Of a DNA stretch of 64,000 bases, positions 1-64,000 are shown piece by piece. Position 1 is the first letter of the stretch. Each line of letters begins with the position of its first letter. This DNA is from an uncultured archaeon (lineage in GTDB: Archaea; Thermoproteota; EX4484-205; JAAOZP01). The notes below the pieces were generated by a model that saw nothing but the letters and a program-made list of their open reading frames with translations, was not told where the DNA came from and did no database searches. The stretch lies in assembly GCA_938045545.1 (NCBI GenBank), contig CALIBN010000015.1, forward strand, positions 1 to 64,000, written 5' to 3'. The translations under genes and the position numbers were made by a program.

Positions 1-1
1 T

Positions 2-710
2 GATGTAGACGGGCTGCAGCTGGACAGGATAAGAATGCCAAGGTCAGTAATCAGAGCAGAGGCTAGTGAAAGGCTCTACTTGGAGATGACCGGGCTCACC
101 CCAATAGTGATGAAAAGAGATGGCAGGAGTTCGTTAGAAACTAGGTCTCTCAAGGGGTGTGGAGAGTATGCGAAAAGGTTAAATCAGTGAAAAGGAGCCT
201 GAAGTTTTCAGCAGCGGTTTTCCCATCTCCTTCGAACGCTGCTGCAAACCAGCTTCAAGACTGGGAGAAGTGGGTTGAGGAAGGATGGGTTGACTACGTG
301 TACACAATGGCTTATGCACAGGAATTCTACATGTTCAAGGCTTATGTGGATGGGGAGAGGAAGGCTTGCGAACCTGCAAAACTATACGTCGGAATAGGTG
401 CATGACAATTGTCCCCATCTGAGCTGAAAAACAGGTAAAGTATGTTGTAGTCGACTCTGGACTGCCTGGGGTACTGGTGTTCAACGGGGATTCTCTTCTT
501 AACAACAGGGAGCTTCTGAAGGCTGTTAGGGAAGCGAAGGAGGGAAAGTTTGAAGAAGATTCGTCAAGCTTTACAATCATGCTCAGCGTTGCCTTAGTCA
601 TAATCTTGCTCTGCACGGCATTGTTCTTGCTCTACCCGCGCAGAAAGAAGCGGGGAAAAACCAGTTCTCAGAGTAAAGCTTATTTGGTTAATAGGTTTTT
701 CAAAGGTTAA
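2..710 (+). pseudogene. Decayed glycoside-hydrolase-like (GHL10/DUF187-type) membrane-anchored protein, truncated by window start
   Basis: Frame from nt 2 reads DVDGLQLDRIRMPRS..., continues after a frame change as LKFSAAVFPSPSNAAANQLQDWEKWVEEGWVDYVYTMAYAQEFYMFKAYVD, then after stops as VLVFNGDSLLNNRELLKAVREAKEG...+TM segment+RRKKRGK. Confidence 0.6.
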
Positions 711-839
711 TGTCCAGGATAAATGTAAACTCTAAGCTTATCCAAGCCCGTAGCCCGGGGCTTGGTGGCCCCGGTGGCGCGCGGGGGCTATGCGGTAAAA
801 GTTTAAATCGTTCCAACTAGAGTATAACTTTTGGCAACC

Positions 840-1112
840 ATGGTTGAACTTAGGGTGAAGGTAGGGGAAAAGGGGCAGATAATTATCCCAAAGATACTCA
901 GGGACAGATACGGAATACAGGAGGGGGTGCAGGTGATGATCGAGCCCGTGGAGGAAGGGGTTCTCATAAAGGGGAGGCCTTCTCCGGAAGAGGTGATGAG
1001 TAGACTCGGAAAGCATTTGGAGAGGATTAAGAAGCTTGGGGTCTCTGGTCCAAGATTGGGAGACCTTGGAAAGATCTGTCTTGAAATAGAGTTCGAGGAG
1101 AAGACGGGTTGA
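840..1112 (+). CDS. AbrB-family (SpoVT/AbrB) antitoxin, VapB-like
   Basis: VELRVKVGEKGQIIIPKILRDRYGIQEGVQVMIEP is a canonical AbrB swapped-hairpin motif; overlaps a PIN gene. Confidence 0.88.
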   Translation: MVELRVKVGEKGQIIIPKILRDRYGIQEGVQVMIEPVEEGVLIKGRPSPEEVMSRLGKHLERIKKLGVSGPRLGDLGKICLEIEFEEKTG

Positions 1113-1564
1113 AGGTTTTCCTAGACTCTTGTTTTCTGATATATCTGAACACCATGACCAGCGAGAATAGGAGGCTTTTAGAAGAGCTCTTCAAGAAGCT
1201 GCTGGGCGAGCAGCTTTTCATCAACATGCTGGTTGTGGACGAAGTACTTTACATGTCTAGAAAGTATGGTGTTGCCTACGACGTTACGTTGGACTTCCTA
1301 AAAAGTATTATACTGCCCTACACGGAAGTAGTACCCATAGATGAGGAGGATTTTAAGCCCATTGAAAAGTATCTCGTAAACTACAATCTGAAGCCCTCTG
1401 ACGCCATACACTTGGCCACGATGGAGAAGGCTGGGATAAGTAGCATAGTGTCTGAAGACGAGGACTTTGACAAGGTTAAAGAGGTTAAGAGGATCTGGCT
1501 TGGCGTTGACAGCGCTTTTAAACAGGAGCGTGCGCTATCCGGTAAAAACCGCAGGGCCACATGA
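1109..1564 (+). CDS. PIN-domain ribonuclease toxin, VapC-like
   Basis: FLDSCFLIYL N-terminus, KPSDAIHLATMEKAG and SEDEDFDKV motifs; start overlaps the antitoxin stop. Confidence 0.88.
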   Translation: MKVFLDSCFLIYLNTMTSENRRLLEELFKKLLGEQLFINMLVVDEVLYMSRKYGVAYDVTLDFLKSIILPYTEVVPIDEEDFKPIEKYLVNYNLKPSDAIHLATMEKAGISSIVSEDEDFDKVKEVKRIWLGVDSAFKQERALSGKNRRAT

Positions 1565-1701
1565 AGATACAAAATATCGATTATTCAGATCGTTTATTTA
1601 AGGTCGTTCCACCACCGTTTATCAAGTTTTATTCCTTGAAAGACTAGGCCCGTAAAGCGCCTTCCTCATTTTTTCCAATTCATTCAGCTGCGTTCAGGAT
1701 C

Positions 1702-3036
1702 CTAACTGCTCACCCTCACGTTTCTTATCCTTATTTTCGGTGCGACCCTACCAGCCTCGTTCCTAGTCATCCTGCCGACAGCGTCTACGGATCGAAGTAT
1801 CTCGAAAACAGTGCTTCCGACCATAGTGTTTTTCACGGGATGCTTCACCTCCCCGTTTTCAACGAGGAACCCGTGATCTATAAGGCTCGATATGTTTGTC
1901 GACCCCCCGACTGGACCCAGCGAGCTGTCGTAAACATATATTCCCCGCTTTACGTCTTTAAAAAGCTCCTCATCCCCGTAATCCCCCGGAGCTATCTGAA
2001 GATTAGTTAGGCTGGGCACAGGCTTCTCGGCTAAACTGGGCCTAGCTGCATGCCCATTGTTCTCAATATTCAAAGCGTTAGCCGTATAGGAATCAGTAAT
2101 ATAGTTCACCAGCAACCCTTTCTCAACTATCCTGACCCTGCTACAGGGGTAGCCCTCGTCGTCGAAAGGCGAGGAAGCCCAGCCGGAAGGATAGAGGGGA
2201 TCGTCGAGTATGCTCAATTTTTCACTCGCAACGCTAGACCCCAGTTTTCCAGAGTAGTAGGAGGATTTTTGGAGAACGTAGAACGCGTTCGCACCATAGC
2301 CGACGATGCGTTCCAGCGTCCCAAGCGTTGTCCTCTCGTCGAGAATCAGAGCATACTCGCCGCTCTCAACCCCTTTACCGCCCACGCTTTTAACAGCCTT
2401 CCTCGCAGCATTCTCCCCAGCCTCTTCAAACCTCAGCTCCGTAATGGATCTGGTTAGAAAATAATCGTACCCGGTTCCGATTTCACCATTATCCCCCTTC
2501 TTAAGCGCCTCAATGCCGAAGAAGAGCCTGGAAGACTTCTGCTTCCTCTCAACCCCCAGCGAGTTCGCGATGAAGCCTTCGGACACGCTTAGGCCAGCCC
2601 GGCCGGATGCATCAAGCGTCTTATCAACATTTTTCAAGGCCTGCACACCGTTTAAAACTTTCAACACAAGCTCCTCTGAGGTCAGCGCCGCTATAGCGTC
2701 GTCATACAGTCCCTGAACCTCCACCAGCTTTCCTTCTCCAGGAAGCGAGACGAAAGCATCATCCGGAGGCGTGCATCTCGCCAAGGCTATTGCCCTCTTC
2801 ACAGCCTTCTCAACCCTATGCTCATCGAGCAGCGTAGAGGTTGAAATACCGATCGACTTACCTATGTAAACCCTAACGCCGAAGGATGAGGAAAGACCCT
2901 CGTCAACACTCCTTACAAAACTCCTCTCCAGAGATAGGCTGAGAGACCTCTCCACCGAGGCGACTATTTCAGCTTGGCTGGCGCCAAGCCTCTCAGCAAG
3001 CCTAACCCCTTTAACACAGAGATCGAGCGCATCCAT
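1702..3036 (-). CDS. TldD/PmbA family protein (TldE/PmbA-like metalloprotease subunit)
   Basis: 444 aa with PmbA-like architecture (SSSFGVRVYIGKSIG, GEYALILDERTTLGTL, GGSTNISSLIDHGFLVENGE) and no HExxxH. Confidence 0.88.
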   Translation of the reverse strand: MDALDLCVKGVRLAERLGASQAEIVASVERSLSLSLERSFVRSVDEGLSSSFGVRVYIGKSIGISTSTLLDEHRVEKAVKRAIALARCTPPDDAFVSLPGEGKLVEVQGLYDDAIAALTSEELVLKVLNGVQALKNVDKTLDASGRAGLSVSEGFIANSLGVERKQKSSRLFFGIEALKKGDNGEIGTGYDYFLTRSITELRFEEAGENAARKAVKSVGGKGVESGEYALILDERTTLGTLERIVGYGANAFYVLQKSSYYSGKLGSSVASEKLSILDDPLYPSGWASSPFDDEGYPCSRVRIVEKGLLVNYITDSYTANALNIENNGHAARPSLAEKPVPSLTNLQIAPGDYGDEELFKDVKRGIYVYDSSLGPVGGSTNISSLIDHGFLVENGEVKHPVKNTMVGSTVFEILRSVDAVGRMTRNEAGRVAPKIRIRNVRVSS

Positions 3037-3165
3037 CTATCTCCTGCCCCCGACGACAATACCTCTCAGCGTACGTTCCTCTCGGAAACCAGTATTCATC
3101 GAGAGTTCTTGTTGCTACAGGTATGTTTAAAAACTTTATGCGACAAAGAGGGAAATAGGCTAATC

Positions 3166-3882
3166 ATGAATATGATTAGAAAGAAGAAGTTCAAGTATCC
3201 TGATAACCTAGATGAGGAGAAGGTCATGAAGAAATGGAGGGAAGCATAGAGTTAGCTCCTTCTTTGATCAATTCGATATTTAAGAATGGACAGGTAAAGG
3301 TAATGAGACGTGGAGAATTGATCGGTAGGCTGAAGGAGATGGATATAGATCATGATGATGCAGAAGACATAATCTAAGCTGAGAAAAAGAAACTGCTACA
3401 CTATGATAGTAAAACACAATCATATTACTGGATCCAGGAGGGGGAAAGGGAGGAAGAGATTAACAAGACGGAACGATTGGAAAAGGCGATTGAAGACATA
3501 GTTATGAAGAGAAATGTGAAATGGCTTAGTAGAGAGGAGCTGATAAGGGAATTAATAGACAAGGAGTTTTCGAGAGAAGACATAGAAAGGGCCATTCGTG
3601 AAGCGATAAGGGACTGTGTAATTGATTCGCATGAATCTGAAGACATGCTTAGACTCGTTCCAGAAAAAGAACGAGCCAGAATGTGGGAGTTGAGAAGATT
3701 AGAAAGACTAGATTTAAAGAAAAGGCTTTATGAGAAGATGATGATAGAGCATGCATTAGGCTCGCGTGCTAGATGTCTATATTTACGGAAAAGGAGGTTA
3801 CAAAGTCGACTGGGAGCTGTTAATCGATGAAGCAGAAGATGCCCGCAGAATTGCAGAGAAGCTTAAACCCCCCTATACCTAG
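3166..3882 (+). pseudogene. Decayed winged-helix-like protein of unknown function
   Basis: Coherent charged helical protein split by frameshifts and one in-frame TAA (HDDAEDII*AEKKKLLHYDSKTQSYYWIQEGE...); the tail continues in another frame (DVYIYGKGGYKVDWELLIDEAEDARRIAEKLKPPYT*). Confidence 0.55.
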
Positions 3883-3936
3883 ACGCAAGGAAAGAAAGGA
3901 GGAGTGAGCTCATCTGTAGCAGATTAAGAACTCTCT

Positions 3937-5328
3937 TTATCTTCTACCGCCGACTACGACATCCTTCACAGCGAGATGCGGCCCCCCGCCGGAAACAGGA
4001 ACCCACTGCCCATCCTTCCCGCAAGTCCCAGGGAATGCTAGTTTCAAATCTTTTCCCACGCCTATCACGTTGTTCAACACGTCTAGGGTTAACCCGGACA
4101 TCGATACGTTTTGAACCTTCTCCCGTATTTTCCCGTTTTCAATCAGGTAGCCCTCCTGCGCGGTGAAGTAGAACTGCCCCCTAGCCGGGTCAACATACCC
4201 GCCGTAGGATTTCGCCAAATATATGCCATTCTTCACCAGTTCAGCAAGCTCCTCGAAGCTGTATTCACCGTTTTCAACGAAAGTGTTGCTCATCCTCACT
4301 ATTGGTTTGCTTGAAAAATTCATGGCTCTAGCAGCCCCGTTTGGCTTAGCATCTAGATGGGCAGCGGTCTCCAGCGAGTGAAGGTATCCTACAAGGATGC
4401 CGTTTCTAACTATTTCCCTTCTCTCCGCCTTCGTCCCCTCCGAGTCGTAAGGATATGATCCTCTCATTCCTGGGATGGTTGGGTCGTCAACCACGTTTAC
4501 AGTTTCCCCTCCAACCTTTTTGCCGATCAGCCCTGAAAGAATAGACCTGTTGGCCTTGACAGCATCAGCCTCAGCCGCATGCCCGAAAGCCTCGTGGATA
4601 AACACTCCCACCAGGCTCTGATCCATCAGGATGTTCATTCTCCCGCTGGGAGGGGGGAGAGCCCTAAGAAGATCGACGCCTCTTCTACCCAGCTCCGAGC
4701 CCTCCTTAACGTGGTCGAACTCTTCCACAAGCTCCCAGCCACTGCTTCCGCCTACGGCGGTACTCACGTTTTGAACAAGGTCACCATCTTTGGCGACCGC
4801 TGAGCCGGAGAGCCTTACGCTGCACACCTCGTAACGGACTTCTGAACCATAACTGTTCACAACGTATTCTTTTTTCACACTGTCAGAGAGCCCGACCATG
4901 GTTGTAACTATTCCCTCATTACCCTTCCATATGCACTTGTCGAACTCGAGGGCAATCTTCACTTTCTCCTCGAGCGAAACATCCCTAGGATCAGTCTTCA
5001 CGTTCAAGCGAACATCGTCCTCATAAGTTTTCTCTATCCTAATCCTTGACTTTTCAGCAACCTTCTCAGATACGGCTTTAGCTGTCCTGTAGGCTTTTTC
5101 CAAAGCAGAGTTTATCGCTTGAACGGAAAGATCAGTTGTGTAGTAGAACCCCCAGCCCCCGTTGAACAATACTCTCGCAGCACCGCCGATGCTCGTGTTA
5201 TGAGACACTTCTTCAACAACACCTTTTCTAATCGAAATTGATGTTGACTCCACCTCGGTTATCCTGAAGTCTGCAAAACCTTCACTCCCCAGCTCCAAGG
5301 AGCCGAATAGTTTCCTCATTTCACTCAA
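3937..5328 (-). CDS. tldD: TldD family metalloprotease
   Basis: 463 aa; HEAFGHAAEAD (HExxxH) motif; partner of the PmbA-like gene. Confidence 0.92.
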   Translation of the reverse strand: MSEMRKLFGSLELGSEGFADFRITEVESTSISIRKGVVEEVSHNTSIGGAARVLFNGGWGFYYTTDLSVQAINSALEKAYRTAKAVSEKVAEKSRIRIEKTYEDDVRLNVKTDPRDVSLEEKVKIALEFDKCIWKGNEGIVTTMVGLSDSVKKEYVVNSYGSEVRYEVCSVRLSGSAVAKDGDLVQNVSTAVGGSSGWELVEEFDHVKEGSELGRRGVDLLRALPPPSGRMNILMDQSLVGVFIHEAFGHAAEADAVKANRSILSGLIGKKVGGETVNVVDDPTIPGMRGSYPYDSEGTKAERREIVRNGILVGYLHSLETAAHLDAKPNGAARAMNFSSKPIVRMSNTFVENGEYSFEELAELVKNGIYLAKSYGGYVDPARGQFYFTAQEGYLIENGKIREKVQNVSMSGLTLDVLNNVIGVGKDLKLAFPGTCGKDGQWVPVSGGGPHLAVKDVVVGGRR

Positions 5329-5433
5329 CTCGCGTTTAAGCTGTTTAAACGCTTTTATAACCTTTACCCGGTTTCCGGTTCAAGAATAAACTAAAGCCAA
5401 AAGCCTTAATATTGTTAATGCGTCTAAATCATT

Positions 5434-6768
5434 ATGATTGAAGACAGGGCTGTTGAGCTTCATAAGAAGTATGGGGGCAAGATCCAGGTTATTCCAAAGG
5501 TGCCTATTAAAAGCCTTGAAGACTTCTCAATATGGTATACGCCGGGGGTTGCCTCCCCATGCAGGCTGATATCCTCAGATAAAGAGCTTTCGTTCGAATT
5601 AACGTCGAGATGGAACCTGGTCGCGGTGGTTAGTGACGGCAGCAGGGTTCTCGGCCTCGGGAACATTGGGCCCTACGCTGGCTACCCGGTTATTGAGGGC
5701 AAATGTCTCCTTTTCAAGTTTCTAGGAGGCGTCGACGCTGTCCCGATAACATTAGCAACGCAGGACGCGGATAAGATAATAGAGACCGTAAGGCTGATTT
5801 CACCATCCTTCGGCGGAATAAATCTTGAGGACATTGAAAGCCCCAAGTGCTTCCAGATACTTGAAACCCTCCAAAAATCCCTGGAAATACCTGTTTGGCA
5901 CGATGACCAGCAGGGCACCTCGCTGGTAGTTTTGGCAGCGTTGATCAACGCGCTTAAAATCGTTGGGAAAAAGCTGGAGGAGGCCAGGATCACGATAATG
6001 GGCTCTGGAGCCGCAGGAATGGCTACTGCAAGACTACTGATTAAGGCAGGGGCGAGCGGGAGAAACATGCTGATCGTCGACAGCAAAGGGATTTTAAGCT
6101 CTTCAAGGTCGGACATGGAAAAACTATCGGCAGCAAACCCTTGGAAGGCCGAGCTGGCTATGAGGACAAATCCTGAGAATATCGAGGGTGGTGCTGAAGA
6201 TGCTTTAAAGGATTCGGACGTCTTAATCGCACTATCAGTTCCGAAGCCAGGTACAGTTAAGAAAGAATGGATACGTAAGATGGCTGGAGACCCGGTAGTC
6301 TTCGCCCTGGCGAACCCTCTCCCTGAAATATGGCCGGACGACGCTAAGGCCGGAGGCGCTAGAATCGTTGCTACGGGAAGAAGTGATTTTCCAAACCAGG
6401 TTAACAACAGTTTAGCCTTCCCCTCGGTTTTCAGAGGAGTGTTAACAGTAAGGTCTAGAGCGATAACTGATGAGCTTTGCATCGAGGGCGCTAGGTCCCT
6501 AGCGCTTTACGCTGAAAACAAGGGGTTGAACGAGAATAGCATATTGCCGACAATGGATGACTATATGGCTTATGTTGAAGTTGCTCGAAGCATTGCGAAA
6601 AAAGCTATTGAACTAAACCTGGCAAGGAGAAAATATTCTGACAATGAGCTGTATGACGCGATACATTCAATAATAGCGTATCAAAGAGTTTTAATGAGAA
6701 ACATGATTAAAAGCGGGTTGGCAGGCCAATATCAGCCTAACACTTGGCATGCACCTGGGGATGATTAG
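5434..6768 (+). CDS. NAD(P)-dependent malic enzyme
   Basis: YTPGVASPCR, HDDQQGTSLVVLAAL, GSGAAGMATARLL and ALANPLPEIWPDDA motifs. Confidence 0.95.
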   Translation: MIEDRAVELHKKYGGKIQVIPKVPIKSLEDFSIWYTPGVASPCRLISSDKELSFELTSRWNLVAVVSDGSRVLGLGNIGPYAGYPVIEGKCLLFKFLGGVDAVPITLATQDADKIIETVRLISPSFGGINLEDIESPKCFQILETLQKSLEIPVWHDDQQGTSLVVLAALINALKIVGKKLEEARITIMGSGAAGMATARLLIKAGASGRNMLIVDSKGILSSSRSDMEKLSAANPWKAELAMRTNPENIEGGAEDALKDSDVLIALSVPKPGTVKKEWIRKMAGDPVVFALANPLPEIWPDDAKAGGARIVATGRSDFPNQVNNSLAFPSVFRGVLTVRSRAITDELCIEGARSLALYAENKGLNENSILPTMDDYMAYVEVARSIAKKAIELNLARRKYSDNELYDAIHSIIAYQRVLMRNMIKSGLAGQYQPNTWHAPGDD

Positions 6769-6770
6769 GT

Positions 6771-7241
6771 TTGAATGGGGGTAAGCGCAGGTTAAGCGTA
6801 TGGACCATAGGACATGGAAGCCTTTCAAAAGACTTTTTCCTAAGCCTTTTGAAGAAGCACGGAATCAACCTGCTGGTGGATGTACGCAGGTTCCCAACAT
6901 CCAAGCTTGAGCATTTTCACAAAGAGAGTATGGAGAAATGGCTTCCGGAAGAAGGCGTGGAATACCTGTGGCTTGGAGAAGAGCTTGGGGGTTATCGTCG
7001 AGGAGGATACGAGAAACACATGGAGACAAGTCTTTTCAGAGAGGGTGTTGAAAAACTTCTAGACCTGGCGAGAGGCAGAAGAGTATGCATGATGTGTCTT
7101 GAAACCGATCCGAAATATTGCCACAGAAGGTTTATAGCGCGATATTTAAGAAAGAAGGGTGTTAGAATATTTCACATCAGTAGCGTTTCAAAGCGGGTTG
7201 AGAAGCCTGAATCCTACCCCTTTTCACCATCTCCTCCTTAA
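6771..7241 (+). CDS. DUF488 family protein
   Basis: WTIGHGSLSKDFF, LLVDVRRFPTSKLEHFHKESM, MCLETDPKYCHRRFIARYL. Confidence 0.9.
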   Translation: MNGGKRRLSVWTIGHGSLSKDFFLSLLKKHGINLLVDVRRFPTSKLEHFHKESMEKWLPEEGVEYLWLGEELGGYRRGGYEKHMETSLFREGVEKLLDLARGRRVCMMCLETDPKYCHRRFIARYLRKKGVRIFHISSVSKRVEKPESYPFSPSPP

Positions 7242-7356
7242 CCCGTAGCACCGTCTACACGCATGTGATGCCTGGTTAGCGCGGCCCTTCTGCAGTTCGC
7301 GCATTTACAAAAAACCTCTGGCAATCCCTCTGTCCCGGCTGTCACTAGAAAATGAT
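7238..7356 (-). pseudogene. N-terminal remnant of an MBL-fold hydrolase (PhnP-like)
   Basis: Reverse strand reads FLVTAGTEGLPEVFCKCANCRRAALTRHHMRVDGATG*, matching the N-terminal signature of PhnP-like metallohydrolases; the rest is missing. Confidence 0.5.
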
Positions 7357-7488
7357 CCTAATATTCATCAGCATAAACACTAACGCGTGTAACCCTATTT
7401 AGAGTTAGCGGTGACGAGCCTACGATTAGCCCGCGATTAAACACTTTAGGAGAAACCTAAGAGGTGGGTATAAGCGTTCAGAATGGGT

Positions 7489-8899
7489 TTAAGCAGCCTC
7501 AGAGATTTTTTCGTGAGACAGAACCTTCAGCTCGTAAGTCCACTTATCGTAGTACAGGTTTCCCCCTTTCCACCCCACTTCCCCGCGTTGATTGTCAACA
7601 GTATCTGACCTAAAATACTTTTTAGGAGGAGTAAGGTTAACCGAGAGATCCGTGTTCGCCACAAGCCTGTAGTGATCGATGTTCCCGAAGTAGAACCGGC
7701 GGTACTTTTCAACCTTCCTCCAATGGCCGCCGAAAGACGGGTCTGCGTACAACCAGCCGTAGGGCTCAACGTAGAACTGGACCCAGTCGCGTGGACTCGG
7801 TCTAATGGGATTAAGATACCATCCTGACTGCCACCTGCCGGAACCCCGCTTATCCTGCATAGGGTTATGAAGAGCAGGGCTTGGACACCGCAGTCCCCCC
7901 TAAGGTTTCTCGCAGCATAATCACTGATGCATTCAATCGTCGAATATTCCGGCACCAGCGCGTAGCTAACGTTTCCCGTTATCCAATCGTATATGCGCCA
8001 AGCCTTAAGATAGGGGTTGGATTCCCCGGCGACGAGTTCGTCCGCAAGCCTTCCAAGATACGGTGTGAAGGCTACGTGTGGTAGAAACTCGGAAGTGAAC
8101 CTCCTGTATGACTCGCTCTCAATATAGGGGCTTACTCTCTCAGGATCTATCTCCACGTAGGCAGCGTTCACCACGTATTCGTATTCAACGCTGAATTCAA
8201 GCCCCCGTCTTTAACTGATTTTCCCTCGAAATATATATTGTCCTCTGGAGGGATTCTCCGGGGCAAGAAAATACTTCTCGGGTAAGTTGACACGAGTTTA
8301 ACAAACGGTTGCAACTCATTCCTCTGAGGGAAGGGAATCCAGACCCTTACGGTCTCCCCTTCCGGAACAGCCTCAGGCTTAACCCTTAAAACCATTGACA
8401 CTCTGTTTTTGACCGGCTCCACATGCCTAGTGCCTAATTCTACTGCTCTACGAACAACGGTGTCTAAATGTTTACGCAGCATGCCTGTGATCTCAGTATA
8501 GTTCCTTGCTTTAATTCTGCTTCTAACTTCATCTCTTTCCCTCAAGAAGTTAGGTAGAAAGTTTCTGAAGATCCTTATTTCCCCCTCAATCTCCATATGG
8601 TCTATGAGGCCTTACCCAAGCCATTCGTCGAACTCACTCATAGTTAAACCCGGTATCTGCTCACTAAGCGATTTGAAAGCGTCCTCTTTTTAAAGACAGT
8701 AGTCCCACTTAACCCTCATAATCCTCTCCAGTTCCCATTCTAACCTGGATCTGAGAAGCGTGGGAAGCGTCCTTCCATCAGACAGCAACCGGTTTATCGC
8801 GCCCACGGCCTCTTTAAACAAGCCTTCCTACTCAAGGCGGCGAACCGCATCGGGTAAGCCGGCCACTAGGAATCCAGCATCTAGATCATCATTCTGCAA
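7489..8899 (-). pseudogene. Decayed transglutaminase-like domain protein
   Basis: Frames join to LKAWRIYDWITGNVSYAL...RNLRGDCGVQALLFITLCRISGVPA (catalytic Cys) and DWVQFYVEPYGWLYADPSFGG; interrupted by TAG (RRLE*EGLF), TAA (DYCL*KED), TAA (EWLG*GL) and two frameshifts. Confidence 0.8.
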
Positions 8900-8984
8900 G
8901 CCTGTTTAACTAGCGGCGAATACCTATTTAGGTATTAGCTGGCAAAGTATAAATCCTTATGCATAACTAAAATTAACGAATCGG

Positions 8985-9830
8985 AAGCCATGCGCATGAG
9001 GAGCCATCCATCCTTTCCCTGCCCCGAGCAGAAAACACCCCGCTACACAGCCTACCGTGTTCCGAGCCCATCTGTGTTGACGCGTTTTTGGACAGGTTTG
9101 TTGGCAAAGGTGCCTCGCCCCCCCGGTTTGTCGACCTTGTGAGCGGCAGGCCGGCTCTTTACGACACGTATGCAGCAGTACTCTGGATGATGAAAACCTT
9201 TACGTTGGATTCTGGGTTGAAGAGCCCCTGGTGGTTGCCACCCTTACTGAGCGCGACTCCCCGATCTACAAGGATAACGACGTGGAGCTTTTTATAGCCG
9301 GTAGAGACGCCTACTATGAGTTCGAGATCAACGCGCTCGCAACCCTTTATGAGGCTCTCTTCATATGGGAGGATACTTATGAGAAATCCGGCTACAGTAG
9401 GCTTCCAGAGTTTAGAAGAGATGCTCCGGTGTAAGGCTTTTCCCAGGAGTAGGCTTCAGAAACCATCTCCGGGGGCGGAGAATAGGATTCTGGAACTGGG
9501 ATTTTCCTAGCTTAAAAGCAGGTGTTCATGTTGACGGTACTCTTAACAATAACCAGGATAGGGACAGGGGCTGGACTGTTAAGCTAGCTCTACCCTGGAG
9601 AGGAATGAGGGTGCTCGCCATGCCTGACAACAGGCCACTCCCCCCTAGGGATGGGGAAGCCTGGCGTATGAACTTCTTCCGCTTCAGCCAGTATAAGGAG
9701 GCTCCAGCACAGGACTCTGGAGGCTGGGCCTGGAGCCCTCATTACGTGTGGGATTCTCACGTTCCCGAATGCTATCCCTTCATACACTTCTCTTCGAAAA
9801 CAGTGGCTGAGGCAGGGGAACGCTAGAAGC
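8985..9830 (+). pseudogene. Decayed carbohydrate-binding (CBM9/DOMON-like) protein
   Basis: Joined frames: CVDAFLDRFVGKG...YDTYAAVLWDDENLYVGFWVEEP, YKDNDVELFIAGRDAYYEFEINALATLYEALFIWEDTY, TVKLALPWRGMRVLA, AWRMNFFRFSQYKEAPAQDSGGWAWSP; at least three frame changes. Confidence 0.7.
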
Positions 9831-9940
9831 ATTGCCGCATGACCCTGCAGGCCTAGAGCAACATGCTTAAACGTTGAAAACAAGGATAAAGCTTTTAACC
9901 CTGTGGAGGACTTATTGAACGAGGCTGAGGGAAAAACCAT

Positions 9941-10192
9941 ATGGTTGACAAGCAGTGCTTCACACACCTCCTCATAGCCATAATTCTAATCTTTTTCACA
10001 GCCGTGACTATTTTTACGCTTAGAACAATAGAGGTGACGAAGCATCGCCAACTGGAACTGCCTTATCAAGACGGTTTAACGCGTGGGGTCTTCTGTCCGA
10101 AGTGTTTCAGCTCAACCGGTTTAGAACCTACAGGTAATAATGCTTTTAGATGTAAAAACTGCGGTTTCGTTTTCAGCTTCGGAACCCCTTGA
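9941..10192 (+). CDS. Small single-TM protein with C-terminal zinc ribbon
   Basis: N-terminal hydrophobic segment then FCPKCFSSTGLEPTGNNAFRCKNCGFVF. Confidence 0.6.
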   Translation: MVDKQCFTHLLIAIILIFFTAVTIFTLRTIEVTKHRQLELPYQDGLTRGVFCPKCFSSTGLEPTGNNAFRCKNCGFVFSFGTP

Positions 10193-11451
10193 ACATTAAC
10201 TTTTTAACGAAGACAAGACTTAACTCTCAACAAATGCTGGAAACATGCCCCTCGTTTTCCAGAGGAAAAGAGTGGGAAAACTTGTTGAAACGAGTCGAAA
10301 AACCAGCTAGCTGTTCACCCGGGAAGAACTGGACGAGTATTTTCACGTCTCATTTCATCCTGCTAATGCTGCTGGCTTCACTCTACTCCAGTGCAACGGG
10401 CTCCCCCGCAATTCGGGACCGTCTCGCTGGAGAAGATTTCTCAAGATTCTACGCGTATGATAAGACGATTCCTCTGAATCCTGTGGAAGAACTAGTCAGG
10501 GACGAGGGGGTTTGCAAAATATTCAAGGTTTATTTTAACTCGGTTAACAACGAAAGGGTTCCAGCCCTGGTTTCAATACCCTCAGGCCAGGGTAAACATC
10601 CATGCGTCGTTTTTCTCCACGGCTACGGGGGTTCTAAAGAAGACATATTGTCTTTTGCAAGCCTGGTTGCAGCCGAGGGCTATGCGGTCATCTCCATAGA
10701 CGCTGTGTTCCACGGTGAGCGTAGGGAGGAGGGGAAAGCATTATACTCGCCGAACCTGGAGGAGTCTAGAAACGGCATAATTCAAACCATCATTGACCTT
10801 AGGAGGGCAGTGGACTATCTTGAAACCAGGGAGGAGATTGATGTTGAGAAGATAGGATATGTTGGCGGCAGCATGGGGGGGATCCTAGGAGCAATATTCA
10901 TAGGTGTTGAGCCCAGGATTAGGGCTGCTGCACTCCTAGTTGCAGGGGGTAACATGAGCCTGATGATAATGAGGAGCCAGCATCCAGCAATACCGGCGAT
11001 AAGAAAATACTTGGAGGAACAGAACATGACGTATAAGGAGCTTCAGGAAAAACTGGATCCTGTTGACCCTCTCAACTTCATAGGGAGATTCGCGCCTAGG
11101 CCTGTGGTCTTCCACCTTGGGAAATACGACCGGATTGTCCCTGCTGAAGCCGGCGAGCAGCTTTACAAGGCGGCTGGAGAACCAAAGCAAGTATACTGGT
11201 ATGATTCCGGCCACGATCTTCCTTTGGAGCTGGTTGCCTCAAGGATCCTTGACTTTATGGATAGAGAGTTGAAAGGAGTCTTTTTCACCTCTCACGAGGC
11301 AAGGTTCTGGGCGGCTAGATACGGTTTGCCAATTCTGGCAGCCGGGCTTGCCGCAAGTGTTTTAGCCTACACTATACTTGGATCTAAACACTCTAAGCGT
11401 TCTAAACCTGCTACCGTATCTAGACCATGCTGCGACTGGAAAAACGGTTAA
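10189..11451 (+). CDS. Alpha/beta hydrolase (dienelactone hydrolase/esterase-like), membrane-associated
   Basis: HPCVVFLHGYGGSKED, GYVGGSMGGILG nucleophile elbow, FAPRPVVFHLGKYDRIVP, SGHDLP; hydrophobic segments near both ends. Confidence 0.85.
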   Translation: MNINFLTKTRLNSQQMLETCPSFSRGKEWENLLKRVEKPASCSPGKNWTSIFTSHFILLMLLASLYSSATGSPAIRDRLAGEDFSRFYAYDKTIPLNPVEELVRDEGVCKIFKVYFNSVNNERVPALVSIPSGQGKHPCVVFLHGYGGSKEDILSFASLVAAEGYAVISIDAVFHGERREEGKALYSPNLEESRNGIIQTIIDLRRAVDYLETREEIDVEKIGYVGGSMGGILGAIFIGVEPRIRAAALLVAGGNMSLMIMRSQHPAIPAIRKYLEEQNMTYKELQEKLDPVDPLNFIGRFAPRPVVFHLGKYDRIVPAEAGEQLYKAAGEPKQVYWYDSGHDLPLELVASRILDFMDRELKGVFFTSHEARFWAARYGLPILAAGLAASVLAYTILGSKHSKRSKPATVSRPCCDWKNG

Positions 11452-12220
11452 AAATGATCATCTAAATCATTTTCCAAAAACGGAGGAGCAGAAGAATTTA
11501 AGGGTTAAGGTTGCTGAAGAAGGGGGCTTTTCGGATGATTTTGAAACCAAGTCACCCTACTGGAGTTGGAGGGTAGACAACCATGCCGGCTTCGAGGTCA
11601 AGGGGGGCGTTTTAAAAATGTGGATGGGGCCGACGGAGGCCCTCTACTATTCGAATGCCGAGATAGCTGACGGTCTTTTCGACGACCTCCCCCGGATGTT
11701 TAAGACTTTTGAGACAAAGGCCAGGCTCTTAGGGGAGCACTACGGCAGCGCCGGGTGGGGCTTCTGGAATCACACCATGGTTACAGATAGATCTCTACCC
11801 ATATGGTTCATATACTTAAGGACTAGGCGCCCATATGCGTTCTCAGGCTTCTTCGCCCAAGTGGGAAACCGTTTCCAGCCGATAATGCTTCTCGAGGAAA
11901 GCAGCAAGTTTACTGTAGCTTCAATACTTTCGAAAATATCGAGTAGAATAACCGGGGTAGACATAGTATCCTCGAAGCCCACAATGCAGGAGCTCAAGCT
12001 TGACGAGTGGCACGAGTATAGAGTAGAATGGGTTAAACAGGGGGTAAGCTTTTACGTAGACTGCAGGGAGGTGGCGAAAATCCCGTTCGCCTTTAAAGAG
12101 GAGAGGGCTCGTGCAGACGCGTGGATAGATAATGCTGTCTACGAGATTAGGAAGGGGGATCCAGGTGGAGTCTACAGGCATGCGACTCAGGAAAACAGAG
12201 AAAAGCGTTCCTCGAAGTAG
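11378..12220 (+). CDS. Hypothetical protein, possible concanavalin/GH16-like beta-sandwich; true start probably near 11480
   Basis: DDFETKSPYWSWRVDNHAGFEVKGGVLKMWMGP and WHEYRVEWVKQGVSFYVDCREVAKIP resemble DUF1080/GH16-like domains. Confidence 0.6.
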   Translation: MDLNTLSVLNLLPYLDHAATGKTVKNDHLNHFPKTEEQKNLRVKVAEEGGFSDDFETKSPYWSWRVDNHAGFEVKGGVLKMWMGPTEALYYSNAEIADGLFDDLPRMFKTFETKARLLGEHYGSAGWGFWNHTMVTDRSLPIWFIYLRTRRPYAFSGFFAQVGNRFQPIMLLEESSKFTVASILSKISSRITGVDIVSSKPTMQELKLDEWHEYRVEWVKQGVSFYVDCREVAKIPFAFKEERARADAWIDNAVYEIRKGDPGGVYRHATQENREKRSSK

Positions 12221-12243
12221 ACCATATTAGGGTCGTTTAAGCT

Positions 12244-13209
12244 TTAAACGACAAGCTCGCCGCTTTCCAACAGGTACGCTATGCATTCCCGGTAAATGTC
12301 TTCTGTAGTGTAGCGCGGCTGGTATCCGAGCAGCCGTTGGGCCTTCTCTATGCTGACGCAGGGAGAGTGAATAACGTGATCCTTCATAATTGCAAACGCC
12401 TCCTCTCCTAAGACCTCCACCATTTTCTGCAGGGGAACGAATCTCAGGCTTGGTTTCCTTCCGAAAAGAGAAGCCACGAACTCGCAGCAGGATGCCAGGG
12501 TCATAGCATAGGGCGCTGCAACGCTGAAGGATTCCCCCAAGGCTGCTTTACGGTTGAGAATTGCCAGCTCGAAAATCTGTGCCACGTCCTCAGCATGCAC
12601 GTGGTGAAGAGTTGCCAGACCAGTGTCCGGCAGGTACACATCCTCCTGGTGCGCCAGCCTCCTGTAAACATCTACACCATTCCTGGTTCCCTGAGGATCT
12701 ATCGGGAGCCACTTCTTCCCTGAAATATGGCCAGGATGGATCACTGTCGCGGGAAAACCCTCCCTACTATATTTCTCAAGGAGATCAGCCTCAATCCTAG
12801 CCTTCAGCTTACCGTACTCCGTAACCGGTTTCCTAGGGTAATTCTCCCGGTAGGGTACTCGAGTACTTGGACCATAGGCCCATATGGTGCCGCAGTGTAT
12901 GAAGTGACTTACACGCCCATCAAGATTTTCGACGATCAACCTGTTCTGCTCAGGAGTATAGCAAATAAGGTCTATTACAACATCAGCGTCAACCGTAGCC
13001 ATGCGTTTCCCCCATGAACCGTTTCTCTCCTCCATAACCCTGTCAGCAACAACCCATTCAACCTGGCTCCATAGCTGTTCCGTGTCAGCCCCACCGTAAC
13101 GCGGCCTAGGGTTTCTCGCTAGAACCTGAACATCGTAGCCGCGTAAAACTAGGCGTGGAACAAGGTAGCTGCCGATGTGCCCGGTTCCGCCGATTACAAG
13201 AACCTTCAT
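12244..13209 (-). CDS. NAD-dependent epimerase/dehydratase
   Basis: MKVLVIGGTGHIGSYLVPRLVLRGYDVQVL Rossmann motif; short-chain epimerase pattern. Confidence 0.9.
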   Translation of the reverse strand: MKVLVIGGTGHIGSYLVPRLVLRGYDVQVLARNPRPRYGGADTEQLWSQVEWVVADRVMEERNGSWGKRMATVDADVVIDLICYTPEQNRLIVENLDGRVSHFIHCGTIWAYGPSTRVPYRENYPRKPVTEYGKLKARIEADLLEKYSREGFPATVIHPGHISGKKWLPIDPQGTRNGVDVYRRLAHQEDVYLPDTGLATLHHVHAEDVAQIFELAILNRKAALGESFSVAAPYAMTLASCCEFVASLFGRKPSLRFVPLQKMVEVLGEEAFAIMKDHVIHSPCVSIEKAQRLLGYQPRYTTEDIYRECIAYLLESGELVV

Positions 13210-13513
13210 TTTTAAGACGGGGTTTAAGCCTGAAGTTAAAAGCTTTGCGAATCAACGGTTTGACAATGCAATAAACCTCTTTCCACGTTTCTTTAAGCTC
13301 AGCATCATTCTTAGCCTCCCTTGCCGAACTTAGCCCTTTACGTCTCCAGAAAAACATGTCTATAACGAGTATTTGAAACCGTGACGCCTGTGCTAATGTG
13401 CAAAGATGAGGTTTAGGCAAAAATTAAAAAGGATCTCTGGCTCCCATGCTTAACGGCGCGTGCCTCCTGCATATTAAGATTTATATTTCCTTCCAAGGGT
13501 TTGCAAACAGTGT

Positions 13514-15094
13514 TTGATGAGCGAAAGAGTTGTAATGAGCATTGATCAAGGCACCACGGGCTCCCGAGTCTCACTGTACAGGCATGATGGAACACCGCAT
13601 CCTGACGGCTGGTGTTACGTTGAGCATTCGCAGGCTTATCCTAAACCAGGCTGGGTTGAACACGATCCTATCGAAATATGGTTGAACGTTAAGCGTTGCA
13701 TAAGGAGCGTGCTGGATAGGACTCGTGTTAAACCGGTGGAGATAGTTGCGATAGGAGTGGCCAATCAACGTGAAACAATCGTATCCTGGAACCCTAAAAC
13801 AGGAAGACCCGTTTCAAACGCAATCGTATGGCAGGACCGTAGGACAGCTAAGCTGGTTGACTATCTCCGGGAGAACTATTTGAACGAGATTGTTGAGAAA
13901 ACCGGTTTGATCCCGGACAGCTATTTCTCGGGCACCAAGATATGGTGGATGCTTGAAAACATTCAGGGTTTGCGTGAGAAGGCTTTGAGGGGTGAAGCTG
14001 TTTTCGGGACAATAGACACGTGGATAATATGGAACCTGACGAATGGTTCTCCAGATGTTCAAACTCCGGAGTTTAACGGTGCATTCGTAACTGATTACAG
14101 CAATGCTTCAAGAACGATGCTCTTTAACATACATAGGCTTGCTTGGGACGAGGGTCTTGCAGAGATACAGGGTAAAATACCTGTTGAAGCCCTAGCGATG
14201 CCGAGGCCAAGCAGCGATAAAAACATCTATGGATGGACTGGGCCAGAGGCCTCAAGCATTTTCGGGGGAACCAGTAAGCCGGTGACTGGTGATGCTGGAG
14301 ACCAGCAGGCTGCTCTACTGGGCCAAGCAGGGTTTGAGCCATACGACGTGAAATGTACCTATGGGACTGGAAACTTCATACTGATGAACACGGGAGAGCG
14401 CACGGTCCGCTCTAAAACAGGGCTGCTGGCTACAGTGCTTTACAGCGTTGAACCCGGTAAAGCAGTCTATGCTCTTGAGGGAAGCGTCTTTATCACTGGT
14501 GCAGCCATCCAGTGGCTGCGCGACGGCCTGAAGATAATTGAGGTTTCCGGGGAGGTTAACCCTCTGGCTGAGGCTGCTGAAGACACTGGCGGCACGTATT
14601 TCATACCAGCGTTCACAGGGCTTGGAGCACCTTACTGGGACCCTTATGCGAGAGGCATGATGATAGGTTTAACCAGGGGGACGAGCAGGAGGCATATTGC
14701 CAGGGCAGTTTTAGAGTCCATCGCCTACTTGACTCGCGACGTGGCTGAAGCGATGTTCAACGATACTGGCAGAAAGGTTAAAACGCTTAAGGCAGACGGC
14801 GGCGCAGCCAGGAGCGATTTTCTGCTTCAATTCCAGGCGGATATTCTCGACGCCACCGTTGTCAGACCGATGGTGCAGGAGACAACCAGCCTTGGAGCAG
14901 CATATCTAGCCGGCTTAGCCGTGGGCTTCTGGCGGGACATAGGCGAGGTTAAAAACAACTGGAGGATGGAGAGGGAGTTTAAACCCTTGATGAGCCAGGA
15001 TGCGAGGGAGAAACTGTACAGGGGCTGGAAGGCGGCTGTCAAAAGGTCTCTAGGATGGGCTAGAGAAGTGCCCTGGGCCTACGGATACGAGTAG
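13514..15094 (+). CDS. glpK: Glycerol kinase (FGGY family)
   Basis: SIDQGTTGSRVSLY, ANQRETIVSWNPKTGRPVSNAIVWQDRRT, YGTGNFILMNTG, GLGAPYWDPYARGMMIGLTRGT, LKADGGAARSDFLLQFQADI. Confidence 0.95.
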   Translation: MMSERVVMSIDQGTTGSRVSLYRHDGTPHPDGWCYVEHSQAYPKPGWVEHDPIEIWLNVKRCIRSVLDRTRVKPVEIVAIGVANQRETIVSWNPKTGRPVSNAIVWQDRRTAKLVDYLRENYLNEIVEKTGLIPDSYFSGTKIWWMLENIQGLREKALRGEAVFGTIDTWIIWNLTNGSPDVQTPEFNGAFVTDYSNASRTMLFNIHRLAWDEGLAEIQGKIPVEALAMPRPSSDKNIYGWTGPEASSIFGGTSKPVTGDAGDQQAALLGQAGFEPYDVKCTYGTGNFILMNTGERTVRSKTGLLATVLYSVEPGKAVYALEGSVFITGAAIQWLRDGLKIIEVSGEVNPLAEAAEDTGGTYFIPAFTGLGAPYWDPYARGMMIGLTRGTSRRHIARAVLESIAYLTRDVAEAMFNDTGRKVKTLKADGGAARSDFLLQFQADILDATVVRPMVQETTSLGAAYLAGLAVGFWRDIGEVKNNWRMEREFKPLMSQDAREKLYRGWKAAVKRSLGWAREVPWAYGYE

Positions 15095-15125
15095 GCTTGA
15101 ACAGGTTGGAAGGAGAATATTACAC

Positions 15126-18287
<3,162 letters not shown>

Positions 18288-18319
18288 AACTTATTAGGGA
18301 AAAGGGTGACTGGTCCGCC

Positions 18320-19411
18320 ATGGATTTAGACGAGGCTTTAAGGAGAATTGTTGAAGAAGGAGTGAAGCTGGTTGACAAATGCTTGTCGAAGGCCTCGGAC
18401 GGTACAACCTTGTTCAGGCCAGATGGAGGAGGAAACTACAACGCGCTCTGGACAAGAGACTTCTGCTACATGCTTGAAGGCCTCCCAGGCTGTATTAAGC
18501 GCGAAGACGCTGTCGAAGCCTATTTCTACATAGTTAGCCGCCAGAGGGGCGACGGGGCTATTCCCGATAGAGTTGGAATAAACGGGGAGCCCTACTATAA
18601 TGTCTTCGGTTTAAAACCTCCGACTGACAATCCTCAGTTCGCGGTTAAAATAGCATGGGAAATATGGCGTGCTTACGGCGACGCTTCCCCATTCATGCTA
18701 ACTGCGGACAGGTTGGAGAAAGCCTTAGGTTCACTTCCTTTGAGCAGTTCTGGCTTAATCTGGATCGACCCCGGGAGCCCGCATTCACCCTACGGCTTTA
18801 CGGACTGCGTTGCAAAAACCGGTGAGGAACTTTTCTCCTCACTACTTCTTTACGAGGCGCACGTTAAAATGGCTGAGCTCTACGGGGCGGTGAGAAGAAC
18901 GGAGGAGGCAAAGGCACATCAGGCGCAGGCGGCTAAAGTAAAGAGCTCGCTGGAGAAACTGTGGTCTGGAGAGGGCTATTTCTTCGCAGCCTCCGTAGAC
19001 TGTAGGCAGCCAGATGTATGGGGGTCGGCATACGCCGTATGGGTTGATGCGGTTGACAACCAGAGGGCCATAGAGATTTCCAGGTGGCTCTCAAGCTGTT
19101 TCGACAAGATAGTTAAATGGGGTCAGGTAAGGCATCTGCCAGAGCCTTTAGTCTGGGAGAAAACCCTTACAGAAATGGAGCCCGGCACGTATCAAAACGG
19201 GGCTTACTGGGGGACGGCGACGGGGTGGGTGGCCTACGCAATATCACTCGCCAACCGTCAACTGGCTGAGAGAATGCTTACAGACCTTGTCGAATTCTGC
19301 GAGGCAGAGGGGAAAGCATGGGAATGTGTAAACCTAGACTACAGGAAATGCCCGGATTATGTGGCCACTTTAGCCTGCCCTTCAGCCCTAGTCGAAAGGA
19401 TTAATATATAA
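18320..19411 (+). CDS. Six-hairpin glycosidase-like protein
   Basis: GNYNALWTRDFCYMLEGLPG, RQRGDGAIPDRV, GTYQNGAYWGTATGWVAYAI. Confidence 0.7.
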   Translation: MDLDEALRRIVEEGVKLVDKCLSKASDGTTLFRPDGGGNYNALWTRDFCYMLEGLPGCIKREDAVEAYFYIVSRQRGDGAIPDRVGINGEPYYNVFGLKPPTDNPQFAVKIAWEIWRAYGDASPFMLTADRLEKALGSLPLSSSGLIWIDPGSPHSPYGFTDCVAKTGEELFSSLLLYEAHVKMAELYGAVRRTEEAKAHQAQAAKVKSSLEKLWSGEGYFFAASVDCRQPDVWGSAYAVWVDAVDNQRAIEISRWLSSCFDKIVKWGQVRHLPEPLVWEKTLTEMEPGTYQNGAYWGTATGWVAYAISLANRQLAERMLTDLVEFCEAEGKAWECVNLDYRKCPDYVATLACPSALVERINI

Positions 19412-19428
19412 ATGGGGTAGGACCAGCA

Positions 19429-20508
19429 ATGGGGCCGCGGGAAAGGGTAAAAAATGTTCTTAAAGGAAGAATGCCCGACAGGATCCCTTGGATTATATAC
19501 TCAAGCCATCTTCCAAGGGGGAGCTTTGAGCGCAGGATGAGAGACATGGGGCTAGGGCTTGAGGAAAGGTGCAGCATATATAGGGCGTCGAACCCGAACG
19601 TCCGGATAGAGAGTAGAACAGTAGGCGACTACGTCTACACGACTTACCGTACTCCTGTTGGAGAGCTGAACTCTAAGACGCGGATTGGAATGAGGTTTCA
19701 GTTTCCAGGAGGCTCATGGACTGTTGAGCACCCGGTGAAAAACATGAACGACATCAAGGCTTTAATATTCATGATAGAGGATACTGTCTACGAACCCGAC
19801 TATGAAACATATGTCAGGATTAAAGAAGAGCTGGAGGAAGACGGTATTGTTACTGTTTGGGCTGACTACACGCCCCTTATGAAAACAATCGTCAGATACA
19901 TGGGTTTCAAAACCTTCGCGGTCATGTATCGGAGAAACAGGGAGATGATAGAGGAGCTGATTGAAACACTGGACAAGAGTTTTCTAAAAATGTATAGGAT
20001 AATAGCTGACTCGCCGGCCGAGATAGTCAGAGTGGGAGACAACATTGACTCAATGCTCATATCTCCAAGCCTCTTCCAGAAATACTGCCTCCCTTATTAT
20101 AATAAGTATGCAGATATTCTTCATGAAAAAGGAAAGACTGTTGTTTCACACATGGATGGCAGGCTTAAAGCGCTTAAAAACCTTATAGGTGAAACAAGGC
20201 TTGACGCTATAGAGGCTTTTACACCCCCACCTGGGGGAGACCTTTCGCCGAAGGAAGCCAGGGAAGCCTGGGGGAATAAAGTAGTTTGGATGAACTTTCC
20301 AGAGGAAGTGTTCCTCAGAACGCCTGAAGAGATAAGGAGTTTCACAATAAGGCTGCTCGAGGAAATAGCTCCAGGAGAAGGTTTTATCATAAGCGTTACG
20401 GAAGATGTTCACCCGGATCATTACAGGAAGGGTATTGAAACAGTGACTGAGACGCTATACAAATACGGCGGACTGCCTATAAATCCGCCATTAGCCTGTG
20501 ACCAGTAG
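19429..20508 (+). CDS. Uroporphyrinogen-decarboxylase (URO-D/MtaA) superfamily protein
   Basis: GPRERVKNVLKGRMPDRIPW N-terminus and VSHMDGRLKALKNLIGETRLDAIEAFTPPPGGDLS. Confidence 0.85.
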   Translation: MGPRERVKNVLKGRMPDRIPWIIYSSHLPRGSFERRMRDMGLGLEERCSIYRASNPNVRIESRTVGDYVYTTYRTPVGELNSKTRIGMRFQFPGGSWTVEHPVKNMNDIKALIFMIEDTVYEPDYETYVRIKEELEEDGIVTVWADYTPLMKTIVRYMGFKTFAVMYRRNREMIEELIETLDKSFLKMYRIIADSPAEIVRVGDNIDSMLISPSLFQKYCLPYYNKYADILHEKGKTVVSHMDGRLKALKNLIGETRLDAIEAFTPPPGGDLSPKEAREAWGNKVVWMNFPEEVFLRTPEEIRSFTIRLLEEIAPGEGFIISVTEDVHPDHYRKGIETVTETLYKYGGLPINPPLACDQ

Positions 20509-20670
20509 CTTAAAGCCGTGGAAAAACAGCTTGTCGAAGCCTTCTTTCAAAAGATTAAATTGAAGAATTGCCCGAGTTGAATATGGCTTCTCATTACGAC
20601 CAGGGAATTGCGTTAAGCCTGGTAACCAAAAAGTTAAAATATTTTCAGCATTCTCAAGCCTTGAGCAGAA

Positions 20671-21426
20671 ATGGGAATAGCGTTGCAGCTTTACTCGGTA
20701 CGCGAAGACTGCGCCAAGGATCTTGAGGGGACTCTTAAGGCGGTTGCTGAAATGGGTTACGAGGGCGTTGAGTTCGCAGGGTATTATGGGAGAAGTGCTG
20801 AAAACCTTAGGGCGATCCTTGACGACCTGGGTTTGAAGGTGGCTGGGACGCACATAAGTATAGATACTCTGCTCGGGGAAGAGCTTGGCAAGACTGTTGA
20901 GTTTAACCGTGTCCTGGAAAACAGGTTTCTAATAGTTCCAGGCCTGCCCGCTGAAATGCTGGGTTCAAAAGCCAATTGCTTGGAGGCGGCTAATCTGTTC
21001 AACGAAATTTCTGGAAAGCTTAGGAAAGAGGGTATGAGGGTCGGCTACCATAATCACATGTTAGAATTCAAAACCATTAACGGCGAGAGAATATGGGACT
21101 TGTTCTTCAGCTCCACGATCCCCGAGGTGGTGATGCAGCTGGACACTGGGAACGCGATGCATGGAGGAGTCGATGCTGAGGGCATTCTGGAGATAATCCG
21201 GAAATACCCTGGCAGAGCCGTAACCGTGCATGTGAAAGAGTATTCCTCTAAAGACCCTAAGGCAGTGATTGGGGAAGGGGAAATGAAGTGGCGCGAATTC
21301 TTCGAGCTCTGTAGAACAGTGGGTGGAACCGAGTGGTATATTGTTGAGCAGGAGAGCTATGCCTATTCTCCTCTCGAATGCGTTAAGCGTTGCATAGAAA
21401 ACCTTAAAAGAATGAGGCTTGTATAG
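20671..21426 (+). CDS. Sugar phosphate isomerase/epimerase (xylose isomerase-like TIM barrel)
   Basis: LQLYSVREDCAKDLEGTLKAVAEMGYEGVEFAGYYG, VGYHNHMLEFK, MQLDTGNAMHGG, VHVKEYS. Confidence 0.92.
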   Translation: MGIALQLYSVREDCAKDLEGTLKAVAEMGYEGVEFAGYYGRSAENLRAILDDLGLKVAGTHISIDTLLGEELGKTVEFNRVLENRFLIVPGLPAEMLGSKANCLEAANLFNEISGKLRKEGMRVGYHNHMLEFKTINGERIWDLFFSSTIPEVVMQLDTGNAMHGGVDAEGILEIIRKYPGRAVTVHVKEYSSKDPKAVIGEGEMKWREFFELCRTVGGTEWYIVEQESYAYSPLECVKRCIENLKRMRLV

Positions 21427-21670
21427 CGGCCTATCCAAATCAATTTTTTAAAGGATTGCCACAAAGCCTAGATCTGTCCTATAAAGATTAAATTTAAGGC
21501 TTTACACATCAAAAATGTAACGCGTGCTAAAAGGCGAATACTAAAATTATCAAGTTGGGAATAGAAGTGGTAGAAACGACAGCTATTACTGAAGAAAAAT
21601 TCCAGTTGAAATAAGAATCTAGAAGGCTAAAGTTTAAAAAGACATATAAACTTTAAAATCTTAGAAAATT

Positions 21671-21680
21671 GGGAGGAGGA
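21671..21680 (+). promoter_or_regulatory. Shine-Dalgarno-like sequence of the MTHFR-like gene
   Basis: gggaggagga 8 nt upstream of the ATG at 21689. Confidence 0.6.
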
Positions 21681-21688
21681 ATGAGTAA

Positions 21689-22477
21689 ATGAAGATATTG
21701 TATGAATTTATTCCCAAAGCGAACTTTATAGATTTAGCAGAAGAAATAAAGGATCTAGTGGACGGTTTAAACATTACCGATAGCGCAGGAGGGATACCTG
21801 CTCCCAGTGCTACTGCAGTAGCCTGCGCGCTTAAGATAAAGTATCCTCAAAAAATAATGATTCCCATGCTGATTACTAATTATAAGGGACCAGTCGAAAT
21901 CGCTGCTGTAGCAAGTGCTTGCGAAGCCTTAGGGATTTATGGAATGGTACCTGATCCGGGAGACGCTCCCAGATACGGATATCCAATAAGGACAAGAAAA
22001 GACGGAACCTGTGAAATTCTTTCTGATAAAGAGGAGATTGAAAGATTTAGACGCGCAACCGGTCCTGCGGAAGAAGTTAGGGAATTTCTGCGTAATATCG
22101 TAAAGATAAAAAAGTTAAAATTAGGCTGTCTCTTAACTAGTCGTAGACCTACGGAAGAGGCTATTACACGCATAAGGGATGCTTGGGATTTCTGCCTTTT
22201 TTTGCGCTTAGAAAAGACCTCTTTGCCAAAGTTAAAAGAATTAGCTTCGGAGTGTAAAAATTTAGGAAAACCCATTTATCCGTATTTTGTAGTTGAGACG
22301 CCTAAAAATAAAAAGATTCTGGAAAGAATCGGATGGCCTTCTACAACGACCTTAGAAAAAGCAGAGGAATTCGCAGCCGAACTACAAGGTATTGTAGACG
22401 GCATAATCTCTACTTGCCTAGGAGATCTGGAGGCAGATAAAAAGCTACTTGATAAACTACAGAAATTCAGGGAATAG
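21689..22477 (+). CDS. Methylenetetrahydrofolate reductase-like protein
   Basis: 262 aa TIM-barrel-type protein with VDGLNITDSAGGIPAPSATAVACALK and MLITNYKGPVEIAAVASACEALGI; adjacent to fhs. Confidence 0.65.
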   Translation: MKILYEFIPKANFIDLAEEIKDLVDGLNITDSAGGIPAPSATAVACALKIKYPQKIMIPMLITNYKGPVEIAAVASACEALGIYGMVPDPGDAPRYGYPIRTRKDGTCEILSDKEEIERFRRATGPAEEVREFLRNIVKIKKLKLGCLLTSRRPTEEAITRIRDAWDFCLFLRLEKTSLPKLKELASECKNLGKPIYPYFVVETPKNKKILERIGWPSTTTLEKAEEFAAELQGIVDGIISTCLGDLEADKKLLDKLQKFRE

Positions 22478-22763
22478 GACGGTAAAGAGATAAGAAAACT
22501 TATTTATTTGTGAAACGCGTGGTCCTTTGCTTAGGGAAAAGAGTTATGCTGAGAAGTGTGAAAACTGCGTCGGAGAGTAAAATTTAATTAAGCGGATGCT
22601 TCTACAGGCAGACGCTAGCGCACTGAGCCATGGAGAAGATGCTCTCATAAGCTATTTTAGGCACGCCCTGTGGATTGGAAGGGACTTTAGACATATAGAA
22701 GTCATTAAAAAGCTGATGGCATAAGTCGCCCCATGATTTCAGAAAGCCTTAAATGTTAGCTAT

Positions 22764-24530
22764 TTGCCATCATGGGAAAAGGAGGCGTTGATAATGCCGG
22801 TGAAAAAGAGCTGGCCAGTGCCTAGTGATATTGAGATCGCTTACAAAGCCGAGCTTTACCCGATTAAGAAGGTTGCAGAGCATATTGGGATTCTAGAGGA
22901 AGAGCTTGACAGTCACGGGAAATATATTGCTAAGGTTGATTACAAAAGCATTCTCAACAGGCTGAATAATAGGCCCCGCGGCAAATTGATTATCGTAACG
23001 GCAATCACCCCCACGCCCCTCGGCGAGGGGAAAACAACCGTTTCAATAGGCTTGGGCCAAGCCTTCCATGAAAGGGGTTTAAAGGTTATTAACACTCTGC
23101 GCGAACCCTCTAAGGGCGTTACCTTTGGAGTAAAAGGCGGTGCAACTGGCGGCGGCTACTCCCAAGTATTACCAATGGATAGGATTAATCTTAATTTCAC
23201 GGGAGACATATCGGCCGTGGAGATTGCCCATAACCTTTGTGCAGCAGCCATAGATGCTAGCATACTTCACGGAAATCCTTTAAGCATCGACCCCCTGTCA
23301 ATCGAATGGCCCTATTGCATGGATGTGGAGGCTAGGGCTCTAAGACGAGCCGTCATAGGATTAGGAGGAAGGTCAAACGGTTACCCTAGGGAGACGCGTT
23401 GGAGCATAACTGTGGCAACTGAAACGGCAGCCATCCATGCGTTGGCCACTGGGTTGGAAGACTTAAGGAAAAGGCTTGGAAAAGCCGTCGTCGCCTACAC
23501 CTATAGTGGGAAACCAGTAACGTGTGAAGAACTTGGAGTGGCCGGGGCCATGGCCGCTCTACTCGTGGAAGCCATTAAGCCTAATCTAGTTCAATCCACA
23601 GAAGGCCACGCCGTTTTAGTCCATGGATTTCCGTTTGCAAACATAGCGCACGGGACCAACTCGATCATAGCTGATTTAGTGGCTTTGAAGCTTGCGGATT
23701 ACGTTATCTGCGAAACCGGGTTTGGCTCTGAATGCGGCTTCTCCAAGTTCTGCGACATTGTATGCCGCCAGTCTCCCGAGATAAGGCCCGATTGCGCCGT
23801 TATCGTCTGCACGATTAGAGCACTTAAAGAACACGGCGGTGCCTTCCTGCTTCGCCCAGGAATGCCCTATAGGAAAGTCAAGAGGGCGGCTGAAACGGAA
23901 AATCTTCAAGCGGTCGAGAAAGGCTGCGAGAATCTGGCTAGACACATAGAAATAGTCCATAAATACGGTATTCCAGCCGTAGTTGCCATAAACAGGTTTA
24001 TCACGGATACCGATAGCGAGATAAGGCTGGTGTGTGAAAAAGCCATCGAGGCTGGCGCCGATGGTGTTGCCGTCGTAGATCCCTGGTCTAAAGGAGGCGA
24101 GGGTTGCCAGGAACTTGTTGATAAGGTTCTTGAAGCGATGAAGAAGCCGCGTGAGCTGAAGTTTCTTTATCCCGCTGAAGCCCCTATCAAGGAGAAAATC
24201 GAGACCATAGCTACTGAACTCTATGGGGCAGAAGACGTGAAATATTCGCCTGAAGCAGAGGAAAAAATAGAGTTTTACAACAGCCTTGGATACGACCGGT
24301 TTCCTGTAAACATGGCTAAAACACCCCTCTCCCTTTCTCACGACCCGCTCTGGAAAAACGTCCCTAAGAACTACACGTTTCCAGTCAACGACATACTCGC
24401 CTTCGTTGGAGCCGGTTTCCTTATCCCGATATGTGGCGAAATACAGTTGATGCCAGGCCTCCCGAGAAAACCCGCCTTCCTAAGGATCGATGTGGAAACG
24501 GAAACTGGAAGGATAAGAGGCCTCTTCTAG
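22764..24530 (+). CDS. fhs: Formate--tetrahydrofolate ligase (true start probably 22794)
   Basis: TAITPTPLGEGKTTVSIGLGQA P-loop, EPSKGVTFGVKGGATGGGYSQVLPMDRINLNFTGD. Confidence 0.95.
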   Translation: MPSWEKEALIMPVKKSWPVPSDIEIAYKAELYPIKKVAEHIGILEEELDSHGKYIAKVDYKSILNRLNNRPRGKLIIVTAITPTPLGEGKTTVSIGLGQAFHERGLKVINTLREPSKGVTFGVKGGATGGGYSQVLPMDRINLNFTGDISAVEIAHNLCAAAIDASILHGNPLSIDPLSIEWPYCMDVEARALRRAVIGLGGRSNGYPRETRWSITVATETAAIHALATGLEDLRKRLGKAVVAYTYSGKPVTCEELGVAGAMAALLVEAIKPNLVQSTEGHAVLVHGFPFANIAHGTNSIIADLVALKLADYVICETGFGSECGFSKFCDIVCRQSPEIRPDCAVIVCTIRALKEHGGAFLLRPGMPYRKVKRAAETENLQAVEKGCENLARHIEIVHKYGIPAVVAINRFITDTDSEIRLVCEKAIEAGADGVAVVDPWSKGGEGCQELVDKVLEAMKKPRELKFLYPAEAPIKEKIETIATELYGAEDVKYSPEAEEKIEFYNSLGYDRFPVNMAKTPLSLSHDPLWKNVPKNYTFPVNDILAFVGAGFLIPICGEIQLMPGLPRKPAFLRIDVETETGRIRGLF

Positions 24531-24684
24531 AGTATCCGGCCACGATGTCCTTCAACTTTCCGAGCTGGCTATGATGAGGTGTTAAACGACCGTTAAGAGG
24601 GCTTCCCCAGCCCAACCATTATAATTAACGTTTAGCGAGGACTCTAAAAGTATAAAAAGGTGAATAGATGAAGAGGGTGAGAAA

Positions 24685-25593
24685 ATGTTCAGGTTTAAGC
24701 AGGAGCAGAAAATCTACGATATCGCTGGCGTGAAGGTTGGCGGTCAGCCGGGTCAACTACCTACTGTAATGATAGGAAGCATATTCTATGGCAAACAGAA
24801 AATATTTGAGGACGAGAGGACTGGAGCATTCTCTAAAGAAAAGGCTGAAGAGCTGTTGAATAAGGAGAAGGAAGTATCTGACAAAACCGGTAATCCTAGG
24901 ATTGTAGACGTATGCTGCACTTGGCCCCAAGCTTTTGGGAAACTCATAGAGTTCGTGGCCGACACGATCGACGGTCCCTTCGCTATAGATGGAACAACTG
25001 AGGAGGCGAGGATTGCAGGAGCCAAATACGTTGGTGAAGCCGGTTTATCTGAGCGCGTCGTCTACAACTCGATAATGCCGCATATTAAAGAGGCTGAGAT
25101 ATCTGCGATCAGGGAGGCGAGGATTAAATCCGCCGTCTTACTAACGTATAACGCTAAAAACCCCACGATAGCCGGGCGTATGCAGATGCTTGACGAGCTT
25201 TTAGCCTTAGCCTCAAAAGCAGGCGTCGAGAGAATCCTAGTTGATACGACTGTTCTCGACATCCCCGACCCAGGACCGGTAAGCAAAGTCGTCTACCTGG
25301 TGAAGGAGAAATACGGTCTACCGGCCGGGGCCGGAACGCATAACGCAGTCCAGAGGTGGAACAGGATGCGCAGACTAGATAGAACACTTTTCTCCATTGC
25401 GAGTAGCGTAGCCGACGTGGCTCCCATATTCATGGGGGCGAACTTCGTAATATATGGGCCGATAGAGAATGCTTCCAACGCGTATTTCCACTGTGCATTG
25501 GCCGACGCCTATGTGGCTTACAGCGTGCGGCAGGAGTTTGGAATAAGACCATTAACTAGCAACCATCCGCTGTTCAAAATATTCAAAGAGTAG
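24685..25593 (+). CDS. mtrH: MtrH-family methyltransferase (tetrahydromethanopterin/THF S-methyltransferase subunit H)
   Basis: MFRFKQEQKIYDIAGVKVGGQPGQLPTVMIGSIFYGKQKIFEDERTGAFSKEKAEELL, PFAIDGTTEEARIAGAKYVGEAGL, ERILVDTTVLDIPDPGPV. Confidence 0.93.
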   Translation: MFRFKQEQKIYDIAGVKVGGQPGQLPTVMIGSIFYGKQKIFEDERTGAFSKEKAEELLNKEKEVSDKTGNPRIVDVCCTWPQAFGKLIEFVADTIDGPFAIDGTTEEARIAGAKYVGEAGLSERVVYNSIMPHIKEAEISAIREARIKSAVLLTYNAKNPTIAGRMQMLDELLALASKAGVERILVDTTVLDIPDPGPVSKVVYLVKEKYGLPAGAGTHNAVQRWNRMRRLDRTLFSIASSVADVAPIFMGANFVIYGPIENASNAYFHCALADAYVAYSVRQEFGIRPLTSNHPLFKIFKE

Positions 25594-25715
25594 AGAACGC
25601 AGCAGAGGCAGATAGGATTAGCGTTTAACATTCGCTACTCCTGCCTAAGTTTATGCGGTTTCCCCTCCGTGTCATCACCGAGACGTGATCGTAAAGTTGT
25701 CGGTTAGGAAAACTT

Positions 25716-26384
25716 TCAATCCCTGTGGTTCGAAAGGGGTTTCGTCTCCGCTTCGCGAAGTATCCTAGTCTTCCCCTGCTCAACTATGATTCTTCCCTCC
25801 TGGAAAAGACGGATCCCTTCCACCAAGACCTCACCCTCAGCCTCTTGAACCCTCCTCTTCAAAGACTCCTCATCGTCATCCTCCCTCACTTCAACAGCCT
25901 TCTGCAATATTATTGGTCCAGCATCCATTTTCTCATCAACGAAGTGGAGAGTACAGCCTGTAATCTTCACGCCGGATTCAAGCACCGCGCGATGGACGTT
26001 CAGGTCCCAACCTGGAAAGGCGGGTAGAAGAGAAGGATGAATGTTCATAATCCTATTCCTAAACTTTTTCACGAACTGGGGGCTTAAGAGCCTGTTATAG
26101 CCTATGAGCAGTACGAGGTCAACCTTCCTACGCTCAAGCTCTAGGGCGACCTCCATATCGTACTCCGCAGGATCCTTACCCTTAGGATCTATGAATATCG
26201 CTTCTATACCGTTCCGTCTCGCCCGCTCCAGCGCATACGCATTCTTCTTATTGCTTATGAGGCAGACTATTTCAGCGTTTAACCTCTTGTGTCTTATCGC
26301 CTCCAAGATGGCCTCCATATCGGTGGCGCGGGTTGATGCGAGTATGCCTATCCTAAGCAACACTACGAGGCCTCGGAGGCGCAT
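25716..26384 (-). CDS. Formyltransferase, PurN-like (10-formyl-THF dependent)
   Basis: IMNIHPSLLPAFPGWDLNVHRAVLESGVKITGCTLHFVDEKMDAGPIILQKAVEV. Confidence 0.85.
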   Translation of the reverse strand: MRLRGLVVLLRIGILASTRATDMEAILEAIRHKRLNAEIVCLISNKKNAYALERARRNGIEAIFIDPKGKDPAEYDMEVALELERRKVDLVLLIGYNRLLSPQFVKKFRNRIMNIHPSLLPAFPGWDLNVHRAVLESGVKITGCTLHFVDEKMDAGPIILQKAVEVREDDDEESLKRRVQEAEGEVLVEGIRLFQEGRIIVEQGKTRILREAETKPLSNHRD

Positions 26385-27196
26385 TCAACCAGATTCCGTA
26401 TGATGGTCGCGACCGTCACCGGGCCCACTCCACCTGGAACCGGTGTTATCGCAGACACTTTTTGGGAAACGCTTTGAAAATCCACATCCCCCACGAGAGT
26501 GCCTTCGACGAAGCTGGTTCCAGCATCGATCACTACAGAACCCTCACCGACCATTTTGTCGGTTATGAGCCTCGGGACACCGGTTGCAGAGATTAATACA
26601 TCCGCTTTCAATGTCTTCTCGCTCAGGTTTTTAGTCTTGATGTGGCAAACGGTTACTGTTGCCATTCGTGAGGTAAGCATTGCAAAAAGGGGCCTTCCTA
26701 CGAGTATGCTGTTGTTCACGATGACGACGTCGGCACCTTCTACGTTAATTCCATACCATTCCAAAATCCTGATCACAGCGTTTGCCGTCGCCGTGGGCTT
26801 GGCTTCCAAGCCGGATAACAATCTTCCCAGGTTTAATGGATGCAGGCCGTCAACATCCTTCTTAATGTCTAAGGCTTCCAATACGTTTAGCGTCGACACG
26901 TTTTTCGGAAGGGGTAGTTGAACAACTATCCCATGAACACCCGTATCCTTATTCAATTCCTTTATGAGCGAGATGAGCTCGGCTTCAGATGGATCGTTAA
27001 GCTCATGCACCACCGCTTTCCCCCCTACAGAGTTGCAGGCTTTAACCTTCATTTTAACGAAAGAATCCTGTGCCTTTGAACCCGAGGCCTTTATGATGTG
27101 CAGCGATGGCGTGAAGCCCAGTTTCTCGATCCTCGCCTTAGCCTCAGCTAGAATCGCGTCGGCCACGGGCTTTCCGCTCAATATCTTAGCCGCCAT
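26363..27196 (-). CDS. folD: Methylenetetrahydrofolate dehydrogenase/methenyl-THF cyclohydrolase
   Basis: VHGIVVQLPLPKN, KKDVDGLHPLNLGRLL, VVIVNNSILVGRPLFAMLTSRMATVTVCH, ITPVPGGVGPVTVATIIRN. Confidence 0.95.
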   Translation of the reverse strand: MAAKILSGKPVADAILAEAKARIEKLGFTPSLHIIKASGSKAQDSFVKMKVKACNSVGGKAVVHELNDPSEAELISLIKELNKDTGVHGIVVQLPLPKNVSTLNVLEALDIKKDVDGLHPLNLGRLLSGLEAKPTATANAVIRILEWYGINVEGADVVIVNNSILVGRPLFAMLTSRMATVTVCHIKTKNLSEKTLKADVLISATGVPRLITDKMVGEGSVVIDAGTSFVEGTLVGDVDFQSVSQKVSAITPVPGGVGPVTVATIIRNLVECASEAS

Positions 27197-27400
27197 CAGG
27201 AATCACCGCAGCCCCTGTAAATCGCGACCCTCGATGCTGATGAATGCCACTTGCCACTAGGAGAGATGTGTCTACGAGTCATACTGGGGCTTACTTTCCA
27301 ACAGTTGGAGTGATGCCCACTCCTAGTGTCAGCCTCATCAACCTTCACCAGTTCTCTAAACCAGTGAGACATCGTGTCCTTCTTCAAACACATGCGTCCT

Positions 27401-27406
27401 TATAAA
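27401..27406 (-). promoter_or_regulatory. Putative TATA box for folD
   Basis: TTTATA on the minus strand (GAAGCATTTATAAGG), about 205 nt upstream of the folD start. Confidence 0.4.
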
Positions 27407-27500
27407 TGCTTCGATTACATTGCTCCATCAGTCAAAATTTTATAAACTATTAGTCCCGGCGATGAGTTTTAAAATATGAATTTCTAGTATTCATGAAACG

Positions 27501-27510
27501 TTTTTATAGG
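27501..27510 (+). promoter_or_regulatory. Putative TATA box for the 5-FCL/membrane fusion gene
   Basis: TTTTTATAGG centred about 26-28 nt upstream of the ATG at 27533, spacing consistent with leaderless archaeal transcription. Confidence 0.5.
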
Positions 27511-27526
27511 GAACTCTTTTCACAAT

Positions 27527-28882
27527 TTGAGAATGGGCGAGGAATCCGGCAACGCTAAGAATGAATTCAGGAAATTAGCAAGAGAGAGGATTCTAGCGAT
27601 GTCGGAACAGCAGAGGAAGAATAAGAGCTTGAAGGCAGTTTCCAACCTTAAAAGTCTAGATGAGTTTTCGAGAGCAAAATGTGTCATGGTGTATGTTTCA
27701 AAGAAGGATGAAGTCGATACGATCGGGCTCATTACTGACATGTTGAAATCCGGTAAAAGAGTTGCAGTACCCTTCGTAGATGAGGAAAGAATGGAGCTGA
27801 TTCCCTGTGAAATATCAAACCTCGAAGAACTAGCTGTTGGAACATTCGGTGTGATGGAGCCGGATCCCGGGAATTTGAGAATCGTTAACACTGAGGAAAT
27901 AGACGTCGTTGTCGTCCCAGGTATGGCTTTCGACAGAAATTGCAACAGGCTTGGCAGAGGGAAAGGTTACTTCGACAGGTTTTTAAAGAGACTTAACGGA
28001 GGGAAGAAAGTAATCGGTTTAGCCTTCTCAGAACAGGTTTTTGACAGCATACCGGTTGAAGAGAACGATGCGAAGGTCGACATCGTGGTTACGGAATCCA
28101 GCATCATAAGGTGCGACGCTGGAGGGCCAAGATCTGGTTTAAGCAGGAAAAAATTCGACGTGCATAAACTTGCCACCTCTTCCCTGTTCATGGCACTCTT
28201 CATCGTGCTTAGGGCAGTCCCAACCTTCCCAATCATAGGGGTACCTGGAGGAAGCTTCCCGGTTTCAGATGTCATTCTGCCGCTTTACGGAGTCTTGCTC
28301 GAGCCTGTTCACGGCGCCACCGTAATCCTCTTAGGAACAATCCTAGGTTTCTTAATAAAGCCTCCCAGGTTTCTTTACCTGGACTTCCTACCGCCGCTGG
28401 TTAACACTTTGACAGTAAGTCTGCTCTGGAGGAGGAAGACGTGGTTAGCACTCCTCATCTATGTTTCCGTATTAGCCGTTTTCATGACAGGGCCTTTTAG
28501 CCTGATACTTATACACCTCGACCTTCCAGGCTTAGAGGCAGATTTGCCATTCCACTGGCTGCACCTCACAGCAATACCCGTCTCCCTGATTCTCATCAGG
28601 CTTGGAAATTTTAAACATAAGGCTGATCCAATTGCATTGAAGTTTTCAGGATGCGCTTTACTCGGAACCATGGGGCAACACTCTATGGGTAGTGCACTAT
28701 TTGGATACGTGTTCGGTCTAACCGGGATGATAAATAGAGAGGGGTTTGAGAAAATCTGGTATACGGTATTCTGGATATATCCTATAGAGAGGATGCTTCT
28801 AGTCTTGGTGAGCACGCTGGTTGGAGTCCCGGCCATCCGAGTATTGACAAGGATAATATGGAGGCCTCAGAACCCATCGTAA
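27527..28882 (+). CDS. 5-formyltetrahydrofolate cyclo-ligase fused to a C-terminal polytopic membrane domain (ECF transporter S-component-like)
   Basis: N-terminal 5-FCL motifs (RILAMSEQQRKNKSLKAVSNL, VVVPGMAFDRNCNRLGRGKGYFDRFLKRL); after about residue 205 a multi-TM domain LFMALFIVLRAVPTFPIIGVPGGSFPVSDVILPLYGVLLEPVHGATVILLGTILGFL... in one open frame. Confidence 0.88.
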   Translation: MRMGEESGNAKNEFRKLARERILAMSEQQRKNKSLKAVSNLKSLDEFSRAKCVMVYVSKKDEVDTIGLITDMLKSGKRVAVPFVDEERMELIPCEISNLEELAVGTFGVMEPDPGNLRIVNTEEIDVVVVPGMAFDRNCNRLGRGKGYFDRFLKRLNGGKKVIGLAFSEQVFDSIPVEENDAKVDIVVTESSIIRCDAGGPRSGLSRKKFDVHKLATSSLFMALFIVLRAVPTFPIIGVPGGSFPVSDVILPLYGVLLEPVHGATVILLGTILGFLIKPPRFLYLDFLPPLVNTLTVSLLWRRKTWLALLIYVSVLAVFMTGPFSLILIHLDLPGLEADLPFHWLHLTAIPVSLILIRLGNFKHKADPIALKFSGCALLGTMGQHSMGSALFGYVFGLTGMINREGFEKIWYTVFWIYPIERMLLVLVSTLVGVPAIRVLTRIIWRPQNPS

Positions 28883-30195
28883 GGCTCGCCCGTCCATATC
28901 GGCCTTGCCTCCCCAACGGTGAAAACTGAGCCCGTAACAAGTATTCTACCCTCTTCCCCGGTGCACGACAAGGCTCGAGCCACCGCCTCCTTAACAGTCG
29001 GCTCAGAACTGTATTTAGCATTCAGATCCTTCAAAACATCCGCCATCCTCTCTATCGGGAGAGCTCTCCCCATGACGCCGTGCTCAGTTAAGATGAACTC
29101 ATCCGTGATCCTCGCAACAGATCGGAGAATCTTATCGTATTCCTTATCCGAGGAAATACTGACGACTGTTTTAAACCTGGCTCCCGGCAGCATTTCCTCT
29201 ATGCTCGACGACAACGCTTCAGCAGCCGCCGGATCCTTTGCGCAATCCAATATGACTAGTGGTCTTTGACTAACGGGCTCCAGCCTCCCCGGCCACACAA
29301 TGTTAGCAAGACCCCTTCTTATGGCATCCTCATTAAAGTCCGATTTACCAGTTAGCTCGGAAAACCTTAGATAGCTCGCTATGGCCGTCGATACGTTCGT
29401 CGCCTGAAAACTCCCCCTGAGCGAAACCTTAAGGTTCTTCAAAAGCGTCTCCCCAAGGTCAACATCTAAAAGCATCCCGGTTAAGTCTGATCTTAAAACT
29501 CTGTGCTTAACATCCCTGGATACCAAGGTGAGCTCGGAGCCCAATTCCATGCAGCGTTCCTCTATGACTTTAAGCGCTGAACCCGAGCAAGCCGTTACGG
29601 TGGGCCGCCCCGGCCTTATTATGCCTGCTTTCTCAAAAGCTATCTTCTCAACAGTATCACCCAAGTGCTTCATATGCTCTAAAGAGACGTTTGTTATGAC
29701 TGAGAGCATCGGGTCGCATGCGTTTGTCGCGTCCAGTCTACCTCCCATACCCACCTCAACGACAGCCACGTCAACGTTTTTCACCGAGAAATACTCATAT
29801 GCCATTGAGACGTTGCACTCGAAAAAGGTTGGAAAGCGTCCTAACCTTCTCGAAACCTTTTCACCAGCCTCTTTAACCACCTCATAGGTCTCCACGACTT
29901 CCCTCCTGGTTATTTCACAGCCATCCACGGCTATCCTCTCGGTGAACCTGCATAGGTGCGGCTTCGTGAACATTCCAACCTTAAGACCCTCCTCGCGTAG
30001 GATTGAGCTTATCATGGTGACAGTGGAACCCTTCCCATTAGTACCCCCTACGAGGATCACAGGATAGTCCTGCTCCGGGTTTCCAAGCTCGTTCAGAACC
30101 CCCTTGACAACATCCAAGCCTAGCTTTATCCCCCTCAGCTCGTAGAGCTCCTTTAACACCCGCACGTACTCAGCGTCATCAGTCCAAGCACTCAA
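28867..30195 (-). CDS. folC: Folylpolyglutamate synthase/dihydrofolate synthase
   Basis: ILVGGTNGKGSTVTMISSILREEGLKVGMFTKPHLCRFTERI, VEVGMGGRLDATNACDPMLSVITNVSLEHMKHLGDTVEKIAFEKAGII. Confidence 0.94.
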   Translation of the reverse strand: MSAWTDDAEYVRVLKELYELRGIKLGLDVVKGVLNELGNPEQDYPVILVGGTNGKGSTVTMISSILREEGLKVGMFTKPHLCRFTERIAVDGCEITRREVVETYEVVKEAGEKVSRRLGRFPTFFECNVSMAYEYFSVKNVDVAVVEVGMGGRLDATNACDPMLSVITNVSLEHMKHLGDTVEKIAFEKAGIIRPGRPTVTACSGSALKVIEERCMELGSELTLVSRDVKHRVLRSDLTGMLLDVDLGETLLKNLKVSLRGSFQATNVSTAIASYLRFSELTGKSDFNEDAIRRGLANIVWPGRLEPVSQRPLVILDCAKDPAAAEALSSSIEEMLPGARFKTVVSISSDKEYDKILRSVARITDEFILTEHGVMGRALPIERMADVLKDLNAKYSSEPTVKEAVARALSCTGEEGRILVTGSVFTVGEARPIWTGEPYDGF

Positions 30196-30430
30196 TTATT
30201 GAAGCACCCCTTTAGCGTGCGCTGAGGAAACCGCGTCCTCTCCATCATTTCTTAACGGTGGAAATCGTCTTGTTTAAATGTCTTACTGAGACGGATTGAA
30301 GCTCGGGAGCATGCGGGTTTACATCGTTTCCCGCTCATCGGAGACGACTATACCATGATAAGCCTGAATCGAAAGCTCCAATAGCTCGTCTACCCCAGGA
30401 GATATGCGGCCGGCTTCCTGAGCAGGAAGG

Positions 30431-30528
30431 GTCATTGAAGCAAGGTTCTAGAGGAATAACCTGGGGGTTCAGGTGTGTACGGGCTTGCCATAAAACGTCA
30501 TTGAAGCAAGGTTCTAGAGGAATAACCT
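30431..30528. CRISPR. Two-repeat/one-spacer CRISPR-like element (orphan)
   Basis: Identical 32-nt units GTCATTGAAGCAAGGTTCTAGAGGAATAACCT at 30431-30462 and 30497-30528 separated by a unique 34-nt spacer; no third copy by eye, no cas genes in window. Confidence 0.45.
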
Positions 30529-30668
30529 TCCCATTCCTTTGTCGCAGGCAAATGGAAAAGGGGAAAGGCCTCACCAGCCATTCGTCGAGTGAAGGAGAAG
30601 CATCAGGGAAAAGCTCAAGTGCACGCGCTAAACCATGAGAAGCAATTTTCCCAAAATAAGGCTCTAAG

Positions 30669-30953
30669 TTAACGATTAAGTTTCAACCCATAATCCGGCA
30701 GAATGTCATCCGCCTTCCGTATGGCGTGAAAACGATATCCTGTGAGACTAGTAAAAACTCCTAGAACACCGATGATCATAAGCATTAATGATATACCTAC
30801 ATCCGGTTGCGCGCTACGGTGTAAAAATGGCTACAGCAGCTTCAGCAGCGCGCGCCATGCTTGTGTCGAGAAGCGAGAATGCCCAGCCTATCCATATTAG
30901 AGTAAACCCGAGCACGCCTGTAAAACGTCCTTTAGTATGCTGAATTCTCATTA
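30669..30953 (-). pseudogene. Decayed small two-TM membrane protein
   Basis: MRIQHTKGRFTGVLGFTLIWIGWAFSLLDTSMARAAEAAVAIFTP then after one frameshift DVGISLMLMIIGVLGVFTSLTGYRFHAIRKADDILPDYGLKLNR*. Confidence 0.5.
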
Positions 30954-31089
30954 TGCTGTAGATTCTTCACATTACACGCGCTTTACGTTTTTATAATTTA
31001 TCCTTTGCAATTTTTCTTACCCTGTTATAAGCCTGATTCTTAATATTCGTTGTAAAAGCTTAATAGCAGGATTAGGAATTAGTTTCTTC

Positions 31090-31947
31090 ATGGAGTATAG
31101 ACGCTTAGGTAGAACAGGTTTCAAAGCAAGCATTCTAACCATAGGAGGCTGCGGCCCAGGAATAGCTCCGAACATGGAGGACGGTTTTAAGGCTTTTGAA
31201 AAAGCGGTTGAAAAAGGCATTAACATGGTTGACGTGGCGCCCAGCTATGGAGAGGCTGAAACTAGGCTTGGGCAATTAATAAGGAGGAACCGTGACAAGT
31301 TGATAGTAACCGAGAAAACTCTTGAGAGAACCAGGGAGGGCGCTTGGAGAGAGCTCCGGCAAACCCTGTCCCGTTTCCAAGTTGAAAACATAGACGTGTA
31401 CCAGTTTCACGCAGTGAGCACGCTGGAGGAGCTTGAAAAGATTTTCAGCGAAGACGGTGCTGTGAAAGCGTTTCTGGAGGCTCGTGAACAGGGATTGATA
31501 AGACACATAGGGATAACAGCCCATTCGGACATGAGGATAGTTGTTAAAGCCCTTGAGAAATTCGACTTCGACACAGTGCTGATACCCGTGAACGTTGGAA
31601 GCCTTATTGCACCTGCGCCCGAGAACGATTTCAACCCGGTTCTGAAAATCGCGAGAGACAGGGATATTGGAGTCATCGCAATAAAGGCGATTTCAAAAGG
31701 CAGGTGGACGGGGGAGAGGAAATACCAGACTTGGTATGAGCCGATGGATGGTCAGGAGGATATTGACAAGGCAGTGTGGTTCACCCTTTCCCAAGAGCCG
31801 GTTGCAACCTACTCCATGGCGTGCGACATAAGGCTTTGGTCAAAGATAATAAGTGCGGGCGAAAGGTTTAGAAAGCTCGCTTCAGAGGAGCAGGAGGCGG
31901 TTGTAAAATATTTTAAGACTAAAGGGGTGAAGCCTCTTTTCCCATAG
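31090..31947 (+). CDS. Aldo/keto reductase
   Basis: MEYRRLGRTGFKASILTIGG, NMVDVAPSYGEAETRLGQLI, NIDVYQFHAV, IRHIGITAHSD. Confidence 0.93.
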   Translation: MEYRRLGRTGFKASILTIGGCGPGIAPNMEDGFKAFEKAVEKGINMVDVAPSYGEAETRLGQLIRRNRDKLIVTEKTLERTREGAWRELRQTLSRFQVENIDVYQFHAVSTLEELEKIFSEDGAVKAFLEAREQGLIRHIGITAHSDMRIVVKALEKFDFDTVLIPVNVGSLIAPAPENDFNPVLKIARDRDIGVIAIKAISKGRWTGERKYQTWYEPMDGQEDIDKAVWFTLSQEPVATYSMACDIRLWSKIISAGERFRKLASEEQEAVVKYFKTKGVKPLFP

Positions 31948-32005
31948 TGTTTCACAACAGTCCTGGCCCGTTACTTCTCCAAGTTTAAAGGGAAACGTGC
32001 CCCAT

Positions 32006-32908
32006 TTATAGGCATGAAGCTATTTTGCTTAAAGAGGCTTCAGCATCTTTTAAGCCCAATTCAAAAACTATTGGGCCGGTGAACACCGTCTCTTTCAAAA
32101 CTTTGAAAAAACTTTCAATGTTAAGGTCTCCAGCCCCCAAGGGTAAATGATCCCTGACAACCAGCCTACCTTCCTCGACTCGCCTGTAGGCGTCGTGAAG
32201 ATGTATTTCTCCAAGTCTCCCCGAACATTTTTTAAGAGCATCGTCAACGCTTACATCCCCGGAGTACCCGGCGAGAATATGGCCTGTGTCTATGCAGATC
32301 GACGTGTCGAACCTCTCAGCGATTTCAAGAGTTTTCGAAAAAGGGAACTCTATAGACTCCAAAGCTATTCTACGCGAGTCCACGCCAGCATTAGCCATGT
32401 ATGAGACTATCTGCTCAACGCTCCTTAAAGCATTATTGGCAAGAAACTCGAAGAAAAGCATCTTATATTCTTGTTTAACCCCCATCCTGTTGACCTCCGA
32501 AGCCAAGGGGCCTGCTACGTGAAGAACATACGCGAGTGGTTTAAGAACCTCCAGGATCTCAACAGGCTTAACGACCGCGTTGACCGAAGCCACCCGAATA
32601 TCCTCTACGGGGGAATCCAGCTCGATAGACCAGATGGGCAAGTGCGCAGAGAAAGTAATACCCATGTCCCTCATGAGCATCCATTCCTCCAGGTTTTTCC
32701 TTGAGAAGGAGGCTGGAAGAATATAGTAGAGATCCGTGTTAAGCTCTACGTGATTAAAACCTTTTTCAACAATCTTCCTAACTAGCTTAGGGTAGTCAAG
32801 AAATATTGCACTATTCTCCAGCTCTAAGGCTTCCAACACTTCGTCGAGCGAGAGGGCTGTAGCGCCAAGCCTTAAGCCAGCCTGATTCCCCATGATATCG
32901 CACTGCAT
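32006..32908 (-). CDS. Sugar phosphate isomerase/AP endonuclease family 2-like TIM barrel
   Basis: KGFNHVELNTDL, IALESIEFPFSKTLEIAERFDTSICIDTGHILAGY, LGEIHLHDAY, GAGDLNIESFFKVLKE. Confidence 0.88.
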   Translation of the reverse strand: MQCDIMGNQAGLRLGATALSLDEVLEALELENSAIFLDYPKLVRKIVEKGFNHVELNTDLYYILPASFSRKNLEEWMLMRDMGITFSAHLPIWSIELDSPVEDIRVASVNAVVKPVEILEVLKPLAYVLHVAGPLASEVNRMGVKQEYKMLFFEFLANNALRSVEQIVSYMANAGVDSRRIALESIEFPFSKTLEIAERFDTSICIDTGHILAGYSGDVSVDDALKKCSGRLGEIHLHDAYRRVEEGRLVVRDHLPLGAGDLNIESFFKVLKETVFTGPIVFELGLKDAEASLSKIASCL

Positions 32909-32929
32909 GACACGGGACAGTTATAAGAC

Positions 32930-33226
32930 TTATATGATGGCCTCAGGCATTAAAACCACTCTGCTGGCCTCGTTTAAAAAAGTTGAATGAGCCTTATCCA
33001 CCGGGACCACTCTTCCATTCAAGACTATCGTAAAGTCCTCTGAAAGGCTTTCTGTTCCAGCTGCGAAAACCCTTTCCTTAAACTTCATCCCATATTTATC
33101 AGCCATCTTCTTAACCAGATCGTAGACAGTACTCCCCTCCTCCATATCCACCAGCGTCTCCGTAGACCCGACGATATCTCTAAACTGGCCTACTAGCTCC
33201 ACGCGGATTTTCATATTCACTAACAT
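32930..33226 (-). CDS. MoaD/ThiS family ubiquitin-like protein
   Basis: Beta-grasp pattern IRVELVGQFRDIVGSTETLVDMEEGSTVYDLVKKM ... IVLNGRVVP; ends MPEAII rather than the GG tail. Confidence 0.7.
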   Translation of the reverse strand: MLVNMKIRVELVGQFRDIVGSTETLVDMEEGSTVYDLVKKMADKYGMKFKERVFAAGTESLSEDFTIVLNGRVVPVDKAHSTFLNEASRVVLMPEAII

Positions 33227-33266
33227 AAGCGGATAGCTTTAAAATAAATATTTCGTTCAAAGAAGT

Positions 33267-33961
33267 CTATAGTAGACCGACTAAGTCTGTTAGACTCGAT
33301 ATTTTTGGACACTGTTTGCCTCCGTACATCCCTCTCCTGTCGATTAGAATAGCGTTCATGCCGGCGGCACGCACACCCAGATAGTCTTCTTCATACCTGT
33401 CACCAATGTGCAGCATGTTCTCCATAGGAGTATTGGAAAGTCGGGAGGCAATACGGAATATTTCAGCATTAGGCTTCTCGTACCCTAAATCGCCCGAAGC
33501 CACGAGCATTCCGAAATATTCTAGAAGGCCGGCTTTCCTCAAGTATGTTGCCAGGTTCCTGCTGGAGGAGACATTGGAAACAGCGATCAGCTTGAGATCA
33601 TTATCCCTAAGTTTCCTTAAAGTGGGCTCAGCATCCTCATAGGCCCGGAAATCTGCTTCGGATAGCCAGCGGTGCGCAGCTGTTCAGCCAGATCTTGGTT
33701 CGGGATGGCGAGGTTCGAAACCATTTTCCGGAGCAGCCTAGCCCAGGCATTTTCGTTCCAAACTTCCCGGGTCCTTGCTTTCTCCTCACTCCACCATACG
33801 CACGCATCCTTCCAGGCCTCCCTAACTTTAACGGGCTCAAACCGATATCCCAACTTAAGCAGGATCTTATGGAAGACCATATGATCCTCTTCAACTTCAT
33901 AGTATAGCGTTCCGCCGCAGTTGAAGGAGACAGTTTTAATGCGTTTTTTAAACAATAGCAC
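33267..33961 (-). pseudogene. HAD-family hydrolase interrupted by a frameshift near 33665-33690
   Basis: N-half ...VSFNCGGTLYYEVEEDHMVFHKILLKLGY; C-half LSEADFRAYEDAEPTLRKLRDNDLKLIAVSNVSSSRNLATYLRKAGLLEYFGMLVASGDLGYEKPNAEIFRIASRL...MLHIGDRYEEDYLGVRAAGM in another frame. Confidence 0.75.
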
Positions 33962-33976
33962 ATCCCGCTTAATAAT

Positions 33977-34414
33977 TCAACTTTTTTCCTTCCACCAGTA
34001 GAATAGTTTTCTACTCAACTCGTGTATCTTCCTAGCATTATCTATTGCTTTTTCAGCATCCTCTTTAGAATAGAGCTCCCTGGGAGGAGTGAAGGCGCTC
34101 TCATCGCCGTAAAAAGCCGGACCTCTTTCTCCAGCAAGCCTTTTACTCACAATACTGATCGTTTCCAGCTCAAATCTAAACCAATCCGGAAGCTCTCTAA
34201 CACGTGCTATTTCAACCAAAACATCGCTGACATCGTGTTGACGCGGATACTCCATGCCCAGCAGTCTGAGAACAGCCTTTAGGCTTAATTCAACACTTTC
34301 TTGCGCTCTTCTAATCGTTCTATGGTACATCTCTTTGGTGAAGGCTTCTTCAGCCTCGTAGAGAGAATACTCAGCGTCGTCAAGATACCCTTTAGCCATA
34401 GCCTCAGTATTCAA
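33977..34414 (-). CDS. HEPN-domain protein
   Basis: YLDDAEYSLYEAEEAFTKEMYHRTIRRAQESVELSLKAVLRLLGMEYPRQHDVSDVL. Confidence 0.9.
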   Translation of the reverse strand: MNTEAMAKGYLDDAEYSLYEAEEAFTKEMYHRTIRRAQESVELSLKAVLRLLGMEYPRQHDVSDVLVEIARVRELPDWFRFELETISIVSKRLAGERGPAFYGDESAFTPPRELYSKEDAEKAIDNARKIHELSRKLFYWWKEKS

Positions 34415-34950
34415 ATTTCAACCGCCTCTCCACGTTTTATATCGGGTTTTAAATCCCAGAGCCATGTCCCGTTTTTGAGATAAACGCGTTTAGCTTTCAA
34501 CTCATCCAGCCTTTTCCTAAGGCTCGTGAAAACAGACTCTAAAAAGCTGTCCTTGTCGACCAGGATAACAGCGTCCTCAACCATGTCCAAGTATATTGGC
34601 CTATGGATTTTCGCCTCCTCCGGAGTAAGAGGATAAAATTGTACCCACGTGTTAACGCCTTTCTTTCTAAGCTCCCTGTACGTTTGAGTATCTCTCAGCT
34701 TAATTAGGATTTTAGCCATGATCTCCATTTTCTCACTAATCCTTTTAGGAAGATTTTCAGCGACGACGAGAATATCCGTATCGCTAGACGGCTTAGCATC
34801 CCCTCTGGCTACAGAGCCGAAAACAACTACACTTATCAGTTTTTCTCCGAAAAAGCCGTTAAGGAGATTAAGAACCTCTTTAACAAACTCCCTCCTATCC
34901 GAATCAATTATATTGGATAATCCGTGTCTAAACATCGTTAACCCTTGCAT
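34411..34950 (-). CDS. Nucleotidyltransferase-domain protein (MNT-type)
   Basis: VVVFGSVARGDAKPSSDTDILVVAE (GSxARG...SDTD); overlaps the HEPN gene by 4 nt. Confidence 0.92.
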   Translation of the reverse strand: MQGLTMFRHGLSNIIDSDRREFVKEVLNLLNGFFGEKLISVVVFGSVARGDAKPSSDTDILVVAENLPKRISEKMEIMAKILIKLRDTQTYRELRKKGVNTWVQFYPLTPEEAKIHRPIYLDMVEDAVILVDKDSFLESVFTSLRKRLDELKAKRVYLKNGTWLWDLKPDIKRGEAVEI

Positions 34951-35099
34951 TCTGAAAATATTTAAGCCGTTATACCTTATATACTTTTAGCAGTAAGAGA
35001 AAAAGCAGCTTCAGCGCAAGATAGAATAGGCCGACGTAATAACGATTATGAAAGAAACATGCAGCAAAGTTAATATTATTCGGAAAAAACTCCCGCAAC

Positions 35100-35501
35100 A
35101 TGAGCTATGAAATAATAGAGGTTTCGACGAAAACTAGGCAACAGCTCGTAGAAGTAACCTCGGCGATAAGGGAGCGAGTTAAAAGAAGCGGTGTGAAAAA
35201 AGGCCTCTGCTTCATCCATGTCCCCCATACAACCGCCGGAATAACTTTAAACGAGAATGCTGACCCTAGTGTAGCCAGAGACATCCTCAACACTTTAAAC
35301 CGTTTAATACCTGTTGAGGGCGATTACACCCATTTAGAGGGCAATGCGCACGCCCATGTGAAAGCAAGCATTGTCGGACACAACGCGATCCTGTTCATAG
35401 AGGATGGCGAACTCATGCTGGGAACTTGGCAGGGAATTTTCCTATGCGAGTTCGACGGGCCTAGGAGGCGGAGGATTCTAATAAAGATAGTTGGAGAATA
35501 A
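35100..35501 (+). CDS. YjbQ/UPF0047 family protein
   Basis: [69 protein letters not shown]. Confidence 0.95.
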
Positions 35502-35609
35502 AAGTATGTGCGCTAAGCTCAGGCCATTTAAATCGCGCACCAGCATGCGACAAGCCTAATGGAAATCTTATCAGCAAGGCTTAAATAATTTTATCGCCCA
35601 ATTATTATT

Positions 35610-36143
35610 GTGAAAAAGAAAATCGTGATTAAAGGCGACAGGGTTCAGGATGTAGGTTATAGGCTCTTTCTTCTAGATGCTGCCGAAGACTCGGGTTTAA
35701 AGGGTTTTCAAGCTAGGAATGTCAAGGATTACGTTGAATTCATGGTGGAAGGTGATGACGACAGGGTGATTGAATTCGTTAAATTCGCAGAAAGCAATTA
35801 CCCTGAGTTCGCCAAGGTGGATGAAGTGCGGGTGGAGGATTACGGCGGGGAAGTTATGTCTATGGACAGGTTTTACCACAGGTTCAGCGTTGACCAGCTG
35901 GCTAAAATAGTGAGCGTGGGAATTGGCATGATTGGAAGACAGGATACAATGATAGAGAAGCAGGATTTGATGCTAGGAAAAATGGATCTAATGTTGGAGA
36001 AACAGGATGAAATGTTAAGAAAACAGGATGAAACAATAATGGAGATAAGAGCATTAAGAGAAGACTTGAGAAACTACATGGAGGAAAGGTTTGAAAAAAT
36101 AGAAAGAGAGATAGCGGCGATAAAGGCTAAGATAGGTCTTTAA
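35610..36143 (+). CDS. Acylphosphatase domain with C-terminal coiled coil
   Basis: KIVIKGDRVQDVGYRLFLLDAAEDSGLKGFQARNVKDYVEFMVEG acylphosphatase signature; repetitive DTMIEKQDLMLGKMDLMLEKQDEMLRKQDETIMEIRALREDL tail. Confidence 0.85.
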   Translation: MKKKIVIKGDRVQDVGYRLFLLDAAEDSGLKGFQARNVKDYVEFMVEGDDDRVIEFVKFAESNYPEFAKVDEVRVEDYGGEVMSMDRFYHRFSVDQLAKIVSVGIGMIGRQDTMIEKQDLMLGKMDLMLEKQDEMLRKQDETIMEIRALREDLRNYMEERFEKIEREIAAIKAKIGL

Positions 36144-36189
36144 GAAACCTATTAAACGGTCTTCATGGGAATATGCCTCAAGGATGTGC

Positions 36190-36690
36190 TCAAGCGATGT
36201 TGATAGTTTCTCGTAGATAAACTAGACGGGAAGTCGAGTACTTTTGCTTTCTCCACGGATTTTTGTAGATCTCTATGACCTCCGATATTATGTTTGGCAA
36301 TTCCTCGGGCCTGCCCATGTTGATTCCGGGGCATATGAAAGCGTATTGATTAAAGTAGACATAGTATATCTCATCATTGTAGTAAAACTCAGCCTCCTCC
36401 AAGTTTACAGATTTTGGCTTCTTGTAGACCAAAAAGGGCCATACCTTGCAAGAGAACGGTTTCAAGCCTAGTTCCTGTAGATTACATAATCCATACTCGT
36501 TCTGAAAGATACACCTTCCGCCAATTTTTCTCAAGGAAGGCTTTACGCCAGTTACTACAGCTTCCGGCATAAGCTCGAAAATCCGTGCATATTCATAGGG
36601 ACGGAGGATAACTTCAAATTTAGTGCAGCACCTTCCACAACCGAGACAAGCCCAAGATTTCACTCTTCTCCAAGGTATTTCCTTTGTCAT
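36190..36690 (-). CDS. YkgJ-family cysteine cluster protein (putative Fe/Zn-chelating)
   Basis: SWACLGCGRCCTKFEVILRPYEYARI...GGRCIFQNEYGLCNLQELGLKPFSCKVWPF. Confidence 0.88.
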   Translation of the reverse strand: MTKEIPWRRVKSWACLGCGRCCTKFEVILRPYEYARIFELMPEAVVTGVKPSLRKIGGRCIFQNEYGLCNLQELGLKPFSCKVWPFLVYKKPKSVNLEEAEFYYNDEIYYVYFNQYAFICPGINMGRPEELPNIISEVIEIYKNPWRKQKYSTSRLVYLRETINIA

Positions 36691-37048
36691 GCTTTCCTAC
36701 CAGACGATAATTCATGTCTGAAACATACCGGATATAAATTTTAAAAACCTAGCCATCCTTCAACAGAGCTTCACCTCCTCCCTTACATCATTCTGAAGAG
36801 AACAGGTCAGAATTGTCAACTCCTCTTAGAGCAGTAGGCGCTTAAATGTCAATTTATTATTACCTCGTGAATAACGATTGTAGAAAAATATCTTGCTCAT
36901 GTCAGTCTGAAGACCATTGGGAGTCCCCTTTAACACTTTTATCTCTCGAATAGTAGCGTTTAACAAAGAATCTTTATTTCAGCGTATGCTAAAGAAACTG
37001 TTCTGATGCTGCCGAGTAAAGGCTTTAGGATTGAGCCTAAACTTTTGG

Positions 37049-37887
37049 TTAGACTCTTAAGGGATATGGAGAAGCGCACGCTGGAGCATGGCCCAGTTGC
37101 ACGTTATTTATGGCTAGCAATACCATTATTAAAAAGCCGATGCATATAGCTATTTGAATCAAAGCATCGTTCGAAACCCAAGGCGTGAGGCTTGGAGTTT
37201 CAACCCTCAGGTACATTTCAGACGGCTCCTCCGGGGGGTTTGCAAGCTCTAAGAGAACCATAACTCTTGACTCCTGCCCTTCCATGCTGAACCGACCGAG
37301 ATCAATCTGATCCACCTAGCCGCCCAGAGACAGCCTTCGAAAGAAACCCAACTTAAAACTTTTGGCGTTTCAATGTCGCTGAGAACAGTCATCTTCCCCT
37401 TGAGACACTCGGTTCCGGGGCCAATGATTTTCACATGGTAAAACCTGCTTGGCTCCAGAACCAGATCGACTAGTGTCCTTTCCTGCGTAATTGTCTAGGC
37501 GTACACTATTGTCTTAAGTCCGCCGAACTCGGAACAATATGCATACGCCCATAACGCTAGAACTATTAGAGACATCGCAAGCACTACTAGAGAAAACTTT
37601 CTCTTCAAGCTGCTTGCTCTGAAACCAGATCGGGATGGCTCAAGCCTCGGCGACTGTGAAAAAGTAGCATAAATCATGAGCACGATGAACATTACTACGG
37701 GTAGACTGGCATCATCCTCAAGCAAGGACACGAGTATAGAGAGAGAAGTAAGGTAAAGGGTAGCGGGCATGATATCGTCCTCCGACATTTTTAGAACTTG
37801 AAGCATAAGCTCGAGGGTCGCGCCTAGGGCGAACATCGTGAGGAAAACCCCCATTAGCCCTGGTCCAGGTAGGCTGGGCCAAGCCAC
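37049..37887 (-). pseudogene. Decayed multi-TM membrane protein
   Basis: LMGVFLTMFALGATLELMLQVLKMSEDD... to ...GGLKTIVYA then TAG, TITQERTLVDLVLEPSRFYHVKIIGPGTECLKG, frame change, VDQIDLGRFSMEGQESRVMVLLELANPPEEPSEMYLRVE...IQIAICIGFLIMVLLAINN. Confidence 0.6.
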
Positions 37888-38020
37888 GTGGAGACAAGGG
37901 TCCAGTTTTCCCCCTCGCCGTAGATCATGTGAGTTCCCAGGAAATCATGTCTTAGACCAAGGCTTATCGCTCCTTTGGCAGACCCTAAAATCGGGTCATC
38001 CACTTAAAGCAGGATGTGTC

Positions 38021-38347
38021 TCAACATCTGCAGGTTAATGCTCTGCCGAAACAGCCGAGTAATGCAGGAGTAAAGTAGGAAGCTAGAAGCACTATGAAGA
38101 CAAGGAACCCTACGATGAGCATCCTGCCTGTGTTTGAGCACCTGTATAAAACTACTAAGAGAAACCCTAAGCCAATCGCTAGCGCACGCACCCTGTGCAC
38201 CCTTATCCCATCCAGCTCTTCAAAACTTTTTTGCTCAACGCGTATTCCTAGAGACACTGAGTGCACATCGTGCCCAAGCCGTATAAGGTTCCTCGCCAGC
38301 TCGTAGACATGGGTTGAGGCCCCTCTGAAATGGGGGGACAGCGACAT
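38021..38347 (-). pseudogene. N-terminal remnant of a GT-B glycosyltransferase joined to a membrane fragment
   Basis: SPHFRGASTHVYELARNLIRLGHDVHSVS...GIRVHRV, then abrupt switch to hydrophobic LAIGLGFLLVVLYRC...LIVGFLVFIVLLASYF. Confidence 0.5.
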
Positions 38348-38368
38348 CTACGGCAACATAACAGATTT

Positions 38369-39165
38369 TCACAGGTCGAAGTGGAGCCGGCCAGTATATT
38401 TGGTTTTTTGGAGGGCCTCATAAGTCTTTTCCAGTAAAGCTTTATTTTGTAGAGCCGTTATTCTACGCTTCCTCCCGAAGTGTATAAGCATGCTTACCCC
38501 GGCCACCGTGGTCGCAGCCAGCGCCAGCATCGAGTAATCCCTCCGCCATCTCGCCACCACTTTTTTCGGACTGTCCATTACGACTGTGGCGTTTAAAGCC
38601 TTTATTTCCACGTCTCCGCCCCACCCATCGAAAACCTCTGCAACCAAAAGAATCTTGGGGCTTAACTCCGAATGATGCAACCGTGCCCTCAGCATACCGG
38701 CCGCTGCCCCATGTTTCCCCATGTAGAGAAGTGACGTTAAGGTAGAACTCCTTGGTCCAAATAGCCTTAAACGTAAGAGGTGAGTTGACGACCATCAAGA
38801 AGTTTGCGTCATAAACGCCTTTTGCCCCCTCCTATCTCAGGAAGACTAGGCGGGTCAAAGGAGACTCGTAAAACACAGTTCCTACTGAAATGTTTACCCT
38901 TGAAGACTCGTCACACCAGTCTGCTCCAACAGGATTGCCGTATGGAGAGTCTAAAGCGACGAGGTATTGTGTTTTCCAGATGGCAGTCTCGTTCACCGGT
39001 GCCTCAACTATGAGTGTCACGTTTAAACGGTCTCCAGTGTAGCTTCCCAAGCCCTCTCCAAACCAGTAGTCGAAAACTCTCCTAGTACCGTTGCTAAAGT
39101 CTAAGATTCGAGGCTTCACAAATATGTTTACGTTTGAAGACTCGTTGCACCACCCGCCTCCACCA
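38369..39165 (-). pseudogene. Decayed extracellular beta-domain repeat protein with C-terminal TM anchor
   Basis: GWCNESSNVNIFVKPRILDFSNGTRRVFDYWFG...DWCDESSRVNISVGTVFYESPL; further piece PKILLVAEVFDGWGGDVEIKALNATVV...YSMLALAATTVAGVSMLIHFGRKRR in another frame. Confidence 0.5.
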
Positions 39166-39445
39166 GCCTGTTTTGCCCTTCCCTTAGGCTTCTAACCTCC
39201 TCCCACAGCTTACCCTGACCTTCCCATAGCCTGTTCTGTCCTTCTCTTAAACCTCTAACTTCCTCCCAAGCTTGTTCTGCCCCTCCTCAAGCCTATCCAT
39301 TCTCTTCAATATTTCAGACAACCCTAAGAACCTGCTACAGTATAACGGAACTCCAAGTCCTTCTCAAGCAGCTCGATGAACTCGCGTCTGAGCTTCTCAG
39401 CCATAAACTGTTCTTTGACATCCACATATTTAAGCATGAGGCTCC
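39166..39445 (-). pseudogene. Decayed coiled-coil protein with tandem repeats
   Basis: MLKYVDVKEQFMAEKLRREFIELLEKDLEFRYTVAGS* then LSEILKRMDRLEEGQNKL / REGQNRLWEGQGKLWEEVRSLREGQNRLVEAG in shifted frames. Confidence 0.55.
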
Positions 39446-39477
39446 CGGTTCGTCACCCTGAGGGCTCATCCTGCCGG

Positions 39478-39615
39478 TTAAGGATGTGTCAAGCCAGCCC
39501 CTGCCATACGCGTATATATAGCCCATGGCCGCTTCATTATGTTCATCGCGCCGTTGGAGTCAGCATCGCAGGAGTAGTTGCAACTTGGGCAATTGAAGGG
39601 GCTGCCAGTTCTGAT
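39478..39615 (-). mobile_element. C-terminal remnant of an IS200/IS605 TnpB (OrfB) protein
   Basis: Reverse strand reads IVEGIRTGSPFNCPSCNYSCDADSNGAMNIMKRPWAIYTRMAGAGLTHP*, the TnpB zinc-ribbon tail; no upstream catalytic body. Confidence 0.7.
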
Positions 39616-39619
39616 TCCC

Positions 39620-40627
39620 TCAACGATCAGCATAGTCAAGGATTATCGGGAACCCGGGTGAAGCCTGCATCCTAGTTAGGCTGCTCGCCATCCTCCAGGC
39701 GTCTATGCTCCACTTGCGCTGGCTAGGTGTTTCCGAGCCTTCATCCTTTATCGAGAGGCTTTTCAAAAGCATCGGTGAGGAGGCTATGAGGGAAGAGACC
39801 AGGCCGCCTATTAGGCCCAGCGGAGAACTTGTTAAAGCTGTTACCAGAAGCCCCGCGAGCAAGCCTATTCCTATGATGCCTGCGGAGGCGGTTAGCATTG
39901 TTGCTCTAGACCTTGTGCTCAAAGGGTACTCGACGAAGAGAACCCTGCCGCTGGAAGCGTCTAAGAGAACCCTGAACAATCTGCCCTTGTAAACGTACTC
40001 GATGAGCCAGAAAGGGTAGTGTACGAGCCCGAGATAGTTGACTTCAACCTTCTCAAGGCTCTTTAAGCCGCTGCAGCTTCTGCCGGCCTCAGCCATCGCC
40101 TGCCCAGATATGAACCTGTAGGCAGCATTATAGGCTTCATCGTAGCTTACAGTAGGCATGTGGAACCTGCTCCTCTGAGCCTGACTCGGGTTAAAGAAGC
40201 TTCTACCCCTTACCGAGAAGGAGAGTTGTTTAGCGTGACTGTCAAGCCAGGTGCCTGTGTATGCTGCGAGGATCGGCATGTTCCTGGTTTCAAGATAAGT
40301 GGCCTGCTTGCCACCGTGGGAGCAGGAGGAGTATGCTTTGCAGCTGAAAACATGGTAGGGAACGTTGTAGAGCTCAGCTCTGCGAAGATTAGCCTCAGCG
40401 TTGAAATCAGCGGGGACCCCGTATCTCCTAGTTATGAACTGCATTGCTTTACGCCAGGCTGAAGGGCTCTCCACGTAGGCCGGAAACATGTAGTATGTCC
40501 AAGCCTTTCCGGTTGAGGTTTCGAAGGTGTGGCCGCAGTAGGGGCAGACAATTATCGAGGCGGAATGCGGCGCGGTTATTGAAGCGTTGCAGTTTAAGCA
40601 TGTGACTGTTTTCATGCTCATTTCCAT
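39620..40627 (-). CDS. Zinc-ribbon membrane protein of unknown function
   Basis: MKTVTCLNCNASITAPHSASIIVCPYCGHTFET at N-terminus; 2 TM segments near C-terminus; overlaps the next gene. Confidence 0.7.
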   Translation of the reverse strand: MEMSMKTVTCLNCNASITAPHSASIIVCPYCGHTFETSTGKAWTYYMFPAYVESPSAWRKAMQFITRRYGVPADFNAEANLRRAELYNVPYHVFSCKAYSSCSHGGKQATYLETRNMPILAAYTGTWLDSHAKQLSFSVRGRSFFNPSQAQRSRFHMPTVSYDEAYNAAYRFISGQAMAEAGRSCSGLKSLEKVEVNYLGLVHYPFWLIEYVYKGRLFRVLLDASSGRVLFVEYPLSTRSRATMLTASAGIIGIGLLAGLLVTALTSSPLGLIGGLVSSLIASSPMLLKSLSIKDEGSETPSQRKWSIDAWRMASSLTRMQASPGFPIILDYADR

Positions 40628-41637
40628 TTCTCCTCCCTAACGTCGCTAACAGCCCTAGTGGCCAGTAGGGCTCCGGCTCCTGAAAAAAGTATGAAGGCCA
40701 TTACTGGAAACCAGTTTTCAAAGGTTGCCAGTAGGGTTAGCGCGAAGGCGCCTAGCACCACCGTCACTATGCTCCCTATCACGTAAAGCATCCTCTGTCC
40801 GAGGAAGACTGGTTCAGAAACCCTTAGGAATTGAAGGTTGTATCCTGAGACGCTTGCCCTATACATTCCACCCTTATACTTGTACACTAGGATCCACATC
40901 GGGGCTAGGAGTATCCAGAGCGAGTCCACGTTGGCCCGGCAGGAATAGTAGTAGAAACCGTCTAAGCCGTTTGACGAACGTATGTTCTCTCTCAACTCGT
41001 CCTCAACCATATCCTTAAGCTCGTCCTCAGCCTCCTCGGGGAGAAGCTCAGCGTTTAAAACCTGCAGCCCAACTCTCTTCCAGTCTATAGCGACAAGTGG
41101 CTGGGGATCCTTAGCGGACTTCGCTTGGTCAACAAGCTCCTCCAAGCCGTATTCAGCAGCCTCCCTCCTAGCCTGGAACGCGAGCCTCATAGAAGTTTTG
41201 AAAGACCCGTTTTTCGTAATAGTCCTTGTCACGTATGTTTCGCTCGCCCGGGGCCCGGCGTACCGGCGGCCGGGAGCAGCTGTAGGCGCGTAGGACATGC
41301 TTCTCCTTTCAGTAACCCTTTTGAAGCCCGACCACTCGCCGACGGCTGAAACATCTCCGACTAGAATCGGCACGTAGAAGCCCTGAGCCTCTATCAGCTC
41401 AATGTCGCCATAAACCCTGCCCATATCCGGGTCACGCCTCATTCTGCTCCAGAAGGCGTTCACCACCTCATCCTTACCGCGAGTCGGAAGAACGAATATC
41501 TCAAGCCTCCCGGTTGAAAACCAGTTGACCGTACCGCAGTATTCGCACACGCATACTATTGTTTCAGGAGTATAGTTTAAGGGAGCCCCGCAGTTTGAGC
41601 ATTTGAAAACTTTCTCGGTGCTTGTTGTTTCAGTCAA
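40618..41637 (-). CDS. Zinc-ribbon membrane protein of unknown function
   Basis: VFKCSNCGAPLNYTPETIVCVCEYCGTVNWFSTGRLEIFVLPTRGKDEVVNAFWSRM; C-terminal TM pair. Confidence 0.7.
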   Translation of the reverse strand: MTETTSTEKVFKCSNCGAPLNYTPETIVCVCEYCGTVNWFSTGRLEIFVLPTRGKDEVVNAFWSRMRRDPDMGRVYGDIELIEAQGFYVPILVGDVSAVGEWSGFKRVTERRSMSYAPTAAPGRRYAGPRASETYVTRTITKNGSFKTSMRLAFQARREAAEYGLEELVDQAKSAKDPQPLVAIDWKRVGLQVLNAELLPEEAEDELKDMVEDELRENIRSSNGLDGFYYYSCRANVDSLWILLAPMWILVYKYKGGMYRASVSGYNLQFLRVSEPVFLGQRMLYVIGSIVTVVLGAFALTLLATFENWFPVMAFILFSGAGALLATRAVSDVREEKWK

Positions 41638-41996
41638 TGCTTACCAATCCTTGAAACTATTACCCCGACCACAACGATTATTATGAGAGATGCACTCAGG
41701 TTCAGCGGTAGGTTTCCAGTGAGAATCGTCAGAAAGAGCGAGAAGCCGAGGCAGCACATTACTAGCCCCCAAATCAGGTAGTACTTCCAGTCAGTAGCGT
41801 GAATCGAGAAGAAAACAGTGTATAATCCGAGCATGATGAGCGGCAGTGAAACTAGAATCATGAGGTTACCGTAGCCCGTTGAAAAGAGTATGCCATCTAT
41901 GCCGATTGAGACTAGCAGGACGGCCAGCGCGTAGCTTCCGTACCCGATTTTTCTACTCATCGCATAAGCCTCCGGAACCACAAGGCACGTTCTCAA
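41634..41996 (-). CDS. Small multi-TM membrane protein
   Basis: About four hydrophobic segments; stop overlaps start of the zinc-ribbon gene. Confidence 0.6.
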   Translation of the reverse strand: MRTCLVVPEAYAMSRKIGYGSYALAVLLVSIGIDGILFSTGYGNLMILVSLPLIMLGLYTVFFSIHATDWKYYLIWGLVMCCLGFSLFLTILTGNLPLNLSASLIIIVVVGVIVSRIGKH

Positions 41997-42029
41997 TATA
42001 TAACTTTTCCCTTATTTTCATCAGCGATT

Positions 42030-42480
42030 AAAGAAATATTAAGCACCCACCTCAATTTCCCCGCTAGGTTCACTAATTCTTCGGGGCCAAGCTCCTCGTG
42101 AGAACCAGCTACTCTAGGAGGCTTCTTGCTAACACTTATAAGCCCTAGGAATCCCTTGGGAATGAATTCAGCTCTATGGCTCTCTTAGCCTCGCTCTCGC
42201 TGATTTTCCCAATCTTAACCTCATACCCCATTATCGGAGTCCTGCCTTTCGAATCCAGGATGACTATATCTGCATCCTCCTTCCCCTTCGGCAGAATCAT
42301 GTAGCTTCTCGTCCCTCCAAGATGCTCAGCAAGCATCTCCCCTAGGCTGAACTGTAGCTCCCTGCCCAGCACGCTTAGAATCATGCCTCCCGTTCGGATG
42401 GTTAACGACAACCGAGTCCCAATGCTTATCCGACAGCCTTTGAAACTCGTCCAATATGACAACCCTCCTGTCTCTCAAAA
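42030..42480 (-). pseudogene. Remnant of archaeal P-loop ATPase with DUF234-like C-terminus (internal deletion)
   Basis: One frame reads LRDRRVVILDEFQRLSDKHWDSVVVNHPNGR (Walker B), the next GGMILSVLGRELQFSLGEMLAEHLGGTRSYMILPKGKEDADIVILDSKGRTPIMGYEVKIGKISESEAKRAIE. Confidence 0.65.
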
Positions 42481-42815
42481 GTTTTCCATGCGCCTAACTG
42501 CCTCATCTGTAGTAATTTGGGAAAAAGTAATCATGAAGTAATTAGACTAAGTGAAAACTCTCTTCAACAGGAAAGTCTTCCGGTTTTCCACCTCCCATAC
42601 ACCAGTATCCATCCCTTTAAGCCCCTTAATTCATTTCCTCCCTCCTCCTTACTATAATATTGGAAAAATATTCTTCATGGAATATTCTCTTTAGAATAAA
42701 ACTTTAACTCATAAGAGCCGAGTAAAAATCTGGATCAATGAACCCATTCGGCCGCATGTTCCCGATCATCGAACTCGCTGGGTCTATTTGTTTAATGTTA
42801 TATGTCAATCAACCA

Positions 42816-43970
42816 TTATTGCAGCTTTTCACCACAGTTGAGGCAGAACTTTGAACCAGCGGGAACTGTGGACCCGCATTTAGGACAGTTGACAATCTGA
42901 GGCTGCAACGGTGCCCCGCAGTTCATGCAGAACTTCGCGTTAGCCGGATTCTGAGAGCCGCATTTAGGACAATTGATGGTGGCTTGCAAAGGTGTGCCGC
43001 AGCTCATGCAGAACTTTGCTGCACCCGGGTTCTGAGTCCCGCATTTCGGGCACGCTACTGTTCCAGCTGGGGGTGCGGCGGGCGGCTGTGCAGGAGGCTG
43101 TGGTGGTACTTGGATGGCTGCACCACAGTTCGGACAGAACTTGCTAGTTGAGGGAACTTGCGCCCTGCAGCTTGGGCATATTACTAGGGGTGCTCCGGCT
43201 GCAGCCTGCTGCATGAGCTGGGGCACGAGAACTATTCCTGTTCCAGCCGCCGCCCCGGGCGACTTGCTCAGGGACTCGGCGACGCTTTTAGTCGTGTCCA
43301 TCGCCAGAACCTGTGTGGCTGCGCCTCCGGTCTGCTTTATCCAGAAAAGCCTGTCCCTGTACTCAGGCGTGGTGTCGACACCCTCGAACTTCAGGTCTAC
43401 GATATCTACGCCCACGCGTTTAAACTCCTCGTCTACCGTAGCCTTAACCTTGAACGAGACCTCTTCAAGCTTTGTGAACACCGTCACTAGGTCGTATTTA
43501 GAGAGCTGCGTTATAAGCCTCTCGTTCATGTATCCCCTGAGGAAACTGTTGACCGCTTCAGTCGTGTAGGCACTCTGTCCCCCTACGACCTCCATTACGA
43601 AAGTCTTTGGGTCTCCGACTTTAAACCAGAACGCCCCGTAGAATTTAAGGGGTGCGAGCTCAACGGTCTGACCACTGGCGCCGAACAATCCTTTAAACTG
43701 TTTCGTCGAAACGAATATGACTGTAGCCCTGAAAGGCGTGGTCTCGAAGCCCGCCACCCTTGTTAAGACGCCTGTTAACAACGGGAGGTTCATGGTGGTT
43801 AAAGTATGTCTGCCAGGCCCGAAAACATCGTAAGCCTTGCCGTCTCTGAAGAATATTGCAGCCTCGTACTCGTGGACAATCAGCTGAGCTCCCCAGGTTA
43901 TCTCCTCCTTAGGGTATCTCCAGACGATGTCTTCTGCGGAAGCCCCTACCCACTCTATTATCTGAGGCAT
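42816..43970 (-). CDS. SPFH-domain protein with four C-terminal zinc ribbons (YdjI/virion-core-like)
   Basis: N-terminal IIEWVGASAEDIVWRYPKEEITWGAQLIVHEYEAAIFFRDGKAYDVFGPGRHTLTTMNLPLL; C-terminal four CPxC..KFCxxCG modules. Confidence 0.9.
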   Translation of the reverse strand: MPQIIEWVGASAEDIVWRYPKEEITWGAQLIVHEYEAAIFFRDGKAYDVFGPGRHTLTTMNLPLLTGVLTRVAGFETTPFRATVIFVSTKQFKGLFGASGQTVELAPLKFYGAFWFKVGDPKTFVMEVVGGQSAYTTEAVNSFLRGYMNERLITQLSKYDLVTVFTKLEEVSFKVKATVDEEFKRVGVDIVDLKFEGVDTTPEYRDRLFWIKQTGGAATQVLAMDTTKSVAESLSKSPGAAAGTGIVLVPQLMQQAAAGAPLVICPSCRAQVPSTSKFCPNCGAAIQVPPQPPAQPPAAPPAGTVACPKCGTQNPGAAKFCMSCGTPLQATINCPKCGSQNPANAKFCMNCGAPLQPQIVNCPKCGSTVPAGSKFCLNCGEKLQ

Positions 43971-43972
43971 TG

Positions 43973-44509
43973 TTAGACACCCCTCTTAATGGAGACTATC
44001 TCCTCCTCCCTTGAAGCGAAGGCTGATTCAAGCTCCCTAGCCTTGGCTTCAAGCCTCTTCAGAAGACTCGGGAGAACATCCAGGCTTCCGGCGCCCGCAG
44101 CGTTGCCAGCCTCCTCAGCTACTCTGGAAACCTCTTCGCAAGCCCCTAGAAGCTTATAGTCATAATTCATCAGCTTGTCAAGCTCATCCTCTCGAACCTT
44201 AACAAGGTCGAAGAACCCCGAGTAACCGTAGTCGGCATGCTCAATCTTGTTTATAACCCTGTCTAGGACCGCGGAAACCCTGTTGATCGTTTTGAACAAT
44301 TCTACAGCATCGGAGTCTGCAGCCTCCCTTGAAACTGTTTTCAAGTGCGACCGGGCTGCATCAAGCTTTTTAACCATGAAATCCCTAAGAAGCCTATCAG
44401 CTTCCCTCCTAACCTCCTTCTGCTTATACCCCCTGTATCCGGGAATATAGGAGGCTATCTTCTCAGCCAGCCCTCTTTTCTCCTCATATTCCTTTATGAA
44501 CTCGCTCAT
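43973..44509 (-). CDS. Helical/coiled-coil protein of unknown function
   Basis: EKIASYIPGYRGYKQKEVRREADRLLRDFMVKKLDAARSHLKTV; 2 nt upstream of the SPFH gene on the same strand. Confidence 0.7.
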   Translation of the reverse strand: MSEFIKEYEEKRGLAEKIASYIPGYRGYKQKEVRREADRLLRDFMVKKLDAARSHLKTVSREAADSDAVELFKTINRVSAVLDRVINKIEHADYGYSGFFDLVKVREDELDKLMNYDYKLLGACEEVSRVAEEAGNAAGAGSLDVLPSLLKRLEAKARELESAFASREEEIVSIKRGV

Positions 44510-44573
44510 GAAAGTACAAGCTTATAACTAGCTTAAAAACATTACTTATAGAAGAATTTAAAAACAAGTTTTC

Positions 44574-45581
44574 TTACAGGGGTAGCGTAACAGGTCTGCC
44601 CTCTTTAAGCGACCTGTGCATTGCCAGGGCAACCTCCACAGCAGCCCTAGCATCCTCAGCTGAAACCAGAGGCTCCTCCTTTCCCTCAACGCAGTTTAAG
44701 AAATGAATTATCTCGTCTCTGAGATATCCCTTGACCTGTCTGTGAACAACCGGCTGATAGTAAGAAAGGGTTTCAGGCCCCTTCTCCCCCCAGAATAGGA
44801 AGCTGTCGCTAGGCTGGCTTATCCAGAGGCTGCCCCGTGTCCCCACCAGCTCAAGTTTAAAATCGAAAGACATTGAGGAGGGTAGAATCCAAATGTTCTC
44901 CAATGCTCCAATAGTTCCCCCTTTAAACCTAAAGACAGACCAGACAGCGTCTTCGACATGGTGGAGCTTGAGAACCCTGCTTTCAGCCTCAGCGTAAACC
45001 CGGGTAATATTCCTCCCGATAATCCACCTCATTACGTCAATGTCGTGCACGCCAAGGAATAGAAGCGGCGAGGTTTCCTTAAGCCAGTTCTCCAACCTCA
45101 TTGGCGAAGTTATAGAGTTGTTTCTCCTAGCCCAGATTGAAACGGGATCGCCGAGCAGCCCCCTCTCCATGTACTCCTTAGCCTTCGCATAATTGTAGTC
45201 GAACCTCACTATGTGGCCCACTAGGAAAGTGACTCCTGTTTTTCTAACCGTGTTCACAATGGCGTCCGCATCTCTCAGAGTTGTGGCAATAGGCTTCTCC
45301 AAGAGCACCGCCTTCCCAGCCTTCGCCGCCGCCACTGTAGGCTCACGGTGAAGATGGTCCGGGACAGCGATGCTGACAGCATCAATATCCGGCCTAGCCA
45401 GCAGCTCGTTGTAGTCAGTATACCATTTTTCAGCCCGGAATTCCTTCGCAGCCATCCTAGCATTTTTCTCGACAACATCCGCGGTCGCAACGAGCTTAAC
45501 CCTCGGCAGCTCCGAGTAGACTCGGGCGTGATGCTTCCCCATAACGCCGCAGCCTATTACCCCTACTCTAATCCGGTCCAT
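44574..45581 (-). CDS. Gfo/Idh/MocA family oxidoreductase
   Basis: IRVGVIGCGVMGKHHARVYSELPRVKLVATAD, VLLEKPIATTLRDADAIV. Confidence 0.95.
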   Translation of the reverse strand: MDRIRVGVIGCGVMGKHHARVYSELPRVKLVATADVVEKNARMAAKEFRAEKWYTDYNELLARPDIDAVSIAVPDHLHREPTVAAAKAGKAVLLEKPIATTLRDADAIVNTVRKTGVTFLVGHIVRFDYNYAKAKEYMERGLLGDPVSIWARRNNSITSPMRLENWLKETSPLLFLGVHDIDVMRWIIGRNITRVYAEAESRVLKLHHVEDAVWSVFRFKGGTIGALENIWILPSSMSFDFKLELVGTRGSLWISQPSDSFLFWGEKGPETLSYYQPVVHRQVKGYLRDEIIHFLNCVEGKEEPLVSAEDARAAVEVALAMHRSLKEGRPVTLPL

Positions 45582-45592
45582 CAGCCTCCACC

Positions 45593-46603
45593 TTAAAGCA
45601 TCTTCACCATCTCTAAAGGCTTTACTCTCATAACCTCGGGGTTCAGAAGGCTCGGAGGAGCCTGGCCGCGGAGAACGCTCAGAATGTTTTCAGCAGCCTT
45701 CTCAGCGAGCCTCCTTCTAGCTTCGAATGTCGCGCTCGCCATGTGCGGGGTGAGGACAACGTTATCCATGCCTATGAGCGGGTTGTCAGGATCGAGAGGC
45801 TCCTTCTCGAAAACGTCGAGCGCAGCGCCAGCGATCCATCCTTCTTTCAAAGCCTTCACCAGAGCCTTCTCATCAACCACTGCCCCCCTGGAGATGTTTA
45901 TCAGGTAGGAGGAGGGCTTCATGCTTCTAAGCTCCGGCTCGCCAATCATCTTAAAGGTCTCAGGGGTTAAAGCCGTCGAGAGAATGATGAAGTCAGACTC
46001 CCTGAGAAGATCTTTAAGAGGCCTGTAGGATACGCCTAGCTCAGCCTCAACATCCGGCTTCCTAGTCCTGCTGAAGTATATGACCCTCATGCCTAGACAC
46101 CTGGCCCTGGTCGCCACAGCCTTTCCAATGGCTCCAAGCCCAATGATGCCGAGTGTCTTACCGCTTATCTCAGGTCCGAGCATGAACATCGGGGACCAAG
46201 CTATCTTCCAGGAGCCTCTTCTGAGAAACCTGTCTGCCTCCACAATCCTCCTAGCAACCGAGAAGAGAAGGGCCAGCGAAAACTCTGCGACAGCGTCCGT
46301 TAAAACGCTGGGCACATTAGTAACGTAGACTCCTCGTGCAGTAGCCTCCTTCAAATCTATGTGATCATAGCCGGCGCTCATCGTGCTTACAACCCTGAGC
46401 CTCTCAGCCTTATCAAGAACCTCCCTGTCTATCGTGTCGCTGAGAAGTATGAGTGCAGCATCCTTATCCTCGAGACTCTTAACCAGAACACTCTTGGGCG
46501 GAGGGCATTCGGAGTCGTAGAGCTCAACGTCGCAGTGTTCCCTGAGAAGCCTTAGGGCAGAGTCTTGTATTCTTCTTGAAACATAGACCCTGGGCCTAGC
46601 CAT
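45593..46603 (-). CDS. D-isomer-specific 2-hydroxyacid dehydrogenase (glyoxylate reductase-like)
   Basis: GKTLGIIGLGAIGKAVATRARCLGMRVIYFSR, LINISRGAVVDEKALVKAL, AALDVFEKEPLDPDNPLIGMDNVVLTPHMASAT. Confidence 0.95.
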   Translation of the reverse strand: MARPRVYVSRRIQDSALRLLREHCDVELYDSECPPPKSVLVKSLEDKDAALILLSDTIDREVLDKAERLRVVSTMSAGYDHIDLKEATARGVYVTNVPSVLTDAVAEFSLALLFSVARRIVEADRFLRRGSWKIAWSPMFMLGPEISGKTLGIIGLGAIGKAVATRARCLGMRVIYFSRTRKPDVEAELGVSYRPLKDLLRESDFIILSTALTPETFKMIGEPELRSMKPSSYLINISRGAVVDEKALVKALKEGWIAGAALDVFEKEPLDPDNPLIGMDNVVLTPHMASATFEARRRLAEKAAENILSVLRGQAPPSLLNPEVMRVKPLEMVKML

Positions 46604-46654
46604 GCTAATAGATTTCTCTTAAGGTTTTATAAGTATTGGTGCGCACACTCATGC

Positions 46655-47683
46655 CTAAGAAGGCTTTAAAACCATTATGCTGGGGCTAGCGTCGCCGTGT
46701 CTAATGGTTCTCTCATGCTCGAGGCGTAACCCTATTTCTGAAGAGATTTCTCTCACGTAGCCCGGCTTTATGGTTATGAGCACGAGCCGCCCATCCTCGC
46801 TTAGAGTCCTCCTAATCTCAGGCAGGCACCTGCTGTAGAAAGCGCGAGGATTGATCTTCGCTATGGGCTTAGTTCCGTATGGAGGATCTGTAACTATCCT
46901 GTCTACCTTAAACCCTAATTCTTTAGAGAGCCTCCTGCAATCAACCCTCTTGAACACTATTCTGTCTGAAACACCCATAGCTTCAGCGTTAAGAGCTGCA
47001 CCCTCCAGATAATATTCTGAAATGTCAAACCCATATATCTTGACGCTATTTGTTGAGAGAGCAGCCTCGATAGGTATGATTCCGCCTCCACACATCGGGT
47101 CGAGAAGAGTCATCCCAGGCTTGGGATCGGCGATCCTAACCATTCCATATGCAACTGAGGGTCTGAGGGCAGCCGGGTGAGTGAAAACAATGTACCTGCC
47201 GGAGAGATGCTCGCTTCCGGAAAGCCCGACGAAGCAGGTGTCTCCAACAATATCCAGAAAAACATTAGCCTGAAAATTCTCTAGGTCCACTTTTAAACCA
47301 TACTTGTCTACCAATGCTTGACCAGCCTTCCTTTGAACATCCATGCTTGTAAACTCATGCTCACCACGCCTCTTGCAAGTTACCCTGAACGAGGAGGCTT
47401 TGCGAAACCCGTTGGGAAACTTCATATTCATGATCCCGCTGTAAATGTCTTCCAAGCCCCTTATACTAGTATCAACTTTGAAGGCTCCAACGTATTCCAA
47501 GAACCAGTCTATGCTCCTGAGCGACATTAGCTTTGGAGAATCTGATTCAGGAATATCTATGATGAGCCTCCCTGGGATACCCTGAGGGTTCTCCTCGACA
47601 ACGATTTTAAAACTGATCTTTTCCTCCAGCTCAGACTTAACAACGTCTTCAAGACCACGCGGGAAGACTAGTTGAAACCTCAT
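46655..47683 (-). CDS. THUMP-domain class I SAM RNA methyltransferase (Trm14/TrmG10-like)
   Basis: DPMCGGGIIPIEAAL, IVTDPPYGTKP, GRYIVFTHPAALRPSVAYGM. Confidence 0.88.
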   Translation of the reverse strand: MRFQLVFPRGLEDVVKSELEEKISFKIVVEENPQGIPGRLIIDIPESDSPKLMSLRSIDWFLEYVGAFKVDTSIRGLEDIYSGIMNMKFPNGFRKASSFRVTCKRRGEHEFTSMDVQRKAGQALVDKYGLKVDLENFQANVFLDIVGDTCFVGLSGSEHLSGRYIVFTHPAALRPSVAYGMVRIADPKPGMTLLDPMCGGGIIPIEAALSTNSVKIYGFDISEYYLEGAALNAEAMGVSDRIVFKRVDCRRLSKELGFKVDRIVTDPPYGTKPIAKINPRAFYSRCLPEIRRTLSEDGRLVLITIKPGYVREISSEIGLRLEHERTIRHGDASPSIMVLKPS

Positions 47684-47756
47684 GGCAAAGCTCTAGCATT
47701 AGGTATTAAGATGGAGGACTTAAGCGTTAATTTTAAGCGCGCATGTGGCTAAGTTA

Positions 47757-49595
47757 CTAGCCTATAAGATTTATTTTCTTCAGGAGCTCCAAGGATAATT
47801 CTCGCGTTGGGCTTTCCGGCCTTGAGAGGCTTCTGAAGGCTTGTGAAACATAGAGCAGTGTTGCAACCTCTTCGTCGCTTAAAACTCGTATCTTAACGTT
47901 TCCAAGTGACTCCAATGCTTTCTGAAGCTCCGGGCTGACTGGGCACGTGGTCAGCATCACAATCCTGTCGAGCTTCCTGCTCCTGGCGAAGTCTATAAGC
48001 GGCTCAATACTGCTCCTTTTAAGGCCTTCAGAAGGCTTTGGCGCTTTAATCATCACTCCAACCTGGGCGCCTCCGCTCGTGGCGTCCGTGAAAAGCAGGT
48101 CTATCTCCCTCTTCCTGGTTAGGGAGACGCTTATCCTCTTCCTTCCTATGAGGCTCTGCTTTCCGAAAGCTGTTTCAATAAGGCTTGAAACGGCTTTTTC
48201 CATTAGGATCGCTCTCTCCGAGGGTTTCTCAATGTTGTAGAACCTTGTGATTATCTGGTTTTTAACATCGCTGTCAGGCGTAACTGGAGTTGCAAGCCTA
48301 GCCGCTGGCAGACCCATTTTCATAACGGCTTCCATCGCTATCACAGTGTCCACATAGTCGGGTTGAGTAATGCCTCTTTCAAGTCTTTCAGCAAGTATCT
48401 CGATGCAGGTGAAACACTCTGACAGCAGCCTCCTGATCTCCCCACCGGAGTTCGCCCAGAGAAGTTTAACACCGTTCATTGGAAACAGATTTGAATATGC
48501 TCTCTCACCCTTACCCAAGTAGAGGGCCTTCACATACCTGTCGATTATATCTTTAGCCTCCTCCACGCTTATCTTCTCGAGGCTTATCGGGGTTGAGGAA
48601 ACCCTGCTAACTATCGCGGGTGCCACCCTGAACCTCTGCCCCTTCAACTCTTCGAACATCACTGGCGTTAAAAGCAGAAGTATGAACAGCCCGCCTGGGC
48701 CATTGTCAACAATCCTCTTCAAAGTATGGAAGAAAAAGTCAACATTATCCTGCACCAGCGTCTCAACCTCATCTACAACGATTACGAAAGGCGTGTTGCT
48801 AACGAGCTTCGACAGATTCACGAGCGTCGTCAAGAACTTTAAAGCGTTCTCATCAGACTCTCTCAGGAAATCATTCGAATGCTTAGCGCCCCAGCTTCCG
48901 TAGTATGGGCTTGGAAGCCAAAGGATCCATTTCGCAAGGTTAAGATCGGTGAATCTCCTTGTTTTCGAGGGCTCGAACCTTGTTTCAAACATTTTTCCAA
49001 GCTCTTCAAGCTCAAGCCTTACGAGTCCAGTTATTTCCAGCGTTCCCTCTTCAACAAGTTTCCTTACAACTCTGAAATCGTTTGAAATCATGTTGAAAGC
49101 CTCTCGAGCCTTCTCAGCCTTTTTACCCAGTACTGTTGAAATCAGCCCGACGCTAACGATTTTCTGAAACAGCTCGTAGCCCATTTTAGAGATCAGTGCT
49201 TGGTGAAGCCTTAGGGAAAGTTCCATGAGAAACTCTTCGCCTCCCAGCGTTTCCACAACCTTGGAGGTGAAGAAGATTAAGGAGGGCTTATAAACAGAGT
49301 CTTGAATAGTCGGCATATATGAGAAAGGCTGACCAGGTTTCTCTTGGCTTAGAAGGTATTGCAGATGCAAGGCGAGATGCGTCTTCCCGCTTCCAGCATC
49401 CCCTATGAGAATGTCGATTTTAGGTTCCTCAAGCTTGAAAGAATAATCTATCTCCTCCCTAATCCTTTTCAACGCATTTATTCTAGATTCTCCGCCAAGT
49501 ATCCATATTCTGCTTGGGACAGGGGTTAGTGGAAAAGGATTGGCTTCAAGCATTAGGCGGGAATACTTATTTGACGATTGCATAGTGGTAAACAC
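47757..49595 (-). CDS. P-loop ATPase (Orc1/ExeA-like) with restriction-endonuclease-like C-terminal region
   Basis: NPFPLTPVPSRIWILGGESRINAL, Walker A GDAGSGKTHLALHL, Walker B FVIVVDEVETL; C-terminal REIDLLFTDATSGGAQVGVMIKAPKPS. Confidence 0.75.
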   Translation of the reverse strand: MFTTMQSSNKYSRLMLEANPFPLTPVPSRIWILGGESRINALKRIREEIDYSFKLEEPKIDILIGDAGSGKTHLALHLQYLLSQEKPGQPFSYMPTIQDSVYKPSLIFFTSKVVETLGGEEFLMELSLRLHQALISKMGYELFQKIVSVGLISTVLGKKAEKAREAFNMISNDFRVVRKLVEEGTLEITGLVRLELEELGKMFETRFEPSKTRRFTDLNLAKWILWLPSPYYGSWGAKHSNDFLRESDENALKFLTTLVNLSKLVSNTPFVIVVDEVETLVQDNVDFFFHTLKRIVDNGPGGLFILLLLTPVMFEELKGQRFRVAPAIVSRVSSTPISLEKISVEEAKDIIDRYVKALYLGKGERAYSNLFPMNGVKLLWANSGGEIRRLLSECFTCIEILAERLERGITQPDYVDTVIAMEAVMKMGLPAARLATPVTPDSDVKNQIITRFYNIEKPSERAILMEKAVSSLIETAFGKQSLIGRKRISVSLTRKREIDLLFTDATSGGAQVGVMIKAPKPSEGLKRSSIEPLIDFARSRKLDRIVMLTTCPVSPELQKALESLGNVKIRVLSDEEVATLLYVSQAFRSLSRPESPTRELSLELLKKINLIG

Positions 49596-50076
49596 CTCTC
49601 GCCGTCTTCAACCCATTATCTGATTCCCCGCTGCCCGCGTGAAGTTGAACGGCGTACGGATCACTACTGTTCAACTCTATTATCCTCCTGTCGAATTCAT
49701 CGCCAGTTATATTTAATTCTTCAGATACTTTAAGCCGTAGGTCGGCTATTCTCACATAGGGAGCTATTGGGCTGGTCTTCACTAGGTTATTATACTTCAA
49801 TCTTAAAGTTTCGAGAAACTTCTCGGGCGATAGCTGTTCAGCCTCCTTAAGCCTAGTATACTTTAAAACAGGAAGGCTCCAAACGTTTTCCATGAAATAG
49901 GCCCTGCCGTATTCAGAAGTCCGATACTTTTTAACAGCCTTAGTTCTCCCTTTAACCGGTTCAAGATAGCCTTCTTTAACCAGTTCTTTAAACTCTTTTT
50001 CAGTAAGCCTACCGGCCTTCTTAACCATTTTTTCCGAAACCCCTTTAGGAGTATCGGCGAAGACAAGCGCAAGCAA
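49567..50076 (-). CDS. Winged helix-turn-helix-like protein
   Basis: VSEKMVKKAGRLTEKEFKELVKEGYLEPVKGRTKAVKKYRTSEYGRAYF; overlaps the ATPase gene by 29 nt. Confidence 0.65.
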   Translation of the reverse strand: MLALVFADTPKGVSEKMVKKAGRLTEKEFKELVKEGYLEPVKGRTKAVKKYRTSEYGRAYFMENVWSLPVLKYTRLKEAEQLSPEKFLETLRLKYNNLVKTSPIAPYVRIADLRLKVSEELNITGDEFDRRIIELNSSDPYAVQLHAGSGESDNGLKTARGVYHYAIVK

Positions 50077-50241
50077 TTGAAACTCGTTCAGCTGGTATCA
50101 CCTATTAAAAATGGGCCAAGGTGGTTTTTAAAGCTTGCCTGAGGATTGCAGAGACAGGCCGCCATCCTCGGTATGCAACAGGTTTGGATAAAGTTGAATC
50201 ATATAGTCAGATGTTTTCGGTAAGGAAGGAAAACGGTTGAA

Positions 50242-50687
50242 GATGGGGCGAAGAAAGAAGTATAACATGCTTTTCTCCAGAACCATGTTTAAATGCACAC
50301 AGTGCGGAAAATGCTGCACGAAGACACTAAGCACGAGAGACAGATCATTCTAACGTTGAGAGACACCTCGGAAATCCTAGAGGCCATGGGAATCGGTTTA
50401 AACGAGTTCACGGAGGAAAACAATAGTGAAGCCTATCCATATGTAATAAGGCTTATCGACGGAAGATGCTTCTTCCTCCAGCCGGATGGAAAATGCAGGA
50501 TCTACAGATAAGGCCCCTAGTCTACAGGTTCTACCCTTTCACGTTGTAAAGGATCGGGGAAACAGACGTGTTTCAAGCCGATCCATCCTGCCGCGGGCTT
50601 GGAGAAGGCATGTACTTCGACGAGGAATATTTCGAAAAACTTGTAGAGCAGGCTGAGAAACGTTTAGACATTGCTTCAAACCGCTAA
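50242..50687 (+). pseudogene. Decayed YkgJ-family cysteine cluster protein
   Basis: MFKCTQCGKCCTKTLSTRD, frameshift to LTLRDTSEILEAMGIGLNEFTEENNSEAYPYVIRLIDGRCFFLQPDGKCRIYR, then GETDVFQADPSCRGLGEGMYFDEEYFEKLVEQAEKRLDIASNR*. Confidence 0.7.
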
Positions 50688-50902
50688 ATAGAGGTATCCT
50701 CTAAGGCCTACAACTAGGGCATCTCTCCATAGCGTGCCACCTCCCAACTAAGGAAAGAAGTTTTACTCGTCTACTGTCCAATAGTAAATCAGCTGCTATT
50801 GAATACATTATGAAGCAAGTGTGCACTATACGCGTATGGCGAGCCGGTTTGACATATTCCTCAACCCGAGTAGTGAGCATGGAAACCCGATTCTAAAGAA
50901 TG

Positions 50903-51493
50903 TCAAGAGGCAGTGCGAGGTGCACCACAGTTGGGACATCTAGTCTGGTTTTGCGGGAAAACTGTTCCACAATACTTGCATGAAACGGTTAATGGTGCTT
51001 GCTGAACCTGAGGGGGTTGAGAGACTTGTATTTCGGTAGTTTTACTAGTCGCATCTGGGCGACCCTCTACTGCGACAACTCCCTTCAGACTCCAGACTAC
51101 GATTCTATCCATACTTTTCAGAGAAGGCTGTGCTCCTGGAGGGATCAGTATTTTAAACTGGAAGCTTTGAATAAAGCCTTCTGAAATATGCAGAGGCCCT
51201 GCCAACTGTGGCCTAGCTGAAAATATTACTGCAGACTCCCAGACCTGTTGCTCAACCTCTCTTTTAAGAGCCGTGTTGTAAACCCTCTTCGTCTTGCGTA
51301 CTCGCTCAATACATTCCAGCTCGCATCTGACCTCAGTACAGTCAAACTCTTCCTGAGACTCAACCTGTACTGTGCCCTCCACATTTCCACCGAGATAAAA
51401 AAGTTGATCCTTCAGAAACAAGGAGACGTTTACCCTGGGCGGAGTAACCTTCTCCCGAAGTTTTTTAAATAGGCTCATAAATGAGGATTTCAC
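50903..51493 (-). CDS. Arrestin/Spo0M-like beta-sandwich protein with C-terminal zinc ribbon
   Basis: VNVSLFLKDQLFYLGGNVEGTVQVESQEEFDCTEVRCELECIERV...FQFKILIPPGAQPS; tail SCKYCGTVFPQNQTRCPNCGAP. Confidence 0.72.
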   Translation of the reverse strand: MKSSFMSLFKKLREKVTPPRVNVSLFLKDQLFYLGGNVEGTVQVESQEEFDCTEVRCELECIERVRKTKRVYNTALKREVEQQVWESAVIFSARPQLAGPLHISEGFIQSFQFKILIPPGAQPSLKSMDRIVVWSLKGVVAVEGRPDATSKTTEIQVSQPPQVQQAPLTVSCKYCGTVFPQNQTRCPNCGAPRTAS

Positions 51494-51543
51494 TTTTAGG
51501 AGGATTTAAGTTTTCAGACATGTGGAAATTTAAGATGGCAGGT

Positions 51544-52698
51544 TTACAATGGTATTAACAGGAGGTTTGAAAAAATTATTACAAGCCCCCCGATGAAAAA
51601 AGGCAAGTTTATATTTATAGAACCAGTGCATCCCGCTAAGTAGGGGCCTATAATGTTCCCCAAGGAGCTTATAAAGTTGACTACATTAAAGTCTCTCCCC
51701 CTAGTTTCATCGTTACAGTATTTTTGAACAAGGTAGCTTCTAAGAGGGAGCCATACTGAAGCGCCTGCAGGATCGTGCAGAAGCCATAGGGCTGCGGAAG
51801 TGGTGAAATCACCTGGCACAGTGGCCAGGGATGTGAAAACCCCCTGTATGCATGTGAAAAGGATGAGGGAGGACTTGTGTGAAAACTTTTTCAATCCTGT
51901 TACAATCCTGCTGCTGAACAACATGGGTATTCCCAGGCTAAGCCTGTGAACAGTCATCAGGATTGAAAGCGTTTCCGGTGGCAACGAGAATTTCTTTGAA
52001 AAGAACATGGGTGTGATGAAGGAGTGTGTGGCAGAACCTCCGATCGTCACCACTAGACCGGAGACAGCCATTATCATAAGCCCCCTGTTTAAACCCTTGC
52101 CAACACGCTTTTCCCCGAGGTTTTTAGCGGCACGCCTTGCTGCCGGAACCTCTTGCTCAGGGAAGAAGAACACTATTGCTAAGAAACCTATTAATTGAAG
52201 AAGCCCCGAGAAAACAAGTGGAAGCCGGTAACCATAAGTGCTGATGAACAGTCCGGCGGATGCAAGGCCCAACGCCTGAGAGGTGAATTCGAGCCCTGAA
52301 ACCCTTGAATAAGATGCAATGAAGCCCCTGCGATCCTGTTCATAGACCATGGTTGCGAAAACAGCATTTCGGATTGCGACCGCCGAGTCGAAAAGAATTT
52401 TGACGAGAACCATTACACCCACCGATTCGAATTGAGGTGTGAAGAAGTAGGAGAGCCCAGCAAGCAGCGAAGCAAGCGCCATGAAGACTTTTCTACCATA
52501 CTTGTCCGATTTAGCGCCGAGAAAGATGCTTAGGAAAGCGATGAATATTGCTGAAGCTGTGAACACATATCCAATCTCCATAAGCGAGATAGAAACATGA
52601 TCCATGTAGAGGGGAAAAATGATCTCGTAAAGCCCGAAGGAGAAGCCGAAGAGCCATGTAGATACGACGAGCGCGGGGAGCCCTTTTCCGTTCAGCAT
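51544..52698 (-). CDS. Major facilitator superfamily transporter
   Basis: About 12 TM segments, GAKSDKYGRKVFMALASLLAG loop motif. Confidence 0.92.
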   Translation of the reverse strand: MLNGKGLPALVVSTWLFGFSFGLYEIIFPLYMDHVSISLMEIGYVFTASAIFIAFLSIFLGAKSDKYGRKVFMALASLLAGLSYFFTPQFESVGVMVLVKILFDSAVAIRNAVFATMVYEQDRRGFIASYSRVSGLEFTSQALGLASAGLFISTYGYRLPLVFSGLLQLIGFLAIVFFFPEQEVPAARRAAKNLGEKRVGKGLNRGLMIMAVSGLVVTIGGSATHSFITPMFFSKKFSLPPETLSILMTVHRLSLGIPMLFSSRIVTGLKKFSHKSSLILFTCIQGVFTSLATVPGDFTTSAALWLLHDPAGASVWLPLRSYLVQKYCNDETRGRDFNVVNFISSLGNIIGPYLAGCTGSININLPFFIGGLVIIFSNLLLIPL

Positions 52699-52776
52699 GT
52701 GTTACCGGCCGTTAGACAAGAGGCTTATAAGCATTAACATCATTAAAGTTTTTAAGCAACCTTTCAAATAGTAAAC

Positions 52777-53325
52777 ATGGCTAAACGTAGCATAAGTATG
52801 AAATATTTTACTGAACCCGGGCCAGAGAATACTGGTAAAGTGATAAAGGCGGTTGCCGAGAGAATTAGAAAAGGAGGCTTGACGAAGGTTGTTGTTGCAA
52901 GCACCTCGGGTAGGACAGGAGTCAGATTTGCAAGGGCGTTGAAAGGTAAGGCGCAGGTTGTTGCCGTTTCCCATGAGAAGATGGATCAGAAGCTTAAGGG
53001 GAAGATAAGCAGTCTGGGGGGAATCGCTGAGGACGGTACGCATCTGCCGCTTCATGGAAGGGGGATGGATAAGGTTAGGGACACGTTCTACACTCTTGGA
53101 CAAGGATTTAAAGTGGCTTTAGAGGTTATTCTAATTGCTGCTGACAAGGGGCTTGTTAAACCGTATGAGGACGTTATAGGCATAGGCGGAAGCGGCGAAG
53201 GGGCTGACACGGCAGTGGTGGCGAGGGCAACACCAACCAGGGAGATTTTCAGCAGCGATAAGTCTAAGAGGCTTGAAGTGAGAGAAATAATCTGCATGCC
53301 TCTGAAAAAGAAGTGGTGGGATTAA
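52777..53325 (+). CDS. Stand-alone pyruvate kinase alpha/beta (C-terminal) domain protein
   Basis: MKYFTEPGPENTGKVIKAVAERIRKGGLTKVVVASTSGRTGVRFARAL, GIGGSGEGADTAVVARA. Confidence 0.88.
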   Translation: MAKRSISMKYFTEPGPENTGKVIKAVAERIRKGGLTKVVVASTSGRTGVRFARALKGKAQVVAVSHEKMDQKLKGKISSLGGIAEDGTHLPLHGRGMDKVRDTFYTLGQGFKVALEVILIAADKGLVKPYEDVIGIGGSGEGADTAVVARATPTREIFSSDKSKRLEVREIICMPLKKKWWD

Positions 53326-53691
53326 GCGTTACTGGACAGGGCATAAGGCTGGAAAACAAAAACCATCTTTTTTATCAAATATTAGGTAAAATATCATTAT
53401 AAGCTAGGCGAATGCTTAAGAGTAACCTTTGCTTCAGAGTTCACTTTCCCCAGCATGTGGCTTCTCATAATGTAGCGTGCACTTACAGAAGTAAATTTCG
53501 AAGAAGACGTACTGATTTCTAGAGAATTTCGCAACTTTTTGAAAACAGCCACTGAGGCGCGCGAAGAGGAAAGATTTCAAAATTTTAGCAAGAAACCAGT
53601 TATGAAATTTAATAGTTTGTACATGCGAGCAGGCTCGAATCCTAAAGACTTATATCAAAGAAACAATTCCCCTGACCGGTGATAAACAAGT

Positions 53692-55098
53692 TTGAAACTC
53701 CATTATAGGCCTGCTGACGGGTTCTTCGGCGACGCCATACCTTTCTACTGGAGAGGAGTCTACCACGTTTTTTACTTGAAGACAACCCGGGAAAAAGGAG
53801 ATCGTCTTCTTTGGGCACATATCGCTTCAAACGATTTAATACACTGGAACGAAATGCCGGATGCAATTCTGCCCGGTGAAAAAGATGCGCCTGACAGCGG
53901 AGGATGCTGGACAGGATCCGTTATAGAGAAGGATAATGTTTTTCACATGTTTTATACTGGATGGAACCCGAGCGCACACTTTCCACAAACGATTTGCCAC
54001 GCTGTCAGCAGCGACTTAATACATTGGAAGAAGGATGAACGTAATCCGATTCTTGTGCCTGATGAACGTTGGTATGGAAAAGCCGACTGGAGAGACCCAT
54101 TCGTGTTCTGGAATGCAGAAGAGAAGCGTTACTTCATGCTGATTTGTGCAACTATTAAAGGTGGACCCGCGGCAAAGAGAGGATGCATCGGACTTGCTAA
54201 ATCCCGGGACTTGGAAAAATGGGAATGCCACCCGCCTTTCTACGCGCCGAATTTTTGCGGTCCAATGGAATGCCCTGATTTATTCAAGCTAGACGGGTAC
54301 TGGTATCTGGTTTTCTCGGAGTTCACTGAAAAAATGCAGACGCATTATCGTGTGGCCGATGATTTGAAAGGCCCTTGGCGGGTAGCAAAATCGGAGGTTT
54401 TCAACGGACAGCGCTTTTATGCTGCGAAGACGGCTGGAGACGGAATAAGGAGATTCTTATTCGGCTGGATACCGACGAGAGAGAATGAGAGTGACGAAGG
54501 TAAATGGCAATGGGGTGGACATTTAGCTATTCCCCATGAATTGAAAGTAGAGGTGGACAGGAGTCTTTCCGTACGGTGTCCAGAAGAAGTTGTCAACATG
54601 TTTCAGTTCAAAGACTTAGACATAGGGAAAAGTGTCTCGAGTAATCTTGGGAAATGGGTGTTTCAAGAAAACGGTGTCTATGGAGAACGTGTAGACGGGC
54701 TTGCCTACGCCACCATATCCGGCTTGAAAAACAATTTCGCACTGAAAGGCTATGTTTCCTTCCAGCCGGGTACTCGCTCATTCGGGCTGCTCATCCGAAC
54801 CAGTGTTGATTTCTCCTTTGGCTATATACTTGAGTTTGAACCGGTTAGGAACAGAGTAATATTTGACCGTTTCCCAAGAGCAGGTGATGCGGCGCCACTC
54901 GCCGAGTGTCCAATATATCTCGCACCAGATAAATCGATGCCATTCCTTATATTCGTTGAAAACAGCATCGTAGAAGCGTTTATTGATAAACGTGTTGCAC
55001 TATCTTGTCGAGCCTACGGAGGCCACGGTGAGCCAGCAGGTCTTTTCATAATCGAGGGTGCAGCAAGATATGAGAAAATACAGTTTGCTGAATTTTAG
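53692..55098 (+). CDS. GH32-like glycoside hydrolase (beta-fructosidase superfamily)
   Basis: GFFGDAIPFYWRGVYHVFYLK, CWTGSVIEKDNVFHMFYTG, WRDPFVFWN, MECPDLFKLDGYWYLVFSE motifs plus C-terminal beta-sandwich. Confidence 0.88.
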   Translation: MKLHYRPADGFFGDAIPFYWRGVYHVFYLKTTREKGDRLLWAHIASNDLIHWNEMPDAILPGEKDAPDSGGCWTGSVIEKDNVFHMFYTGWNPSAHFPQTICHAVSSDLIHWKKDERNPILVPDERWYGKADWRDPFVFWNAEEKRYFMLICATIKGGPAAKRGCIGLAKSRDLEKWECHPPFYAPNFCGPMECPDLFKLDGYWYLVFSEFTEKMQTHYRVADDLKGPWRVAKSEVFNGQRFYAAKTAGDGIRRFLFGWIPTRENESDEGKWQWGGHLAIPHELKVEVDRSLSVRCPEEVVNMFQFKDLDIGKSVSSNLGKWVFQENGVYGERVDGLAYATISGLKNNFALKGYVSFQPGTRSFGLLIRTSVDFSFGYILEFEPVRNRVIFDRFPRAGDAAPLAECPIYLAPDKSMPFLIFVENSIVEAFIDKRVALSCRAYGGHGEPAGLFIIEGAARYEKIQFAEF

Positions 55099-55590
55099 CA
55101 CACGCTATAGCACGCGCTGGAACATGCAGGATAAACGAATTGTTCGTAAAGCTGTAAGCAACCACTCGCTAGGTGTTGAGCAGGCCAACTTCATGCTCAG
55201 CCTCCCCCTTGTTTTCAATTGTAGCCGTCGAAAATTTTTTGGTCCCTTAATTCTCCATTTTTTGAAAAAGTTGCTTCATGAGCATCCACGAGTTTAATAA
55301 GAGCATTTAGCACGCACGTAGTATGCACTTTAAATAATCTGCATGCCGCTAAAGAAGAAATGGTGAGATTGAACCAATAAAGGAAGTGGCTTAGGGCTTT
55401 TTTCTCTGAACATGTTCCAGATAAGAAAAAGACTGCCGTCTTGTATAAACCCTTGTAAATCAGGTTGCGCGATGGAGCTGACTTAACACGGCGTTAACCC
55501 GCGGGATGAAGCTTTAGGCTAGGGATCAGAAGCCTCATACTTAAATATTAGGAGTTAAAAATCCCGTTCTAGGCTAGGTGGGGTTTAGAG

Positions 55591-56265
55591 ATGGTTAGGA
55601 AGCTGCCGGATAGATTTCTTAAGTGGGCTTACTTTGACAGGGTTCGCTTCATCAAGTCAATCCTAAACGCTGAAAAAATGGATAAGGTGATGTTCCTTAT
55701 AGAGTCGACGAGGCATAACCCGGCTCTCTGCACAGCCCGCGTCAAGAATAATAAAATATTTTTGAACGCGAAGATCGTTGGCGCCGGCTTTGTTCCTAGG
55801 CAAAGTTTCCTCGAGGACGCTATTAGAGAGCTGTGGTCTCACGTGGAAACCGGGGGTTCAATTACCAGTGAGGAGTATGCTAAAAATGGGCTTCAAATTT
55901 TGCTGAGACACCTCTATTTTGAGGATGAGAAAGAGGCGAACCATAGAGTCGACTTTACTAAAATAGCATCTCTTGAAATTAGTGTGAGAATAGCGTGGTC
56001 ATCTAAGCACACATGGGAGAATATTCAGAGCTGTAGACAGGCAGTCATGCTTTACTATATGCCTCCTAACACGAGTTTCGAAGTTAGAGGTGAACTCGAC
56101 GTATTGACCGAAGGAAAATATTTCGAATTCGTTAATTTAGCTCATGATGCATTTCACTACACTCCTAGTGAAAAAAGAGCCTTTAAGCCATGTTACATCT
56201 TGAACGTCGAAGAGGTTTACGATAACAGTGCTACGGAGGAGGGTTTCGGCCGCCTTTTAGAATAG
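55591..56265 (+). CDS. Hypothetical protein
   Basis: Intact 224-aa ORF in non-coding context on the other strand; no family recognised with confidence. Confidence 0.5.
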   Translation: MVRKLPDRFLKWAYFDRVRFIKSILNAEKMDKVMFLIESTRHNPALCTARVKNNKIFLNAKIVGAGFVPRQSFLEDAIRELWSHVETGGSITSEEYAKNGLQILLRHLYFEDEKEANHRVDFTKIASLEISVRIAWSSKHTWENIQSCRQAVMLYYMPPNTSFEVRGELDVLTEGKYFEFVNLAHDAFHYTPSEKRAFKPCYILNVEEVYDNSATEEGFGRLLE

Positions 56266-56369
56266 ATGGTATAAAAGCGTTTAAACTGATGCTTCTAAGA
56301 ATCCTCATCGCCTAAAGGAAAACCTATTTCTCTACAACTAGGTAGTGTGGATGCTGGAGGCAACTCACG

Positions 56370-57698
56370 TCAGGATAATTGACGCATCATCTTGGCTTCA
56401 GAGTTAACCCTACGCCAGTAGAGCTCAAACAATATGCCTGAAGACTTAGGCCTTATTTCTCTGATAAAGCTCTCTTCGAGCCTCAATGATTCTTCGAAGG
56501 CCTTGATTGTGATATTTTTCAAGTCCTCTAGAGATGCTTTACCATCAAGAAATTCTAATCTCAGTTCCTCGGCCCTAGAGTATAGCCGAGCCTCTAAAGA
56601 CTCTATCTTTTTACATATCTTTGGAAAGTATTCTTTAAAGGAGCCCAGTATTCTCCTGCTTAACTTCTCATGTAGCCACCAGATTGAATTGGAGTCGTAA
56701 AGCCTATCCGGCGTTAGTTTCAAATCAGGTAGACCAGCCTCGATGAAGACCGGTTTGTAAACACTTATGCAGGGAGTGGATGTTGCAGTAAACCAGTGGA
56801 TCGGTAGTTTTTCGAAAAGCTGGCCAACGTAGGAGGCTGCAGTCTGAGAAGGCCTCGTAAGACCCCCTGCATGCATACAGATGTCCCTCATAGATCCTTT
56901 CGGCGGTGTAAAGTTTTCACCAAGCGTATGGCTCCTCATAATATTCTTAACTAGATAAACATCTATCTCACCCATATTTCGCTCTAAACATCCTTGTGTA
57001 TACGCATGCCTCTCCCTGCCCCTGGCGAACCGAGAGTAAAACCAGTCTGAATAGCATTTTGAGAAATCAAAATCCTTATCGTCCTTGCACCAGCCTTTCT
57101 CAACAGCATGTTCAACAATGTTTTTAGAAGCCAGGTCCCACTTGTTTTTAATGGTTAAAGCGTTGGAAATACTCCTTACGTTCTTTACTTTCTCAGCAAC
57201 CCAGTATTTCCCAGCGGTCTCTAAGACCCATGCTTCCCTAGGATCAGCTATTATGAAGGAGTTATGGTAATACGTTTTGCTTTTAAACCCACAGTTACCG
57301 CCTTGGCCGAATTCCTCCAAGTATTCAACTATCAGCATAAGGGCTTCGTACGAGTCTCTGCATCTTTCCAAGGCCAGCCTTACCAAATCCATCCCGGTTA
57401 AGCCCTTCTCCAGCCTACCCTCTCTCGTGAACACTGCCTCGTTTCCAATGGCCAACCCGAACTCGTTAACACCCATTTCAGCGCCCCACATCCAGACTGG
57501 CCTTGAAATCAGCACAGCATACGTTTGCTTTACCTGCGGAACCCTGATGTAAGTACAGTCCAAGAACTCCTCGTCATGCTCCATTCTAGGATGGAACTCC
57601 AACGCTTGAGGCTCGTTCGGCTCCCTGTCACTGTTCTTAGCGAAAATCGTAACTCCCTCCTTAGTCGAGTTCCTAAGCGCTACTAAAGTGTCGCACAT
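56370..57698 (-). CDS. C69-family dipeptidase/secernin-like protein
   Basis: N-terminal MCDTLVAL nucleophile Cys, TIFAKNSDREPNEPQALEFHP, MWGAEMGVNEFGLAIGNEAVFTR. Confidence 0.9.
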   Translation of the reverse strand: MCDTLVALRNSTKEGVTIFAKNSDREPNEPQALEFHPRMEHDEEFLDCTYIRVPQVKQTYAVLISRPVWMWGAEMGVNEFGLAIGNEAVFTREGRLEKGLTGMDLVRLALERCRDSYEALMLIVEYLEEFGQGGNCGFKSKTYYHNSFIIADPREAWVLETAGKYWVAEKVKNVRSISNALTIKNKWDLASKNIVEHAVEKGWCKDDKDFDFSKCYSDWFYSRFARGRERHAYTQGCLERNMGEIDVYLVKNIMRSHTLGENFTPPKGSMRDICMHAGGLTRPSQTAASYVGQLFEKLPIHWFTATSTPCISVYKPVFIEAGLPDLKLTPDRLYDSNSIWWLHEKLSRRILGSFKEYFPKICKKIESLEARLYSRAEELRLEFLDGKASLEDLKNITIKAFEESLRLEESFIREIRPKSSGILFELYWRRVNSEAKMMRQLS

Positions 57699-57796
57699 GC
57701 TTTTAGTTGGACTCGTTAAGGGAAAATAAACTTTTATCCAGATTTCTGGGAATTGTTTAAAATTTTAACATGGAGAAGGGCTGCCCGCAGACATTA

Positions 57797-58795
57797 TCAG
57801 CGAGCCATTGAAGCCTCCAGGATTTTTGGGCATAACGGATCAGGATTGTTGAACGACCCGTAAAGCCTGTATGATCTGGCGTAGCATCCTCCTCTACAAG
57901 TCTCGATCAAAGGACAGTCTGGACACGTGTTACTCTCCATGATCTCCAAGATAACTCTGCTTGAACACAGCTCCCGCCATGCTTCCGAAAGACTCTTTCT
58001 GCGAACATTTGAAACAACAATGTCGAGAGTATCGCAGAGAAGCACTTCCCCTCCGGGACCGATATCCATGTTCCTCTCAACCCTGCAAGAGTCCCATGAA
58101 ACGTAGCGTGAGCTTACTATCAGGCTGGCGAACGGCATACACCATAGAGTAGTAAGGAAGCCCAGCTCATCAGCCGCCTCACAGGCCAAGCGTAAAGCCT
58201 TAATGCAGGAGTAAGCGTCAGCATGCCAATCCTTGTCTGCAGCCCTCCCAAAAGGCATTACTGGGAGCAGTACCGCAGATGAGGCTCTCAGTCTCTCTGC
58301 AAGCCGCACAAAGTCTCCAGCCTCATTGGCGTTCAGCCGGGAAATGGAGAAGATAGGTGTGAAACTAACTTCCTCCTCCTTGAGAACCCTTATGTTCCGC
58401 ATTAAAACATCCCAAGCTCCTGGGCCGCGCACGGCCTCATGCGTATTCTTAACCGCACCGTCTATGCTCGTGAAAACACGGATCCCAAGCGAGCTCAGCC
58501 TCCTTGCTTTATCCCGGGTTATTTCAGATAGGTTTGTAAAAAGAGAGACGTTGAGCCCATTGCTCGCGGCGGCAAGTATTTCGAAAATACCCTCTCTTAG
58601 AAGTGGTTCTCCACCTGTTAAATGAAGGTTTTTAACACCCATTTCACAGGCTTCCTCCACCAGTTTTAAAACTCGGTCCTTGCCGAGTTCACTGCTCCAT
58701 GGACGGGAGGAAACGTAGCAATGCTCGCATCTAAAGTTGCACTTTGCCGTAAGCAGCCATGTTACGTACTCCGGAGGCCTTGGAATCGGGCTCAT
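57797..58795 (-). CDS. Radical SAM/SPASM domain protein
   Basis: LTAKCNFRCEHCYVSSRPW, HLTGGEPLLREGI, SPASM cysteines NTCPDCPLIETCRGGCYARSY. Confidence 0.93.
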   Translation of the reverse strand: MSPIPRPPEYVTWLLTAKCNFRCEHCYVSSRPWSSELGKDRVLKLVEEACEMGVKNLHLTGGEPLLREGIFEILAAASNGLNVSLFTNLSEITRDKARRLSSLGIRVFTSIDGAVKNTHEAVRGPGAWDVLMRNIRVLKEEEVSFTPIFSISRLNANEAGDFVRLAERLRASSAVLLPVMPFGRAADKDWHADAYSCIKALRLACEAADELGFLTTLWCMPFASLIVSSRYVSWDSCRVERNMDIGPGGEVLLCDTLDIVVSNVRRKSLSEAWRELCSSRVILEIMESNTCPDCPLIETCRGGCYARSYRLYGSFNNPDPLCPKILEASMAR

Positions 58796-59127
58796 AGTCT
58801 CACCTGAGAATTTTTTTGAAAGTTACAGTCGGCAATGGTGAAAAATTGGGGTATTAATGCGTTGCCGTGAAAAGAGTCCCACGTCAACCATTATGGGAGG
58901 GTTGTGGGAATAACCTTATATTGCGATTCGCCATATCCCAAGTCGGCTAAGCTTACTGTCGAAGAACGCATTTTTTAGCAGCAGTGCAACTTCTACGGTG
59001 GGAGGCGAGAGGAGCAAAGGATACTTCTATCTTAGAAGGAGCCCCGCCGCGAAGAGATTAAAGACGGGAGAAGACACTTCGCATAAGTGCCACTGGCTTC
59101 CAGCCGCGGGAGCGTAAAAAACTTATA

Positions 59128-59976
59128 TTGATGCAGAATCACCCGCCCCATGTGAACGTGGCTGAAGCCATAAGCCTCACCCTTATCGCTTTCGCATCGA
59201 CAACACTGCTTTCAGCCGTCGGGTTGGCAGGTGGCGTGCTAATAGTCCCCGTCTTGGTCCTGCTTTTCGGGCTGGAGTCAAGATATGCTGCAGGCACGGG
59301 TGTTTTCGCAATAATATTCGGAATATTCTCAGCCGCATTCACGTATTTCAGGCAGAGGAGGGTCGACGTGAAGCTCGCCCTGCTCTTCGACACGCTGGAC
59401 ATACTTGGCGTGGTGGCAGGAGCATACTTAGTGGTTATCTTACCATCCAGGGTCACAGCTCTCCTCATGGGTGGTTTTCTACTATTTTCAGCGTGGAGGC
59501 TTTGGGCGGGCAGTGTTAAGGAGGCGATAAACGTTGAAAGGAAGAGCCGGGGGATATCTGTTAAGCGTCGTCTGACAGACAGGGATGGAAACGTCTATGA
59601 GTATGAGCTTGGCGTTCCGGAGCTCGCCTTATCACAGCTTGCAAGCATCTTAAGCGGGGTTGCCACAGGCCTGTTCGGAATAGGAGGGGGAGCGGTTGAT
59701 ACTACTATGATGATGCTGATCGGAGTCCCACCCCACGTAGCTGTAGCCACATCGGTTTTCGGAATGACGATAACGAAGATCACGGGTGTCATCTCGCATC
59801 TCGCATTGGGAAATGTTTTACTGGAATACGGCGTGCCGCTAGCCGTCGGAGCAACGGTGGGAGGGCAGCTTGGCCCAAGGATTTCTAGGAGGCTCCGGCC
59901 TCTGATGCTGAGGAAGGCTTTAAGCATAGTCGTCCTCCTCGTGGGTCTCAGAATGGCAACCCTATGGTTTGAATGA
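59128..59976 (+). CDS. TauE/SafE (TSUP) family membrane transporter
   Basis: TTLLSAVGLAGGVLIVPVLVLLFG and repeat ILSGVATGLFGIGGGAVDTTMMMLIG. Confidence 0.92.
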   Translation: MMQNHPPHVNVAEAISLTLIAFASTTLLSAVGLAGGVLIVPVLVLLFGLESRYAAGTGVFAIIFGIFSAAFTYFRQRRVDVKLALLFDTLDILGVVAGAYLVVILPSRVTALLMGGFLLFSAWRLWAGSVKEAINVERKSRGISVKRRLTDRDGNVYEYELGVPELALSQLASILSGVATGLFGIGGGAVDTTMMMLIGVPPHVAVATSVFGMTITKITGVISHLALGNVLLEYGVPLAVGATVGGQLGPRISRRLRPLMLRKALSIVVLLVGLRMATLWFE

Positions 59977-59989
59977 GCTGAAAAACGTT

Positions 59990-61054
59990 TCAACCATTGC
60001 ATTCACCGTAATAATTCATGAAGTCCTCGAACGCTGTGCAGACTGCGTCTATGTTTTCAAGCGGAACATCCGCGTGGATCTCGGAATACATCATTAAGCC
60101 GCCTTTCTCAGAACCCAGTTTGACAACAGCCTCCTGTATATGGCTCCTGATTTTTTCAGGACTGCCAAAGGGCACTATGAGCTGCCGGTCTATGTCTAGG
60201 TCGATGCAAACCCTTCCCTTAATCTTCTCCCTTATATTGTCTATCCCGTTAACCCTATCCTGAATGTTTAAAACTGAAACCCCGGCTTCAATCAGGGCAT
60301 CCGCCACCTCCATTATGTGACCGTCAGTATGCAGGTAAACCCTTATTCCTGATCTCCTAACCCTCTGGAATATCTTTCTGTATGAGGGGTAGATGAACCT
60401 TCTGAAGGTCTTGACGCTGACAGGCATCCTGTCTTGAAGACCCAGGTCATCCCCGAAGGAAACCATGTCAACCTTGAGCCTGATGAGCCTCTCGACCAGG
60501 GCTAGATTATAGTCAGTCAGCATCTCTATTAGTTTTTCAAGCTGACCGGTGTTTCTAACGAAGTCAATCATTAGGTTTTCAAAGCCCCGAAGATAATAGA
60601 GTCTTTGAAAGAAGAAGCCGTGAGGCATGCTTCCGACCACGATATCATCAGTGTTTCTCGCTCTATCTATCCTCTCCTCAATCGCGTCCCAAGGGTCTAC
60701 TCCACCACCCTCCTGAACAATGCCTCTCTCCGGGTCTGGCAGACTGTAGTGCACTAGGTCAGCCCAATCCTCCAAAGGATGTTTCACAACCTGCCCCTGG
60801 AGTCCGCTTATATTGAACCTCCACAAGCATCCGAAGGCATCTAGAACCTCTCTCCCCCTGACCCTGGCTCCGAAATCATTGAAGTTAACACTCCCTCTTT
60901 TAAAATCTGGGAAAAGCCTAGTATGCTTGGCAAGCAGGTCCTCAAGCTTCTCTCTATACTTGTTCCAAGCTGTTGGGAAAACTCCTAGCCTACAAGGGAT
61001 CCATCCGCAGCCATTCATGTCTATGACTCTAAGCTTCTTCTCCCTGATGCTCAA
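59990..61054 (-). CDS. URO-D/MtaA superfamily protein
   Basis: VDMVSFGDDLGLQDRMPVSVKTFRRFIYPSYRKIFQRVRRSGIRVYLHTDGHI. Confidence 0.88.
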   Translation of the reverse strand: MSIREKKLRVIDMNGCGWIPCRLGVFPTAWNKYREKLEDLLAKHTRLFPDFKRGSVNFNDFGARVRGREVLDAFGCLWRFNISGLQGQVVKHPLEDWADLVHYSLPDPERGIVQEGGGVDPWDAIEERIDRARNTDDIVVGSMPHGFFFQRLYYLRGFENLMIDFVRNTGQLEKLIEMLTDYNLALVERLIRLKVDMVSFGDDLGLQDRMPVSVKTFRRFIYPSYRKIFQRVRRSGIRVYLHTDGHIMEVADALIEAGVSVLNIQDRVNGIDNIREKIKGRVCIDLDIDRQLIVPFGSPEKIRSHIQEAVVKLGSEKGGLMMYSEIHADVPLENIDAVCTAFEDFMNYYGECNG

Positions 61055-61158
61055 AACTAAGAATACGGGTTTTCAATCAAGCTTTAAACCTTACTTACAA
61101 CTCGTACGCTTCGCCTAAGGCTAAAAACTTAAGTATTATCTGGAAACCCTGAGGAAAC

Positions 61159-62268
61159 GTGTTGAGAAACCCGGATATAACCAGGCTGCTTAAAGTCCTT
61201 CTGAGAGAGGGAGAGCCCGATAGAGTGCCCTTCTACGAGCATTTTGTAGACAACGAGGTTATTGAGGCTTTAACCGGTAAGCCGGTGTCTAAGGCTTTAG
61301 CCGAAGGAGGCTTAAGCTCAGAGAAATACCTGGATATCCTGGTTGACTTTTATGCCAGGCTTGGATACGACTATGTTCCAATGGAGGTTCCCCCCAAACT
61401 TCCTAGGACGAACATTCTTCAGACGAACGATGTTGCTTATCTTTCCCGTGGGAAAAGGACTTGGGAGGATGAGAACAGGGGTGTGATTGAGACAATCGAG
61501 GATTTTGAAAAATATCCTTGGCCTAACGCGGATGAGGCGCTGGATTTTTCAGTATTTGAAAGGCTGAGGAGGAAACTGCCTGAAGGCATGGGTGTTGTTG
61601 GAGGCGTTGCAGGAGGGTTCTTCGAGCATGCGAGCTGGCTTATGGGGCTTGGAAAACTCTGTAGGGCTGTGCACCTAGACAGGAGGCTTGTTGAAAAAAT
61701 GTTCAGCAGGGTCTCCTCGCTCATTCTTGCTTTAGATGAGACAATAGTTAGAGAGGGGTTTGTTGATGCTCTTAGAATGGGTGACGACTTGGGCTATAAG
61801 ACAGGCACATTCCTGGCGCCTAGGATTCTGAGGGAATACGTTTTCCCAAACTACAGGAGGCTGGCCGATTTGGCACATGGGCGGGGGCTTCCCTTCATAA
61901 TACATTCCTGTGGAAACCTGTATACTCCTGATGAAACTGGGAGAACAGTGATGGACGACCTTGTAGAGAGCGTCAGGATAGATGCCAAACATTCTTTCGA
62001 GGACAACATAATGCCGGTATACGAGGTTAAGGAGAAGTATAGGGGGAAGATAGCGGTTTTGGGCGGTGTAGATATGAATAAGCTTGTTCAACTGCCGGAG
62101 AAAAACCTAAGGGAGCATGTTAGGCTAATAATTAAGAAGTGTGCGCCGGGAGGCGCCTATGCTCTAGGCTCTGGAAACACGATAGCTAACTATGTGCCTT
62201 TAGAAAACTATCTCGCGATGCTTGACGAAGGCTTTAGAAGAGGAACATACCCGATAGAGATAAGTTGA
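61159..62268 (+). CDS. URO-D/MtaA superfamily protein with HxC...C motif
   Basis: EGEPDRVPFYEHFVD, MGDDLGYKTGTFLAPRILREYVFPNYRRLADLAHGRGLPFIIHSCGN...IIKKCAPGGAYALGSGNTI. Confidence 0.9.
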   Translation: MLRNPDITRLLKVLLREGEPDRVPFYEHFVDNEVIEALTGKPVSKALAEGGLSSEKYLDILVDFYARLGYDYVPMEVPPKLPRTNILQTNDVAYLSRGKRTWEDENRGVIETIEDFEKYPWPNADEALDFSVFERLRRKLPEGMGVVGGVAGGFFEHASWLMGLGKLCRAVHLDRRLVEKMFSRVSSLILALDETIVREGFVDALRMGDDLGYKTGTFLAPRILREYVFPNYRRLADLAHGRGLPFIIHSCGNLYTPDETGRTVMDDLVESVRIDAKHSFEDNIMPVYEVKEKYRGKIAVLGGVDMNKLVQLPEKNLREHVRLIIKKCAPGGAYALGSGNTIANYVPLENYLAMLDEGFRRGTYPIEIS

Positions 62269-62279
62269 GAAACATGCTA

Positions 62280-63437
62280 TTAAGTCTTTAAAATCTTGTC
62301 TAAGTGTTTGAAGTTCTCCTTCCTGATCGGATACTTTCCAACCTTTTTAGCATATTCAACCTCGTACCTTAAGAGTTCAGGAGGAACGTTGGCATATGTT
62401 TCGCCACCGTTGTCGAAAGCATAGCCACCACCAGCTGCAGCGTGAAATATGCATTTCTCAACCTCAAGCTCAATGTTTTCAAAAGATCCGTTGACTAGAA
62501 CCCTCCAGTCAGCGTTGCCGTTGAAGAACACTTTCCCCTTAAATGCTTCAGCAATCTTTTTAATATCGTTCTCAACGCCCACATCGGCCTCATTTATCCT
62601 GTAAATGTTTACAAGTATGCCCGTTATGTGGTCCATGTGAGAATCCATGTGCAAGTAACGATATTCAGTACCGTGCCGCTCGTAAAGCCTCAGGTTATAA
62701 GGCAGCGTGAACTCCTCGTACATATCCTTGCTCAAGTAGCCCGAATGATCGTCGGCCAGGCCGAGGCTCCCTGGTCCAGAACCAGAAATCTCATAGTAAT
62801 ATTCCTGAAGCTGGTTGAAGGTTTCCTCCAGTTTTCTGAAAAGCCTATGCATGTCGCTGGGACTCTCGTAGAGCCAGCGGTACAGTTTCTCGGGACCAGT
62901 CAACGAGCCTGCAGCTGAAACCGGTGGATGTATCTGGAGCCTGCCGCCGACTGGAAGACCCTCATAGTTTTTCCTGACAAGCTCCCTAAACTTTTCAAGC
63001 TTCTCATAGTAAGCCTGAATACCCCTGTGGCGACGAGGGTCAGGAACCTCCAGCCTATCGATATCCTCAAGGGTCTTAATCCGGGGGATTATCCATGGGC
63101 TGAGCCAAGGGTTTCTCTCATCCGGCATTTCAATCTTGCAGTCGAAAACAATGCCTTCAGATACGGCTCCGAGGTCTAGATGCACTCGTATTTCTGTCAA
63201 ATCATCCTTAAGCCATCTGAGCCTCCATTTCAACCCTTTCACCTGAGCATCCAGCATTATACTCATGTCGTTGTAATATTCGGCAAAAGTATAGTCGAAG
63301 AGCCTAGCATAATATGGGCCTCCAAGCCCTATGACCACCGGAACCCTGTCAGACTCCTTGAACTGGGCAGCTTCCTCCAAACGCTTCCTATTCTCCTCTA
63401 GAACGCTAGAATACTTGGCTCGGTTGAAGGGCTCCAT
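62280..63437 (-). CDS. URO-D superfamily-like protein
   Basis: GLADDHSGYLSKDMYEEFTLPYNLRLYERHGTEYRYLHMDSHMDHI; GGGYAFDNGGETYANVPPELL. Confidence 0.78.
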   Translation of the reverse strand: MEPFNRAKYSSVLEENRKRLEEAAQFKESDRVPVVIGLGGPYYARLFDYTFAEYYNDMSIMLDAQVKGLKWRLRWLKDDLTEIRVHLDLGAVSEGIVFDCKIEMPDERNPWLSPWIIPRIKTLEDIDRLEVPDPRRHRGIQAYYEKLEKFRELVRKNYEGLPVGGRLQIHPPVSAAGSLTGPEKLYRWLYESPSDMHRLFRKLEETFNQLQEYYYEISGSGPGSLGLADDHSGYLSKDMYEEFTLPYNLRLYERHGTEYRYLHMDSHMDHITGILVNIYRINEADVGVENDIKKIAEAFKGKVFFNGNADWRVLVNGSFENIELEVEKCIFHAAAGGGYAFDNGGETYANVPPELLRYEVEYAKKVGKYPIRKENFKHLDKILKT

Positions 63438-63574
63438 CGGGAATGCTCAATAAAACCATCCTATTTAAAACTTAGGCTGCTAAACACTATGACCAGTAAT
63501 TGCCCAAATGCTTATTTCTAAGACGACTTGCGGCGATGATCTTAAATATGTCTGCAGCAGGCGGGAGAGGTGAC

Positions 63575-64000
63575 ATGCTGATGAAGGATAGAATCTTCCC
63601 GGCTTTCAAGAGGCCCAGGAAGCTCAGGGTACTTGATGTCCGCCCATATTCTTGGCATGAACAGATGACGATAACTTGCGCACAGGGCTTGATCAACCGT
63701 GTTATGCCAAGAGTCTATCTGGTTTTCGACGATTACGTTGACAGGCTGTGGTTGTCAATCTACGGGAAAAGATACGGTGTTAAGCATGAGGAGGTTAACA
63801 GCCTCTACGAGCTACTGTCATACTTTAGAAAGGAAATAGCAGGGTTTGTGGTTTACGACGAGAACATGCTGCACTCTTCGAACGTGGCTATGACTTACGG
63901 GAGTATTCGCAACGCGGTTCCAGCGTCACCAGAGGTTGCGGAAAGGCTTTCTGAAGCTGGCTTCAGGAAAGTAGCCGACTTCAGGGGGAGATGGAGAAAC
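63575..64000 (+). CDS. GxGYxYP-family-like N-terminus, truncated by window end
   Basis: Open frame to the end: KLRVLDVRPYSWHEQMTITCAQGLINRVMPRVYLVFDDYVDRLWLSIYGKRYGV...; not listed in the ORF track because it has no stop in window. Confidence 0.55.
   Translation, partial: MLMKDRIFPAFKRPRKLRVLDVRPYSWHEQMTITCAQGLINRVMPRVYLVFDDYVDRLWLSIYGKRYGVKHEEVNSLYELLSYFRKEIAGFVVYDENMLHSSNVAMTYGSIRNAVPASPEVAERLSEAGFRKVADFRGRWRN

Follow-up and report, generated by a model that had tools for sequence, protein, structure and literature searches.

The window analyzed here, a stretch of 64,000 nucleotides from an archaeon belonging to Candidatus Brockarchaeota, carries a gene in which a 5-formyl-THF cyclo-ligase (5-FCL) is joined within one open reading frame to a membrane domain that is probably a divergent ECF S-component. 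We consider it fairly likely that the product acts as a reduced-folate S-component of a group II ECF importer, has the 5-FCL on its cytosolic N terminus, and supplies H4F to a folate-auxotrophic archaeon. The substrate, the transport and the kinetic benefit of the fusion are what we infer here, with 5-formyl-THF, or reduced folates more broadly, as the most likely substrate. The link to folate is drawn from context, namely the 5-FCL fusion, the surrounding island of THF genes, and the location of orthologues beside a DHPS-like gene.

According to the proposed mechanism, folate outside the cell would be bound by the membrane half, which would then dock on the shared EcfA-EcfA-EcfT module, encoded at another place in the genome, and topple, letting the folate go into the cytosol. 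There, the tethered 5-FCL and ATP would convert 5-formyl-THF to 5,10-methenyl-THF for use by FolD, FTHFS, PurN and GlyA, while FolC would polyglutamate and retain the folate. The fusion would place the activating (trapping) enzyme at the entry point. A further proposal, vectorial cofactor capture, is that released 5-formyl-THF meets the tethered cyclo-ligase and each import cycle ends in active, trapped folate; we put it forward tentatively, as plausible but rather doubtful.

The fusion gene and its cyclo-ligase half

An uninterrupted open reading frame on the forward strand (27527-28882) starts with TTG and encodes 451 aa. The following features were assigned to it and its upstream region:

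27500..27509, + strand: putative TATA-like promoter box GTTTTTATAG, located 24-33 nt 5' of the ATG, by consensus resemblance only
27533..28882, + strand: fusion gene, 5-FCL plus ECF S-component-like domain, 449 aa from the ATG (451 aa from the TTG at 27527)
27557..28096, + strand: 5-formyl-THF cyclo-ligase domain, residues 11-190 (PF01812, TIGR02727)
28097..28153, + strand: linker, residues 191-209, low in conservation and mostly disordered
28154..28861, + strand: membrane domain, residues 210-445, ECF S-component-like (PF12822, AlphaFold, Foldseek, loop charges)

The in-frame ATG at 27533 (Met3) is the likely true start, preferred because related genomes share a GTTTTTATA box 24-33 nt ahead of it. 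This TATA-like box is conserved in the window and in four related loci, and its resemblance to the consensus makes it a putative promoter element. An Rfam scan around the fusion gene returned no match, the THF riboswitch included.

Judged by its sequence, the N-terminal half is a 5-formyl-THF cyclo-ligase, with ATP-dependent conversion of 5-formyl-THF to 5,10-methenyl-THF as the predicted activity. It covers the full PF01812 profile (E 3.8e-43, 148 bits against a cut-off of 27), matches TIGR02727 with 163.9 bits (cut-off 84.9), and aligns with the solved 5-FCLs 1sou and human MTHFS 3hxt. Residues K11, R15, E62, R144, K146, Y148, and D150 align with human MTHFS, and the positions matching human K10, R14, E61, R148, Y152, and D154 are all kept; the relative G007 carries K146M. 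The K, R, E, and GRGKGYxD positions are those which we take to form the ATP/folate-binding active site of MTHFS.

The AlphaFold model of the whole protein consists of two folded domains with a disordered linker between them, pLDDT falling below 50 at residues 198-210; with a pTM of 0.55, the domain arrangement is not readable from this model. Sequence identity across the linker is 12-56%, compared with 64-82% for the 5-FCL domain and 55-91% for the membrane domain.

There is close to an even chance that the 5-FCL half is a housekeeping enzyme that clears the 5-formyl-THF made by GlyA, the fusion serving only to co-express the two halves and anchor the enzyme to the membrane, with uptake and activation not functionally coupled. 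5-formyl-THF is a by-product of GlyA (PMC1971073), and the glyA gene adjoins the fusion in G007. The fusion gene is also the only 5-FCL match in its own genome, and the variable, disordered linker gives no sign of a fixed interface. Against this reading, a standalone 5-FCL fills the role in other archaea, such as G009, and housekeeping does not call for a fusion to an S-component. The housekeeping reading is not incompatible with folate import.

The THF gene island and the folate supply

The fusion gene is surrounded by genes of THF metabolism:

22764..24530, + strand: formate-THF ligase, FTHFS (NF010030, 695 bits, above the cut-off)
24685..25593, + strand: MtrH-family methyltransferase (PF02007, 1.7e-85; NF002142 above the cut-off)
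25716..26384, - strand: PurN-type formyltransferase, 10-formyl-THF-dependent (TIGR00639, 194 bits)
26363..27196, - strand: FolD, methylene-THF dehydrogenase/cyclohydrolase, divergent from the fusion and a conserved neighbour
28867..30195, - strand: FolC, folylpolyglutamate/dihydrofolate synthase (TIGR01499, 325 bits)

The neighbour order FTHFS, MtrH-type methyltransferase, PurN, FolD, FolC is conserved. FolC is convergent with the fusion gene, the 3' ends overlapping by 16 bp, and adjoins it in all related loci that extend far enough.

Some further genes of the window belong to the description of this region. The four URO-D-family proteins (PF01208) encoded at 19429-20508 (+), 59990-61054 (-), 61159-62268 (+), and 62280-63437 (-) may belong to methyl-group metabolism; some members of PF01208 are corrinoid methyltransferases of the MtaA type. 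Conserved upstream of FTHFS is a 262 aa protein (21689-22477, +) that matched neither Pfam at E<=1 nor NCBIfam at 0.01, had no relative in the PDB, and by eye recalls methylene-THF reductase-type barrels. The MtrH-family gene lies directly downstream of FTHFS and is conserved in four related loci; its product scores 265 bits against the model of MtgA, a corrinoid:THF methyltransferase, below the cut-off of 550. De Anda et al. invoke an undescribed protein that passes methyl from a corrinoid protein to H4F in Brockarchaeota (PMC8065059), for which the MtrH-family protein is a candidate.

H4F-based C1 metabolism (methylotrophy, formate assimilation) has been proposed for Brockarchaeota (PMC8065059), and our literature search found no account of their folate supply. 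DHPS, HPPK, beta-RFAP synthase, and MptE gave no match in any genome of the genus, and DHFR none in any genome of the order, control genomes being positive; absence was tested family by family, for these five. Taken alone, this absence is weak evidence, because many further genomes of the phylum likewise lack DHPS. Seen together with a complete complement of THF-using genes, it points to salvage. Since salvage of oxidised folate relies on DHFR (PMC1971073), the absence of DHFR favours reduced folates. These results suggest that, as far as the known routes tested go, the genus can neither synthesize folate nor reduce it.

EcfA, EcfA, and EcfT are encoded in a row in the organism's own genome, on a contig (G000:C11) other than that of the fusion, and four PF12822-like proteins were found in the same genome. 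A shared EcfA-EcfA-EcfT module located apart from several S-components is the group II ECF layout.

Standalone orthologues of the membrane half occur in Bathyarchaeia and relatives (for example in L008, L039, L041, L045, and L071-L081) and share the signature D286/F287/H346/QH384-385/W411/R422 with the fusions. Of the 15 phylum loci examined, 13 have them next to a TIGR00284 DHPS-like pterin-binding gene (PF00809 plus PterinBD-DUF4346), a pairing seen in five families and in differing orientations; not all standalone orthologues have a pterin-related neighbour. The same loci, together with L009, show this subfamily repeatedly adjoining TIGR00284 genes, and the two may form an archaeal uptake pair for pterin or folate.

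The DHPS-like neighbour of the standalone orthologues would also fit an S-component that carries a pterin or a pABA-containing precursor instead of intact folate. We regard this as unlikely, given that no DHPS, HPPK or MptE that could use such a precursor was found in the genus of the window and that the fusion partner acts on intact 5-formyl-THF.

The membrane half and its likeness to ECF S-components

Residues ~210-445 form a hydrophobic, polytopic domain of ~240 aa. The window domain matches PF12822 (ECF_trnsprt) with 7e-7 and 29.9 bits against a cut-off of 30.7, the score rising to 32.8 bits in the genome search and to 34.5 bits in G007; among 20 family members, 13 match this profile (E<=0.1). 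AlphaFold modeling of the domain with 20 homologues gave a pLDDT of 88 and a pTM of 0.85. The best nine Foldseek matches in the PDB are all ECF S-components (TmRibU, PanT, FolT, BioY), at probabilities of 0.69-0.98 and TM of 0.3-0.5, with E only 0.18-0.38 and none below 0.001. No solved S-component was reached by sequence in profile and single-sequence searches.

Positively charged loops lie at the N terminus, around 275-305 and 361-371, and at the C terminus, the others being neutral or negative. Such charges probably fit six main helices with both ends inside, which is the S-component topology and would place the 5-FCL domain in the cytosol; under this reading, the short helix 288-301 must be an additional, non-spanning element. 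At the position of the AxxxA EcfT-docking motif of helix 1, the fusions have SxxxA, and the motif occurs, strict or relaxed, in some relatives only; among S-components it is only relatively conserved (PMC11109136).

An earlier note on this DNA had likened the hydrophobic region to ECF substrate-binding subunits, reserving the possibility that it resembles no transporter family. The HMM matches, the modeled fold, and the topology back the likeness, and the model with its pLDDT of 88 appears S-component-like. The note's interpretation is supported in part; the comparison with ECF families that it proposed ended near the PF12822 cut-off and short of the FolT one. Similarity to the FolT family (TIGR04518) amounts to 5e-6 and 26.4 bits against a cut-off of 60, which was exceeded in none of 300 phylum genomes. 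Sub-threshold matches to this model are common among other archaeal S-components, and FolT membership was rejected on the missed cut-off and the non-specific signal below it. What stands of the folate uptake proposed in the note is drawn from gene context and the missing folate-synthesis genes; the sequence does not bear it out.

As the searches reached no solved S-component, the FolT binding residues are not mappable by alignment onto the fusion. The residues considered were the folate-binding ones of EfFolT (Arg26, Lys36, Asp64, Phe80, Thr81, Arg142, and Lys145), where Arg26 is located at the end of helix 1 and Arg142 in helix 6 (PMC4525288). R229, D286, and R422 are analogues of the FolT site by position, not by alignment, and G007 has Ser at R229, the positional analogue of the pterin-binding Arg of FolT.

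The sequence does not reveal the substrate, and sub-threshold matches to the riboflavin S-component family PF07155 (10 of 20 members) and to thiW (2 of 20) would suit an S-component for an unrelated vitamin, such as riboflavin or thiamin, that was fused by accident. The retention of both the fusion and the THF gene order at 57-86% protein identity and the linkage of orthologues to a pterin-binding gene make this improbable.

Very unlikely, in our view, is a folate sensor or plain anchor that has the S-component fold and takes no part in transport. Receptors are known in which S-component folds are fused to soluble, signalling domains (PMC11109136), and the AxxxA motif of the fusions is imperfect; however, a Pfam scan found no signalling domain in the fusion protein, its model has no N-terminal helix H0 of the 5TMR-type receptors, the standalone orthologues have no soluble domain at all, and the genome encodes an ECF module.

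Distribution of the fusion and comparison with known systems

Of the 8 genomes of the genus, all of them metagenome assemblies that are 70-93% complete, 5 have the fusion whole or in traceable form. It is intact in four, the relatives being G004 (86% identity), G005 (82%), and G007 (58%), and is split over two contig ends in G003, where both pieces span the domain junction. A sixth genome retains just the C-terminal end of the fusion at a contig start, and two less complete ones (70-77%) gave no match. The recurrence in G004, G005, G007, and the broken G003 excludes chance and assembly error. Exact peptide patterns, scanned across GTDB, identified as close relatives the Candidatus Brockarchaeota MAGs GD2_1, DRTY-6.bins.80, and JZZ.bins.4, and also SJ3.Bin56, labelled Thaumarchaeota.

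Outside the genus, the fusion was found in none of the ~390 other genomes of a 400-genome phylum sample (E 1e-30); in other families of the order, the halves occur as separate copies or not at all. No fusion was detected elsewhere in the GTDB-wide pattern scan, in plasmids (membrane domain search), or in phages. Two matches from a phage collection that seemed to extend beyond the 5-FCL domain proved to be ordinary standalone 5-FCL ORFs. A literature search found no paper combining 5-FCL, an ECF transporter, and a fusion, the closest one being that on receptors whose S-component folds are joined to signalling domains (PMC11109136), and to our knowledge no S-component had been reported fused to a metabolic enzyme.

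The single frame joining 5-FCL to hydrophobic polytopic sequence, as read in the earlier note, is upheld by the same open frame in relatives and by the PF01812 match, and all same-genus relatives showing the junction are fused. The note had weighed this against relatives encoding two separate genes; these exist at greater distance. That the fusion is an artefact of an assembly error, a missed stop, or two products made via an internal start can hardly be credited: the more distant relatives have separate genes and the window has GTG at the junction, but the codons there read GTG/GTG/GTG/GTA/GTT across relatives, no conserved internal start codon was found at the junction in the window and the relatives compared, and the open frame recurs in the four genomes where the fusion is intact and in the one where contig ends break it. 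The artefact reading was rejected on these grounds.

If the genus is indeed unable to make folate and the membrane half is a folate S-component bearing its own 5-FCL, one molecule may do both folate uptake and activation, and the H4F-based C1 metabolism of these hot-spring archaea relies on folate released by neighbours. The fusion would also define an archaeal folate/pterin S-component subfamily and offer a concrete system for studying whether toppling is possible for an ECF S-component with an enzyme attached, and whether the substrate is channelled or trapped by such an arrangement.

With 5-FCL/MTHFS (1sou; human 3hxt; YgfA), the fusion shares the whole domain, the active-site positions, and scores above the family cut-offs; these are normally soluble single-domain enzymes, whereas here the enzyme is the N-terminal domain of a membrane protein. 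The standalone Bathyarchaeia-type S-components have 35-42% identity and the same residue signature, but are unfused and mostly located beside the TIGR00284 DHPS-like gene instead. The helix H0 and fused signalling domain of 5TMR-type receptors are both missing. FolT (EfFolT 4z7f; LdFolT2 5d0y; complexes 4huq and 7nnt) has the S-component fold found among the best structural matches, and the likeness extends to weak HMM similarity, a probable cytosolic N terminus, a shared ECF module, and, by position, arginines at the end of helix 1 and in helix 6; FolT measures ~165-175 aa, while the membrane domain of the fusion has ~240 aa, an extra short helix, and a fused 5-FCL. Finally, ThfT of Streptococcus is a known ECF S-component that imports reduced folates (PMC9712650); it is bacterial and not fused, and the fusion protein is likened to it not by sequence but by its proposed job of bringing in reduced one-carbon folates with the help of a shared ECF module.
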